Below are positions 1-43,131 of a DNA stretch of 43,131 nt, one piece after another. How positions within the stretch are numbered: position 1 is the first letter of the stretch; each line of letters begins with the position of its first letter. The notes beneath the pieces were generated by a model, which was not told the origin of the DNA, searched no databases, and worked only from the letters and a program-made list of their open reading frames with translations. Origin of the DNA: Anaerolineae bacterium (GTDB lineage: Bacteria > Chloroflexota > Anaerolineae > Aggregatilineales > Phototrophicaceae); the NCBI GenBank assembly GCA_023382675.1, contig JAHDWN010000048.1:1-43131 (forward strand), given 5' to 3'. The position numbers were made by a program, and so were the translations under genes.

Positions 1-179
1 GCGATACACTATGAACCATTAAGAACCCATCGAGGATTTTGATGCGTTTGCCCTGATACAGACTCGGCTTGATGTGGGCTAACGAAATGATTGTGGCTAT
101 AATCATCTCTTGTGCAAAGCTAGTCACTAATACTCATCCACAATCAATTGACCTTTATATTTCCACAGGCGAGTGTCTT

Positions 180-1994
180 ATGTCTCAGGTATTCATTAGC
201 TATTCGCGAAAAAATGCGTCTGCAGCAGAGTTCTTTTTCCGAGCGTTGACCGAGATTGGAGCGGAGCCTTTCATCGACCACGACGGCATTTCGTTGGGGG
301 ACGGTTGGATGGAAAGAATCGGCGCTGCGATTTCAGAGTGCCGGTTCTTCGTGTTGCTTGTGACCAAAGATTCGCTGGACTCGAACTACGTTCGCGAGGA
401 GTTTGGCTTCGCTCACATGCTCAAGAAATCGATTATTCCGGTCATGCTGGAGCAAGTCGATTTCGCCAGGTTGGGGCGATTATTCCCCATCACTACGCTG
501 CAACAGGTCGAACTCTACGGATGGGATCTCGACCGTGACGATCCCAAATGGGCACAGGCATTCCAGTACCTTCAACAGTTGTTACACCAGCCGACTCCGG
601 ATGGGGTGGCCGAGGACCCCTTGCTCGGCTTCAAGCAGCGTGGAATCACGCAGATATATGCAAGTCGCAAAGATGCCGAACATGAAATCGCGTATGACCT
701 TACCCGTGACGGTGTCACGCGTATCAATATTATCGGCATATCGCTCAACGACTTCACCGATGGTCAGAATGGTATCTTGCACGATGCCTGGAAGCGAGTG
801 CGCAGCTATATCAAACAGGACTCGCGTGCCCTTGAAATCCGCATTCTGCTGACACATCCCGAAAGCCTGGGAAGTCACCTGCGTGCCAGGGCGGAAGAGC
901 GGGAACAGCCCGGCCCGCTTGATCAAAGCCGACTCAAACGACATGTGTTAGAGACAGTGACCGAGATTAAGTATCTGCGTGCCGAGGCTGAGAGACTCGC
1001 CAAAAGCAGTGGCAAAAAGCAACCGCGGGTGAGCCTGGAGTGTCGGCTCTACTTCGGCGCGCCTATCCTCTTCTTGTGCCAGACAGACACCGTCAGCTAT
1101 GTCCAGCAGTACTATTACTGGCGCGGGCGTCAGGATAATCCTGGTGCGCCGATCATGAAGTGCGTCAAAGCGGCAAATCCTCAGGTTGAACATGGGATGC
1201 ATGGCGAATTAGAGGCCCACTTCGACTGGATCTGGACGAATGACATCGCCTCGATCAGCGCTGAGGAATGGCTCGATGCGCATGTCGTTGGCATTGAGTC
1301 CGGTGCATATTCAACGGGCCTGGTCAATTTCTTCAACAACTTCGACAGCCAGGTCGATGTCTATTCAGACCAGAACCAGGCGCGCAGTCGCATCCAATAT
1401 CTGATGGGGCACGCGAAAACGCGTCTCTGGATTATGGGGATTTCGTTGCATTCCTTCTTCTTCCAGCAGCCAAGCAATGATCTACTCCTGACGATCAACG
1501 CGCTCGCCGAACGCGGGGAGGCCGACATCCGTGTCTTGTTGATCGACCCTGAGTCGGAACAGGCCCGCTACCGCTCCTATCGTGAGTCGCTCTTTCATCT
1601 TGACACGCCGACTGATTTCGAGGAATTCTCGAAGAACTTATTCGGAAAACAGCGGCTCTATCGTGACACATGGCTGACTGTTGACACCATCAAGCGGTTG
1701 TCGAAGAAATATGCCAACGTCACCGGTAGGCTCTACTCGTCTGCACCGGCATGTTTCATTCTTATGGTCGATGATTCTGTGATTGTCGAGCAATACATCT
1801 ATGGCATCATCGGCAAAAGCGGCATTGTCCCGGAAATACTTGGGCGTCAAATGCCTGTCATGGAGTACCGGCGGGTGCCGCCGAATTTGTTCCGCTTCGA
1901 CCCAAATCGTGCTGCATACCTGCTGCTGGAAGATCACTTCAACTTCGTCTGGGAGCACTACAGCCGCGACTTTCCAGCTCCGGCCACCCCTTAG
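180..1994 (+). CDS. TIR-domain protein with duplicated C-terminal module
   Basis: This is a 604-residue protein. Residues 1-130 form a TIR domain: it opens with VFISYSRKN, the BB-loop region reads FIDHDGISLGDGW (31-43), and S68-x-Y-x-x-x-E74 matches the usual SxWCxxE pattern, so the NADase glutamate is present. The rest holds two copies of a roughly 190-residue module. Copy one has INIIGISLNDF, EIRILLTHPES and CRLYFGAPILF; copy two has LWIMGISLHSF, DIRVLLIDPES and GRLYSSAPACF. The layout recalls PLD-like uncharacterised domains, but I see no HxK catalytic motif. I chose the ATG at 180 because TIR homology starts there and AGGCGAG (167-173) precedes it by 6 nt; an in-frame ATG at 69 would add 37 unrelated residues. 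TIR proteins of this kind usually consume NAD in antiphage defence or signalling. TIR call firm; function inferred. Confidence 0.88.
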   Translation: MSQVFISYSRKNASAAEFFFRALTEIGAEPFIDHDGISLGDGWMERIGAAISECRFFVLLVTKDSLDSNYVREEFGFAHMLKKSIIPVMLEQVDFARLGRLFPITTLQQVELYGWDLDRDDPKWAQAFQYLQQLLHQPTPDGVAEDPLLGFKQRGITQIYASRKDAEHEIAYDLTRDGVTRINIIGISLNDFTDGQNGILHDAWKRVRSYIKQDSRALEIRILLTHPESLGSHLRARAEEREQPGPLDQSRLKRHVLETVTEIKYLRAEAERLAKSSGKKQPRVSLECRLYFGAPILFLCQTDTVSYVQQYYYWRGRQDNPGAPIMKCVKAANPQVEHGMHGELEAHFDWIWTNDIASISAEEWLDAHVVGIESGAYSTGLVNFFNNFDSQVDVYSDQNQARSRIQYLMGHAKTRLWIMGISLHSFFFQQPSNDLLLTINALAERGEADIRVLLIDPESEQARYRSYRESLFHLDTPTDFEEFSKNLFGKQRLYRDTWLTVDTIKRLSKKYANVTGRLYSSAPACFILMVDDSVIVEQYIYGIIGKSGIVPEILGRQMPVMEYRRVPPNLFRFDPNRAAYLLLEDHFNFVWEHYSRDFPAPATP

Positions 1995-2161
1995 TGTCAC
2001 TCGATCTTTATTGACGCTCTGACTCTGTGGGTGAGTCTGCCGATGACTCCTCAACAGTGGCCATCATGACAAATTGTTACACAAGGGATGACAATCAGCA
2101 CTTGCCCCAAACTGCGTGCGCTGATCAGGATCGAGTCGGCGTTAGTAGGGGGTAATTTAAG

Positions 2162-2695
2162 ATGACAGATAAGTTAGAAGAGAATGCCTCCACCGATAAG
2201 CGCGACCGCACCTTCCTCGCGATCATCCTGATCCTGGCGGGCGTCGTTACGCTGCTTTTCAATTTTGTGACCGTGAGTGAGTCGCTTGCTTTGCTGCTGT
2301 TCCCGCTGCTGGGTGTCGTGTTTCTGGCCTGGGGCTTGATCACCTGGCGCTACGGCTTCACCATTCCGGGCTGCATCATCACCGGCCTGGGCGCGGGCGT
2401 CTGGCTCACGCAGCAAATGACGAATCTCCAGGGCGAGGCTGAAGGCGGCATCATCGTGCTGGGGCTGGCGTTCGGCTTCCTCGGCATCGCGCTCATGAAC
2501 ATCTTGTTCAAGCAGAAGGCCTATTGGTGGCCGCTCATACCGGGGATCATCCTCGGTGTCGTCGGCTTGCTCCTGACCATCAGCACCCAGCAGTCGCTTG
2601 ACCTGCTGGACGTGATCGGTCGCTACTGGCCGATCGTGCTGGTGCTCATTGGCCTCTGGCTGCTCTTCGGTCGCCCGCGTCAGCAGCAGACGTAG
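2162..2695 (+). CDS. small multi-pass membrane protein
   Basis: This 177-residue protein has a charged N-terminus (about 1-17) followed by roughly six hydrophobic segments, such as FLAIILILAGVVTLLFNF, LALLLFPLLGVVFLAWGL, IIVLGLAFGFLGIALMNI and WPLIPGIILGVVGLLLTI, and ends in WPIVLVLIGLWLLFGRPRQ. The repeated Gly-rich pairs of helices and the final WPIxLxLIGLWLLF motif resemble LiaF/DUF5668-type membrane domains, but the C-terminal sensor half of LiaF is absent. The ATG is preceded by a strong purine tract (GTAGGGGG). It stands alone, convergent with the J-domain gene, and a hairpin terminator follows the stop. Function unknown; coding confidence is high. Confidence 0.8.
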   Translation: MTDKLEENASTDKRDRTFLAIILILAGVVTLLFNFVTVSESLALLLFPLLGVVFLAWGLITWRYGFTIPGCIITGLGAGVWLTQQMTNLQGEAEGGIIVLGLAFGFLGIALMNILFKQKAYWWPLIPGIILGVVGLLLTISTQQSLDLLDVIGRYWPIVLVLIGLWLLFGRPRQQQT

Positions 2696-2715
2696 GCGCG
2701 GCGGTGGAGTCGTGA

Positions 2716-2753
2716 ATCAAAAGGGACACGGTGCGCCGTGTCCCTGATTTTTG
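2716..2753. terminator. bidirectional intrinsic terminator
   Basis: A perfect 9-bp stem, GGGACACGG (2723-2731) with CCGTGTCCC (2736-2744), closes a TGCG tetraloop. It is followed by TGATTTTTG and preceded by AATCAAAA, so both strands end in a U-rich tail. It lies between two convergent genes and can serve both. Confidence 0.85.
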
Positions 2754-2762
2754 TTGCCTGCG

Positions 2763-3686
2763 TCACTCGCCGAGCTGCTTGCGGATGGCGTCGAAGGCGG
2801 CGTTGATCTCCGCCATTTTGGCGGTGAACTCCTGCTTTTTGGCCGGGTGCAAATCCGGGTGATATTGGCGCGCCATGCGCCGGTAAGCCTGCTTGACCTC
2901 GTCCAGCGATGCGCCCAGGTTGACGCCGAGCAGCGCGTAATGCGCCGCCTCGGTCACAGTGTAGCGCTGGCGCTTGCCGCCGGTGTACGTGCGCTGGCGG
3001 CTGCTGCCATCGCTGTAATACTGCGACGCATCGCCGTAGTTGCGCTCGAACTCCTCCCACGGGTCCCAACCGGTATCCTCGAACTCGTCCGGGTCGGGCT
3101 GGCGCTTCTTGTTGCCGCCCATCGAGAAATTGCGCCACGAGTACTTCTGATCGCGCATGTCATCCAGCGGCGTGCGCTTCTTCCAGAAGGGCAGGTCGCC
3201 AAAGCTGGCCGTCGCGAACATACCGGTGATGTACTTGGAGGAGCAGTCAACCACGTTCGTCTTCAGGCCGTCGATTTTGACCGGCGGGCCATATTCGAAC
3301 AGGCGCGGCGCATTGCCCCATTTCCAATCGATGTGCAGCGGGCGGATCTCGACATCGCGCCGCTCGCAGCGATAGGCATAGATGCGCCCGTCCGCCAGCG
3401 CGTGCAGCGCCGCCATCCAGTAATCGACGTGCGCCTCGGTCTTGTCGTCCGGCAGAATGCGCCGGTCGATCAAAAACAGCGTGTGCAGCCGGATCGCCGT
3501 GTTGTATTCATACTTCTCACGGATTTCCGGCAGGCGCAGCGCACGATTGATCACGTAAACCGCGATCCGCTTGCCATTCTTGAGTTCGATGTGCAGATCG
3601 GCATCGTGACCGGCGGGCGCATAAGCGTGCATCCCGGCGTCACCTGCCACGACTGCCATCAAGTGGTCAAGAACAAACTGCTTCAT
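2763..3686 (-). CDS. J-domain protein with novel N-terminal region
   Basis: This 307-residue protein carries a J-domain at its C-terminus (about 240-305). That part shows YALLGVNLGASLDEVKQAYR, then RQYHPDLHP with the HPD motif needed to stimulate an Hsp70 ATPase, then the helix ending in AFDAIRKQL. The first 150 residues are an alpha/beta region I do not recognise (IAVYVINRALRLPEI, TLFLIDRRILP, HVDYWMAALHALADGRIYAY). A low-complexity, Asp/Ser-rich linker (about 190-235) joins the two. A terminal rather than N-terminal J-domain is typical of specialised co-chaperones that target DnaK to one client, so the N-terminal part is probably the client-binding module. It is monocistronic and shares the terminator at 2716-2753 with its convergent neighbour. 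Confidence 0.85.
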   Translation of the reverse strand: MKQFVLDHLMAVVAGDAGMHAYAPAGHDADLHIELKNGKRIAVYVINRALRLPEIREKYEYNTAIRLHTLFLIDRRILPDDKTEAHVDYWMAALHALADGRIYAYRCERRDVEIRPLHIDWKWGNAPRLFEYGPPVKIDGLKTNVVDCSSKYITGMFATASFGDLPFWKKRTPLDDMRDQKYSWRNFSMGGNKKRQPDPDEFEDTGWDPWEEFERNYGDASQYYSDGSSRQRTYTGGKRQRYTVTEAAHYALLGVNLGASLDEVKQAYRRMARQYHPDLHPAKKQEFTAKMAEINAAFDAIRKQLGE

Positions 3687-4158
3687 ACCCTGTCGCTGCT
3701 CCGTTCATAGGCGGCGTTCCAGCGCCGCATACTTCGATTGTAAGCGTAATCCCGCGTGGATTGTGTTCGAAAATTGTACGCTGTAGAAATGTATACTCTT
3801 GATGTGTGCGGACGCTGGTGCAGCCTGCCAGACAAAAAACGCGCGCGTCTTTCATGTCAGAGTCGCTCGCTCTGCTCCATCCGCGCGCTGCCGCCAGAGG
3901 TCTATTGCTGTGTTATTTCAGTGCTGCTTGACCATCCATTCATACGGCCCAATTGTAGCACAAATCGCGTTAGACGCAGGTAAAATCTCGCATAAATGAA
4001 TGCGAACTTGCCCCGATTCAGCGGCGGAAATGCCAAGAGACAGCCAACCTGAGTCTGCCGGATGCTGATCAGTGGGGCATGTCAATTTCGTGGGCGACGA
4101 ATCAGTATCTGAACCTGATTTTGCAAGTTCTAAACGTAAATACTTAAAAGAGCAACTA
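3687..4158. other. gene-poor spacer with one repeat copy
   Basis: I find no convincing gene in this stretch of about 470 nt. It should hold the promoter of the J-domain gene (transcribed leftwards) and the 3' flank of the hypothetical at 4159-4587. It contains the first copy of the 90-bp direct repeat (4041-4130). A 95-codon reading frame on the minus strand (3918-4205) overlaps the neighbour, lacks a ribosome-binding site and shows no family features. Confidence 0.5.
4041..4130. repeat. 90-bp direct repeat, copy 1
   Basis: This 90-bp unit aligns without gaps to 4606-4695 (offset exactly 565 nt), with about 10 mismatches by eye. The longest exact shared block is TTTCGTGGGCGACGAATC. The two copies flank the 142-codon gene at 4159-4587. 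Confidence 0.85.
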
Positions 4159-4587
4159 TCATGGAACCAGATAGTCAATGCTCGCGATATTTGAGAAAGG
4201 GACACACTCCATTATTCGTGTTCCCGCCCCCGTAGTATCAAAGCACACGTAGTCGCTGCCAATCTCCGAAACGACTCGAGATGTCCCCTCTTCGTTGGTT
4301 CGACGTGTTGGAACAACATAAGTCTGTGCGTTCTCAAGCAGAGGCGTCCTCAGTCTAAATGCGATCCGGACATTTTCATCTTGTTCCGCCAAGCCAATGT
4401 ATTCCTCAATAACGTCTGAGAACTGTCTTTCTTGAGCAAGACTTTCTTCCTGCGCATGAGCATCTTTGGTCGGCAAAATGTATAGGATTACCAACGCTTG
4501 TACAACCACTAGGGCAGTTAGAATTACGAGTACATAGGGCATGCTCTGTTTATTCACTTGTAGCTCCATATCCAAATAGACCTTCAT
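4159..4587 (-). CDS. membrane-anchored hypothetical protein
   Basis: This is a 142-residue protein with one N-terminal membrane segment (about 16-39, MPYVLVILTALVVVQALVILYIL). It is followed by an Ala/Glu-rich stretch and a soluble beta-rich tail containing two cysteines (YVCFDTTG and RIMECVPF). I do not recognise the family. The start is uncertain: the ATG at 4587 is followed by in-frame ATGs at codons 7 and 16, and a GGAGGA sits 13 nt upstream of 4587. Base composition is clearly more AT-rich than the neighbours, and a 90-bp direct repeat lies on each side, so the gene may have arrived or been duplicated as a unit. Confidence 0.55.
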   Translation of the reverse strand: MKVYLDMELQVNKQSMPYVLVILTALVVVQALVILYILPTKDAHAQEESLAQERQFSDVIEEYIGLAEQDENVRIAFRLRTPLLENAQTYVVPTRRTNEEGTSRVVSEIGSDYVCFDTTGAGTRIMECVPFSNIASIDYLVP

Positions 4588-4605
4588 TCTCCGTCATTTG
4601 TCCTC

Positions 4606-4695
4606 CAGTCAACCCGAGTCTGCTGGTTGCTAATCAGTAGGGCATGTCAGTTTCGTGGGCGACGAATCCGTATCTGAACCTCACTTTGCAAGTTC
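4606..4695. repeat. 90-bp direct repeat, copy 2
   Basis: This is the second copy of the unit at 4041-4130, in the same orientation. It lies immediately upstream of the minus-strand hypothetical and would therefore include that gene's promoter region. Confidence 0.85.
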
Positions 4696-4800
4696 CAGGT
4701 GTCAACGCCCGACTTGAAATGCCCCCACAAACACGCCATGCAACCCGACGCTATCATCCTACGTAATTCTATCTGATAGGAGCTACACCAGGAGTGGGCG

Positions 4801-5328
4801 ATGAAGGGCCTTAACGAACTGGAATTGCAGGATCTGCGCTGGGTTCAGCCGAGCAGTTGGCGGCGCGAATATGAACTGCGCACCGGCAGCGGTGAACTCG
4901 TCGGCAGGATGGTGCGCCGCGGCTTCTGGCGCGAAGTCGCGGAAGTCGAAGCCGTCGGCAACCGCTGGGTCTTCGAGCGCAAGGGCTTCTTCAACCGCCG
5001 CATCGAGATCCAGTCCGTCGGCACCGGCGAATCGCCGGCGGAATTCGACTATCGCTTCGTCGGCGGCAAGCTCATCTTCCCGGATGGCCGCGAACTCACC
5101 TGGCGGTCGAGCAACTTCTGGAGCACCAAGTGGGCCTGGACGACCGAGGATGGCACGCCCGTCGTCGGCTTCAAGACGGGCGGTGCCTTCAAGCTCAACT
5201 CCGAAATCAGCCTCGACCCCGAACTGGCCGATCAGAAAGGTCTGCCGCTGTTGATCTTCCTCGGCTGGTATCTCTACCTTCTCTTTCATGATGACTCGGC
5301 GGCGGTGGTTGTGGTAGCTGGAACCTAG
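4801..5328 (+). CDS. tubby/LURP-like beta-rich hypothetical protein
   Basis: This 175-residue protein is rich in alternating beta-strand segments with aromatic and charged residues (GRMVRRGFWREVAEVEA, RWVFERKGFFNRRIEIQ, FDYRFVGGKLIFPDGRELTW). It ends in one hydrophobic segment, LPLLIFLGWYLYLLFHDDSAA, then VVVVAG. The pattern of a 12-stranded barrel wrapped around a C-terminal hydrophobic helix is that of tubby C-terminal-like/LURP-one proteins, but this is a structural guess from sequence style. An AGGAG lies 9 nt before the ATG. The last 4 nt overlap the 3' end of the convergent SGNH gene. Role unknown. Confidence 0.65.
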   Translation: MKGLNELELQDLRWVQPSSWRREYELRTGSGELVGRMVRRGFWREVAEVEAVGNRWVFERKGFFNRRIEIQSVGTGESPAEFDYRFVGGKLIFPDGRELTWRSSNFWSTKWAWTTEDGTPVVGFKTGGAFKLNSEISLDPELADQKGLPLLIFLGWYLYLLFHDDSAAVVVVAGT

Positions 5329-6296
5329 CCCGACGCGCCTGCCGTCTGGAAAAAGCGCTCATAGAGCGTCTCGCCGACGTAATGATGCAGGGCGACGCTC
5401 GGATGCGCGTCGCGCGGCGAGACGATCACGTCCTCCCGCTGCCAGGCGGCGGCCACGTCGTACAACTTGAGGATGTCGGTTACGCCGCGCGCCTCGAAAA
5501 CTTGCGCCACGCGATCAACATAGGCGACGCTCGTCACCGGGTCTTGCAGATTGGGGAAGTTGACGACAATCAGCCGTGCTCCGATACTCTCAACGTAATC
5601 AGCGAACGCATTCAGCTCACCCTCATGCACACGCCAGACCGCCGGGTTGTCATAGGCGGCATAGTGCAGCGCCCAGTAGTCGTGGCCGAAGCCCGCGTTC
5701 GCCCGCGCATACACAAAGTCGGCCAGGTGTGATTCCTGCGCCAGCGGCGGGATGTCGGTGATGTTCAGGTTCAGCCCCAGGCTCAGCGAGGCATAGTCGA
5801 TGTCGTTCAGGAAGTACTGCACGATGACGACGTCCGGCTGCACCGGCAGCGCCTTGAGTGTGTCGAGTTGTTCGGGTGTCGATGAGCCGGGGACGCCCAG
5901 GTTGAAGACGGCATAGTCGCTGCCGAGTTCCGCCGCCAGCACGTCGCTGAAGCGGTCGGCGGGATCGACGATGCCCCAGCCCGCCGTCAGCGAATCACCG
6001 ACGATGGCGACCGTCGTTTTGCCCTGCCAGTCCGCCGCTGTCCATTCGCGGTCACGGTAGCCCCAACTGTTCGTCTGCCAGTAGCGTTCCATCCAGTTGT
6101 TCGAGGCCAGCCGCCCCTCGGTGTCGGCGTAGAAATAGCGGAAGTAGGCTTCACCCGCCGCCAGCAGCAGCGTGATCGTCACCAGCGACACCAGCAGCCC
6201 CTGGCTGAGCGTGCGCAGCCAGCGCCAGCGCCGCTGGAGTGTCCCCGCCAGCAGGCAGCCGCCGATCACGGCCAGGACGAGCACTACCGCCGCCAT
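5325..6296 (-). CDS. SGNH/GDSL-type hydrolase, membrane anchored (copy B)
   Basis: This 323-residue protein has two N-terminal hydrophobic segments (about 2-20 and 28-48), followed by an exported SGNH hydrolase domain. Block I is VAIVGDSLTAGWG with the catalytic Ser, the block II Gly lies in NLGVPGSS, block III is NDID, and block V is DAHPSVALHH with the Asp-His pair. All catalytic positions are therefore present. Such enzymes deacylate or de-esterify polysaccharides or lipids at the cell surface; the substrate cannot be read from sequence. It begins 2 nt after the stop of its tandem paralogue (6299-7288), so the pair is one transcript with likely translational coupling. Confidence 0.88.
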   Translation of the reverse strand: MAAVVLVLAVIGGCLLAGTLQRRWRWLRTLSQGLLVSLVTITLLLAAGEAYFRYFYADTEGRLASNNWMERYWQTNSWGYRDREWTAADWQGKTTVAIVGDSLTAGWGIVDPADRFSDVLAAELGSDYAVFNLGVPGSSTPEQLDTLKALPVQPDVVIVQYFLNDIDYASLSLGLNLNITDIPPLAQESHLADFVYARANAGFGHDYWALHYAAYDNPAVWRVHEGELNAFADYVESIGARLIVVNFPNLQDPVTSVAYVDRVAQVFEARGVTDILKLYDVAAAWQREDVIVSPRDAHPSVALHHYVGETLYERFFQTAGASG

Positions 6297-6298
6297 CT

Positions 6299-7288
6299 CT
6301 AGTCCGCGCTCTGCTCGAAGAAGCGCTGGTAGATCGCTTCACCCACCATGTGATGGAAGGCCACGCTCGGATGCGTATCGCGCAGCGAGACGATCCGCTC
6401 TTGCAGCGGCCAGGCGGCGGCCTCGTCAAACAGCTTGAGGACGTCGGTCACGCCGCGCGCCTCGAAGTGCTGCGCCACGCGGTCGATGTAGGCGATGCTC
6501 TTCACCGGGTCGAGCATGTTGGGGAAGATGACCACGATCAGCCGCGCGCCGATGCTGTCTACGTAGTCGATGTAAGCGTCAATCTCTTCCTGATGCAGAT
6601 CCCAGATGGTGACGTTGTCGTAGGCATCGTATGACCACTGCCACCAATCTTTGTTGAACTCGGGGTCGAGGAAGCGGGCGAGCAGGCGCGTATACAGGAA
6701 GTTGCCCAGGTACGACTCCTGCGCCCAATCCGGCGCGGGCTTGGGCGTCGGCAGCAGGCCCAGCCGCAGCCCGGCGTAGTTGATGTCGTTCAGGAAGTAC
6801 TGCAGGATGACCACGTCGGGCGTGGCGAGATCGAACTTCTGCAAAATCTCAAGCTGTTCCGGCGTCGCCGTGCCATACTGCCCCAGGTTGACGACGGCGT
6901 AATCGTCGCCGAGCAGCCCCGCCAGCACCTCCGGATAGCGATCCGCCGGGTCCTGGATGCCCCAGCCTGCCGTGAACGAATCGCCGGTGACGCCGACGAC
7001 CGTCTTGCCCGCGAGATCCGCCGCCGTCCACTCGCGGTCGCGGAAGCCGAGCGCGTTCGTGTGCCAGTAGCGCGCCAGCCAGTTCTCCGTCGCCAGCGAG
7101 ACGGTGTTCTCCGACTCGGCGAAGACGTAGCGGAAGTAGAGTTCGCCCGCGCCCAGGATCAGCGCCACCATGACGTAGGTGATCAGCAGCCCGCGCGCGA
7201 CGCTCTGCCAGCGGTGGAAGCGCTTCTGCACCGCCAGGGCGATCAGCAGCGCGCCCACGGCCAGGAAGATGAGTACGAATGTCAGCAT
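6299..7288 (-). CDS. SGNH/GDSL-type hydrolase, membrane anchored (copy A)
   Basis: This 329-residue protein is a close paralogue of the downstream gene. It has the same two N-terminal hydrophobic helices (LTFVLIFLAVGALLIALAV and ITYVMVALILGAGELYF). The SGNH blocks are GVTGDSFTAGWG, NLGQYGTATPEQLE, NDINYAG and DTHPSVAFHH. The conserved stretch NxxGxRDREWTAADxxGKT before block I is shared by both copies. It is the first gene of a two-gene leftward operon, divergent from the binding-protein gene. Two copies with diverged loops could act on different acyl positions or form a heteromer, which is inference. Confidence 0.88.
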   Translation of the reverse strand: MLTFVLIFLAVGALLIALAVQKRFHRWQSVARGLLITYVMVALILGAGELYFRYVFAESENTVSLATENWLARYWHTNALGFRDREWTAADLAGKTVVGVTGDSFTAGWGIQDPADRYPEVLAGLLGDDYAVVNLGQYGTATPEQLEILQKFDLATPDVVILQYFLNDINYAGLRLGLLPTPKPAPDWAQESYLGNFLYTRLLARFLDPEFNKDWWQWSYDAYDNVTIWDLHQEEIDAYIDYVDSIGARLIVVIFPNMLDPVKSIAYIDRVAQHFEARGVTDVLKLFDEAAAWPLQERIVSLRDTHPSVAFHHMVGEAIYQRFFEQSAD

Positions 7289-7392
7289 TGTGTTTCGCTA
7301 GTGTTCAAATTGAGCGGCTATTGTACCCGAAGCCGACAACTGCCGGGACACCCGAATCGCCCCTTGGTTTTAAGCACCACGAGCCGTCGTAG

Positions 7393-7412
7393 GGACGGCA
7401 TTCTTGCCGTCC
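7393..7412. repeat. REP-like palindrome
   Basis: GGACGGCA and TGCCGTCC form a perfect 8-bp stem with a TTCT loop. It lacks a T-tract, so it is more likely one of the window's REP-like intergenic hairpins than a terminator. Confidence 0.6.
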
Positions 7413-7535
7413 GCGCCCCCGGCTGCGAATAACCGCGTTTCTACAAAACCGGATTTACAGCGCTCTGCATCGGGCAGCCGACCGCCGAAAGCCATGCGCC
7501 CATCGGGCGAATCTTAGCTCATGATGAGAATCGAC

Positions 7536-7564
7536 TTGCTGCGGTGAATTTCGCTATGTTAAAT
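7536..7564 (+). promoter_or_regulatory. putative sigma-70-type promoter of the binding-protein gene
   Basis: TTGCTG (7536-7541) and TTAAAT (7559-7564) are separated by exactly 17 nt and lie about 50 nt upstream of the start codon at 7618. A good ribosome-binding site, AGGAGA (7605-7610), follows 7 nt before the ATG. Confidence 0.5.
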
Positions 7565-7617
7565 TCTTGCTGCGAATAGGGGGTAAGTTACTACGCCTCA
7601 TTTCAGGAGAAACACAC

Positions 7618-8805
7618 ATGAAACGGCTTGGATTGCTACTTATATTGTGTCTGGTGCTGCCGCTCGGCATTGTTGCCGCGCAGGATAGCATGATGACGGA
7701 GGTCGGCGCGGGTGAAGGCGCGCTCGACATTATCGCCTGGCCGGGCTACATCGAACGCGGCGACACCGACCCGGCCTATGATTGGGTGACTCAGTACGAA
7801 GCCGACACCGGCTGCGCGGTCAACATCAAAACCGCTGCCACCTCGGACGAGATGGTCGCGCTCATGAACGAAGGCACGTTCGATCTGGTGACGGCGTCCG
7901 GCGACGCCAGCCTGCGCCTCGTCTATGGCGGTCGCGTCCAGGCGATCAACCTCGACCTGATCCCAAGCTGGAGCACGGTCGATGAGCGCCTGCAGAACGC
8001 GCCCTGGCACACCGTTGACGTGGACGGCGACGGCACAGCCGAGCACTACGGCGTCCCCTACCAGTGGGGCCCCAACGTCCTGATGTACAACACGGATACG
8101 TTCCCGGAAGCGCCGACAAGCTGGAACGTTGTCTTCGAAGAGATGACACTGCCGGATGGCGAGTCGAATGCCGGGCGCGTCCAGGCCTATGATGGGCCGA
8201 TCCACATCGCCGACGCCGCCAACTACCTGATGTATCACAACCCCGAACTCGGCATCACCGATCCGTATGCGCTCAACACCGATCAGTTCAACGCCGCGCT
8301 CGACCTGCTGCGCCAGCAGCGCGAGCTGGTCGCCCGTTACTGGCACGACGCTTTCATCCAGATCGATGACTTCACCAACGAGGGCATCGTCGCCAGCGGT
8401 TCGTGGCCGTTCCAGGTCAACATCCTCCAGGCGACCGAAGGCGCGCCGCCCATCGCCAGCGTCTTCCCCGAAGAAGGCGCGACCGGCTGGGCCGACACGA
8501 CCATGATGCATGTCAATTCTCCGCACCCGAACTGTGCTTACCTGTGGCTGGAATGGTCGCTCAATCCCAAGCTCCAGGGCGATCTCGCCGCCTGGTTCGG
8601 CTCGGTGCCCGCCGTCCCCGCCGCTTGCACGGGCAATGAACTGCTGACCGACGCCGGCTGCGCGACCAACGGCTTCGACAACTTCGAGCAGATCAAGTTC
8701 TGGAAGACGCCGGTCGAAAGCTGCGGTGACGAAGATGAGAGCACAACCTGCGTGCCCTATCGCGAATGGGTGACAAACTACATCGCCGTCATCGGTGGGC
8801 GTTAG
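7618..8805 (+). CDS. ABC transporter substrate-binding protein, spermidine/putrescine (PotD) type
   Basis: This is a 395-residue exported binding protein. The signal peptide MKRLGLLLILCLVLPLGIVAAQ has a clear cleavage region after Ala-Ala. The mature part begins with the PotD-family pattern LDIIAWPGYIERG, continues with NEGTFDLVTASGDASLRLVY, and has GVPYQWGPNVLMYNTDTF in the hinge region. The family captures polyamines or similar amines for the PotABC importer. Several cysteines near the C-terminus (CTGNELLTDAGC, ESCGDEDESTTC) suggest disulfides in an exported protein. The start at 7618 is fixed by the signal peptide and AGGAGA. Its partners are the ATPase at 10678 and the permeases at 17615 and 18932. 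The exact ligand is not determinable. Confidence 0.9.
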   Translation: MKRLGLLLILCLVLPLGIVAAQDSMMTEVGAGEGALDIIAWPGYIERGDTDPAYDWVTQYEADTGCAVNIKTAATSDEMVALMNEGTFDLVTASGDASLRLVYGGRVQAINLDLIPSWSTVDERLQNAPWHTVDVDGDGTAEHYGVPYQWGPNVLMYNTDTFPEAPTSWNVVFEEMTLPDGESNAGRVQAYDGPIHIADAANYLMYHNPELGITDPYALNTDQFNAALDLLRQQRELVARYWHDAFIQIDDFTNEGIVASGSWPFQVNILQATEGAPPIASVFPEEGATGWADTTMMHVNSPHPNCAYLWLEWSLNPKLQGDLAAWFGSVPAVPAACTGNELLTDAGCATNGFDNFEQIKFWKTPVESCGDEDESTTCVPYREWVTNYIAVIGGR

Positions 8806-8807
8806 GG

Positions 8808-8863
8808 GGCTGCTGGCTATCGGCTGTTGGCTTATCGCTTCTGGCTGATGGTTGACAGCTCAT
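8808..8863 (+). repeat. degenerate 7-nt repeat array (GGCTNNN), array 1
   Basis: About eight consecutive 7-mers fit GGCTNNN, for example GGCTATC, GGCTGTT and GGCTTAT. The array begins 2 nt after the stop codon of the binding-protein gene. Confidence 0.75.
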
Positions 8864-8900
8864 GGAGAGAACAGGGCCTATGGTGGTGAATCCCTGGCAT

Positions 8901-8914
8901 GGCGCTGTAGCGCC
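8901..8914. repeat. short palindrome
   Basis: GGCGCT and AGCGCC form a 6-bp stem with a GT centre, inside the repeat-rich spacer. Confidence 0.45.
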
Positions 8915-8937
8915 TTCAGTGCGCTTGATTGCAGCTA

Positions 8938-8959
8938 GCCGACGGGTTGACCCGTCGGC
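8938..8959. repeat. REP-like palindrome
   Basis: GCCGACGGGT and ACCCGTCGGC are perfectly complementary over 10 bp with only TG between them. No T-tract follows. Confidence 0.65.
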
Positions 8960-9063
8960 GAACAAGGATACAGACTCGCGTCATTCTGAACTGTGTTCTC
9001 CACCCTCATTTCATATTCGATGCCGGGCGCCACACACAGCGCCCGGCCCTTTGCGCAGTTTTT

Positions 9064-9147
9064 TCAGGCCAGCAGCCAGAGGCTAACAGCTAGCGGCTAA
9101 AAGCCAATAGCCAATCGCCAACGGCCACAAGCCAAAGGCCACAAGCA
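9064..9147 (-). repeat. degenerate 7-nt repeat array (inverted), array 2
   Basis: Twelve consecutive 7-mers fit NNNRGCC/T, the reverse complement of the GGCTNNN unit (AATAGCC, ACAAGCC, AAAGGCC and others). The last unit ends at 9147, directly before the ATG at 9148. This leaves no Shine-Dalgarno sequence for the dehydrogenase. Confidence 0.8.
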
Positions 9148-10593
9148 ATGAAAAGCTACAAACTCTGGATCGACGGCGCGTGGGTGAGCGGCAGCGGGCG
9201 CAAGCGGCTCAAGATCGAGAACCCCGCCACCGGCGAGATCCTCGCCAGCACCGTCGACGCCAACCGCGAGGACGTGGACAAGGCCGTCAGCGCCGCCCGC
9301 ACTGCCTTCTATGATGGACGCTGGTCGCGCCTGACGCCCGGCGAGCGCGCGCTCGCCCTCTGGCGGCTTGGCGACCTGCTCGAAAAGCGGATCGAGAAAT
9401 TCGCCCGCGCCGAAAGTGACAACACCGGCAAGCCCTACGCCTTCGTCAGCCTGGGGGCAGACCTGCCGTTTTGCGTCGATAACCTGCGCTTCTTCGCCGC
9501 CGCGGCCCGCGATACGCACGGCTATTCGTCCGGCGAGTACGCCAAGGGCTTCACCTCGATCTACCGCCGCGAGCCGGTCGGCGTGGTCGGGTCAGTTGCG
9601 CCCTGGAACTACCCGCTGATGATGGCGATCTGGAAGCTCGGCCCGGCGCTCGCCGCAGGCTGCACGATTGTGCTCAAGCCCGCGCCGACCACGCCGATCA
9701 CGACGCTGATGCTGGCCGAACTCGCCAATGAGGCAGGCATCCCGCCGGGTGTGATCAACGTCGTCACCGGCGGCAACGACACCGGCCAGGCGCTGGTCGA
9801 GCATCCGGACGTGCGCATGGTCAGCCTGACCGGCAGCACCGGCACAGGCAAGAAGATCATGAAGACCGCTGCCGATACGCTCAAGCGCGTCCATCTCGAA
9901 CTCGGCGGCAAAGCGCCGTTCATCGTCTTTGACGATGCCGATGTCGAGGCGCTCGCAGGCAGCGCCGTCATCGGCTCGACCTTCAACACCGGCCAGGACT
10001 GCACGGCGGCGACGCGCGTCTACGTCCACCAGAAGCAGTACAACCACGCGCTCGAAGCGATTGTCGAAGGGATGCGCGCGGTCAAGATCGGGCGGCAGTA
10101 CGACGAGGGCGTGCAGATGGGGCCGCTGATCAGCGCGACGCAGCGCGAGCGCGTGCGCGGCTACGTCGAGCGCGCCAAGGCCGCCGGGGCCAAGATCATC
10201 ACCGGCGGCGCGCAGCCCAAGGACATGGGCGACGGCTATTTCTTCGAGCCGACCGTGATCGTCGATGCCGACCAGAAGAGCGAGATCATTCAGAGCGAGG
10301 TCTTCGGCCCCGTGCTGACGATCAACACCTTCAAGGGCGACGACGAGGCCGTCCACCTGGGCAATGACGTGCTCTACGGGCTGGCGGCCAGCGTCTGGAC
10401 GAAGGACGTCGGGCGGGCGATGCGCGTCGCGCGCGATCTCGAATTCGGCACGGTCTGGATCAACGAGCACATCCCGCTCGCCAGCGAAACGCCCCACGGC
10501 GGTTTCAAGCAATCGGGCTTCGGCAAGGATCTGTCTGCCGAAGCGGTCAGCGATTACAAGATCACCAAGCACGTGATGATCAAGAACGGTTGA
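9148..10593 (+). CDS. aldehyde dehydrogenase, gamma-aminobutyraldehyde type
   Basis: This 481-residue protein is a full-length NAD(P)-dependent aldehyde dehydrogenase. The general base Glu251 lies in LELGGKAP and the catalytic Cys285 in GQDCTAATR. The Rossmann region includes SLTGSTGTGKKI, and PWNYPLMMAIWKLGPALAAG is typical of the family. Its start (YKLWIDGAWVSGSGRKRLKI) and length match PatD-like aminobutyraldehyde dehydrogenases. Its position between a polyamine-type binding protein and the ATPase supports oxidation of 4-aminobutanal or a related aldehyde in polyamine breakdown. The start codon abuts a 7-nt repeat array with no purine-rich site, so translation initiation here is unusual. 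Other amino- or betaine-aldehyde substrates remain possible. Confidence 0.88.
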   Translation: MKSYKLWIDGAWVSGSGRKRLKIENPATGEILASTVDANREDVDKAVSAARTAFYDGRWSRLTPGERALALWRLGDLLEKRIEKFARAESDNTGKPYAFVSLGADLPFCVDNLRFFAAAARDTHGYSSGEYAKGFTSIYRREPVGVVGSVAPWNYPLMMAIWKLGPALAAGCTIVLKPAPTTPITTLMLAELANEAGIPPGVINVVTGGNDTGQALVEHPDVRMVSLTGSTGTGKKIMKTAADTLKRVHLELGGKAPFIVFDDADVEALAGSAVIGSTFNTGQDCTAATRVYVHQKQYNHALEAIVEGMRAVKIGRQYDEGVQMGPLISATQRERVRGYVERAKAAGAKIITGGAQPKDMGDGYFFEPTVIVDADQKSEIIQSEVFGPVLTINTFKGDDEAVHLGNDVLYGLAASVWTKDVGRAMRVARDLEFGTVWINEHIPLASETPHGGFKQSGFGKDLSAEAVSDYKITKHVMIKNG

Positions 10594-10598
10594 TGATG

Positions 10599-10661
10599 AA
10601 CCACGGAGACACAGAGAGCACAGAGGAAGAATCCCTCTGTGTCCTCCGTGCCTCTGTGGTT
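10599..10661. repeat. inverted pair of 28-nt CTCTGTG-type units
   Basis: Two 28-nt arms (10599-10626 and 10634-10661) are complementary at 23 of 28 positions around a 7-nt loop. Each is made of CTCTGTG/CACAGAG repeats. A third unit at 18877-18904 matches the reverse complement of the left arm at 27 of 28 positions. The pair sits just upstream of the ATPase start at 10678. Confidence 0.8.
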
Positions 10662-10677
10662 CTTGATAGAGAAATTC

Positions 10678-11727
10678 ATGCAGAACCCAGCCCCAACCCC
10701 ATCCATCGCCGTCAGCCTGCGCAATGTGTCGCGGCATTTCGGGCACGTGCGCGCGCTCGATGATGTCTCGATTGACATCTACGACGGCGAGTTCTTCTCG
10801 ATGCTCGGCCCGTCCGGCAGCGGCAAGACGACCTGCCTGCGCCTGATCGCCGGCTTCGACCAGCCAACCGGCGGCAGCATCATCCTCCACGGCCAGAACG
10901 TCGTCGGCATCCCACCGTATGATCGCGATGTCAACACCGTCTTCCAGGATTACGCGCTGTTCCCGCACATGACCGTCGGCGAGAACGTCGGCTATGGCCT
11001 GATGATCCGCAAGGTGGCGAAGGCCGAGCGCGAACGCCGCGTCCACGAGATGCTCGAACTCGTGCGCCTGCCGGGGATGGCCGGGCGCAAACCGGCGCAG
11101 CTCTCCGGCGGCCAGCGCCAGCGCGTCGCCCTCGCCCGCGCGCTCATCCTGCATCCGAGCCTGCTGCTTCTCGACGAGCCGCTCGGCGCGCTCGACCTCA
11201 AGCTGCGCCAGCAGATGCAGATCGAACTCAAGGCAATCCAGCAGGAAGTCGGCATCACCTTCATCTACGTGACGCACGACCAGGAAGAAGCGCTGACCAT
11301 GAGCGACCGGATCGCCGTCTTCAACCTGGGCAAGATCGAGCAGGTCGGCAGCCCGGCGGAGGTCTACGAGCGCCCCTCGACCGCCTTCGTCGCCGGGTTC
11401 GTCGGCACGTCGAACATCGTCAGCGGCGCGGCGGCTCAGCATCTCACCGGCTCGGATCAGCCGTTCAGCGTCCGCCCGGAGAAGATCAAGATCAGCCCGG
11501 AGGACGCGCCGACGCCGGACGGCGCGATAGGCGCACTCGGCACGATCCGCGACGTCGTCTACCTGGGGATGCACACCCGCTACCTGATCGAACTCGACGA
11601 CGGCGGCGACCTGACCGTCGTCCAGCAGAACCTCGACGCGACCTCGATGAGCGTCCTCAGCGCCAAAGGCCGCCGCGTCAAGCTCATCTGGCCCCGCGAG
11701 TTCAACCGGCGGGTCGAGATGGGGTGA
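10678..11727 (+). CDS. potA: polyamine-type ABC transporter ATP-binding protein
   Basis: This 349-residue ATPase has every hallmark in order: Walker A GPSGSGKTT, Q-loop VFQDYALFPHMTVGENV, signature LSGGQRQRVALARAL, Walker B LLLLDEPLGALD, H-loop YVTHDQEEAL, and a C-terminal TOBE-like regulatory domain (from about residue 240) containing FSVRPEKIKISPEDAP. This is the PotA/CysA/MalK long-ATPase layout. It would energise the permeases at 17615 and 18932 with the binding protein at 7618. The ATG at 10678 is chosen because homology begins shortly after it; an upstream in-frame ATG falls inside the 28-nt repeat. The binding-protein, dehydrogenase and ATPase genes run in the same direction, with a repeat-filled spacer before each of the last two. 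Confidence 0.93.
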   Translation: MQNPAPTPSIAVSLRNVSRHFGHVRALDDVSIDIYDGEFFSMLGPSGSGKTTCLRLIAGFDQPTGGSIILHGQNVVGIPPYDRDVNTVFQDYALFPHMTVGENVGYGLMIRKVAKAERERRVHEMLELVRLPGMAGRKPAQLSGGQRQRVALARALILHPSLLLLDEPLGALDLKLRQQMQIELKAIQQEVGITFIYVTHDQEEALTMSDRIAVFNLGKIEQVGSPAEVYERPSTAFVAGFVGTSNIVSGAAAQHLTGSDQPFSVRPEKIKISPEDAPTPDGAIGALGTIRDVVYLGMHTRYLIELDDGGDLTVVQQNLDATSMSVLSAKGRRVKLIWPREFNRRVEMG

Positions 11728-11796
11728 GAAAAGTGCAGGGACGCTCCAACGGCGGTGAGTCTGTGCTAGACTTGTGGTAGTGATGGAGGATTGCGC

Positions 11797-12045
11797 ATGG
11801 TCGATTTCGTGATCAGTCTGACGGAAGAGCAGCGCAAACGCGCCGAAGCACGCGCTCGTGCCCTCGGTTACGCCAACCCGGACGAATATCTCCGCGCGCT
11901 GGTCGAGCGAGCGCTCGAAGATGATGACGACGACGCCGAACACGTTCTCGCCAGCCTTGAGCGCTCGCTCAAGCAGGTGGCGAGCGGTGAGGTGATGTCC
12001 GTCGACGAGATGTGGGAACGTCTCGAAAGTAGCGACGATGCCTAG
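11797..12045 (+). CDS. antitoxin of a RelE-type toxin-antitoxin pair
   Basis: This 82-residue acidic protein begins MVDFVISLTEEQRKRAEARARALGY, which resembles a ribbon-helix-helix/ParD-like N-terminus (a short strand followed by helices). It ends in a Glu/Asp-rich tail typical of the toxin-binding part of antitoxins. GGAGGA (11785-11790) lies 6 nt before the ATG at 11797, which decides this start over the in-frame TTG at 11791. The toxin gene overlaps its last 8 nt, giving the usual antitoxin-first coupled order. Antitoxins of this type normally repress their own promoter. The family assignment is from pattern and context. Confidence 0.75.
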   Translation: MVDFVISLTEEQRKRAEARARALGYANPDEYLRALVERALEDDDDDAEHVLASLERSLKQVASGEVMSVDEMWERLESSDDA

Positions 12046-12394
12046 GGTGCTGCCGACGGATGAATTCGCTGCTCAGGTCAAGCGGCTGCGCAAGAAGTAC
12101 CCCAATATCAGACTCGATCTGCAACCGCTGATCGAACAACTTGAACGGGGTGAGACGCCGGGAGATCGCCTACAAGGGCAGGCGGGTGTCGCTTACAAAA
12201 TTCGCCTGCCCAACCGGGACGCCCGGCGTGGCAAGCGCGGTGGATACCGTGTCATCTATTATGTTCCTGCATCAGAGTATGTCTACTTGTTGACCGTCTA
12301 TTCAAAGTCAGAAATTGACGATATTTCCAATAGCGTCATTGTCGAATTGATCGACAAATATTCACAAGCAGCACCACCCTCCAGAGATGAGTAA
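12038..12394 (+). CDS. RelE/ParE-superfamily toxin
   Basis: This 118-residue protein shows the RelE fold signature. Two helices (FAAQVKRLRKKYPNI, LQPLIEQLERG) precede the strands GVAYKIRLPNRDARRGKRGGYRVIYY and VYLLTVYSKSEIDDI. The basic RRGKRGGYR segment corresponds to the residues that handle mRNA in the A-site in RelE/HigB toxins. The length is slightly above usual because of a tail after residue 95. The start overlaps the antitoxin by 8 nt. The likely activity is ribosome-dependent mRNA cleavage, inferred from the family. Confidence 0.8.
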   Translation: MPRVLPTDEFAAQVKRLRKKYPNIRLDLQPLIEQLERGETPGDRLQGQAGVAYKIRLPNRDARRGKRGGYRVIYYVPASEYVYLLTVYSKSEIDDISNSVIVELIDKYSQAAPPSRDE

Positions 12395-12585
12395 GGCGAA
12401 TCTAGGAGCATATCGCCAATTCCTGGCGCTTCCTTACGAATGAGCGACACCTCAACCCCACACTGATGACGTAGTCTGTCCCTGATCTTCCGCCTACGAT
12501 AACGCGCGTGCCTGTGACATAATCGCGCGGCTGCCAGCGGCATGAATGGCAGCCATCTACCCGATCCAGCGACTGGACAAACACC

Positions 12586-13047
12586 ATGAAAATCGAAAGC
12601 TTCGCCGAGATCGTCGAAGAAGTGATCGCGGTCGCCCATGCGCAGGTCTGGTGCAGCGTCGCCACGGTCGATAAGCACAACCGCCCGCACGTCCGCCTGC
12701 TGCATCCGATCTGGGCGCGCGAAGGCGACACGGCAACCGGCTGGATTCTCACCAACCGGCACAGCCCGAAGGCCAAACATCTGACGCACAGCCCCTACGT
12801 CAGCCTGTGCTATGACCGCGACATCATGAAGCCGCTCACTGTCGACTGCCACGCCGAATGGATCGACGACGCGGCCGAAATCCGCCGGGTGTATGAGTGG
12901 TTCAAGGCTGCCCCGCCGCCGCTCGGTTACGATCCGGGCCTCATCTGGCAGTCAAGCGACGATCCGACGCTGGGGCTGCTCAAGCTCACGCCGTACCGCG
13001 CCACGTTGGGGCATCTGGGGAGCGAGTGGCGCTACTGGAGACCGTAA
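12586..13047 (+). CDS. pyridoxamine 5'-phosphate oxidase-family flavoprotein
   Basis: This 153-residue protein has the split-barrel flavin fold. VWCSVATVDKHNRPHVRLLHPIW is the typical first hairpin, GWILTNRHSPKAKHLTHSPYVSLCYD follows, and it ends LTPYRATLGHLGSEWRYWRP. Members bind FMN or F420 and reduce small molecules or protect against them; true PNPOx enzymes are longer. I see no Shine-Dalgarno upstream of the ATG. It is convergent with the TIR-NACHT gene, and a modest hairpin (13046-13070) begins at its stop codon. Confidence 0.82.
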   Translation: MKIESFAEIVEEVIAVAHAQVWCSVATVDKHNRPHVRLLHPIWAREGDTATGWILTNRHSPKAKHLTHSPYVSLCYDRDIMKPLTVDCHAEWIDDAAEIRRVYEWFKAAPPPLGYDPGLIWQSSDDPTLGLLKLTPYRATLGHLGSEWRYWRP

Positions 13048-13070
13048 CCCGCAGCCGACGCAGGCGGGTT
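13046..13070. terminator. weak hairpin between convergent genes
   Basis: AACCCGC and GCGGGTT form a 7-bp stem with an 11-nt loop, overlapping the stop codon of the flavoprotein gene. Only AAA follows on the plus strand, so termination is uncertain. Confidence 0.35.
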
Positions 13071-13091
13071 AAATGCAGCAGCGGGCGTTTC

Positions 13092-16000
13092 TTACCCGCC
13101 GCTGCGCTGCCACATGGCGAGCGCGTCCAGCGCTTCCTGGCTGCCAATCGCGCGCAGAGCGTCCGCTGCCACGTCGCAGACACGTTCACCGGTCTTCTTG
13201 CCAAATGACAGCCGGGGCGCACCCGCTTTATCTTGCAGCAGCAGCACCAGCCGCACGACGGCGTGCGCCGCCTTCTGCGCGCCCAGAGAACGTGCCGCCG
13301 CCTTACGCACATCCGCATCTGCGTCGGCCAGCCGCTCGATCAGCGCCTTCTGTACCTCGTCATCGGCGTGCTGCGCCAGGGCGTCGGCAGCCGCAGCGCG
13401 CGTTGCCGATGTCGGTGCGTTCAACAGTTGCACAAGCTGCTCTCTGGCCGCTTCGGCGCTCATGTCGCTCAGCATCTCGGCGATGCGCGCCTTCTCCGCG
13501 TCGTTGCTGCCCACATTGACACCAAACCCTTTCAGCCGGTCACGCGCTTTGCCGCTCAGATCGTTCAACTGTGTGCGCACCTCGTCCATATCGACGCTGA
13601 CCGTCAGTTTGCCGCCGGTGGTGTCAATTGCCAGTGCCTCTCGGTCGCGCGCCGCGGTGGGCGGGGTTGTCGTCAGCGCTGCTGGCTCAGCCGGTGGCTC
13701 GGTTTCGGTCGCCGGCGCGTCGGCTTCTTCTGCCGCTGGCGCTTCTTCGCCGGCCTTGCCCTGTTTTTTCTGCCGGTAAATCTCCTCTAACTGCGTCCTG
13801 ATCTTATCCGGCTGTTCGGCCATGAGCTGCAAGAAGACCGCCTCGCCCGCTTCACCCAGCGTCAGCATCGACGACCATTCGCCGCGGCTACCGTGGTAGT
13901 AGGCCAGTTCTTCGTCGGTGGCGTTGTTGCGCGACCAGCGTCGCATCTCCAGCGCGCCTGCGGCCCGCGCCCGGATCGCCGCGTCGCTATCGCTCAAAGC
14001 GATCACGAGGCCGGTGATGGCCTCACGATCCGGGATCGCGATCAGGCCATCGAGCGCCGCCGCCCGCAGGTCGGGCAGCGCATCAACCGCCTTGCCGAGC
14101 TTGTCGAATTTCTCGCCGAAGTTACTCATCGCTTTGGTAAGCAGGTGGCTTGTGTTGAGACTGCCGCTGTTTGAGCGTAACGAGGCAATTGTCCACGCAC
14201 CTGTGCCGACTGTCAGCGCGCCCGCGACGACGACCTCGCCGATCTGGGGCAGCACGGCGGAGACCGTCTCTGTCAGTTTGCGCGCGCTGCTCTTGCGATC
14301 CTTCATGATCGCGGTCAGGGCTGGGATCGACCGGGCATCCGCAAACGTGGCCAGGATGCGCACGAGCAGGAGGCGTACCTCAATTTCGTAAGGACGTAGT
14401 GCTGCCGCTGCCAGTGCGGGCACAGCACGTTCATCACTAATGGCATGGAGCACCAATGCGGCGTTGACGACGTATTTCGTCTCCAGGTAGCGGCACATGT
14501 CGAGCGTCATCTCCGCGCTGGCGATGCTGCGCAGGGCATTGAACGTGAGCACGACTTCCTGCTGCGTCAGGTTGCCTTTGTCGAGCATGTTGACCAGGTG
14601 CGGCGCGGCGGTTGCGCTCTGCGCGTGCCCCAACACGCGGATGATGATCGAGCGCAACTTCGGCCCGTTCAGCCGATACAACCAGCGCAGCAACTGCGGC
14701 ACAATTGCCGCGCCCGTCTGGTTGAGTGTGTCTTCCGCCGCGCGCCAATAGAGTTCGAGCCGCTTCTTCTTCTTTGTCTTTTTATCGAACTCGATCTTGA
14801 GTGTTGCATTGAGGGTCTTGCCGTCTGCGGACGGCGTCAGCAGTTGCCGCAGCAGGCGATCCTGGAGATCCGGCAGCACGTCCGCGCCGCTGTAGGCGCA
14901 GCGCAGTGCCAGAAACAAATCGCGCTGGGCGATCTGTTCCGTGAACGTGCTGGGGCTGTCGCTAATGCCGGCGAGGGCGACGATGGTGTTGTCCCACTTG
15001 TTGTTCAGCCTGCGCCCGGCTTGATCGAGCGCTGCCGGGCGGATCTTGTCCACAATCGAGCGGCGGTCAACTTCCAGCGCGGCGAAGTATGCCTGCATCG
15101 CCGGGTGGGCGAAGCGCACGGTGACGCCGCGCGTTTCGAGCAGGTTGGCTTCCAGCGCGGCCTCCAGCAGCGAACGCCCGCTAATCAGGTGCATCCTGCT
15201 CATGGCGTAGTCGAGCGGGACTTCGCGCGGCCGTCCGCCGTCGATCATGGCGAAGGCCAGCTTCGCCAGCGCCGAGCGCACGTCCGCCGGTTTGTGCTTA
15301 CCCAGACCGCCGCGGGCATCTTCGCGCAGCAGCAGCGTTTCGACCATTTGCGAAAAGACGCGGCTCGTATTCTGTGGCAGGTTCTGGTTCGGATTGCTCT
15401 CGAACACGTAGGTTAACATCGAGAGCATGAGCGGGTTGCGCACGAGTTCCAGCAGCAGCGGGCGGGTGTTGTCGCGCACCTGGTCGCCGTAGATCTGTCC
15501 CAGGAATGTGCCGGCGTTCGCGCCCAGGTAGTGGCGCGCGAACGCCTCGACCTGCGCATCGCTCAGCGGCGTCAGTTGGATGACGTTCTCGATGCCGACG
15601 TCAAGCGCGTCCGTATAGTAGTCGCGGCGGCAGGTCAGGATCAGATTGTGCGGGGTGGTAGTGGCGGCCAGCCAGCGGCGCAGTTCGAGCGCGCGGCGCG
15701 GCGCATCTTCGCCGAGTTCGCTCAACCCATCCAGACACCAGAGCAGATCTTCGCGGTCAATCGAGGTGCCTTCTGGCAGTGCCGTGCGCAAGAACGATTC
15801 AACCGTTGGATAGCTGTCCGTCCATTCGGAGAGTTCGAGCATTACCGGCAGCAGCCCGCGATCGGGATCAGCTTGGCGCTGGCGCGCCGCCGTCAGCGCA
15901 ATCCGCCGCAGTACTGTCGATTTGCCGGTTCCGGCATCGCCCAGGATGACGAAGCGCTGGTCATAGGCCAGGAGATCCTCCGCCGTCGGCAGTTCGATGG

Positions 16001-16649
16001 TCGGTCGCTGTGCCGACGCCCCGGTTTCATCGTCTTCTTCGCTGCTGGCGATCCACGTCTCGACAAGATAGGGGCGCTCCGGATAGTGGCGCGGCCGTTC
16101 GCGCATCGTGGCGGATGCCTGCCTTTCGAGCGTCTGCGCGAGGTAAACATTAACCGTCTGGCTCGACTCAAGCTCGGTGATCAGACTGTTCAGGTAGCGC
16201 TGCTCCGCGGGCAGGGGCATCCCGATCTGCTCCGGGAACTGCTGGCGCAGTTGTTGCACGAGCCGCGCAAGCTGCTTTTCATATTCTCGCGGCTCCTGCC
16301 ACTTCTCGAAGCCGATGTGTTGCAGCGATCCCATCTCGAAAGGCACGTCGCGCGCGGGCACAGGCCGAATCCGCACCGGGAAGACCGGGATCTTGTTCGC
16401 GAGGGCGCGCCGCAGCTCGTTCAGGCACCACTGCGATTCGACGTAGTGCGGGCAAAAGACGGCGATCATGGCGAAAGAGTCATCAATCGCATCAGACAGG
16501 GTATCTACCCAATCATCACCGATCTGAATGCCCTCTTGCGACTTATCCAACCAGGATCGGACACCCTCGTTCTCAAGATCGGCTTTCAGCTTGTGCGTAA
16601 AGGTGCTTTCTTTGCTGGGGTAACTGATGAAGACATGTTGACGTGGCAT
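13092..16649 (-). CDS. TIR-NACHT-HEAT STAND protein
   Basis: This 1185-residue protein has three parts. The TIR domain (1-135) starts HVFISYPSKES and carries ESQWCLNEL, with E78 as the NADase glutamate. A NACHT-type NTPase (about 215-560) has Walker A GDAGTGKST at 237-245 and Walker B DLLWCLDGLSEL at 301-312. A long C-terminal solenoid follows, with HEAT-like helices such as AAPHLVNMLDKGNL, AVPALAAAALRPY, RSIPALTAIM and AREQLVQLLNAPTSATRAAAADALAQ, interrupted by an acidic Ala/Pro-rich segment near 960-1000. STAND proteins of this layout sense a ligand through the solenoid, oligomerise on ATP binding and activate the effector, here probably NAD depletion during phage infection. It is transcribed leftwards and divergent from the creatininase gene. 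Domains firm, trigger unknown. Confidence 0.9.
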   Translation of the reverse strand: MPRQHVFISYPSKESTFTHKLKADLENEGVRSWLDKSQEGIQIGDDWVDTLSDAIDDSFAMIAVFCPHYVESQWCLNELRRALANKIPVFPVRIRPVPARDVPFEMGSLQHIGFEKWQEPREYEKQLARLVQQLRQQFPEQIGMPLPAEQRYLNSLITELESSQTVNVYLAQTLERQASATMRERPRHYPERPYLVETWIASSEEDDETGASAQRPTIELPTAEDLLAYDQRFVILGDAGTGKSTVLRRIALTAARQRQADPDRGLLPVMLELSEWTDSYPTVESFLRTALPEGTSIDREDLLWCLDGLSELGEDAPRRALELRRWLAATTTPHNLILTCRRDYYTDALDVGIENVIQLTPLSDAQVEAFARHYLGANAGTFLGQIYGDQVRDNTRPLLLELVRNPLMLSMLTYVFESNPNQNLPQNTSRVFSQMVETLLLREDARGGLGKHKPADVRSALAKLAFAMIDGGRPREVPLDYAMSRMHLISGRSLLEAALEANLLETRGVTVRFAHPAMQAYFAALEVDRRSIVDKIRPAALDQAGRRLNNKWDNTIVALAGISDSPSTFTEQIAQRDLFLALRCAYSGADVLPDLQDRLLRQLLTPSADGKTLNATLKIEFDKKTKKKKRLELYWRAAEDTLNQTGAAIVPQLLRWLYRLNGPKLRSIIIRVLGHAQSATAAPHLVNMLDKGNLTQQEVVLTFNALRSIASAEMTLDMCRYLETKYVVNAALVLHAISDERAVPALAAAALRPYEIEVRLLLVRILATFADARSIPALTAIMKDRKSSARKLTETVSAVLPQIGEVVVAGALTVGTGAWTIASLRSNSGSLNTSHLLTKAMSNFGEKFDKLGKAVDALPDLRAAALDGLIAIPDREAITGLVIALSDSDAAIRARAAGALEMRRWSRNNATDEELAYYHGSRGEWSSMLTLGEAGEAVFLQLMAEQPDKIRTQLEEIYRQKKQGKAGEEAPAAEEADAPATETEPPAEPAALTTTPPTAARDREALAIDTTGGKLTVSVDMDEVRTQLNDLSGKARDRLKGFGVNVGSNDAEKARIAEMLSDMSAEAAREQLVQLLNAPTSATRAAAADALAQHADDEVQKALIERLADADADVRKAAARSLGAQKAAHAVVRLVLLLQDKAGAPRLSFGKKTGERVCDVAADALRAIGSQEALDALAMWQRSGG

Positions 16650-16812
16650 AATGAGGCCTCGACGATCAGTAAAAGAACGGGGCGAACATTATTACCACGC
16701 CAGAAGGATGCTTGGCAAGCTCAAAAATCTGCCCACCAGAATCGCGGTGCAAATGCGCAAAATTGGGTATCATTTTGCCCTGATCGGTTGCCTGTGAAAG
16801 TGAGCGTCTTCC

Positions 16813-17604
16813 ATGCGCTGGGAAGAACTGACCAGTGATGATTTCCCCCAGGCGGTCGCGGCCAGCCAGGGGGTGTGCCTGCTGCCGCTGTCCGTCGTCG
16901 AACGCCATGCGCACCATCTGCCGATGGCGACCGACACTTACATCGCGCGCGATCTGTGCCGCCGCGCCGCCGAGATCGAACCGGCGCTGATCTTCCCAGA
17001 CTTCATCTTCACGCAGATCCTGGAAGCGCAGCACTGCGCCGGGACGATTGCCCTCGATCCGGATCTGATCCTGAGCCTGCTCGACAACGTCTGCCGCGAG
17101 ATTGCCCGCAATGGCCTGCGCAAGATCGTGCTCGTCAATGCGCACGGCGGCAATCACGGGCTGATCGGCCTGTTCTTGCAGAAGCAGCTTGCCAGCCCGC
17201 GCGATTACGTCGTCTACGTCACCTATCCGCCCGTCATCGCCGCAGATGACCCGGCGGAAGTTGGCGACTGGTCGGCAGGTGATCACGCTGGGGCGCAGGA
17301 GACCGCCGCCGTCATGGCGATCCGCCCGGATCTGGTGCATTTTGATCGCGTGCGTGCAGACGGCGAGGGCGATGCGCGCGGGCGGCTCAAGGCGCTCACA
17401 GACCTGGGCACGACGACCGGCATCTGGTGGTACGCCGATCATCCGACGCATTACGCCGGCGACGCCTCGCCCGCGACTGCCGAGAAGGGTGAGCGCTGGC
17501 TGGCGGCGCGGGGCAAGGCGTTGGCGCGTGCCATCCGTGCCATCAAAGCCGACGACGAAACGCTGCGCTTGCAGCAAGCCTTCTTCGCCGCTGCGCAGCA
17601 CTGA
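16813..17604 (+). CDS. creatininase-family amidohydrolase
   Basis: This 263-residue protein has the metal-binding pattern of the creatininase family. VVERHAHHLPMATDTYIA carries the Glu/His/Asp ligands, NAHGGNHG the central loop, and GDHAGAQETAAVMAI the late ligand region. Members hydrolyse cyclic amides or N-formyl amides (creatinine, FAPy, mycofactocin precursor); the substrate here is unknown. It lies 10 nt ahead of the first permease gene, so it is probably cotranscribed with the importer. A role on the imported amine or an amide derivative is likely but unproven. The ATG at 16813 is the first that includes the conserved WEEL start. Confidence 0.85.
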   Translation: MRWEELTSDDFPQAVAASQGVCLLPLSVVERHAHHLPMATDTYIARDLCRRAAEIEPALIFPDFIFTQILEAQHCAGTIALDPDLILSLLDNVCREIARNGLRKIVLVNAHGGNHGLIGLFLQKQLASPRDYVVYVTYPPVIAADDPAEVGDWSAGDHAGAQETAAVMAIRPDLVHFDRVRADGEGDARGRLKALTDLGTTTGIWWYADHPTHYAGDASPATAEKGERWLAARGKALARAIRAIKADDETLRLQQAFFAAAQH

Positions 17605-17614
17605 GAGCGACGCC

Positions 17615-18562
17615 ATGGCTACACGCACGATCACACCGGGGCGCGCGACGCCCTCGCTCATGCGCCGCATTGGCACGTATCTCTACAATCATCCGAATCT
17701 GTCACTGCTGCTTTTGCTGCTGCTGCCGCTCGGCTGGTTGCTGATCGTCTACCTGGGCAGCATCGGCACGCTGCTGGTGCAGAGCTTCTTCTCGATTGAC
17801 GATTTCAGCGGGCGCATCATCCGCGAGTTCACGCTGCGCACCTACCAGGATCTGTTCACGCAGGCGCATTTCGACATCTTCCTGCGCACGGCGATCATGG
17901 CGGCGGCTGTGACGATTGCGGCGGCGATCATCGCCTTCCCGCTGTCATACTATATGGCGCGCTTCGCCAATAACCGCACGCGCGGCATCCTCTACCTGCT
18001 GGTGATGGTGCCGCTCTGGTCGAGCTATCTCGTGCGCGTCTACGCCTGGAAGCTGATCCTGGCCGACGAGGGCATCGTCACCTGGGCGTTCGGCGCGCTT
18101 GGCCTGCGTGGCGTGCTTGACGCCATGCTCGCCATCCCCTTGATCGGCGGACGCACGCTCTCGTTTTCGTTCATCGGCATGTTTCTCGTCTTCGTCTACA
18201 TCTGGCTGCCGTACATGATCCTGCCGATCAACGCGGCGCTTGAACGGGTACCCAAGTCGCTGATCGAGGCATCGAGCGATCTCGGTGCGCCGCCGGGCTA
18301 CACCTTCCGCAAGGTGATTCTGCCGTTGGCGTTTCCGGGCGTTATCGCCGGGTCGATCTTCACCTTCTCGCTCACCCTCGGCGACTACATCATCCCGCAG
18401 ATCATCGGCAATTCGAGCTTCTTCATCGGCGGGGCGGTCTACTCCTACCAGGGCACCGCGGGCAATATCCCGCTGGCGGCGGCCTTCACCGTCGTGCCGA
18501 TTGTGATCATGATCATCTACCTGATGATCGCCAGGCGGTTAGGGGCGTTCGATGCGTTGTAG
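17615..18562 (+). CDS. potB: polyamine-type ABC transporter permease (PotB-like)
   Basis: This 315-residue permease has about six membrane helices, beginning with LSLLLLLLLPLGWLLIVYLGSIGTLL. The EAA loop that contacts the ATPase reads [20 protein letters not shown], followed by AFPGVIAGSIFTFSLTLGDY. Length and spacing match PotB. The ATG at 17615 starts 10 nt after the creatininase stop; a longer in-frame extension upstream is only the shadow of that gene. The next permease gene is separated by 369 nt of repeats, which is unusual for partner subunits. Confidence 0.92.
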   Translation: MATRTITPGRATPSLMRRIGTYLYNHPNLSLLLLLLLPLGWLLIVYLGSIGTLLVQSFFSIDDFSGRIIREFTLRTYQDLFTQAHFDIFLRTAIMAAAVTIAAAIIAFPLSYYMARFANNRTRGILYLLVMVPLWSSYLVRVYAWKLILADEGIVTWAFGALGLRGVLDAMLAIPLIGGRTLSFSFIGMFLVFVYIWLPYMILPINAALERVPKSLIEASSDLGAPPGYTFRKVILPLAFPGVIAGSIFTFSLTLGDYIIPQIIGNSSFFIGGAVYSYQGTAGNIPLAAAFTVVPIVIMIIYLMIARRLGAFDAL

Positions 18563-18604
18563 GGCTGTTGGCTATCGGCGGTCGGCTGTCGGCTTTGGGG
18601 GATC
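18563..18604 (+). repeat. degenerate 7-nt repeat array (GGCTNNN), array 3
   Basis: Six 7-mers (GGCTGTT, GGCTATC, GGCGGTC, GGCTGTC and others) begin at the very next base after the PotB stop codon. Confidence 0.75.
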
Positions 18605-18627
18605 GCCCGATGCTCTAAGCATCGGGC
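18605..18627. repeat. REP-like palindrome
   Basis: GCCCGATGCT and AGCATCGGGC form a perfect 10-bp stem with a CTA loop. Confidence 0.65.
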
Positions 18628-18640
18628 TGGGCGGTCTGGA

Positions 18641-18659
18641 AGCCACCTGGAAGGTGGCT
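18641..18659. repeat. REP-like palindrome, shared with 22355-22373
   Basis: AGCCACCT and AGGTGGCT form a perfect 8-bp stem with a GGA loop. With flanks, the element matches the reverse complement of the one at 22355-22373 over about 24 nt with a single difference, in the loop. Confidence 0.7.
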
Positions 18660-18759
18660 GGTCTACGGCACACATGGTCTGGCAGCCTGCTTGATACAAA
18701 TCGATCAATTGACCAAGACTCGTCCATATCATGGCCTGACAAAGATACATGCCATTGTA

Positions 18760-18781
18760 CGGGCGAGATATATCTCGCCCG
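18760..18781. repeat. 22-bp perfect palindrome
   Basis: CGGGCGAGATA followed directly by its reverse complement TATCTCGCCCG gives an uninterrupted 22-bp palindrome in the permease spacer. Confidence 0.65.
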
Positions 18782-18876
18782 CCTGCCTGAGTTAGTCGCT
18801 CCTTTTTCCAGGCAATCTCCGGCAGACCTTATGCCGATAGTCGCTGTTGGCCTGAACGGGAAAAAACCACATCCCC

Positions 18877-18904
18877 CCTCTGTGCTCTCTGTGTCTCTGT
18901 GGTT
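18877..18904 (+). repeat. 28-nt CTCTGTG-type unit
   Basis: This single unit matches the reverse complement of 10599-10626 at 27 of 28 positions. It lies 27 nt upstream of the second permease start. Confidence 0.8.
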
Positions 18905-18931
18905 CAAAATTGCAACGGGGAGCGTCTGCCC

Positions 18932-19717
18932 ATGACTCAGCGCGCATCCTGGCCGCTCAAGCTGGCGACTATCGGTGGCATCCTGTTCCTGCACTTCCCG
19001 ATCCTGGTTATCTTCTTCTACGCCTTCACGACTGAGGAATCGGCCTTCACTTTCCCGCCGCCGGGCATGACGACCCGGTGGTTCGGCGTCATCGCCGGTC
19101 GCGAGGATTTCTGGCGCGCGCTCGGCCTGTCGCTTCAGGTGGCGGCCATCGCCACAACGCTGGCAATCATCCTCGGCACGCTGATCGCCCTCGCGACCTA
19201 CCGGCGCAGCTTCTTTGGCCGCGACGCCATCTCGCTGCTCGTCGTCCTGCCGATTGCGCTGCCGGGCATCGTCAGCGGCATCGCCCTGCGCTCGTCGATC
19301 AGCCTGTTCGGCATCGACTTCAGCATCTGGACGATCATCGTTGGTCACGCGACGTTTTGCATCGTCACCGTCTATAACAACGTGATCGCGCGCCTGCGCC
19401 GCGCATCGAATTCGATTGTCGAGGCGTCGAGCGACCTCGGCGCGTCCAACTGGCAGACGTTCCGTCACGTCATCCTGCCGAACATCGCGACCGCGCTGCT
19501 GGCGGGCGGGATGTTGGCCTTCGCGCTCTCGTTCGACGAGGTGATCGTCACGACCTTCACGGCAGGCCAGCAGCAGACGCTGCCGATCTGGATCTTCAGC
19601 CAGCTCACGCGCCCGCGCGACCGCCCAGTGACGAACGTCGCCGCCATCATCGTCGTGCTGACGACGATTGTCCCGATCTTCCTGGCCTATCGCTTCACGC
19701 AGGGCACGCGGGAATAG
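18932..19717 (+). CDS. potC: polyamine-type ABC transporter permease (PotC-like)
   Basis: This 261-residue permease has about six membrane helices ([36 protein letters not shown] and others). Its EAA loop reads [20 protein letters not shown], followed by [23 protein letters not shown], characteristic of PotC-type subunits. It is the expected partner of the PotB-like protein. The ATG at 18932 follows a GGGGAG motif and the 28-nt repeat. Its 3' end faces the leftward DUF5343/HEPN operon with no obvious terminator. Confidence 0.92.
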
Positions 19718-19803
19718 CGTTGTTGTCTAGGCGGTGGAGTTCGACCACTGTAACTTGTCCTCTGTCGGAGGGATAGTAGTCGATAATGGATTTGCCATGA
19801 TCG

Positions 19804-20304
19804 CTAGGTTTCTTTCGAGTTTCGAACTCGGACAACCAAGTGATTTGCTAGAGACAGGAGTTGTAGGGCACGCTCTTCCGTATCCTCCCAATCATGTTCG
19901 TGTACTCGCGGATTTCGAATTCCTGTCATCACGCCGGCAAGTATCTGCATATATCCTTTTTGTTCGTTCTCTTCCGACTCCGATGATAGAGCATTTAGCT
20001 TTAGTAGCGGTTTTTGAACAGAAAATGTGGTGTTCATCAGGGAGCTACCATCAAGGGCTGGAGCTGAGGCCTTCTTCTTCACAAGATTGTTAAGATATTT
20101 GTACGCTCTCTCTACTGCTTGTGCATGGTGACCATCTCTGAATAGCTTTTCCACGTACCTCAAAAGGTCAGGGTCACTTACAACTTGCTCCAGGGATGGA
20201 AGCACAGGCTCAACTCTGTCATTGGTGGGTTTGATTATCCCCGGTAAGGAATTGAGTTCGGATTGAAGTCTCTGCGCATTTCGGAAAACCGAATGTGTTC
20301 TCAT
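19804..20304 (-). CDS. TIGR02391/Ymh-family HEPN-like protein
   Basis: This protein has 166 residues from the ATG; a TTG 9 nt upstream at 20313 would overlap the preceding stop codon. It matches the TIGR02391 (Hypoth_Ymh) pattern: YVEKLFRDGHHAQAVERAYKYLNNLV, then LDGSSLMNTTF, then GIRNPRVHEHDW. The RNPRVH stretch (R130 to H135) is an Rx4H motif with Asn after Arg, the signature of HEPN ribonucleases. It is the second gene of a tightly coupled pair with the DUF5343 gene. HEPN proteins are common RNase effectors in abortive infection and toxin-antitoxin modules. The region is visibly more AT-rich than its surroundings. Family call good; activity inferred. Confidence 0.75.
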   Translation of the reverse strand: MRTHSVFRNAQRLQSELNSLPGIIKPTNDRVEPVLPSLEQVVSDPDLLRYVEKLFRDGHHAQAVERAYKYLNNLVKKKASAPALDGSSLMNTTFSVQKPLLKLNALSSESEENEQKGYMQILAGVMTGIRNPRVHEHDWEDTEERALQLLSLANHLVVRVRNSKET

Positions 20305-20309
20305 TTTGC

Positions 20310-21038
20310 TCAACTAGAGTAATCCTTCTTTACAATGTGTCGAGCAATGCTTGCGAATATCTGGTCGATCTGTTCTGCGGTGGCGTCTGGCGAGATATGA
20401 ATCTGCAAATCAATATGAAGTGTGAGATCGCTGTTACGGCCAATTTGCTGCTCCAACTGAGGAGTGCTCACTTCGATTGAACGAGCAGGTTGCGCCGATT
20501 TGGAGTCGGCACCGTCAGATTTGTTTCGGCTCGAGGAGGTCGATTTGGCATTCTTTGCTCTACTCTTTGACTCTCCTTTGTTTGAGCGTGTCTTGGAAAA
20601 TTCGGTACTTGACTTCGGTACGCCGTCGTGTAGAAGCATGTAAAGCGCTGCGCTTTGTCGTGCTGCACCTTGACCCAATTGGGCTGATAGACTGAACCAA
20701 CGCTCAACAGCGTCTCGATCTAGACCAGATCCAGAATAGAGATCGCGAAGCTCCTGCGGATAGACTTCAACAAGGATTTTTTGGCAAACCTCTGGATAAG
20801 TTGCGTCATGCCTCCACTCATTTGCCAAAGAAGTAGGTCTTCCGTCATCGTCAATCAGTCCAATTTTCTGTAGGGGGGCGATCACGTTCCGCGCTGCCTG
20901 ATCCGACCCCAGGCCAAGCAGAGATTTAAGATAGTTCACATTAACTGAGTTGGGTAAAGTCTTTTTGAACTGATCGCGCAATGTCCACCAGTTGCTCTCA
21001 GGAATGCGCGGGTATATGACTTTTTCGGATTCTGCCAT
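20310..21038 (-). CDS. DUF5343-family protein, partner of the HEPN-like gene
   Basis: This is a 242-residue protein from the ATG at 21038, which has GGATGGGATGAG just upstream; a TTG at 21083 would add 15 residues. Residues 1-130 look like the DUF5343 winged-helix region (IPESNWWTLRDQFKKTLPNSVNVNYLKSLLGL, VIAPLQKIGLIDDDGRPTSLANEWR). A Ser/Lys-rich disordered linker (about 137-190) follows, then a short conserved tail, LTLHIDLQIHISPDATAEQIDQIFASIARHI. The layout suggests a DNA- or protein-binding head with a C-terminal docking module. It is the first gene of the unit and may act as sensor, antitoxin or recruiter for the HEPN protein; this is inference. Confidence 0.75.
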   Translation of the reverse strand: MAESEKVIYPRIPESNWWTLRDQFKKTLPNSVNVNYLKSLLGLGSDQAARNVIAPLQKIGLIDDDGRPTSLANEWRHDATYPEVCQKILVEVYPQELRDLYSGSGLDRDAVERWFSLSAQLGQGAARQSAALYMLLHDGVPKSSTEFSKTRSNKGESKSRAKNAKSTSSSRNKSDGADSKSAQPARSIEVSTPQLEQQIGRNSDLTLHIDLQIHISPDATAEQIDQIFASIARHIVKKDYSS

Positions 21039-21163
21039 CTCATCCCATCCTGATATGTAGCTTGCTACAATTGTATTTTGCAATCATATCATAATAAGAA
21101 CAAAGATACGCGCACGGGTCAATTTTGACCCAACATCAGCTTCCAACATTGCAGTCGTGCCCG

Positions 21164-22255
21164 TCACGGCAATTGGCCGAACCAACGGGCATAGATGTCA
21201 TCGTAAATGTTGTCTTCCACGATCTCCAGCAATGCCCGGTCGATGACCTCGCGCAGCGGGCTGCCGGTCGGCAGGGCGATGCCGTAATCCTGCCGCTCGA
21301 ACAGCGGCCCGACAACCTGGACTTTACCTTGTCCTTCGGTGTTCGCATAGTAGATCAGCACTGGCGAGTCGTAGACCAGCGCGTCGATAGCGCCTGCTTC
21401 CAGCAAACCATAGCCATCCTCGATGCTCTCCAGCGGGACGAAGAGCAGACGCAGATCGCGCAGGTAGCTCGCGGCTGTCGTCCCATCCACCGTCGCGATG
21501 CGCTTGCCGGGCAGATCGTCCACACCGCCGATGGAACCCTGAAGCTGCTGGACGGTGTTCTGCGCACTCGGGTCGGCTGTCAGGTAGGCGACCAGGAGGA
21601 TGCCGAGCACGATCCAGACGAATGCGCCGATGCGCCCGGCGATGCTGCGGGGCATGTTCTCGCCCGCGCCGATCAAACTCGCCGCTGCCCACCAGATGCC
21701 CTCGCCGACGCCCGGCAGATAGGTATCGGGGAAGTTCGGGTTCTTGCGTTCAGCCAGCCAGACGAAGTGACCGACCAGCACCACTGCCACAATCATGACA
21801 CCGATGCCGATCAGGATCGTCGGGCTGAAAAACTGCAAGATCAGCCCCGGCCCAGGATCGTCGCCCGTGGTTGAAGTCATGATTTGCAGCCCGGCGTTGA
21901 ACATCGGCTGTGAGAAATCGACATACTCCTCGCGCTCCCGCGTGATGCTGATGCCGGCGATGCCCACGTCGGCGCGCGAATCGCGCACGTAATCAAGCAC
22001 CTCGGTCACCGTCTCCAGCGGGACGTAGGCGAAATCCATGCCCGTGCGCGCCGCGATCTCCTCCCACAGGTCGATGCTGAAGCCGCTGTACGTGCTGTCG
22101 TCGTTGTAGATCACGAACGGCAGCAGCGGCTTGATCGCCACGCGCAGCGGCTGCGTCGGCACGTCTTGCGCCGAGATCTGCCCCGCGCCGAGTAGCAGCA
22201 GCGCGATCAGGAGCGCCCACCACGGGGAAACGCGCATCATCCAGCTATGTTTCAT
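21164..22255 (-). CDS. prokaryotic glutamate-receptor-like ligand-gated channel
   Basis: This 363-residue protein has a signal peptide (1-30), then the first half of a periplasmic-type ligand-binding lobe (LRVAIKPLLPFVIYNDD, GFSIDLWEEIAARTG, ADVGIAGISITREREEYVDFSQPMF). A membrane helix (146-168), a re-entrant pore segment (about 186-204) and a second helix (205-226) interrupt it. The second half of the lobe then completes the fold (LPGKRIATVDGTTAASYL, ALVYDSPVLIYY, YGIALPTGSPLREVIDRALLEI). This is the GluR0-type order S1-M1-P-M2-S2. The selectivity-filter position reads LIGAGE instead of TVGYGD. The start at 22255 is fixed by the signal peptide. Ligand unknown, probably an amino acid. Confidence 0.85.
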   Translation of the reverse strand: MKHSWMMRVSPWWALLIALLLLGAGQISAQDVPTQPLRVAIKPLLPFVIYNDDSTYSGFSIDLWEEIAARTGMDFAYVPLETVTEVLDYVRDSRADVGIAGISITREREEYVDFSQPMFNAGLQIMTSTTGDDPGPGLILQFFSPTILIGIGVMIVAVVLVGHFVWLAERKNPNFPDTYLPGVGEGIWWAAASLIGAGENMPRSIAGRIGAFVWIVLGILLVAYLTADPSAQNTVQQLQGSIGGVDDLPGKRIATVDGTTAASYLRDLRLLFVPLESIEDGYGLLEAGAIDALVYDSPVLIYYANTEGQGKVQVVGPLFERQDYGIALPTGSPLREVIDRALLEIVEDNIYDDIYARWFGQLP

Positions 22256-22354
22256 GGGGTATCGCTGTTGGAGGTACAACGGCCAGATGCCGACGAGTAT
22301 AGCGCAATCTTCGCGCACTGCCCCGTGTATCGTGGCACGCCGCATCATCCCCTC

Positions 22355-22373
22355 AGCCACCTTCGAGGTGGCT
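22355..22373. repeat. REP-like palindrome, shared with 18641-18659
   Basis: AGCCACCT and AGGTGGCT form a perfect stem with a TCG loop. It lies upstream of the channel gene, in opposite orientation to its relative at 18641. Confidence 0.7.
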
Positions 22374-22386
22374 TCCAAAGTGCCAG

Positions 22387-22407
22387 CCAGACCGTTCGAC
22401 GGTCTGG
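22387..22407. repeat. REP-like palindrome
   Basis: CCAGACCGT and ACGGTCTGG form a perfect 9-bp stem with a TCG loop, 13 nt from the preceding palindrome. Confidence 0.65.
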
Positions 22408-22458
22408 CGGCGGCAATGGCAGAAAAAGAATCGATGTCCCCTTGACCGCGGATAGAAC

Positions 22459-23028
22459 CTAGACGAACAACTCCCGCACGGTCACGCGAAAGCCCGGGAG
22501 CACGTCCGCGCCGTCGAGCACGTCATGCTCGCGCAAAGTGTGTGCGCCGGAGGGGGTATGCACAACAACCGTCTTCGACATCGGGTAGGCGACCCAGATC
22601 ATGCGCGTGCCATATTGAAGATACGCGCTCACTGTGTCCTGAACCTCGTGCGCCTTGTCGTTGGGGGAGATGATCTCGACGGCCAGATCCGGTGCAAAGG
22701 GGACGTAGCCTGTATCAGGCAGCACATCCGGCACACGCGCGGCGGCAACAAAGCCAATGTCGGGCGCACGCACGGTATCACGTCCGTCCGGGTTCCTATG
22801 GAGGATGTAGCCCGTTTCCGCGCCAGTTGTCAGCCCCAGATGATGCGTTTCGACGAAATCTCCGACGATACGAATGAACCTAGAAGACATGACCCCATGC
22901 TGCCAACTGGATGGCGCCATAACGATCAATTCTCCTTCGCTCAGTTCGAGTCGCATCTCCGCGTACTCCGGCAGATGGGAGAGTTCCCACAGGTCTTCCG
23001 CCGTATAGGTCTTCGCCTGGACGACCAT
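22459..23028 (-). CDS. Uma2-family putative endonuclease
   Basis: This 189-residue protein is of the Uma2/DUF820 family. TYTAEDLWELSHLPEYAEMRLELSEGELIVM is the typical start, APDIGF and DLAVEIISPND carry the acidic residues of the restriction-endonuclease-like core, and YLQYGTRMIWVAYPMSKTVVVH follows. Normally a Lys sits in the helix after SPND; here the segment reads KAHEVQDTVSAYL. The family is abundant in Cyanobacteria and Chloroflexota, with unresolved biology, and nuclease activity is inferred from the fold. AAGGCG lies about 6 nt before the ATG. The gene stands alone. Confidence 0.88.
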   Translation of the reverse strand: MVVQAKTYTAEDLWELSHLPEYAEMRLELSEGELIVMAPSSWQHGVMSSRFIRIVGDFVETHHLGLTTGAETGYILHRNPDGRDTVRAPDIGFVAAARVPDVLPDTGYVPFAPDLAVEIISPNDKAHEVQDTVSAYLQYGTRMIWVAYPMSKTVVVHTPSGAHTLREHDVLDGADVLPGFRVTVRELFV

Positions 23029-23086
23029 AGCATCGCCTTTTTAAGCTAGGTTCAGTCTCATTGTAACACGTCTAGCCTGCCCAAAA

Positions 23087-24736
23087 TCACCCCTCCGCCA
23101 CCCAGACCGTGTGGTCGAGCGCGTTCCATAAAGCCACGCGCATCCCGTCCGCGCTCACCGACCAATCGCCCTCGGCGATGACGAACGGCTGCGTCGCCGG
23201 GTCGGTCAGGGCGCTGTCTTCGCCGCTGACGAGATCATAGTAACGGAGCTGGTGAATCGGCTGGTCATTCTGTGGCACGTAGAAAACGCTGTCCGCGTCA
23301 CGCCAGCGCCAGCCGCCGAACCAGGGCAGCTGCTGCGCTGATGCGCCTGCGCGTGTCTCAAGCGTATAGACACCGCTTGCCGCCGGATCGGGCTGGTTGA
23401 ACAGGTAGAACAGCAGCCGCCCGCCGCCGGGCGCAACCGTCAGCCCGCGCAGCCAATCCCACGCGCCGAGCGTGACCGTATCGCCACGGGCAGTATTGTA
23501 GACGTAGAGCGTCGTCGTGATGTCCACCCGCTGCCACACCAGCAGCCGTTCGCCATCCAGCCAACGGGCGTTCAGCCCCTGCGTATTGGCAATCGGCGCG
23601 GCGTCGGTGCCGTCGATGTCGCTGACCCAGATCGTGGTCGCTGGATCGTCCCCGCTCTCGCTCCGCTGCCACAGCAGCCGCGTGTTGTCCGGGCTGATCG
23701 CCGGGATCGCGCCACCGGTGTCGATCTGATACTCCGTGCCATCGCTGAGACGGCGCACGACCGCCAGCGATCCGCTCGGCGTCACTGTGTACGTGCCATC
23801 GGGGGAGGTCAGCGGCGGCGGCGCAGTCGTCGCCAGGCCGGTCGGCGCGCCGAACACGACATCCCATTCATAGACCGCCGCGCGCTGGCCGGGCGCACCG
23901 TCGATCAGATAGAGCAGATCGGGGTTGGTCGGACTCCACCTGGCATTGGCGCAGCAGCCGTCGAAGGCGACGCGCCGCAGCGCCCACGGAGCGCCGTCGA
24001 TGGCGGGCGCATCCAGCGTGCCGACGGGCGCGTTCGCCGGGGAGAAATACATCTCGACGGTGGGGAAGGTGGCGGCATAGTTATTGAGCGCCGCGCCGCC
24101 GAATGCCACCTCTGGCTGATCCGTCTGCGTCAGCCAGCGGCGGGCATTGTCGAGATCCTGCTGAAAGAGCGGGTAGCTGAACGGCCCGATCAGCGCCAGC
24201 GTATCCCACGGCGCGTCGATCAGCGCGGCGGGGTTGTAGGCCGTCCGGTAGTTGAGCGAGCGGATCTCCAGGTGCAGGTGCGGGCGCGACTCGCAGGTCA
24301 GATCCGGGTCGCCGCTCAAGCCGACTGCCTGCTCCCGTGTCACCCGCTGCCCAACGGCCAGCGCCGGACGCTCCAGCAGATGCCCATACAGGCTGACGTA
24401 ACCGGCGTCGTGGCGGATCAGCAGGTTATGCGGCGCGCTGCCGAAGGTGAGATCATCCACCGCGACGACTTCGCCATCGCCAATCGCGACTAGCGTTGTC
24501 CCGCAGCGCATCGACAGGTCGATGCCGAAATGCAGCCGCTGCCCGGCGCGATACCACTCGTCGCCACGCAGATACGCGCCCGCCGTGTTGCCGTAAGCCT
24601 GGCCGAGCAGCCACGTGTTTGGCCCTGGCGGCCCGGCCACCGGCAGCGCGAACGGCTTGCTCGCATCCTGCGCGGCGGCAGGTAGACTGAGAACGCTGAT
24701 GAGCAGTAGTATGCTGGCAAGCGCGAGTCGTCGCAT
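23087..24736 (-). CDS. secreted M23-family peptidase fused to a TolB-like propeller
   Basis: This is a 549-residue exported protein. A signal peptide (MRRLALASILLLISVLSLPAAAQ) precedes an M23/LytM domain (about 25-185). The zinc-site motifs are LHFGIDLS and RPHLHLEI, and GYVSLYGHL lies between them as in active M23 enzymes. From about 190 on, the repeats ALRRVAFDGCCANARWSPTNPDLLYL, PAISPDNTRLLWQR and LTVAPGGGRLLFYLF indicate a TolB/WD40-like propeller. M23 domains cut peptidoglycan cross-bridges; the propeller could bind the wall or a partner. ATG 24736 is preferred over GTG 24742 because GGGGA lies 9 nt before it. The fusion is unusual but intact. Confidence 0.87.
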   Translation of the reverse strand: MRRLALASILLLISVLSLPAAAQDASKPFALPVAGPPGPNTWLLGQAYGNTAGAYLRGDEWYRAGQRLHFGIDLSMRCGTTLVAIGDGEVVAVDDLTFGSAPHNLLIRHDAGYVSLYGHLLERPALAVGQRVTREQAVGLSGDPDLTCESRPHLHLEIRSLNYRTAYNPAALIDAPWDTLALIGPFSYPLFQQDLDNARRWLTQTDQPEVAFGGAALNNYAATFPTVEMYFSPANAPVGTLDAPAIDGAPWALRRVAFDGCCANARWSPTNPDLLYLIDGAPGQRAAVYEWDVVFGAPTGLATTAPPPLTSPDGTYTVTPSGSLAVVRRLSDGTEYQIDTGGAIPAISPDNTRLLWQRSESGDDPATTIWVSDIDGTDAAPIANTQGLNARWLDGERLLVWQRVDITTTLYVYNTARGDTVTLGAWDWLRGLTVAPGGGRLLFYLFNQPDPAASGVYTLETRAGASAQQLPWFGGWRWRDADSVFYVPQNDQPIHQLRYYDLVSGEDSALTDPATQPFVIAEGDWSVSADGMRVALWNALDHTVWVAEG

Positions 24737-24813
24737 GGTCACATCCCCGTAGAGTTCGCGCAGACTCTAGCAGTGATGGCTTACACTGTCTATGCGATTG
24801 AGATGAGGGTTAG

Positions 24814-26028
24814 CTAATGATTCGATGACCGTCGTCGCACCTGGGCGTAGAGGATCAACGTGACCAGCGCGCCCAGGATACCCATTACAAGGCCATTAAG
24901 GCCTGGGTACCAGTCGAAAAGTCCAACCGCTATGAAGATCGCTGCGAGCCACCCCGCAAGGACGAGTACGACCACAAGCCACGTAGTCACAGCGCTGAAC
25001 CTGCGCAGTGCGAGACCATTCAATGGGCCACCCGACAGCATGATGCCTAGCACGCGCAGCAGCAAACTTCGCTTGCCGGGCACGATGAATGTCCCGCCCA
25101 GCACGCGTTGAGTGAAGATCCCATGCACGAAGATGCCAATCGTGAAAAACAAGAACCCAGCAAGGTCATTAACGGCGAAAATTGAGCACAAGCCAAAGAT
25201 CGCACCGCTGCCGACCAGGAAGATCGCGCCCAGGGCGATCGTAAGGGTAGGTGTGGGCTGCACCGAGCCTGATCGCTCGCGTTTGGGAGCAGCTCGCTGC
25301 TCACCCTTCGCCTGTGGTGCTTCCTCGGCTGCGTCCGGCTGGCGCTCACGATCACGGCGCGAGAACAGTCGCGCGGAGACCGGGCGGCTGGATTGCAGCA
25401 GATCCTCGATTTCACGGTCGATCTTGGCGTAGAGGTCATCGCGCCGGCGCAGGCGTTCCAGCAGCCCGCGTGCTTCCTCCGGGCTGTCGCCTTCCTGCAG
25501 CCGTTCCTTCAGTTTGAAAATGAGGCTGGCCTGCTCGTCGAATGTCAGTTGCGGGCTGTCGATCTGCTCGCGCAGCTTGCCGACGTAGGACAGCGGCACG
25601 GGCGGCGGTTCCGGCAGCGCATCGGGCAGCGGTGCAGCCGCCGGCGCACTGTTGAGCGCGCTGACCAGCCGAAATGCAGCTTGCGAATCTTGCGAGGTGT
25701 AGTCGACGAACTGGATCAATTGCAGCTCGTCCGGCAGTTGATGAATCGGGACGTCGCCATCCATCTTGACCGGCAGCACTGGCTTGCCCAGCTTGTGGGC
25801 GTAGGTATATTCCAGCTTGCAGGCATACGACTCGAGCGCCTCGCTCGTCAGTGCGAAGACGAAGATGTCGCAGCGCCGAATCTCGTCCAGGATTGTGTCC
25901 CACCATGCCTGCCCGCCGGTAAGCTGATGATCGAACCAGATTTCGTGCCCCGTGATGCCAAGGTCTTCGGCCAATTTCGCGACAATAGGTTTACTCTTGC
26001 TGCTGTAACTAATGAAGATGCGATACAT
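24814..26028 (-). CDS. TIR-domain protein with C-terminal membrane region
   Basis: This is a 404-residue protein. Residues 1-130 form a TIR domain: RIFISYSSKSKP, FDHQLTGGQAWWDTI in the BB-loop region, and SYACKLEYTYA, with E73 in the NADase position. A Pro-rich linker (about 133-147) leads to a helical segment (LREQIDSPQLTFDEQASLIFKLKERL, LERLRRRDDLYAKIDREIEDLL), possibly a coiled coil. A charged stretch and four hydrophobic helices (LTIALGAIFLVGSGAIFGL, LAGFLFFTIGIFVHGIF, WLVVVLVLAGWLAAIFIAVGL, LNGLVMGILGALVTLILYA) complete the protein. The TIR faces the cytoplasm with a C-terminal membrane anchor. Function is inferred as stress or defence signalling. It has its own 260-nt upstream region. 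Confidence 0.88.
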   Translation of the reverse strand: MYRIFISYSSKSKPIVAKLAEDLGITGHEIWFDHQLTGGQAWWDTILDEIRRCDIFVFALTSEALESYACKLEYTYAHKLGKPVLPVKMDGDVPIHQLPDELQLIQFVDYTSQDSQAAFRLVSALNSAPAAAPLPDALPEPPPVPLSYVGKLREQIDSPQLTFDEQASLIFKLKERLQEGDSPEEARGLLERLRRRDDLYAKIDREIEDLLQSSRPVSARLFSRRDRERQPDAAEEAPQAKGEQRAAPKRERSGSVQPTPTLTIALGAIFLVGSGAIFGLCSIFAVNDLAGFLFFTIGIFVHGIFTQRVLGGTFIVPGKRSLLLRVLGIMLSGGPLNGLALRRFSAVTTWLVVVLVLAGWLAAIFIAVGLFDWYPGLNGLVMGILGALVTLILYAQVRRRSSNH

Positions 26029-26288
26029 GGTAGACCGCCCCTCAAGTATTGTCTTAGTTCAAAAGTAACGCACCGCGTCCAGGAAGCCGCACACTATGCC
26101 ACATCGGCAGCGGGCGCGCAATCGTTTGATCGGCGGGGACAGACGCGAGCACCATTCGCCCTTCGGATGCCTGCATTCTCTTATGTGCTGAACGCACCCG
26201 CTGTCTACAAGGAGAAGCCCGACAGCCCATAGCCACTGTTCCGCTACGGGCTGTCGGCGCTCAGCCTGGGGTCAGAAGTGCCCGTCGT

Positions 26289-26780
26289 TCATGCACCCCA
26301 GTCGGATTTGCTGGTGAGCACCAGCACGGGGTTGGTCGGGTCGTTGGTCGGCACGTGGACGCGGAATTCGTGCGGGCCGCCCATGCCTTCAGTCATCGTG
26401 TAGCGCAGGCTAATGGTGGCTTCTTGACCGGGACGTATGGTCGTCGAACTGACGACAGCGTTCGGCGGTCAACAACCCTCGACCGTCTCGACCTGCGGAT
26501 TGCTCGCGATCATCAGCGGTTGATCACCGATGTTGCGGATGCGAAACAGGCTTTCGACCGGGTTGCCATACGGCTGTGCGCCGTGGTCGATGGTCGTCTG
26601 TTCGATCTCCGCGCGCGGCGCGCCCGTGACCTCCGCCACGAACGGCTCGCTGGTGCCGCTCGCCAGCGCCGCGACGACCGCCGCGATCACCGCCAGCACG
26701 GCGATGATGATGCCCGGCAGCAGCCACGCCGGGCGCTGTTGTGGTGGGCTGGCTGCGCTTTGACTGCGCTTCTTGCTCAT
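26289..26780 (-). CDS. putative selenoprotein, DUF1573-like membrane-anchored protein
   Basis: Read through one in-frame TGA (26469-26471), this is a 163-residue protein. It has one membrane helix (about 19-40), then a DUF1573-like domain facing outward. Before the TGA: PVESLFRIRNIGDQPLMIA and VETVEGC103. After it: PPNAVVSSTTIRPGQEATISL, YTMTEGMGGPHEF, VHVPTNDPTNPVL and SDWGA. The codon pattern, frame and family similarity continue unbroken across the TGA. Related proteins, as I recall the family, carry Cys-Cys-Pro-Pro here, so position 104 is probably selenocysteine in a Cys-Sec pair. A hairpin (26440-26456) sits where a bacterial SECIS should be. Without readthrough the product would stop at 103 residues. 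A G-rich tract precedes the ATG. A nonsense mutation or sequencing error is the alternative. Confidence 0.72.
26440..26456 (-). promoter_or_regulatory. candidate bacterial SECIS hairpin
   Basis: On the minus strand, 12 nt after the in-frame TGA, GTCGTC and GACGAC pair perfectly around the loop AGUUC. The apical G-U lies about 20 nt past the TGA, within the range known for bacterial SECIS elements. Confidence 0.55.
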
Positions 26781-26881
26781 GTGGTATCCCCCCCCGTTGA
26801 GCATGACTCTCTCTAGCGATAGTGTGTATTTTAGCTTTCCTGACCGATTCACTGCAATGCATTCAACTATCGACACCAACA

Positions 26882-26909
26882 CGTAGAGCGTGGCTGCCCA
26901 CGCTCTACG
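26882..26909. repeat. 12-bp perfect hairpin
   Basis: CGTAGAGCGTGG and CCACGCTCTACG enclose CTGC. It lies downstream of the DoxX gene and upstream of the selenoprotein gene. No T-tract follows on the minus strand, so it is either a REP-like element or a weak processing or termination site. Confidence 0.6.
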
Positions 26910-26939
26910 CTCCCCCCTGTTTCCGCTTGTGCCGTCAGG

Positions 26940-27560
26940 CTAATCGCCTGCGGGGACAGGGACTGGCTTGCGCCCGTAGTCTTTCTTTGCTTCGACCGTC
27001 TGGCTGTCCTTGCCGCGATTCCACGGTGTGCCGATCAGGTTGAGCAGGAAGTAATCTGCGCCGATGAAGCCTGCGATCTTCCACGCACCGATCAGGCCGA
27101 GCGCGACGATGAAGAGCACTGGATTGCTGCTGGCCGAGCCTGCGAGCATGAAGTTCATGTTCATGACTGCGCCGAAGAAGGCCGCGATACCGACGAAGGC
27201 ACCGATGATGAGCGCGATACCGACCAGGAGTTCGCCGTAAGCGACGAGCTTGGCAAACCAGGTGTACGCATTGGCGTCGAGCAGCCCTTGCAGGAAGCCG
27301 CGATACCAGTCGAATGTGATGGGCGGACGCCCTTGTTCGGGCATGGCGACGGCGTTCATCCAGTAGCCCTTGAGTGCTTCGCCGGTTTCCGTCCACGCCG
27401 GGATGCCGATCTTGTGGCTGGCGGCGTCGATCCACTGCCAACCGAGCCAGACACGCACGACCAGCCAGAGAACCGAGAAGCGAGCATCGCCGAACAATGT
27501 CTTGACGAACTGGGGTTCAGTGATGACCCGGTTCTGCTTGCGTTGGAGAAGATTCAACAT
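26940..27560 (-). CDS. DoxX-family membrane protein
   Basis: This 206-residue protein has four membrane helices of the DoxX/DoxD type. SVLWLVVRVWLGWQWIDAASHKIG carries the typical first-helix motif, then AYGELLVGIALIIGAFVGIAAFFG, MNFMLAGSASSNPVLFIVALGLIG and the final IGADYFLLNLIG. This group includes the small thiosulfate:quinone oxidoreductase subunit and more general membrane redox proteins. AAGGAA lies 9 nt before the ATG. The next gene downstream is the candidate selenoprotein, also membrane-attached, so the two might share a redox role; they are separated by about 160 nt with a hairpin, and cotranscription is uncertain. Confidence 0.87.
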   Translation of the reverse strand: MLNLLQRKQNRVITEPQFVKTLFGDARFSVLWLVVRVWLGWQWIDAASHKIGIPAWTETGEALKGYWMNAVAMPEQGRPPITFDWYRGFLQGLLDANAYTWFAKLVAYGELLVGIALIIGAFVGIAAFFGAVMNMNFMLAGSASSNPVLFIVALGLIGAWKIAGFIGADYFLLNLIGTPWNRGKDSQTVEAKKDYGRKPVPVPAGD

Positions 27561-27711
27561 GATGCGTTCCTTTCTAGAGGACTGCTGTGTTTGTTTGTGC
27601 GAACTGTCTCCAGAATAGGCTTTTTCAAGGCTGCCCGGTAGCAGGCAAACCCCGCATCTTTCGTGCTGTTTATGTCAGGGTTTCCCCGACATTGGTGGGC
27701 GGTTCGGTATT

Positions 27712-27845
27712 GGCAGTTGGCCTTTGGCTTTCGGCTATCGGCTTATGGCTAATTCGCTCAACGACCAATTTGCTTTTCAGCTAAAGGCTATCGGCTGAAG
27801 GCTTCTGGCTAATTCGCTAATCTGCTAACCCGCTAATTTGCTCTC
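27712..27845 (-). repeat. degenerate 7-nt repeat array passing into 8-nt repeats, array 4
   Basis: 7-mers such as GGCTTTC, GGCTATC, GGCTTAT and GGCTTCT run through 27712-27810. The last section turns into 8-nt repeats of GCTAANNN. The array ends against the stop codon of the response-regulator gene (27846). Confidence 0.7.
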
Positions 27846-28499
27846 TCAATCCAGATGGCCGTGCTGAAGCGCGGACTTGACCAGCTGCGCGCGCGTCTCG
27901 ACGTTGAGCTTCTCCATGCCGCGTGCGCGGTAGGTTTCGACCGTCTTCGCGCTCAGGAACAGCTCGTCGGCGATCTCGGCGTTGGTGTAGCCGAGCGCCA
28001 CCCGCTTGAGCACGTCGTACTCACGCTCAGATAGCCCTTGCCACGGGTCGGCGGCCTCCGGCGCGGCAGTGGGATTGACCACCTGGTCGAGCAGCTTCTG
28101 TGTCATGGCGCTGTGGACGTAGACCTCGCCGCGCAGCACCGCCCGCAGCGCCAGCAGCAGCTCGGTATCGACCGCCTGCTTGAGCACGTAGCCCGCTGCG
28201 CCGGAGTGCAGCGCCTGCTTGAGATAGTTGGCATCGTCGTGCATCGTCAGGATCAGAATCCGGCTGTGCGGCGACTGCTCGTGCAGCTTCGGGATCGCCG
28301 TCAGGCCGTCCATCTCCGGCATGTTCAGGTCGAGCAGGATCACGTCCGGTTGCAGCGTTGTCGCTAGCTTCAGGGCTTCGTCGCCGTTCCCGGCCTCGCC
28401 CACCACTTCGAAATCGGGCTGCTTTTCCAGCAGCAGGCGCAGCCCGGCGCGCAGCACGGCATGATCGTCGGCAAGGAGAATGCGTGCGGGGTCTGTCAT
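27846..28499 (-). CDS. NarL/FixJ-family response regulator
   Basis: This 217-residue protein has a receiver domain (1-120): DDHAVLRAGLRLLLE with the acidic pair, VILLDLNMPEMDGL with the phosphoacceptor Asp, ILTMHDD, and the conserved Lys in VLKQA. A LuxR-type helix-turn-helix follows (about 150-215, LSEREYDVLKRVALGYTNAEIADELFLSAKTVETY). It overlaps the end of the histidine kinase gene by 4 nt and should be that kinase's partner. Targets are unknown. Confidence 0.93.
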   Translation of the reverse strand: MTDPARILLADDHAVLRAGLRLLLEKQPDFEVVGEAGNGDEALKLATTLQPDVILLDLNMPEMDGLTAIPKLHEQSPHSRILILTMHDDANYLKQALHSGAAGYVLKQAVDTELLLALRAVLRGEVYVHSAMTQKLLDQVVNPTAAPEAADPWQGLSEREYDVLKRVALGYTNAEIADELFLSAKTVETYRARGMEKLNVETRAQLVKSALQHGHLD

Positions 28500-29956
28500 G
28501 GCGTTTGGATCTCTTCCTGCGCTTCGGGTTGGAACGGGATGGCGATAAACAGGCTGGTGCCACCCCCTGGAGTCGAGTCGATTTCGAGCGTGCCGCCGAA
28601 CAGCCCGGCGCGCTCGCGGATGCCCTGCAAGCCCAGGCTCTTGGACGACTGGGCTATCTGCTTCGGGTCGAAGCCGACGCCATCATCCTCGATGATAATG
28701 CGGATCGAGTCGTCGCGCTGGCCGATGACGACGCTGGCGGTTTGCGCCTGCGCGTAGCGGGCGATGTTCGTCAGACCTTCCTGCACGATCCGGTAGATGG
28801 CCGTCTCCAGCGTTTGCGGCAGACGCGGCGGCAGCCCGCGCATGACCAGATCGACGGTCATGTTCTGCTGGCGCTGATACTGATCCGCCAGCCGTTCGAG
28901 CGCGCTGGGCAGGCCGAGGTCGTCGAGCACGCTCGGTCGCAAGCGCCAGGCGATGCCGCGCACCTCGTCGAGCGCATGGCTGACGACTTCGCGCAGCCGG
29001 TCGATGCGCGCACCGCTGTTGCCATTGGCCTGCGCCTGCTTCAAGTCCTGCAGGCCGACCAGCAGGGCAGTCAGCGATTGGCCGGTGCTGTCGTGCAGCT
29101 CGCGCGCGATGCGCTTGCGTTCGTTCTCCTGCGCCACGATCACGCCGCTGATGTACTGCTCGCGCAGGCGGTCGCGTTCGGCGCGCTCGTGCGCCGCCGT
29201 CTCCAGCGCCTCGGTCATCGCGTTGAAGGCCGTCGCCAATTCGCCGATTTCGTCATCCGCCCAGCGCGGCACGCGGCGGCTGAAATCGCCTTGCGCCACG
29301 GCGTCCGTCGCCGCCACCAGGTCGAGGATCGGGCGCGTCAGAATCCAGGTCAGGAAGATGGCCGCCGCGAAGCCGACCGCGATCATGATCAGCATGATCA
29401 CCAAGAGCCGCAGCGTCACGTCGATCGCCGTCTGCGAGATACTCGCACTCGACAAACCGAGATGCAGATTCCAGCCGGTGTTGCGGATCGGCCGTGCGAT
29501 CTCGAGGATCGTGCCGTCGAAATAGATCGCTGCATCGTCGTGCATCTTGATCGGCTCTGGCGCGTCGATGATCGGTCGGTGGCCGGACAGCGTGCGGCTG
29601 GAAGCCAGCACCTCGCCCGCGTCATTGGCGATATAGATGAACTCGACGCGGGTGTTGTGGCTGTTGGACGAGTAATGGCTTTGCTGTTCTTGCAGTACCG
29701 TCACCAGTGCGTTCGAGCGGCGCAGGCCGACATCATTGCTGACCAGATCGGCCATGCTGCCCGCCAGCGCGATCCCCTGCGTCTCCAGGCTGTCGATCAA
29801 GCGCGTCGTTAGCACGTCGCGGATCTGGTAGATGACGATCACCCCGAGCGCGATGATCACGCTCAAGACGATGCCTAACACCTTGACGCGGATGCTGACG
29901 CCGCCAGCGATGTTCCACGCGCGCCGCAGCAGGTTGGATCGAATCAGGTCGTTCAT
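28496..29956 (-). CDS. NarX/DegS-type sensor histidine kinase
   Basis: This 486-residue membrane kinase has a first helix near 22-45 (VKVLGIVLSVIIALGVIVIYQI), an extracytoplasmic sensor region (about 46-185), and a second helix, LLVIMLIMIAVGFAAAIFLTWIL. A HAMP domain contains PILDLVAATDAVAQGDFSRRV. The HisKA_3 phosphoacceptor helix is ENERKRIARELHDSTGQSL, with the His in ELHDS, and the HATPase domain has IIIEDDGVGFDP and GLQGIRERAGLFGGTLEI. The gene is first in a coupled pair with the response regulator. The sensor domain resembles single-Cache-like folds by length only; the ligand is unknown. Confidence 0.93.
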   Translation of the reverse strand: MNDLIRSNLLRRAWNIAGGVSIRVKVLGIVLSVIIALGVIVIYQIRDVLTTRLIDSLETQGIALAGSMADLVSNDVGLRRSNALVTVLQEQQSHYSSNSHNTRVEFIYIANDAGEVLASSRTLSGHRPIIDAPEPIKMHDDAAIYFDGTILEIARPIRNTGWNLHLGLSSASISQTAIDVTLRLLVIMLIMIAVGFAAAIFLTWILTRPILDLVAATDAVAQGDFSRRVPRWADDEIGELATAFNAMTEALETAAHERAERDRLREQYISGVIVAQENERKRIARELHDSTGQSLTALLVGLQDLKQAQANGNSGARIDRLREVVSHALDEVRGIAWRLRPSVLDDLGLPSALERLADQYQRQQNMTVDLVMRGLPPRLPQTLETAIYRIVQEGLTNIARYAQAQTASVVIGQRDDSIRIIIEDDGVGFDPKQIAQSSKSLGLQGIRERAGLFGGTLEIDSTPGGGTSLFIAIPFQPEAQEEIQTP

Positions 29957-30000
29957 GGTCGCTCGTCTTCTTCATCCCCACCCCTGAACCTGTGGTTCTT

Positions 30001-30026
30001 CCCCTCCCCATTGCGATGGGGAGGGG
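30001..30026. repeat. 11-bp G/C-block hairpin
   Basis: CCCCTCCCCAT and ATGGGGAGGGG pair perfectly around TGCG, and another TGGGGAGGGG follows at 30031-30040. It lies between the thioesterase gene and the kinase gene on the minus strand. It has the look of a dispersed repeat rather than a T-tailed terminator. Confidence 0.6.
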
Positions 30027-30107
30027 ATTGTGGGGAGGGGACAGATTCAATCATAGTGCTCCGAGATTGCACTATGTCATACGTGGTATGCACCCGCCCG
30101 CCGCCCA

Positions 30108-30614
30108 TCACGTGCGCGCCAGCGGGAAGATGGCGCAGGTCGTCGTCCCGTGCGCCAGCAGCTTGCCCTGGGCATCCGTCAGCCGCGCCTCGGCGGTTGC
30201 CACCTGCCGCCCGCTGTGGACGACCCAGGCTTCGGCGCGCACCTTGCCCGTCTCCCGTGTGATCGGGCGCACGAGGTGGACGTTGATCTGCACGGTGGTG
30301 TAGCCCGTACCTGCGGGCAGTGTCGTATGTACGGCGCAGCCGAGCGCACTGTCCAGCAGCGTCGAGGCATAGCCGCCATGCACGACGCCGATGGGGTTGT
30401 AGGCGAACTCGCCCGGCTCGCCTTCGAAGATCGCGCGCCCGGCATCGACCTCTGTCAGCCGGTAGTTGAGCGTCGCGCCGATGGGTGGCATGGGAATTTC
30501 GCCGCTGGCAATCGCACGCATGTAGTCCAGGCCACTCATCTGGAGGCCGCGCTCGAAATACGGCTGGGGATCGTGCCAGATATACGTCCGGCTGTGCTCG
30601 TTCGACTCCGCCAT
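30108..30614 (-). CDS. PaaI-family hotdog thioesterase
   Basis: This 168-residue protein has the hotdog-fold pattern of PaaI-like acyl-CoA thioesterases. ATLNYRLTEVDAGRAIFEGEP forms the first strands, NPIGVVHGGYASTLLDSALGCAV carries the His-Gly-Gly and the catalytic acid region on the long helix, and the strands TVQINVHLVRPI, VRAEAWVVHSGRQVATAEARL and THGTTTCAIF follow. It begins with a 40-residue extension (HSRTYIWHDPQPYFE) also seen in many relatives. It hydrolyses an acyl- or aryl-CoA thioester. It is divergent from the alpha/beta hydrolase gene and located upstream of the kinase. Confidence 0.88.
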   Translation of the reverse strand: MAESNEHSRTYIWHDPQPYFERGLQMSGLDYMRAIASGEIPMPPIGATLNYRLTEVDAGRAIFEGEPGEFAYNPIGVVHGGYASTLLDSALGCAVHTTLPAGTGYTTVQINVHLVRPITRETGKVRAEAWVVHSGRQVATAEARLTDAQGKLLAHGTTTCAIFPLART

Positions 30615-30758
30615 GCGCCTCGCTCCTCGTGTTCACTCGTGTAATCGGCGTACATATTAGCCGCCGCGCCGCAATTTATGTAGAATCAGAATTCTCATTC
30701 AATTCATCCATGATCCAGGTGGCGTCGCGGGTTGAACAACTCCTCTCGAACACAAACA

Positions 30759-31535
30759 ATGTCCCTCTACGTCAATGAAACCGGGACGCCCGGCGCACAC
30801 AGCATCGTGTTTCTGCACGGCGTCGGCACCAGCGGCTGGATGTGGGGCAAGCAGATTCCTGCCCTGGCCGATTTCCACTGCCTGAATGTGGATCTGCCCG
30901 GTCATGGCAAGAGCAGCCACGTGCCCTGGATATCGCTTGCCGATACTGCCGATCAGATCGCGGCGATCATCCGGGCGCAGGCCGCGAACGGACGGGCGCA
31001 CGTTGTCGGGCTGTCGCTCGGTGGCTATATCGCGCTGGTGCTGCTCGAACGCCATGCCGACGCGGTGGATCGGGTCGTCATCAGCGGAGTCACCGCCGCG
31101 CCCATGCCCAATCGGGCGCTGCTGAAGCCGCAGTTGTGGCTGATGTCCAGCCTGATGAAACGGCGCTGGTTTGCCAACATGCAGGCGCGCGCCTTGCATC
31201 TCTCGTCAGCCATGCAAACTGCCTTCACCGAGAATCTGCTGGCGATGTCAACCGAAGCCTACGGTCGTATCTATCACGAGGCGGCGGATTTCGCCGTGTC
31301 TTCCGCGCTTGGCCGTGTCACTGTGCCCACGTTGATCACCGCGGGCGGCAGCGAGTCGCAGATCATCGTGGATGCTGTCGGCGTGATCGCCAGGCTGATG
31401 CCCAACGCTCAGGGCTGCCTCGCGCCTGGACTTGGTCACGGCTGGAACGTTGAAGCGCCTGACCTGTTCAACGCGATGATCCGCGCATGGCTTCTCGCTA
31501 CGCCGCTGCCAGAGGGTTTGCTGGCTGTGCGCTGA
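30759..31535 (+). CDS. alpha/beta-fold hydrolase
   Basis: This 258-residue protein has the alpha/beta hydrolase core: SIVFLHGVGTSGWMW for the oxyanion-hole region, VVGLSLGGYIALVLL with the nucleophile Ser, and GLGHGWN with the catalytic His. The usual late Asp position lies in ITAGGSESQIIV, where Glu may take its place. It resembles small-molecule hydrolases of the 3-oxoadipate enol-lactonase or carboxylesterase type; the substrate is not clear. The ATG at 30759 directly precedes the first beta strand, and no strong ribosome-binding site is visible. It shares a 144-nt divergent promoter region with the PaaI-type gene. Confidence 0.85.
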   Translation: MSLYVNETGTPGAHSIVFLHGVGTSGWMWGKQIPALADFHCLNVDLPGHGKSSHVPWISLADTADQIAAIIRAQAANGRAHVVGLSLGGYIALVLLERHADAVDRVVISGVTAAPMPNRALLKPQLWLMSSLMKRRWFANMQARALHLSSAMQTAFTENLLAMSTEAYGRIYHEAADFAVSSALGRVTVPTLITAGGSESQIIVDAVGVIARLMPNAQGCLAPGLGHGWNVEAPDLFNAMIRAWLLATPLPEGLLAVR

Positions 31536-31609
31536 AGTCGCGCATGTCCGGCTGTAGGAAGCGCGGCTTCATGGCTGCCGCGCCACGAAATCCGCGCAAG
31601 CACCCAAAA

Positions 31610-31645
31610 TTTACAGTCTTTTTACAGCCTTTATGTGCCTTACAG
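31610..31645 (+). promoter_or_regulatory. TTTACAG direct repeats, OmpR/PhoP-box-like
   Basis: TTTACAGTCTT (31610-31620) is followed directly by TTTACAGCCTT (31621-31631), and a third TTACAG lies at 31640-31645. Two 11-bp direct repeats match the spacing of winged-helix response-regulator sites such as PhoP boxes. No regulator of that class is in the window. Confidence 0.4.
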
Positions 31646-31689
31646 ATTTATCGATGCGCAGACGACGTTTTTTCGTTAGGATCATGTTA

Positions 31690-31778
31690 GGCTGGGGTAC
31701 TAGTATCGAAATCAGAGGTATCCACCCCCAGCCGTCGCCGTTATTTTTGCCCTCTTATTCGGGGCAACTGGGGGTGGA
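31690..31778 (+). promoter_or_regulatory. leader with mutually exclusive hairpins
   Basis: The segment around CACCCCCAGCC (31724-31733) can pair upstream with GGCTGGGG (31690-31697) or downstream with CTGGGGGTGGA (31768-31778, an 11-bp perfect match to 31721-31731). A smaller stem, TTGCCC/GGGCAA (31747-31752 with 31762-31767), nests inside the second. The arrangement resembles an attenuator or riboswitch leader, but no T-tract follows. Confidence 0.35.
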
Positions 31779-31822
31779 TGCGCTCACCAACATCGAAGCC
31801 ACATCATGTAAGGGATCGGATC

Positions 31823-33109
31823 ATGTGGAGCACTGGCGCGCAAATCTATGACGTGGCTGTCATAGGCGGCGGGATTGTCGGTCTGGCGACCGCCCGCGAA
31901 TTCCTCAAGCGCCACCCCGGTTTACGGCTCATCGTCCTGGAAAAAGAAGACCTGCTGGCCGCCCATCAGACCGGGCACAACAGCGGCGTTCTCCACGCGG
32001 GTATCTACTACGCGCCCGGTTCGCTCAAGGCGCAGGCATGTGTGCAGGGGCGCGCCGAGGTCATTGAGTTCTGCAACGAACACGGCATCAAATACGAGCT
32101 GTGCGGGAAGCTGATCGTCGCGTTGAATGAGCAGGAACTGCCGCGCCTGATGAACTTGTGGGAGCGGGCGCAGGCCAACGGCGTCCCCGGCATTGAGCTG
32201 GTCGATGCTGACCGGCTGCGCGAGATCGAACCGCACGCGGCGGGCATCAAAGCCATCTGGTCGCCCAACACCGGCATCATCAGTTGGGGCGAAGTCGCAC
32301 GCGCTTACGCCGACGACGTGCGCGAATGGGGCGGCGAGATCCGCACCAACGCGCCGGTCATCCGCCTGGAGCCGCTCGTGACCGAAACCGTCGTCTACGT
32401 CGGCCATCCCGGCCGCGACGAGGAAGAAATTCGCGCTCGCTACGTCGTCACCTGCGGCGGCCTGTACTCCGACAAGCTGGCACAGATGACCAGCGATGAC
32501 GCTGCCGACGACCTCAGGATCGTGCCCTTCCGCGGCGATTACTACGCCTTACGCCCGGAGAAGCGCTATCTCGTGCGCGGCATGATCTATCCGGTGCCCG
32601 ATCCGGAGTTTCCGTTCCTGGGCGTCCATTTCACCCGCCTGATCAATGGCGACGTTTGGGCAGGGCCGAACGCGGTGCTCGCCTTCCGCCGTGAAGGCTA
32701 CAAGCGCTGGGATATTCATCTCGGCGAACTGGCCGAAACGCTCACCTATCCCGGCTTCCTGCGTCTGGCGCGTAAATACTGGAAGACCGGCCTGACCGAA
32801 ATGTACCGCGACTACGTCAAAAGTGCCTACGTCGCTCAACTCAAGCGTTACATGCCCGAAATCGAACCCGGCGATCTCGTGTCGGGGCCGAGTGGTGTGC
32901 GTGCGCAGGCGCTGGAGCGCAGTGGTCTTCTCGTCGACGACTTCAAGATTCAGCACGGCAGCCGCGTCGCTCACGTACGCAATGCGCCGTCGCCTGCCGC
33001 GACTTCCTCGCTCGTCATTGCCAGAATGATCGTCGATGATGTGCTCCAGCGCACTGATCTTAATCCTGCGCGGTCGAATTCACCCAACATGGCAGCTGTC
33101 GGTTGGTGA
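31823..33109 (+). CDS. lhgO: L-2-hydroxyglutarate oxidase-like flavoprotein
   Basis: This 428-residue FAD-dependent oxidoreductase is of the DAO/LhgO type. The dinucleotide-binding motif is VAVIGGGIVGLATAREFL, followed by the acidic strand end LIVLEKE. QTGHNSGVLHAGIYYAPGSLKA is the hallmark after the FAD site, and GISWGEVARAY-like and YVVTCGGLYSDKLA motifs follow. The C-terminus has VSGPSGVRAQALERSG and HVRNAPSPAATSSLVIA for the second FAD contact. LhgO oxidises L-2-hydroxyglutarate to 2-oxoglutarate and passes electrons to the quinone pool. The ATG at 31823 is the nearest to the FAD motif. The 287-nt upstream region holds possible regulatory structure. Confidence 0.9.
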   Translation: MWSTGAQIYDVAVIGGGIVGLATAREFLKRHPGLRLIVLEKEDLLAAHQTGHNSGVLHAGIYYAPGSLKAQACVQGRAEVIEFCNEHGIKYELCGKLIVALNEQELPRLMNLWERAQANGVPGIELVDADRLREIEPHAAGIKAIWSPNTGIISWGEVARAYADDVREWGGEIRTNAPVIRLEPLVTETVVYVGHPGRDEEEIRARYVVTCGGLYSDKLAQMTSDDAADDLRIVPFRGDYYALRPEKRYLVRGMIYPVPDPEFPFLGVHFTRLINGDVWAGPNAVLAFRREGYKRWDIHLGELAETLTYPGFLRLARKYWKTGLTEMYRDYVKSAYVAQLKRYMPEIEPGDLVSGPSGVRAQALERSGLLVDDFKIQHGSRVAHVRNAPSPAATSSLVIARMIVDDVLQRTDLNPARSNSPNMAAVGW

Positions 33110-33123
33110 AAGGGTGAAATATC

Positions 33124-33303
33124 ATGGGAAAAAGAGTCCAATTGGTCTTGCGCCCACAGAAGTTCGTGCCCATGCGCGTCTACCTCGGCGTGGATGACAC
33201 GGAGTTGGACGCCCTGCGCCAGGCACGCCGCCGCGTACACATGCTGCGCCTCCCGGTACAAAAGCGCCGCCTGGCCGCCGCCTATCGTTTGTTGCTGCGC
33301 TGA
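33124..33303 (+). CDS. possible 59-residue basic protein
   Basis: This short frame opens 14 nt after the LhgO-like gene, with AGGG about 10 nt before its ATG. It encodes a very basic product (MGKRVQLVLRPQKF, LDALRQARRRVHMLRL, VQKRRLAAAYRLLLR). It overlaps the 3' end of the leftward propeller gene by 22 nt. I recognise no family. The ribosome-binding site and spacing favour a real gene; the short length and high Arg content in a GC-rich genome leave doubt. Confidence 0.4.
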   Translation: MGKRVQLVLRPQKFVPMRVYLGVDDTELDALRQARRRVHMLRLPVQKRRLAAAYRLLLR

Positions 33304-34736
33304 GGAATCGGCTGCACCAGTTGCAGGTTGTTGCCCGTCATCGCCGTCCAGCCGGTGAAATCCGCATAGCGCACCTGTGCCCAGCGTGAGCCGCCGCCAC
33401 ACACATTTTGCTGGCCTGCCACCACGTCGAAGACGCCGCCGCCCGGAATGACGCTGATTTGCGCAGCGTCCAGACTCGGCGCTGCGCGCAGCCGGTTCGG
33501 GTCCGGGCCGAGCACGATCCCGCGCTGGCCGGGGACGAGTTCCACGGCTGGCAGCGGGCCACATTCGACCTCGGACTCCAGTTCGGTCGTTGCCGTGAGC
33601 GTGATTGGCGCATCCGGGTTGAAGAGTGTATCCTGTGGCGCGCCCCAGCCCAGGATCTGCGCATCCGGATAGACGGCTTCCTCGCCATCCGCGCTAATCA
33701 CAATCGAGCCGCGCGCGCCGCTGCCGATTTCGACGTAGCTGAAGCGCAGGCCATCGGGCGAGAGCACGAAATCGACCGGGAACGGCGCAGACACCGACGG
33801 CCGGAAGATGCGTGTGCCGTCGCGCGTGTAAACCCCTTCTGGGCGTGTGTCACTTTGATAATTGACCAGCACCAGGGACGTTTCCGGCGCGGTCGCGCTG
33901 ACGACCGAGACGTAGCCCTCTGCGCTGTAATATTCCCCGTCCAGCAGGTCGAACAGGAAGACCGTGCCCTCTGGCGCGGGATGGCCTCTGCGGTTGACCG
34001 TCACGTAGAGCTTGCCGTCCAGCAGCAGCGGGAAATCGATCAGGACACCGCCGTGCAGAAACGGCGTCTCGACCTTGTCGCCGTCGGGGGAATACAACGA
34101 GGTTCCGGCGGCGATACCCGCGTCCGTCCAGATCACGTTTCCAGGCAGCGTCTCCGGCGCGACGACCTGCGCCAGCAGCCGATCCAGGCGGTTGACCGCA
34201 TCGTAGACGAGGAGCTGTTGGCGCTCCGGCGCGTCCGGCACGACGATGCGCTCGATGTAGGCGAACTCCGTCCCGGCGGGCGACCAGGCAGCCGCGTGCC
34301 CGTTGCTCGCGCGGTAAACCAGCCGCCCATCGCGATAGGCTGTGCCCGGCGCGTGCGCCGCAAAGCGGAGCTCCTCGCCGCTGTCGAGATCGATCAGGAA
34401 CAGGTCGGTCGGCAGTTCGGACACGCTGCCGATCTGGTTGTCGAGCCAGGCGTCGGCGATGAAGTCCGGTACGTCGCGGTAGATGATGAAGCGCCCGTTG
34501 GGCGAGGGGAAGATGTCCGCCCGGCGCAGCGTGTAGCCCTGCTTGCGCTTGTCCGGGCGCGTCGTCAACTGCTGGCGTGTGCCATCCGGCAGCAGCAGAA
34601 ACAGATCGTCATCGACCAGCGCAATCGGATAGGCCTCGTCCGCCTGGCTCAGGGCCGGCAGCGCGAACGCACCCAGCAGCGACAGCAGCAGGAGGAGGAT
34701 AGCGGCGCGTGTGTGCTGTGTATGCTTCCTGTCCAT
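33282..34736 (-). CDS. secreted TolB-like propeller with C-terminal SH3-like domain (copy 1)
   Basis: This 484-residue exported protein has a signal peptide (MDRKHTQHTRAAILLLLLSLLGAFALPALSQA). Propeller blades follow, including DIFPSPNGRFIIYRDVPDF, DLFLIDLDSGEELRFAAHA, GHAAAWSPAGTEFAYIE and FVLSPDGLRFSYVEI. The C-terminal bacterial SH3-like domain has GPDPNRLRAAPSLDAAQISVIPGGGVFDVV, ending in RWAQVRYADFTGWTA. Two or more Cys flank the SH3 part. It is a clear paralogue of the next gene on the same strand. It probably binds a surface ligand or wall component and has no catalytic motif. The ATG at 34736 is preferred because the upstream ATG at 34772 would put 12 extra residues before the signal peptide. 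Confidence 0.83.
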   Translation of the reverse strand: MDRKHTQHTRAAILLLLLSLLGAFALPALSQADEAYPIALVDDDLFLLLPDGTRQQLTTRPDKRKQGYTLRRADIFPSPNGRFIIYRDVPDFIADAWLDNQIGSVSELPTDLFLIDLDSGEELRFAAHAPGTAYRDGRLVYRASNGHAAAWSPAGTEFAYIERIVVPDAPERQQLLVYDAVNRLDRLLAQVVAPETLPGNVIWTDAGIAAGTSLYSPDGDKVETPFLHGGVLIDFPLLLDGKLYVTVNRRGHPAPEGTVFLFDLLDGEYYSAEGYVSVVSATAPETSLVLVNYQSDTRPEGVYTRDGTRIFRPSVSAPFPVDFVLSPDGLRFSYVEIGSGARGSIVISADGEEAVYPDAQILGWGAPQDTLFNPDAPITLTATTELESEVECGPLPAVELVPGQRGIVLGPDPNRLRAAPSLDAAQISVIPGGGVFDVVAGQQNVCGGGSRWAQVRYADFTGWTAMTGNNLQLVQPIPQRSNKR

Positions 34737-34819
34737 CGCCCCGACGCTCCCTTCAATCATCAGTCGCTGCAATAACTACTATCATTGTATGCCAGAGGGC
34801 GCGTCGGTGACGACAAGGT

Positions 34820-36226
34820 TCAGCCGCTGGTAACAAATGTCATGCCGTCCGCGCCTTCCGCCGTCCAGCCGGTGCGCCCATCGTAAGTGACCTGCGCCCA
34901 GCGCGCGCCGCCGCTGCACACCCCCTGCTGGCCGTCCACGACCGTGAAGGCAGCGCCCGCCGGGATCGCGCCGACGATCTCGGCATCTATGCGCGGCGCG
35001 CTGCGCAGACGGTTCGGCGTGTCGCCGAGCACGTGCCCGCTGCCACCGCGCACCAATCCGGCGGCGGGCTGGCTGCCGCAGATCGCCGCTGTCTCGAACT
35101 GCGTCGTCACTTGCAAGCGCAGCCCGCCGTTCGGATCAAAGACCGTGTACAGATCATCGCCCCAGCCAACGATGGTGTCTTCGCTGACGCGTTCCTCGCC
35201 GCTGGCGCTGGCGATCACCGAGCCGCGCGCGCCAACACCCGCCTCGTCATAGGCGAAGCGCGTGCCATCCGGCGCGATGACAAAGGCGACCGGGTAGGGC
35301 GGGGTGCGCGTCGCCCCGAAGACGAATGCGCCCGCCTGCGTGTAAACGCCCTCGGATGGGCGTGTGTCGTTCGTGTAGTCAACGAATACGAGCGACGTCT
35401 GCGGGCTGGTGCTGCTGACGACCGAGACGTACCCGGCGGTCTGGTAGTAGTCGCCCGTTTGAATGTCGAGCAGGTAGATCATGCCATCCGGGACATTCAT
35501 CGCTAGCGGCTCGACGGTCACGAAGGCGCGCCCGTCCAGGTGCACCGGGTAATCGCCATACAGCCCTTCGTGCAGGTAGACCTCCGCACGCACGGTGTCG
35601 TCGGGCGCGTAGAGCACTGTGCCATGCTGAAGGCCGTTGGCCGTCCACTGCAAGCGCTGCGAGAGCAGGGCATCCTGATCCCATTCACGCAGGGCGCGGC
35701 TGCTGTCCGTCGCGACTTCATAGACGATCAGCCGGTAAAGCGTGCCGACAGGGGTTCCGGTCTCGGACTCGATGTAGGCGAAGGCGCGGCTGTCCGGCGA
35801 CCAGGCGGCGGCGTGGCCGTAGGTGGTGCGGTAGAGATGCTGCCCGCTGTTCCAGGTTGTGCCTGCGGCGTGCGCAGCGATGCGCACCTCCGTGCCGCTC
35901 GCCACGTCGATCAGAAACAGGTCGCTCGGCAGTTCGGCGATGTTGCCGGTTTCGTTGTTGTTCCAGGCGTCGGCGGCGAACTCCACGGCATCGCGATAGA
36001 TCAGGTAGCGCCCATCCGGCGAGGGATGCACGTCATGGTCGCCCAAATACCAGGCAGTGATCCGGTTGTCCGGGCGCTCGGTCAGGCGCTGGCGCGCGCC
36101 GTCCGGGGAAATGGCGTAAAGATCGCCTGCGCTGACGACGAAATAGGGCGCGCCGGGCTGCGCCAGAGCAGTCAGCGTGAACGCCAGGCAGATCACCAGG
36201 GCGATGGCGACAGCATGTACTTTCAT
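34820..36226 (-). CDS. secreted TolB-like propeller with C-terminal SH3-like domain (copy 2)
   Basis: This 468-residue exported protein (signal peptide MKVHAVAIALVICLAFTLTALA) is a paralogue of the downstream gene. The same blades appear in order: HDVHPSPDGRYLIYRDAVEF, ELPSDLFLIDVASGTEVRIAAHA, YGHAAAWSPDSRAFAYIE and FVIAPDGTRFAYDEAGVGARGS. The C-terminal SH3-like domain has DTPNRLRSAPRIDAEIVGAIPAG and RWAQVTYDGRTGWTAEG. AGGAGA lies upstream of the ATG. The genes are separated by about 80 nt and may be cotranscribed. Identity is visibly high in the blade borders and lower in the loops, as expected for tandem duplication with divergent ligands. Confidence 0.85.
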   Translation of the reverse strand: MKVHAVAIALVICLAFTLTALAQPGAPYFVVSAGDLYAISPDGARQRLTERPDNRITAWYLGDHDVHPSPDGRYLIYRDAVEFAADAWNNNETGNIAELPSDLFLIDVASGTEVRIAAHAAGTTWNSGQHLYRTTYGHAAAWSPDSRAFAYIESETGTPVGTLYRLIVYEVATDSSRALREWDQDALLSQRLQWTANGLQHGTVLYAPDDTVRAEVYLHEGLYGDYPVHLDGRAFVTVEPLAMNVPDGMIYLLDIQTGDYYQTAGYVSVVSSTSPQTSLVFVDYTNDTRPSEGVYTQAGAFVFGATRTPPYPVAFVIAPDGTRFAYDEAGVGARGSVIASASGEERVSEDTIVGWGDDLYTVFDPNGGLRLQVTTQFETAAICGSQPAAGLVRGGSGHVLGDTPNRLRSAPRIDAEIVGAIPAGAAFTVVDGQQGVCSGGARWAQVTYDGRTGWTAEGADGMTFVTSG

Positions 36227-36385
36227 GCGCGATTCTCCTGTGTGCTGTCAGGTTACTACCAGGATACCAGAGCACACAAGCGGATATGATCAGCCGAAAG
36301 TCGTGCCTCTTCCTGATGCACACGGCCCGTATAGCACGCACGCCCGCGCGCATCATCACGTTCTTCGGTTCACATGAAGCGATTG

Positions 36386-36401
36386 TGAATTTTGTGTGAA
36401 G
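36386..36401 (+). promoter_or_regulatory. conserved upstream element, copy 1
   Basis: TGAATTTTGTGTGAAG begins 98 nt before the start codon at 36484. It matches the element at 37207-37222 at 15 of 16 positions, at nearly the same distance from the paralogous gene's start. Confidence 0.6.
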
Positions 36402-36483
36402 ATGCACGGCGTTAACGGTTATTGCATCCCTGCACTGATTATGATGACACCAGATAAGACTTCATGCTAGCTAGGGGGCCGCT

Positions 36484-37062
36484 GTGTACCGACGTTCTTT
36501 TGTCATTGTGTTCGTGCTGGTGGCGCTGCTGGGGCTGTTTGTTGGGGTGGCCGCTGCGCAAGACGACGCGACCGCGCCGGACAATCTGTGTGATGAAGGC
36601 CAGATCTGGGGCGATGGCCGCTGTAATAGTTCGCCGCTCGCTGGCGGCAGTGAACGCGCCTGGGAGTGCGGCTGGTATCAGGCGCGCGTGCTCTACCAGG
36701 GCTGGAGCAACGAGCAGATCCCGGATTACTGCGTCAATTTTGACCTGCCCGGCGTCGATCAACTGTGCCGCTCGCTGGCCGACAGCCTGAACGCGAACGC
36801 CACCCTCTGCCTGCGCTCGGATCAAACTGGCGCTGTCTCTGCGCCCGGCGAAGATACCCTGGTGTTCCTGCGCTTCCTCCAGAACGAGGCGCGCGCGCCG
36901 CAAGCCTGCCCGGCCATCGACGGCTATGCCGTCGTCACGGTTTTGCCCGCGAGCTTCTTCGAGAGCTTCTACACGCCGCAAGAACTCTACTCGGAATTGG
37001 GCTTGCTGCCGTCCGCCTGCCTGTACATGCCCGCGGGGCAGATCAGAAACCCGCTCGGCTAA
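36484..37062 (+). CDS. Cys-rich secreted hypothetical protein (copy 1)
   Basis: This is a 192-residue exported protein starting with GTG after a G-rich purine tract. The signal peptide MYRRSFVIVFVLVALLGLFVGVAAAQ is followed by the motif PDNLCDEGQIWGDGRCN and then paired cysteines in WECGWYQARVLYQGW, DYCVNFDLPGVDQLC, NATLCLRSDQTG, PQACPAIDGY and SACLYMPAG. About eight cysteines in the mature part suggest a disulfide-stabilised extracellular fold. It shares this pattern with the next gene, so the pair is a tandem duplication. I recognise no family, and the role is unknown. Confidence 0.75.
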   Translation: MYRRSFVIVFVLVALLGLFVGVAAAQDDATAPDNLCDEGQIWGDGRCNSSPLAGGSERAWECGWYQARVLYQGWSNEQIPDYCVNFDLPGVDQLCRSLADSLNANATLCLRSDQTGAVSAPGEDTLVFLRFLQNEARAPQACPAIDGYAVVTVLPASFFESFYTPQELYSELGLLPSACLYMPAGQIRNPLG

Positions 37063-37133
37063 ACCAGGGAGCGCAGCCGCCGGAAGCGCTTGTCTGATCG
37101 CGTAGCAAGCGAGAAATCATCCTCATCAGGGGT

Positions 37134-37159
37134 GGGGTTTGGCGCCGCCAAACCCCTTT
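37134..37159 (+). terminator. intrinsic terminator-like hairpin
   Basis: GGGGTTTGGC and GCCAAACCCC form a perfect 10-bp stem with a GCC loop, followed by TTT. It lies about 70 nt after the stop at 37062 and before the promoter region of the paralogue, so the two Cys-rich genes are probably transcribed separately. Confidence 0.65.
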
Positions 37160-37206
37160 CGCGTCGCCCGAATCCCCGCGTCCGATGCGCCGCAATCCGC
37201 AAATCA

Positions 37207-37222
37207 TGAATTTTGCGTGAAG
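37207..37222 (+). promoter_or_regulatory. conserved upstream element, copy 2
   Basis: TGAATTTTGCGTGAAG begins 97 nt before the start at 37304 and pairs with the element at 36386-36401. Confidence 0.6.
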
Positions 37223-37303
37223 GCACGTTGTGTCAACGCTTCAACCTCCCCAGCGGCTCTTATGATCAGCGCAGGGCCTCTTTATATACCTGTGAGAATT
37301 CAC

Positions 37304-37891
37304 ATGAACAGACGTTATCTTGTCCTCGTGATCGCGGCGCTGGCGCTCATGCTGGTTGCTGTTGGCCTGGCTGCTGCACAGGATGCGCCGCCGCCGGATA
37401 ATCTATGCGATGAGGGGCAGCTTTGGGATGATGGCCGCTGCAATATTCCGCAGTACGAAGGCGCGACCGAACTCGCCTGGGAGTGCGGCTGGTACATGGC
37501 GCACATCCTCTATCAGGGCATGAGCGTCGAAGACATGCCCGATCAGTGCGCCCATCTGGTGCAGGCCGGGATCGCCGAGATCTGCCGCACGCTTGAAGAA
37601 GCGCCGGAACTCATCGCGACGATCTGCCTGCGGGCTGATCAGACCGGCTCGATGTCCATTCCCGTCGAAGATCTGCTGATTCTCATACGCTTCATCCCGA
37701 TTATGCCGCTCGGCCCGGAAGACTGCCCGGTTATCCCAGGTTACGTCCCGATGTCGCCATTGGAAACTTCTATGCTCGAACTGTGGTTCACACCGGATGA
37801 ACTCTACAACCAGCTCCATTTGCTGCCCTACGGCTGTTTGTATCTGCCGGAGGGCTTCGTAGACGTCCTTTCCTTCCCCTTGAGCGGATAA
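37304..37891 (+). CDS. Cys-rich secreted hypothetical protein (copy 2)
   Basis: This is a 195-residue exported protein. Signal peptide MNRRYLVLVIAALALMLVAVGLAAAQ. The mature part repeats the pattern of copy 1 in order: PDNLCDEGQLWDDGRCN, AWECGWYMAHILYQGMS, DQCAHLVQAGIAEIC, ATICLRADQTGS, EDCPVIPGY and FTPDELYNQLHLLPYGCLYLP. The cysteine positions match copy 1 closely. The ATG at 37304 is chosen by the signal peptide; an upstream in-frame ATG at 37139 would lie inside the preceding terminator. It has its own upstream element. Unknown function, outside the cell. Confidence 0.78.
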   Translation: MNRRYLVLVIAALALMLVAVGLAAAQDAPPPDNLCDEGQLWDDGRCNIPQYEGATELAWECGWYMAHILYQGMSVEDMPDQCAHLVQAGIAEICRTLEEAPELIATICLRADQTGSMSIPVEDLLILIRFIPIMPLGPEDCPVIPGYVPMSPLETSMLELWFTPDELYNQLHLLPYGCLYLPEGFVDVLSFPLSG

Positions 37892-37928
37892 GGCGCTTGC
37901 ACCGGAGTCGCCTGACCTTTTCAGTTTT

Positions 37929-38084
37929 TCAGACGCCTGCGGCTGTCCAGATGCGCAGGCGTCCGTCTCCTGTAACCACTGCTAAAGTCAACGTGCCATC
38001 CGCCAGCCCATGCTCGTGAGCATGATCGAACACGATGAGCGGCGCTCGACGACACCCCTGCTTGATACTCCCAAACGGCGTCAC
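37929..38084 (-). pseudogene. possible remnant of a carbohydrate-binding module
   Basis: Just after the stop of the 955-residue gene, another minus-strand frame reads LADGTLTLAVVTGDGRLRIW near its end. This resembles the end of the intact module upstream (VTDGTLNLTTSGYIPKLSGL, then EVWQLP). It has no start of its own and may be a leftover of a tandem module copy. The similarity is short. Confidence 0.25.
37932..37963. terminator. hairpin after the second Cys-rich gene
   Basis: GACGCCTGCG and CGCAGGCGTC form a perfect 10-bp stem with a 12-nt loop between two convergent genes. There is no T-tract on the 3' side, so its activity as a terminator is uncertain. Confidence 0.4.
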
Positions 38085-38086
38085 AC

Positions 38087-40954
38087 CTATGGCAGCTGCC
38101 AGACCTCCAGGCCAGAGAGCTTGGGAATATAGCCGGACGTGGTCAGATTGAGCGTGCCGTCCGTCACCTCGACTGTCCACGGGCCCAGCTTCCGCCACAC
38201 GCCGACGCCGGTCAGCCGGATGCCGCTCTCTGCTATCTGGCCTTCGAGCGCGACGCTGAACGGCTCGGCGATGGGATCGCCCCAGTCCTGCCAGGCGTAG
38301 AGATAGACGTTGTAGCTGCCGCTCGGCATGTTGGACAGCGTGATCTCATGCGCCCAGTGTTCGACATAGCTCTGAATCATGTCGGTTCGCGTCCGGTCAG
38401 TCGTGGGGTTGAGGCTGATACGCGTATTCGAGCCGGTCTGGCCATTGCTGGTGAAATCCCGCGCATTCCGCCCCTCCCAGGCATGGCCGCCGATGGTGGT
38501 TGACCTGCCGCCGAGGTTGATGGCGCGGTAGAACACGCCCGCCGGTACCGGCGTGCTCGTCGGCGCGGGCGTCGGGGTCGGCGTCAAAGCATTGTCGCGC
38601 TGGATGGCGTCCCAGTCGCCGGTGAAAGGCGGCAGCGGTGCGCCATCGCTGTAGCGTGCGCCTTCGATCTGGGGCACACCTTCGCGCATGAAGACGCCGA
38701 TCTGACCAGGCAGATTCCAGGTGCCGGCGACGCTAAAGCCGAAGCCGCCGTAGGCGAAGACGGGATAATCTTCGCCGCCGCTGCTGAGCGCATTGCGCAG
38801 ATACCAGTTGCCGCTGCTCACGTCATAGACCCCGATGCCATCGCGCCCATCGCCATCCCAGTCGGCGGCGATGGGCTGGCGATTGCTGCTGCCGTAGGCG
38901 AACTGATAATCCGCCGCGCCGCTGCTGAGCGCATTGCGCAGATACCAGTTGCCCGTGGCGAGATCGTAGATGCCGATGCCGTCACGCCCATCGCCATCCC
39001 AATCGCCCGCCACCGGCAGTGTGCCGTCGAAGCCGTACTGGAAGCTGTAGTCCGGCGATCCGGCGTCGAGGCTGTTGCGCAGGTGGAACATGGCGCTGGC
39101 GGGATAGTAGACGCCAATCGTATCGAAACCGTCGCCGTCCCAATCGCCGCACAAGATCTTGCCACCGGTGCCATACGAAAAGACCGGATAGCTGGTGCCG
39201 CCGCCGTCGTTGCGGTCGCGCAGGAATAGCTCGCCATTGGCCGGGTTGAAAACACCGATGGTATCGGTGCCGTTGCCGTTCCAGTCGCAGACGACCGGTT
39301 GGCTGTTGTCGAAGCCGAACTGCGGCGCGTAGTCCGGCGACCCGGCGCTGAGGGCGCTGCGCAGATACCACTGGGCTAACGGCGGGTTGTAGACGCCGAT
39401 GAAGTCGCTGTAGATCGGCTCGTAGCCCAGGCGCAGCGTGTGACTGCCGCTGAGCGGCGTCGTACCTTTGTTGGCGACCATGATGTAGACCGGCGTCTCG
39501 CTGGTGACGGCGAAACGGATACTCGAGGCGGTCGTGCCGGGCGCGTCGTCGTTGCAGGCCACCTCGGTCAGCGCACCTTCCGTGCCGGTGTAGGCAGCGA
39601 TGACGGTATCGTAGCTGCTGCCGAAGGTGGAGACGCGCAGCCAGCCATCGCTGCCCGGCGTGTAGCGATACCAGACGGTATTCGTCCGCTCGGTCGCGCA
39701 GGGAATGGGATCGGTGGCGCTCACGGTCGCCAGCGCAACGGTATCCGCGCTGACGCTGCCCGGCGCATCCGGCAGCTCGATGGCCCCGGTGATGAGATCG
39801 GAAGGTGGTGGGGGAAAATCCCAGGTGATGACCCGGCTGACTTCGTGCGCTACGGTGATGACATTTCCCGCGCTGTCTACCACCTGTAGATCGCCATTGC
39901 TTTCTGCGAAGGCAACGGCCTGGTCATCTGGACTCCAAATCAATGCCCGGTTATAGACCTGAAAAGTCTGTGAGGCAATCGACAGGTTGTTGCCCATTCT
40001 GTCGATAAAACCCAGATGGAATTCTCTTTGGTACGGTTCACGTATCCATTTTGCGATCAGGGTTTCGTTATGTGACCAGTAGAAGGAACTTGCAATGTCA
40101 GGATAGAAAACTGTGGCGTTTATCTTATCCGTGTTTTCATACTGCTCAGACACCGTATCATACATATTAACCCATGGGGAACCACTGTTCACCAGATAGA
40201 TTAGATATCGTCCTGAAGGCGACCAGGTTAGTTGATTACGGAGCTTTGCATAATCGAGAAAGACTCCGGGATCCACAAGGGTAACGAGTGTCCTTCCTTG
40301 TGCAGCGTCAAAGATGACTGTTTCCTGATCAGCTCCTGGACACACATCGGCAATCGGCTCGCCGTTCACGCAGCGCACGTAGGCGTACATCCCGACTTGA
40401 CTCGAAGGCAGGTAGAGCGGGATTCCAGGAATTGTTGACAAGTTGGGATCAGACGCGAGCAGCCGGGGTAAATTGGGCAGCGCTGGCTCAGGCGGGTATG
40501 GGCGAGCCGTCAGCGTGTTGGTCGTCACATCCAGTTCATCGTACTCTGGATTGGGCGGCGGTGTTGGGTCTCCGCGATAAATGTTCAAGAGACTATCATT
40601 CGCCCAATCGAAATTGCTGGGGGCGTGCCACTGCGGCAGCCAGGGCTGCTGCAGAGCGAGTCTGGCTGTGTCCGTACGGTAGACACGTATGTCTGTCGGA
40701 GTCTCCATGTCCGAGATGGCGACGTACAGTCCGTTTGGAGAAAATGTATAGTATTCTGTGCTTCCGATAGGAAGGGTTACGCTCCCTTCCGGATAGCGCG
40801 AGACAAGTTCTGAAGACCCATCGGCGAGCGTGCGGACATACACGAGACGCCCCGAAAGGTTTGAGGGTTGGGCATGAGAATTGTAGGACATGTGCATAAG
40901 CAGGCACAAGATACCCACTGTCAGCGCAAAAACCCGGATAAAATGACGTTTCAT
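38087..40954 (-). CDS. large secreted repeat protein: propeller, pre-peptidase-like domain, DWDGDG repeats, CBM-like end
   Basis: This 955-residue exported protein has a signal peptide near 1-28 (MKRHFIRVFALTVGILCLLM). A TolB-like region follows (YTFSPNGLYVAISDMET, LTWSPSGRYLIYLVNSG, LIWSPDDQAVAFAESNGD). Next is a pre-peptidase-like domain (TNTVWYRYTPGSDGWLRVSTF, SSYDTVIAAYTGT, VACNDDAPGT). Then come about five repeats of 46-47 residues with IGVYxPxxxxWYLRNALSSG and CGDWDGDGFDTIG-type calcium-binding DxDxDG loops. A Thr/Pro linker (TPTPTPAPTSTPVPAG) leads to a C-terminal jelly-roll-like module ending LSGLEVWQLP. It resembles surface proteins that bind carbohydrate or matrix. ATG 40954 is set by the signal peptide. 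The N-terminal third is more AT-rich than the rest. Confidence 0.85.
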   Translation of the reverse strand: MKRHFIRVFALTVGILCLLMHMSYNSHAQPSNLSGRLVYVRTLADGSSELVSRYPEGSVTLPIGSTEYYTFSPNGLYVAISDMETPTDIRVYRTDTARLALQQPWLPQWHAPSNFDWANDSLLNIYRGDPTPPPNPEYDELDVTTNTLTARPYPPEPALPNLPRLLASDPNLSTIPGIPLYLPSSQVGMYAYVRCVNGEPIADVCPGADQETVIFDAAQGRTLVTLVDPGVFLDYAKLRNQLTWSPSGRYLIYLVNSGSPWVNMYDTVSEQYENTDKINATVFYPDIASSFYWSHNETLIAKWIREPYQREFHLGFIDRMGNNLSIASQTFQVYNRALIWSPDDQAVAFAESNGDLQVVDSAGNVITVAHEVSRVITWDFPPPPSDLITGAIELPDAPGSVSADTVALATVSATDPIPCATERTNTVWYRYTPGSDGWLRVSTFGSSYDTVIAAYTGTEGALTEVACNDDAPGTTASSIRFAVTSETPVYIMVANKGTTPLSGSHTLRLGYEPIYSDFIGVYNPPLAQWYLRSALSAGSPDYAPQFGFDNSQPVVCDWNGNGTDTIGVFNPANGELFLRDRNDGGGTSYPVFSYGTGGKILCGDWDGDGFDTIGVYYPASAMFHLRNSLDAGSPDYSFQYGFDGTLPVAGDWDGDGRDGIGIYDLATGNWYLRNALSSGAADYQFAYGSSNRQPIAADWDGDGRDGIGVYDVSSGNWYLRNALSSGGEDYPVFAYGGFGFSVAGTWNLPGQIGVFMREGVPQIEGARYSDGAPLPPFTGDWDAIQRDNALTPTPTPAPTSTPVPAGVFYRAINLGGRSTTIGGHAWEGRNARDFTSNGQTGSNTRISLNPTTDRTRTDMIQSYVEHWAHEITLSNMPSGSYNVYLYAWQDWGDPIAEPFSVALEGQIAESGIRLTGVGVWRKLGPWTVEVTDGTLNLTTSGYIPKLSGLEVWQLP

Positions 40955-40973
40955 GGTTCTACTTCCACTCCTA

Positions 40974-43131
40974 CTACGGGCGTGCAATTGGGCAATCGCC
41001 AACGAAATAGTCACCGGCATCGAAACCGGGGTTTCTTAACCCTACCCAACTCGGACGTGGAGATGGATTACTGCCTGTAGTCGTCCCCCCGAGAACACCA
41101 TTTTGCTCGTATGTCACAATAGCGAAAACGTAGTCCGTCCACGCCCTCTGGTCTGGTTGCTCTCCGAAGTATTGCCTAACCACATCACAATGGAGGACAG
41201 CCTTATCGCCATACAAGACATTCTGGTATTCAGGGCTGGCATTGAAGTGCCAATTGCCCCAGTCTTCTGGGATTTCATTCTCCCATATAATGGTACTGTC
41301 TAGTCTGCCTGCTATTAACGAGCGATACACTTGAGCCAATTCGGGTGAAGTGAATTGCAATACTATGACTTCTTCGTAACCGGGCTGTCCAGCGGCGTAC
41401 CAAGCCTGTTTTGAGGCCAGCCATTCGATGAGTTGAGCGCCCGTACAGCCCCCGGCGCATTTCTGTCGATAATCGTTCACAATCACAGCAGCAATCAGGC
41501 TGTCTTCTGCGTTGGTAAGATACGGTGGAATCTCAGTTGCAATAATTGCGACGAGGAGATTTGCCAGTGTCGGAGGTGAGCTATATGCTCTATAGAACGC
41601 ATCGTAGACCTGCTCAGCACAATCCATTCTCCCCGCAATAAGCCTCACAATGCAAAATGGATTACCTTCTCCAACACGCACGGGGGCAGGCAAGACAGCA
41701 TTTTCGTCCGTGCTCACAATTTGATCATCAAATGTTAGCTGGCGCGTAGACGAGTTGCAGCCGTCTACGCGTTCACTCCAGACCCAGCCCCAATCACTTT
41801 GGTAGTGGATTTTGAACCAGCCATAATGTGCTGGCCGATCTGCAGGGTCAGCGTTGATAGCGTAGTCAGTCACGTAGACTGTATCGCCTGCGTTTAGTGT
41901 TCCCAAGAGTTGCGCTTGTGATCCGGTCTCCGCTCGTACATTTACCATTGGCTCATCTGCATTGATAGTGCCCACACAAATGGTATCCAATGGTGGTGGT
42001 TCAGGTGTCACCGTGGGCGTCGGTGTGGGCGGAAGCGGGATGCCGTAATAGATGTAGCGCAGGGCAAACGTCCAACTCCCCTGTGCTCGCTGCCACCAGC
42101 CGCCGAGCGTCCGGCTTTGTCCGGGTGCAGCCAGACCAGAATTTGTATTTTCGATGAAGCGCCGTTCGTACTGCGACGGTATCAAGAGAAGGTCGCAGAC
42201 CTGTGTACGGTTATATCCTGGCCCTGTCCAGGGGGGTGCATAGGAGACTGAACAAATCGGCGGGCTGGCAATAGCATTAATGATGTTTGCACCCGTGTTG
42301 CCATTGCTGCCGACCGCGCCGCGCATGTCGGCATCGCCGGCGAAATTGTACTCGACGACGACGCTCACTGCGCCGACAATCCAGGCATTCGGCGGCGAGG
42401 TCACTTTATCCGGATTGCCGGTATTGACCCAGGAACCATTCGGGTAGCCGGGATCACTGTGGCCTGTGATGACGTATTCTTCATCACCGAGCCAGAGTGC
42501 CCAGCCGTTTGGCAACGAAATACTTGTGGGCGGTGGTAAGTATTGCCCGCCGCTTTGGAAGACTTCGAGGGGTTGTTCTTGAGGCGGCAAAGCCTGCGCC
42601 ACCTCGACGGTCGCAGAGGTCGCTGTTTCTGTCAGCGTCGTTTCCACCAGCAGATCGTCCACCAGGGCGACGTGAACGGGCGGAGTCTGATCCGGCGGTG
42701 TCGGCGTGAACAGGACGGAATAGCCGACTTCGCCCTCCGGCAGCGGCTGCGGGTCGCTGTACGCGATCAGGTCAACGCCAGCGACGGCGACGGTGATCTC
42801 GCCCTGCACGGCTGCAAGGCGCAGCGTGACCCAGGTGTTGGCGTCGAAGCTGCCGGTCGTGGCGGCGGCCACCTCGACGCCGGTGCGATAGAGCCGCACC
42901 TGGCCGTCCATACTCAAGGTCGCGGAGTACATGCCGCCGTCATTGCCAGCGCGCGCGTAGACAATCGCCGTGCCGTCAGACAGCAGGAAGCGCGCCTGGG
43001 CAGCCACATCCGCGAAGTCGATCCCGCTCCAGATGTCTCTGGCTTCAAGCTGGGTTTGCAGGGCATAGCCGCTGCCGCTGGGCACGAGTGTGAACGCCTC
43101 GTCGATGAACCAATCGCCCAGGCTGCCATCG
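40974..43131 (-). CDS. secreted multidomain protein, 5' end beyond the window
   Basis: The frame is open to the right edge, so at least 718 residues are visible and the N-terminus is missing. In order: a LamG-like jelly roll (FLLSDGTAIVYARAGNDGGM, LSMDGQVRLYRTG, WVTLRLAAVQGEITVAVAGV, GEVGYSVLF), a middle domain with WALWLGDEEYVITGHSD and WWQRAQGSWTFALRYIY, a Pro/Thr linker (PPTPTPTVTPEPPP), an SH3-like domain (MVNVRAETGSQAQLLGTLNA, YGWFKIHYQSDWGWVWSERV), and a C-terminal Cys-containing domain of unknown type (YRQKCAGGCTGAQLIEWLASK). It lies just upstream of the 955-residue gene on the same strand (19-nt gap), so the two are probably cotranscribed. It is likely a surface protein. Composition shifts to AT-rich in the C-terminal half. 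Confidence 0.82.
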   Translation of the reverse strand, partial: DGSLGDWFIDEAFTLVPSGSGYALQTQLEARDIWSGIDFADVAAQARFLLSDGTAIVYARAGNDGGMYSATLSMDGQVRLYRTGVEVAAATTGSFDANTWVTLRLAAVQGEITVAVAGVDLIAYSDPQPLPEGEVGYSVLFTPTPPDQTPPVHVALVDDLLVETTLTETATSATVEVAQALPPQEQPLEVFQSGGQYLPPPTSISLPNGWALWLGDEEYVITGHSDPGYPNGSWVNTGNPDKVTSPPNAWIVGAVSVVVEYNFAGDADMRGAVGSNGNTGANIINAIASPPICSVSYAPPWTGPGYNRTQVCDLLLIPSQYERRFIENTNSGLAAPGQSRTLGGWWQRAQGSWTFALRYIYYGIPLPPTPTPTVTPEPPPLDTICVGTINADEPMVNVRAETGSQAQLLGTLNAGDTVYVTDYAINADPADRPAHYGWFKIHYQSDWGWVWSERVDGCNSSTRQLTFDDQIVSTDENAVLPAPVRVGEGNPFCIVRLIAGRMDCAEQVYDAFYRAYSSPPTLANLLVAIIATEIPPYLTNAEDSLIAAVIVNDYRQKCAGGCTGAQLIEWLASKQAWYAAGQPGYEEVIVLQFTSPELAQVYRSLIAGRLDSTIIWENEIPEDWGNWHFNASPEYQNVLYGDKAVLHCDVVRQYFGEQPDQRAWTDYVFAIVTYEQNGVLGGTTTGSNPSPRPSWVGLRNPGFDAGDYFVGDCPIARP

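What the first reader, a model, noticed from the sequence alone, without database searches (positions are those of the whole stretch)
26289..26780. Candidate new selenoprotein: DUF1573-like protein with Cys-TGA-Pro-Pro and a SECIS-like hairpin
The frame stops at TGA (26469-26471) directly after Cys103 but continues for 59 more codons with strong family features (PGQEATISL, EGMGGPHEF, TNDPTNP, SDWG). Family members, as I recall them, carry Cys-Cys-Pro-Pro here. Twelve nt after the TGA a perfect GTCGTC/GACGAC stem exposes an AGUUC loop, with the G-U where SelB-binding loops sit. The predicted product is a membrane-tethered Cys-Sec protein, next to a DoxX redox-type membrane protein.
Basis: partly seen in the sequence, partly recalled or inferred. 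Interest (0 to 1): 0.88.

Follow-up and report, generated by a model that had tools for sequence, protein, structure and literature searches.

The report
Widespread Cys-Sec selenoprotein family in Chloroflexota
A gene that seems to stop early in fact uses its internal TGA to insert the rare amino acid selenocysteine next to a cysteine; the same selenium protein, with the same RNA signal, recurs in many relatives, probably as a membrane-anchored helper for copper-containing respiratory proteins.

Summary
The genome has tRNA-Sec, selA, selB and a selD with its own in-frame TGA, and a second copy of the gene with the same Cys-TGA-Pro-Pro and stem. Of 396 class genomes searched, 64 hold the TGA form. 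Of 84 TGA sites (one probably a repeat of another), 80 pair all six stem positions against 12.5 expected from synonymous codons; of 12 Cys-coded sites, none. Stem letters covary; Sec and Cys exchange at least 5 times on the tree; 63 of 64 TGA genomes show at least one of tRNA-Sec, selA, selB. Ten genomes outside the class have it too. DUF1573 is already listed as a selenoprotein family, but with a UGC motif; here Sec follows the Cys of a GC pair, with invariant Met129, Met133 and His137. Relatives sit beside CuA cupredoxin/cytochrome c and PCYCGC genes, so copper-site maturation is my functional guess (about 0.5). The DoxX link is not conserved.

The parts
26289..26780 (-). selenoprotein gene: 163 residues with Sec at 104, terminal stop TGA 26289-26291
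   Evidence: 265.5 bits, 1 in-frame TGA; PF07610, 40.5 bits, cut-off 26.1, residues 58-152
26469..26471 (-). in-frame TGA read as selenocysteine (Sec104), directly after Cys103 (26472-26474)
   Evidence: TGA at this codon in 84 sites, Cys codon in 12
26440..26456 (-). bSECIS-like hairpin: arms 26451-26456 and 26440-26445, loop AGUUC 26446-26450, 18 nt between UGA and loop
   Evidence: fits the bSECIS limits in the Fig 2 legend of PMC13188914
26425..26471 (-). possible lower helix UGACCG/CGGUCA that closes the element in this copy
   Evidence: in the alignment consensus only two such pairs (Pro and Gly codons) are kept and they never vary, so this is not evidence
26661..26723 (-). single membrane-anchor helix, residues 20-40
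   Evidence: model helix 20-40; hydrophobic stretch in most rows of A4
26289..26612 (-). Ig-like DUF1573/ASH-type domain, about residues 57-162
   Evidence: 2qsv Z 13.5
26370..26396 (-). Met129 (26394-26396), Met133 (26382-26384), His137 (26370-26372): invariant, proposed metal ligands
   Evidence: each in 82 of 82 TGA rows with a letter (83 rows) and 12 of 12 Cys rows
26788..26795 (-). purine run GGGGGGGG ahead of the ATG, ribosome-binding-site-like
   Evidence: read by eye

Best explanation
The gene encodes a selenoprotein. Ribosomes read the internal UGA as selenocysteine through tRNA-Sec and SelB, guided by the hairpin 12 nt downstream, giving a 163-residue protein: one N-terminal membrane helix and an Ig-like domain, probably outside the cytoplasm, that carries a vicinal Cys103-Sec104 followed by Pro, plus invariant Met129, Met133 and His137. 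Shown by computation: family-wide UGA conservation, Cys/UGA exchange, covarying hairpin, Sec machinery. Inferred: actual Sec insertion and the function. The most likely mechanism (about 0.5) is that the Cys-Sec pair with the Met/Met/His set binds Cu(I), or reduces a disulfide, to build or maintain CuA-type cupredoxin and cytochrome c partners, the commonest neighbours in relatives.
For: Sec machinery in the genome: tRNA-Sec 72.4 bits, ARAGORN tRNA-SeC, selB 367.6 bits, selA 549.9, selD 370.1 with one in-frame TGA. Second copy with the same motif and stem. 64 of 396 class genomes and 10 phylum genomes outside the class hold the TGA form. Hairpin: 80 of 84 sites have 6 of 6 pairs, expected 12.5; Cys sites 0 of 12, mean 2.5 pairs against a null of 2.45; in 81 aligned sites 99.2% of cells pair, 69 cells changed on both sides against 22.2 shuffled, covariation 0.425 against 0.229, 0 of 500 shuffles as high; outside the class stems such as GTGGCG/CGCCAC and GTCGTG/CACGAC. 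Tree: at least 5 Sec/Cys changes. Sec trait: 63 of 64 TGA genomes. Function: invariant M129, M133, H137; upstream same-strand neighbours with a COX2/CuA domain 33 of 75, cytochrome c 35 of 75, PCYCGC 11 of 75; in L038 the order is PCYCGC(Sec), cupredoxin with a CuA-type motif, this protein, the first two genes overlapping by ATGA (read by eye).
Against: No protein or RNA measurement. One TGA genome (G128, 1110 contigs) shows none of tRNA-Sec, selA, selB, though its genus mate G147 has tRNA-Sec and selA. selA is common in this class anyway (315 of 396 over cut-off), so co-occurrence alone is weak. The hairpin of the window copy alone is within codon chance. The window copy has no copper gene directly beside it; its neighbour is DoxX-like. 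Sensor-kinase genes are also frequent in the fetched neighbourhoods (32 of 95 loci), which the copper reading does not explain. No model coordinates were available, so I could not measure whether C103, U104, M129, M133 and H137 meet in space. The window's nearest relatives outside its genome carry Cys.
Confidence: 0.9

Rival explanations
1. The TGA is a point mutation, assembly error or start of pseudogene decay, and the downstream homology is a relic.
For: A single TGA in one draft contig would look like this; one sequence in G213 has a one-base frameshift after the hairpin, but that one looks like a repeated contig end.
Against: The same codon is TGA in 84 sites from 64 class genomes and in 10 phylum genomes outside the class, with the frame around it kept.
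Confidence: 0.02
2. UGA is read as another amino acid or as a plain regulated stop, giving mainly a 103-residue truncated product.
For: Sec insertion is often inefficient (general knowledge), so a truncated form may be made too.
Against: tRNA-Sec and SelB are present; relatives have Cys at this codon (12 of 12 non-TGA sites); the hairpin is under selection. A truncated form would lack Met129, Met133, His137 and the last four of nine strands.
Confidence: 0.05
3. It is a selenoprotein, but a thiol/selenol oxidoreductase (peroxide, disulfide or selenenylsulfide chemistry on envelope partners) rather than a copper chaperone.
For: Vicinal Cys-Sec readily forms a selenenylsulfide (general knowledge); neighbours include redox proteins, with single cases of AhpC/TSA and DsbD-type genes.
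Against: The model and the fold matches listed are Ig-like, not thioredoxin-like; invariant Met129, Met133 and His137 are not needed for plain redox chemistry and suit Cu(I); CuA partners lead the upstream neighbours.
Confidence: 0.35
4. It is simply a member of the already described OS_HP2/DUF1573 selenoprotein family.
For: NF041425 is the family matched by most members of A4 (24 of 32 at E 1e-4); PF07610 is over cut-off. The column of Sec depends on the alignment: L142 aligned otherwise than L141 and L153.
Against: 36.2 bits against a cut-off of 100. Published motif is UGC or UxC, which I take to put Sec at the first Cys of CGC; here the profile aligns Cys103 with the second Cys and Sec104 with a gap in the two alignments printed.
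Confidence: 0.12

Closest known systems
OS_HP2 (seleno)protein, DUF1573 type, NF041425 / PF07610
   Same: same DUF1573 domain family, predicted Sec protein with Cys homologues
   Different: published motif UGC or UxC; here Cys-Sec-Pro-Pro with invariant Met129, Met133, His137; 36 bits against a cut-off of 100
Canonical DUF1573 proteins with SCGCT-like motif (L141, L142, L149-L163)
   Same: same domain, Asn-x-Gly and Pro-Gly landmarks
   Different: no Met-x3-Met-x3-His by eye in the 17 loci listed, and a gap at Sec104 in the two alignments printed
2QSV, Porphyromonas gingivalis protein of unknown function
   Same: closest solved fold, Z 13.5 over 105 residues
   Different: 22% identity; no function known
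CYCXC / OS_HP4 (seleno)protein, NF041379 / PF13798
   Same: a listed selenoprotein family (UxxC) whose kin are encoded beside this one; 3 of 55 such genes found in the loci have an internal TGA at the motif
   Different: a partner, not a homologue; the three Sec neighbours score 71-73 bits, under the NF041379 cut-off of 90
Copper chaperones for CuA sites (Sco, PCuAC, NosL; recalled, not compared)
   Same: membrane-anchored or periplasmic, thiol and Met/His ligands, CuA neighbours
   Different: no relation tested; Sec in the proposed site

Membership tests
Bacterial selenoprotein (SelB/bSECIS dependent) | in-frame UGA with conserved family sequence after it | tested here: met
Bacterial selenoprotein (SelB/bSECIS dependent) | Cys at the UGA position in homologues | tested here: met
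   12 Cys sites, 84 TGA sites; at least 5 exchanges
Bacterial selenoprotein (SelB/bSECIS dependent) | bSECIS: loop 3-9 nt, stem 4-16 bp, G in first two loop positions, spacing 16-37 nt, MFE at most -7.5 | tested here: met
   loop 5 (AGUUC), stem 6, spacing 18, MFE -8.2
Bacterial selenoprotein (SelB/bSECIS dependent) | selA, selB, selC, selD in the genome | tested here: met
Bacterial selenoprotein (SelB/bSECIS dependent) | Sec found in the protein | not testable with these tools
   needs mass spectrometry or 75Se
DUF1573 (PF07610) | score over Pfam gathering cut-off | tested here: met
   40.5 bits, cut-off 26.1
OS_HP2 selenoprotein (NF041425) | score over NCBIfam cut-off 100 | tested here: not met
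   36.2 bits
OS_HP2 selenoprotein (NF041425) | UGC motif, Sec at the first Cys of CGC | tested here: inconclusive
   the window has GCU, not UGC; two profile alignments put Cys103 on the second Cys of CGC and Sec104 in a gap, a third (L142) aligns otherwise; no OS_HP2 sequence was at hand
Copper metallochaperone (works like) | conserved soft-metal ligands | tested here: met
   C103, Sec/C104, M129, M133, H137 invariant
Copper metallochaperone (works like) | ligands meet in space | not tested
   model made but no coordinates were available
Copper metallochaperone (works like) | binds copper | not testable with these tools
   bench test

The most novel reading that the evidence does not exclude
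A widespread family of membrane-tethered Ig-fold proteins uses a vicinal Cys-Sec pair with Met and His as a Cu(I) site for CuA maturation: a selenocysteine copper chaperone, in some genomes paired with a second selenoprotein (CYCXC kin) in one operon around a CuA cupredoxin.
Probability: 0.35. Interest if true: 0.82.

Novelty: new variant of a known kind. Interest (0 to 1): 0.66.

Why it matters
Standard gene calling stops at the TGA, so genomes with this gene are probably annotated with a truncated copy. In the sites collected here Sec is the majority state (84 of 96), so this may be a sizeable use of selenium in the many members of this class that encode the Sec pathway. It adds a second Sec motif to the DUF1573 fold and gives a short, covarying bSECIS set for testing how SelB reads hairpins in a little-studied phylum. 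If the copper role holds, it would tie selenium use to copper enzyme assembly, which can be tested directly.

Tried and rejected
Pseudogene or sequencing error: rejected by recurrence. TGA as another sense codon: rejected on Cys exchange and presence of tRNA-Sec. Operon with DoxX: not supported; a perfect 12-bp inverted repeat lies between the two genes (26882-26909, read), which the terminator scan did not call. Lower SECIS helix: invariant and protein-constrained pairs, undecided. The hairpin of the window alone: not significant by codon null (17%) or by the 30-nt fold. Plasmid records: no match to the window protein. Fold comparison gave Ig-like ASH/PapD/HYDIN folds and no functional lead; no Sco, PCuAC or NosL stood in the rows shown, which excludes nothing.

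Prior art: searches 'DUF1573 selenoprotein', 'OS_HP2', 'selenoprotein Chloroflexi selenocysteine bSECIS' (3 of 4 terms, 20 of 38 listed), 'CYCXC' or 'selenoprotein' (either term, 5 of 10,471 listed), 'DUF1573 copper', 'PCYCGC', 'groundwater selenoprotein deep-Sep' and 'selenoprotein Anaerolineae'. In their listings and in the passages I opened I saw no Cys-Sec-Pro-Pro family. I read passages of PMC9312934, PMC13188914, PMC2398784 and PMC12013277; other papers only as listings. Haft and Tolstoy 2025 and the Olavius symbiont paper are not held, and Deng 2026 was not looked up, so these could hold it.

Rows dropped or doubtful: the 84 TGA sites include L118, which is 99.97% identical to L084 over 6.7 kb at the other end of the G213 contig, so 83 are safer (79 of 83 with six pairs). 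A3 used 81 of 84 sites (left out L093 and L094, shifted by 3 nt, and L118). Tree: L117 and L118 left out, Sec and the matching Cys masked. Neighbour scans: 75 of 79 upstream and 52 of 53 downstream proteins, repeats left out. The 95 loci include places held twice (L048/L119, L028/L031, L084/L118 in part). Outside the class, stems were counted for 11 of 14 TGA places; a twelfth (L133) was only printed. Two partial class matches (G325, G257) are cut by contig ends before the Sec codon, so their state is unknown.

Full report
Observation. The open frame lies on the minus strand: ATG at 26780, Cys103, TGA at 26471-26469, 59 further codons, terminal TGA at 26291-26289. With the TGA read through, the product matches PF07610 (DUF1573) at 40.5 bits over residues 58-152, so the match spans the TGA. 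The hairpin GUCGUC-AGUUC-GACGAC begins 12 nt after the TGA, with 18 nt between UGA and loop; it meets the bSECIS limits quoted from the Fig 2 legend of PMC13188914.

Selenocysteine machinery. The genome has tRNA-Sec (72.4 bits; tRNA-SeC by ARAGORN), selB (367.6 bits, cut-off 242.25), selA (549.9, cut-off 267.9) and selD (370.1, cut-off 125) that itself has one in-frame TGA. A second DUF1573 gene elsewhere in the genome, 57% identical, has the same Cys-TGA-Pro-Pro and the same stem.

Family. The one scan of named GTDB genomes gave six relatives: four Anaerolineae MAGs with Cys-Cys-Pro-Pro, one Caldilineales MAG with Cys-TGA-Pro-Pro, and a distant Bacteroidales DUF1573. A profile search of 396 genomes of the class found 89 with a match at E 1e-8; 64 of them hold a form with the TGA, five hold only Cys forms, two are cut by contig ends, and most of the rest are weak matches without a TGA; the weak matches I fetched are canonical DUF1573 domains. 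In 400 genomes drawn from the phylum 24 match at E 1e-10, and 10 outside the class hold the TGA form. After removing identical windows there are 84 TGA sites, window included, and 12 Cys sites; one TGA site (L118) is probably a repeated contig end. On the tree of 105 rows the Sec and Cys labels need at least 6 changes, 5 forced by starred branches (few columns, many open forks).

RNA. Eighty of 84 TGA sites form all six pairs and four form five; drawing synonymous codons for the same peptides gives 12.5 sites with six. The 12 Cys sites average 2.5 pairs, as in their null (2.45); one of them has five. In 81 aligned sites 99.2% of cells pair; 69 cells are changed on both sides against 22.2 in shuffles; sliding the partner by 1 to 3 columns drops pairing to 6-70%. 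Three of the six pairs change on both sides within the class and two never vary. Outside the class 10 of 11 hairpins counted have six pairs, with stems such as GTGGCG/CGCCAC, GTCGTA/TACGAC and GTCGTG/CACGAC, so the two pairs that never vary inside the class do vary, as pairs, outside it. The loop begins AGU or GGU in 82 of 83 sites in the fetched loci. The commonest stems go with different peptides (AVVSSTTI- and VVGSTTL-like against LTIGSMVL), which suggests that the RNA shapes the protein.

Sec trait against form. Of 64 TGA genomes, tRNA-Sec is over cut-off in 56 (stricter filters); of the other eight, five have selA and two selB, and one (G128, 1110 contigs) shows none. Of five genomes with Cys forms only, two (G326, a single contig, and G288) have none of the three, one (G222) has tRNA-Sec alone, two have all three. 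selA is over cut-off in 315 of 396 class genomes, so this agrees with the reading without proving it.

Protein. AlphaFold2 on 32 aligned family members gives pLDDT 92.3: a helix at 20-40 and a beta sandwich of nine strands. The closest solved fold is 2QSV (Z 13.5 over 105 residues), then ASH/HYDIN/PapD-type domains. Besides the motif, Met129, Met133 and His137 are invariant: 82 of 82 TGA rows with a letter and 12 of 12 Cys rows. In canonical DUF1573 domains they are not seen by eye, and in the two alignments printed the profile sets their second Cys on Cys103 and leaves a gap at Sec104 and Pro105; L142 aligned otherwise, so the column is not settled. The published DUF1573 selenoprotein motif is UGC (PMC9312934, PMC13188914) or UxC (PMC2398784, as OS_HP2); passages read. 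NF041425 (OS_HP2) scores 36.2 bits against a cut-off of 100, and none of the four proteins scanned reaches any NCBIfam cut-off; among 32 members the best NF041425 E-value is 1.4e-11, by inference far from 100 bits.

Neighbours. 79 of 95 loci have a same-strand gene within 250 nt upstream. Of 75 such proteins scanned, 33 have a COX2/CuA domain, 35 cytochrome c and 11 PCYCGC; at E 1e-4, NosZ-type models match 34 and the CYCXC model 11. In single-linkage clusters named by one representative, cytochrome c/CuA proteins occur in 54 of 95 loci, PCYCGC in 42, sensor kinases in 32, Fer4_5 membrane ferredoxins in 31 and copper-type P-ATPases (named by eye) in 30. In L038, L056 and L058 the PCYCGC neighbour has its own internal TGA (HAFGUSIC or HAFGUTIC) with a stem whose loop is CGGGA or CGTGA; NF041379 matches at 71-73 bits, under its cut-off of 90. 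In L038 the order is PCYCGC(Sec), a cupredoxin with CSVSCGTLHPFM, then this selenoprotein.

Mechanism. Shown by computation: UGA is kept as a sense codon with a dedicated RNA hairpin, in organisms with the Sec pathway. Inferred: the product is a membrane-tethered protein, probably facing out, whose Cys-Sec pair, with Met and His from another loop, handles Cu(I) or thiol redox for CuA-type partners. I put selenoprotein at about 0.95 and the copper-maturation role at about 0.5; the score of 0.9 is for the selenoprotein statement. The window copy itself is not beside copper genes, whereas the second copy has a cytochrome c gene upstream and, judged by eye, a metal P-type ATPase after it on the other strand.

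Novelty. A new variant of a known kind: selenoproteins and DUF1573 selenoproteins are known; this Cys-Sec-Pro-Pro subfamily with its Met/His set and its spread through the phylum was not seen in the searches named under Tried and rejected.

Noticed in passing
L038 2501-2968 (-), L056 1047-1496 (-), L058 1020-1490 (-): The neighbouring PCYCGC/CYCXC-like gene also carries an internal TGA (HAFGUSIC/HAFGUTIC) with its own hairpin, so two selenoproteins of different families stand side by side.
   Followed up: partly
L022 1489-2436 (G000:C17): selD of this genome has an in-frame TGA near its start: a selenoprotein SelD, a known kind, useful as an internal positive control.
   Followed up: partly
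26882-26909: Perfect 12-bp inverted repeat with a 4-nt loop between the DoxX-like gene and the selenoprotein gene; no T run, not called as a terminator.
   Followed up: no
24814-26028 (-): Protein beginning MYRIFISYSSKSKPIV, which looks TIR-like to me by eye; no NCBIfam match.
   Followed up: no
L118 (G213, end of its single contig) against L084 (start): 6.7 kb at the two ends of this contig are 99.97% identical with two gaps, one of which shifts the frame of the selenoprotein copy: probably an untrimmed circular overlap, not a third gene.
   Followed up: yes
G222 (tRNA-Sec on C15:49250-49342): Genome with tRNA-Sec but no selA or selB hit and two Cys-coded copies: looks like recent loss of the Sec trait.
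   Followed up: partly
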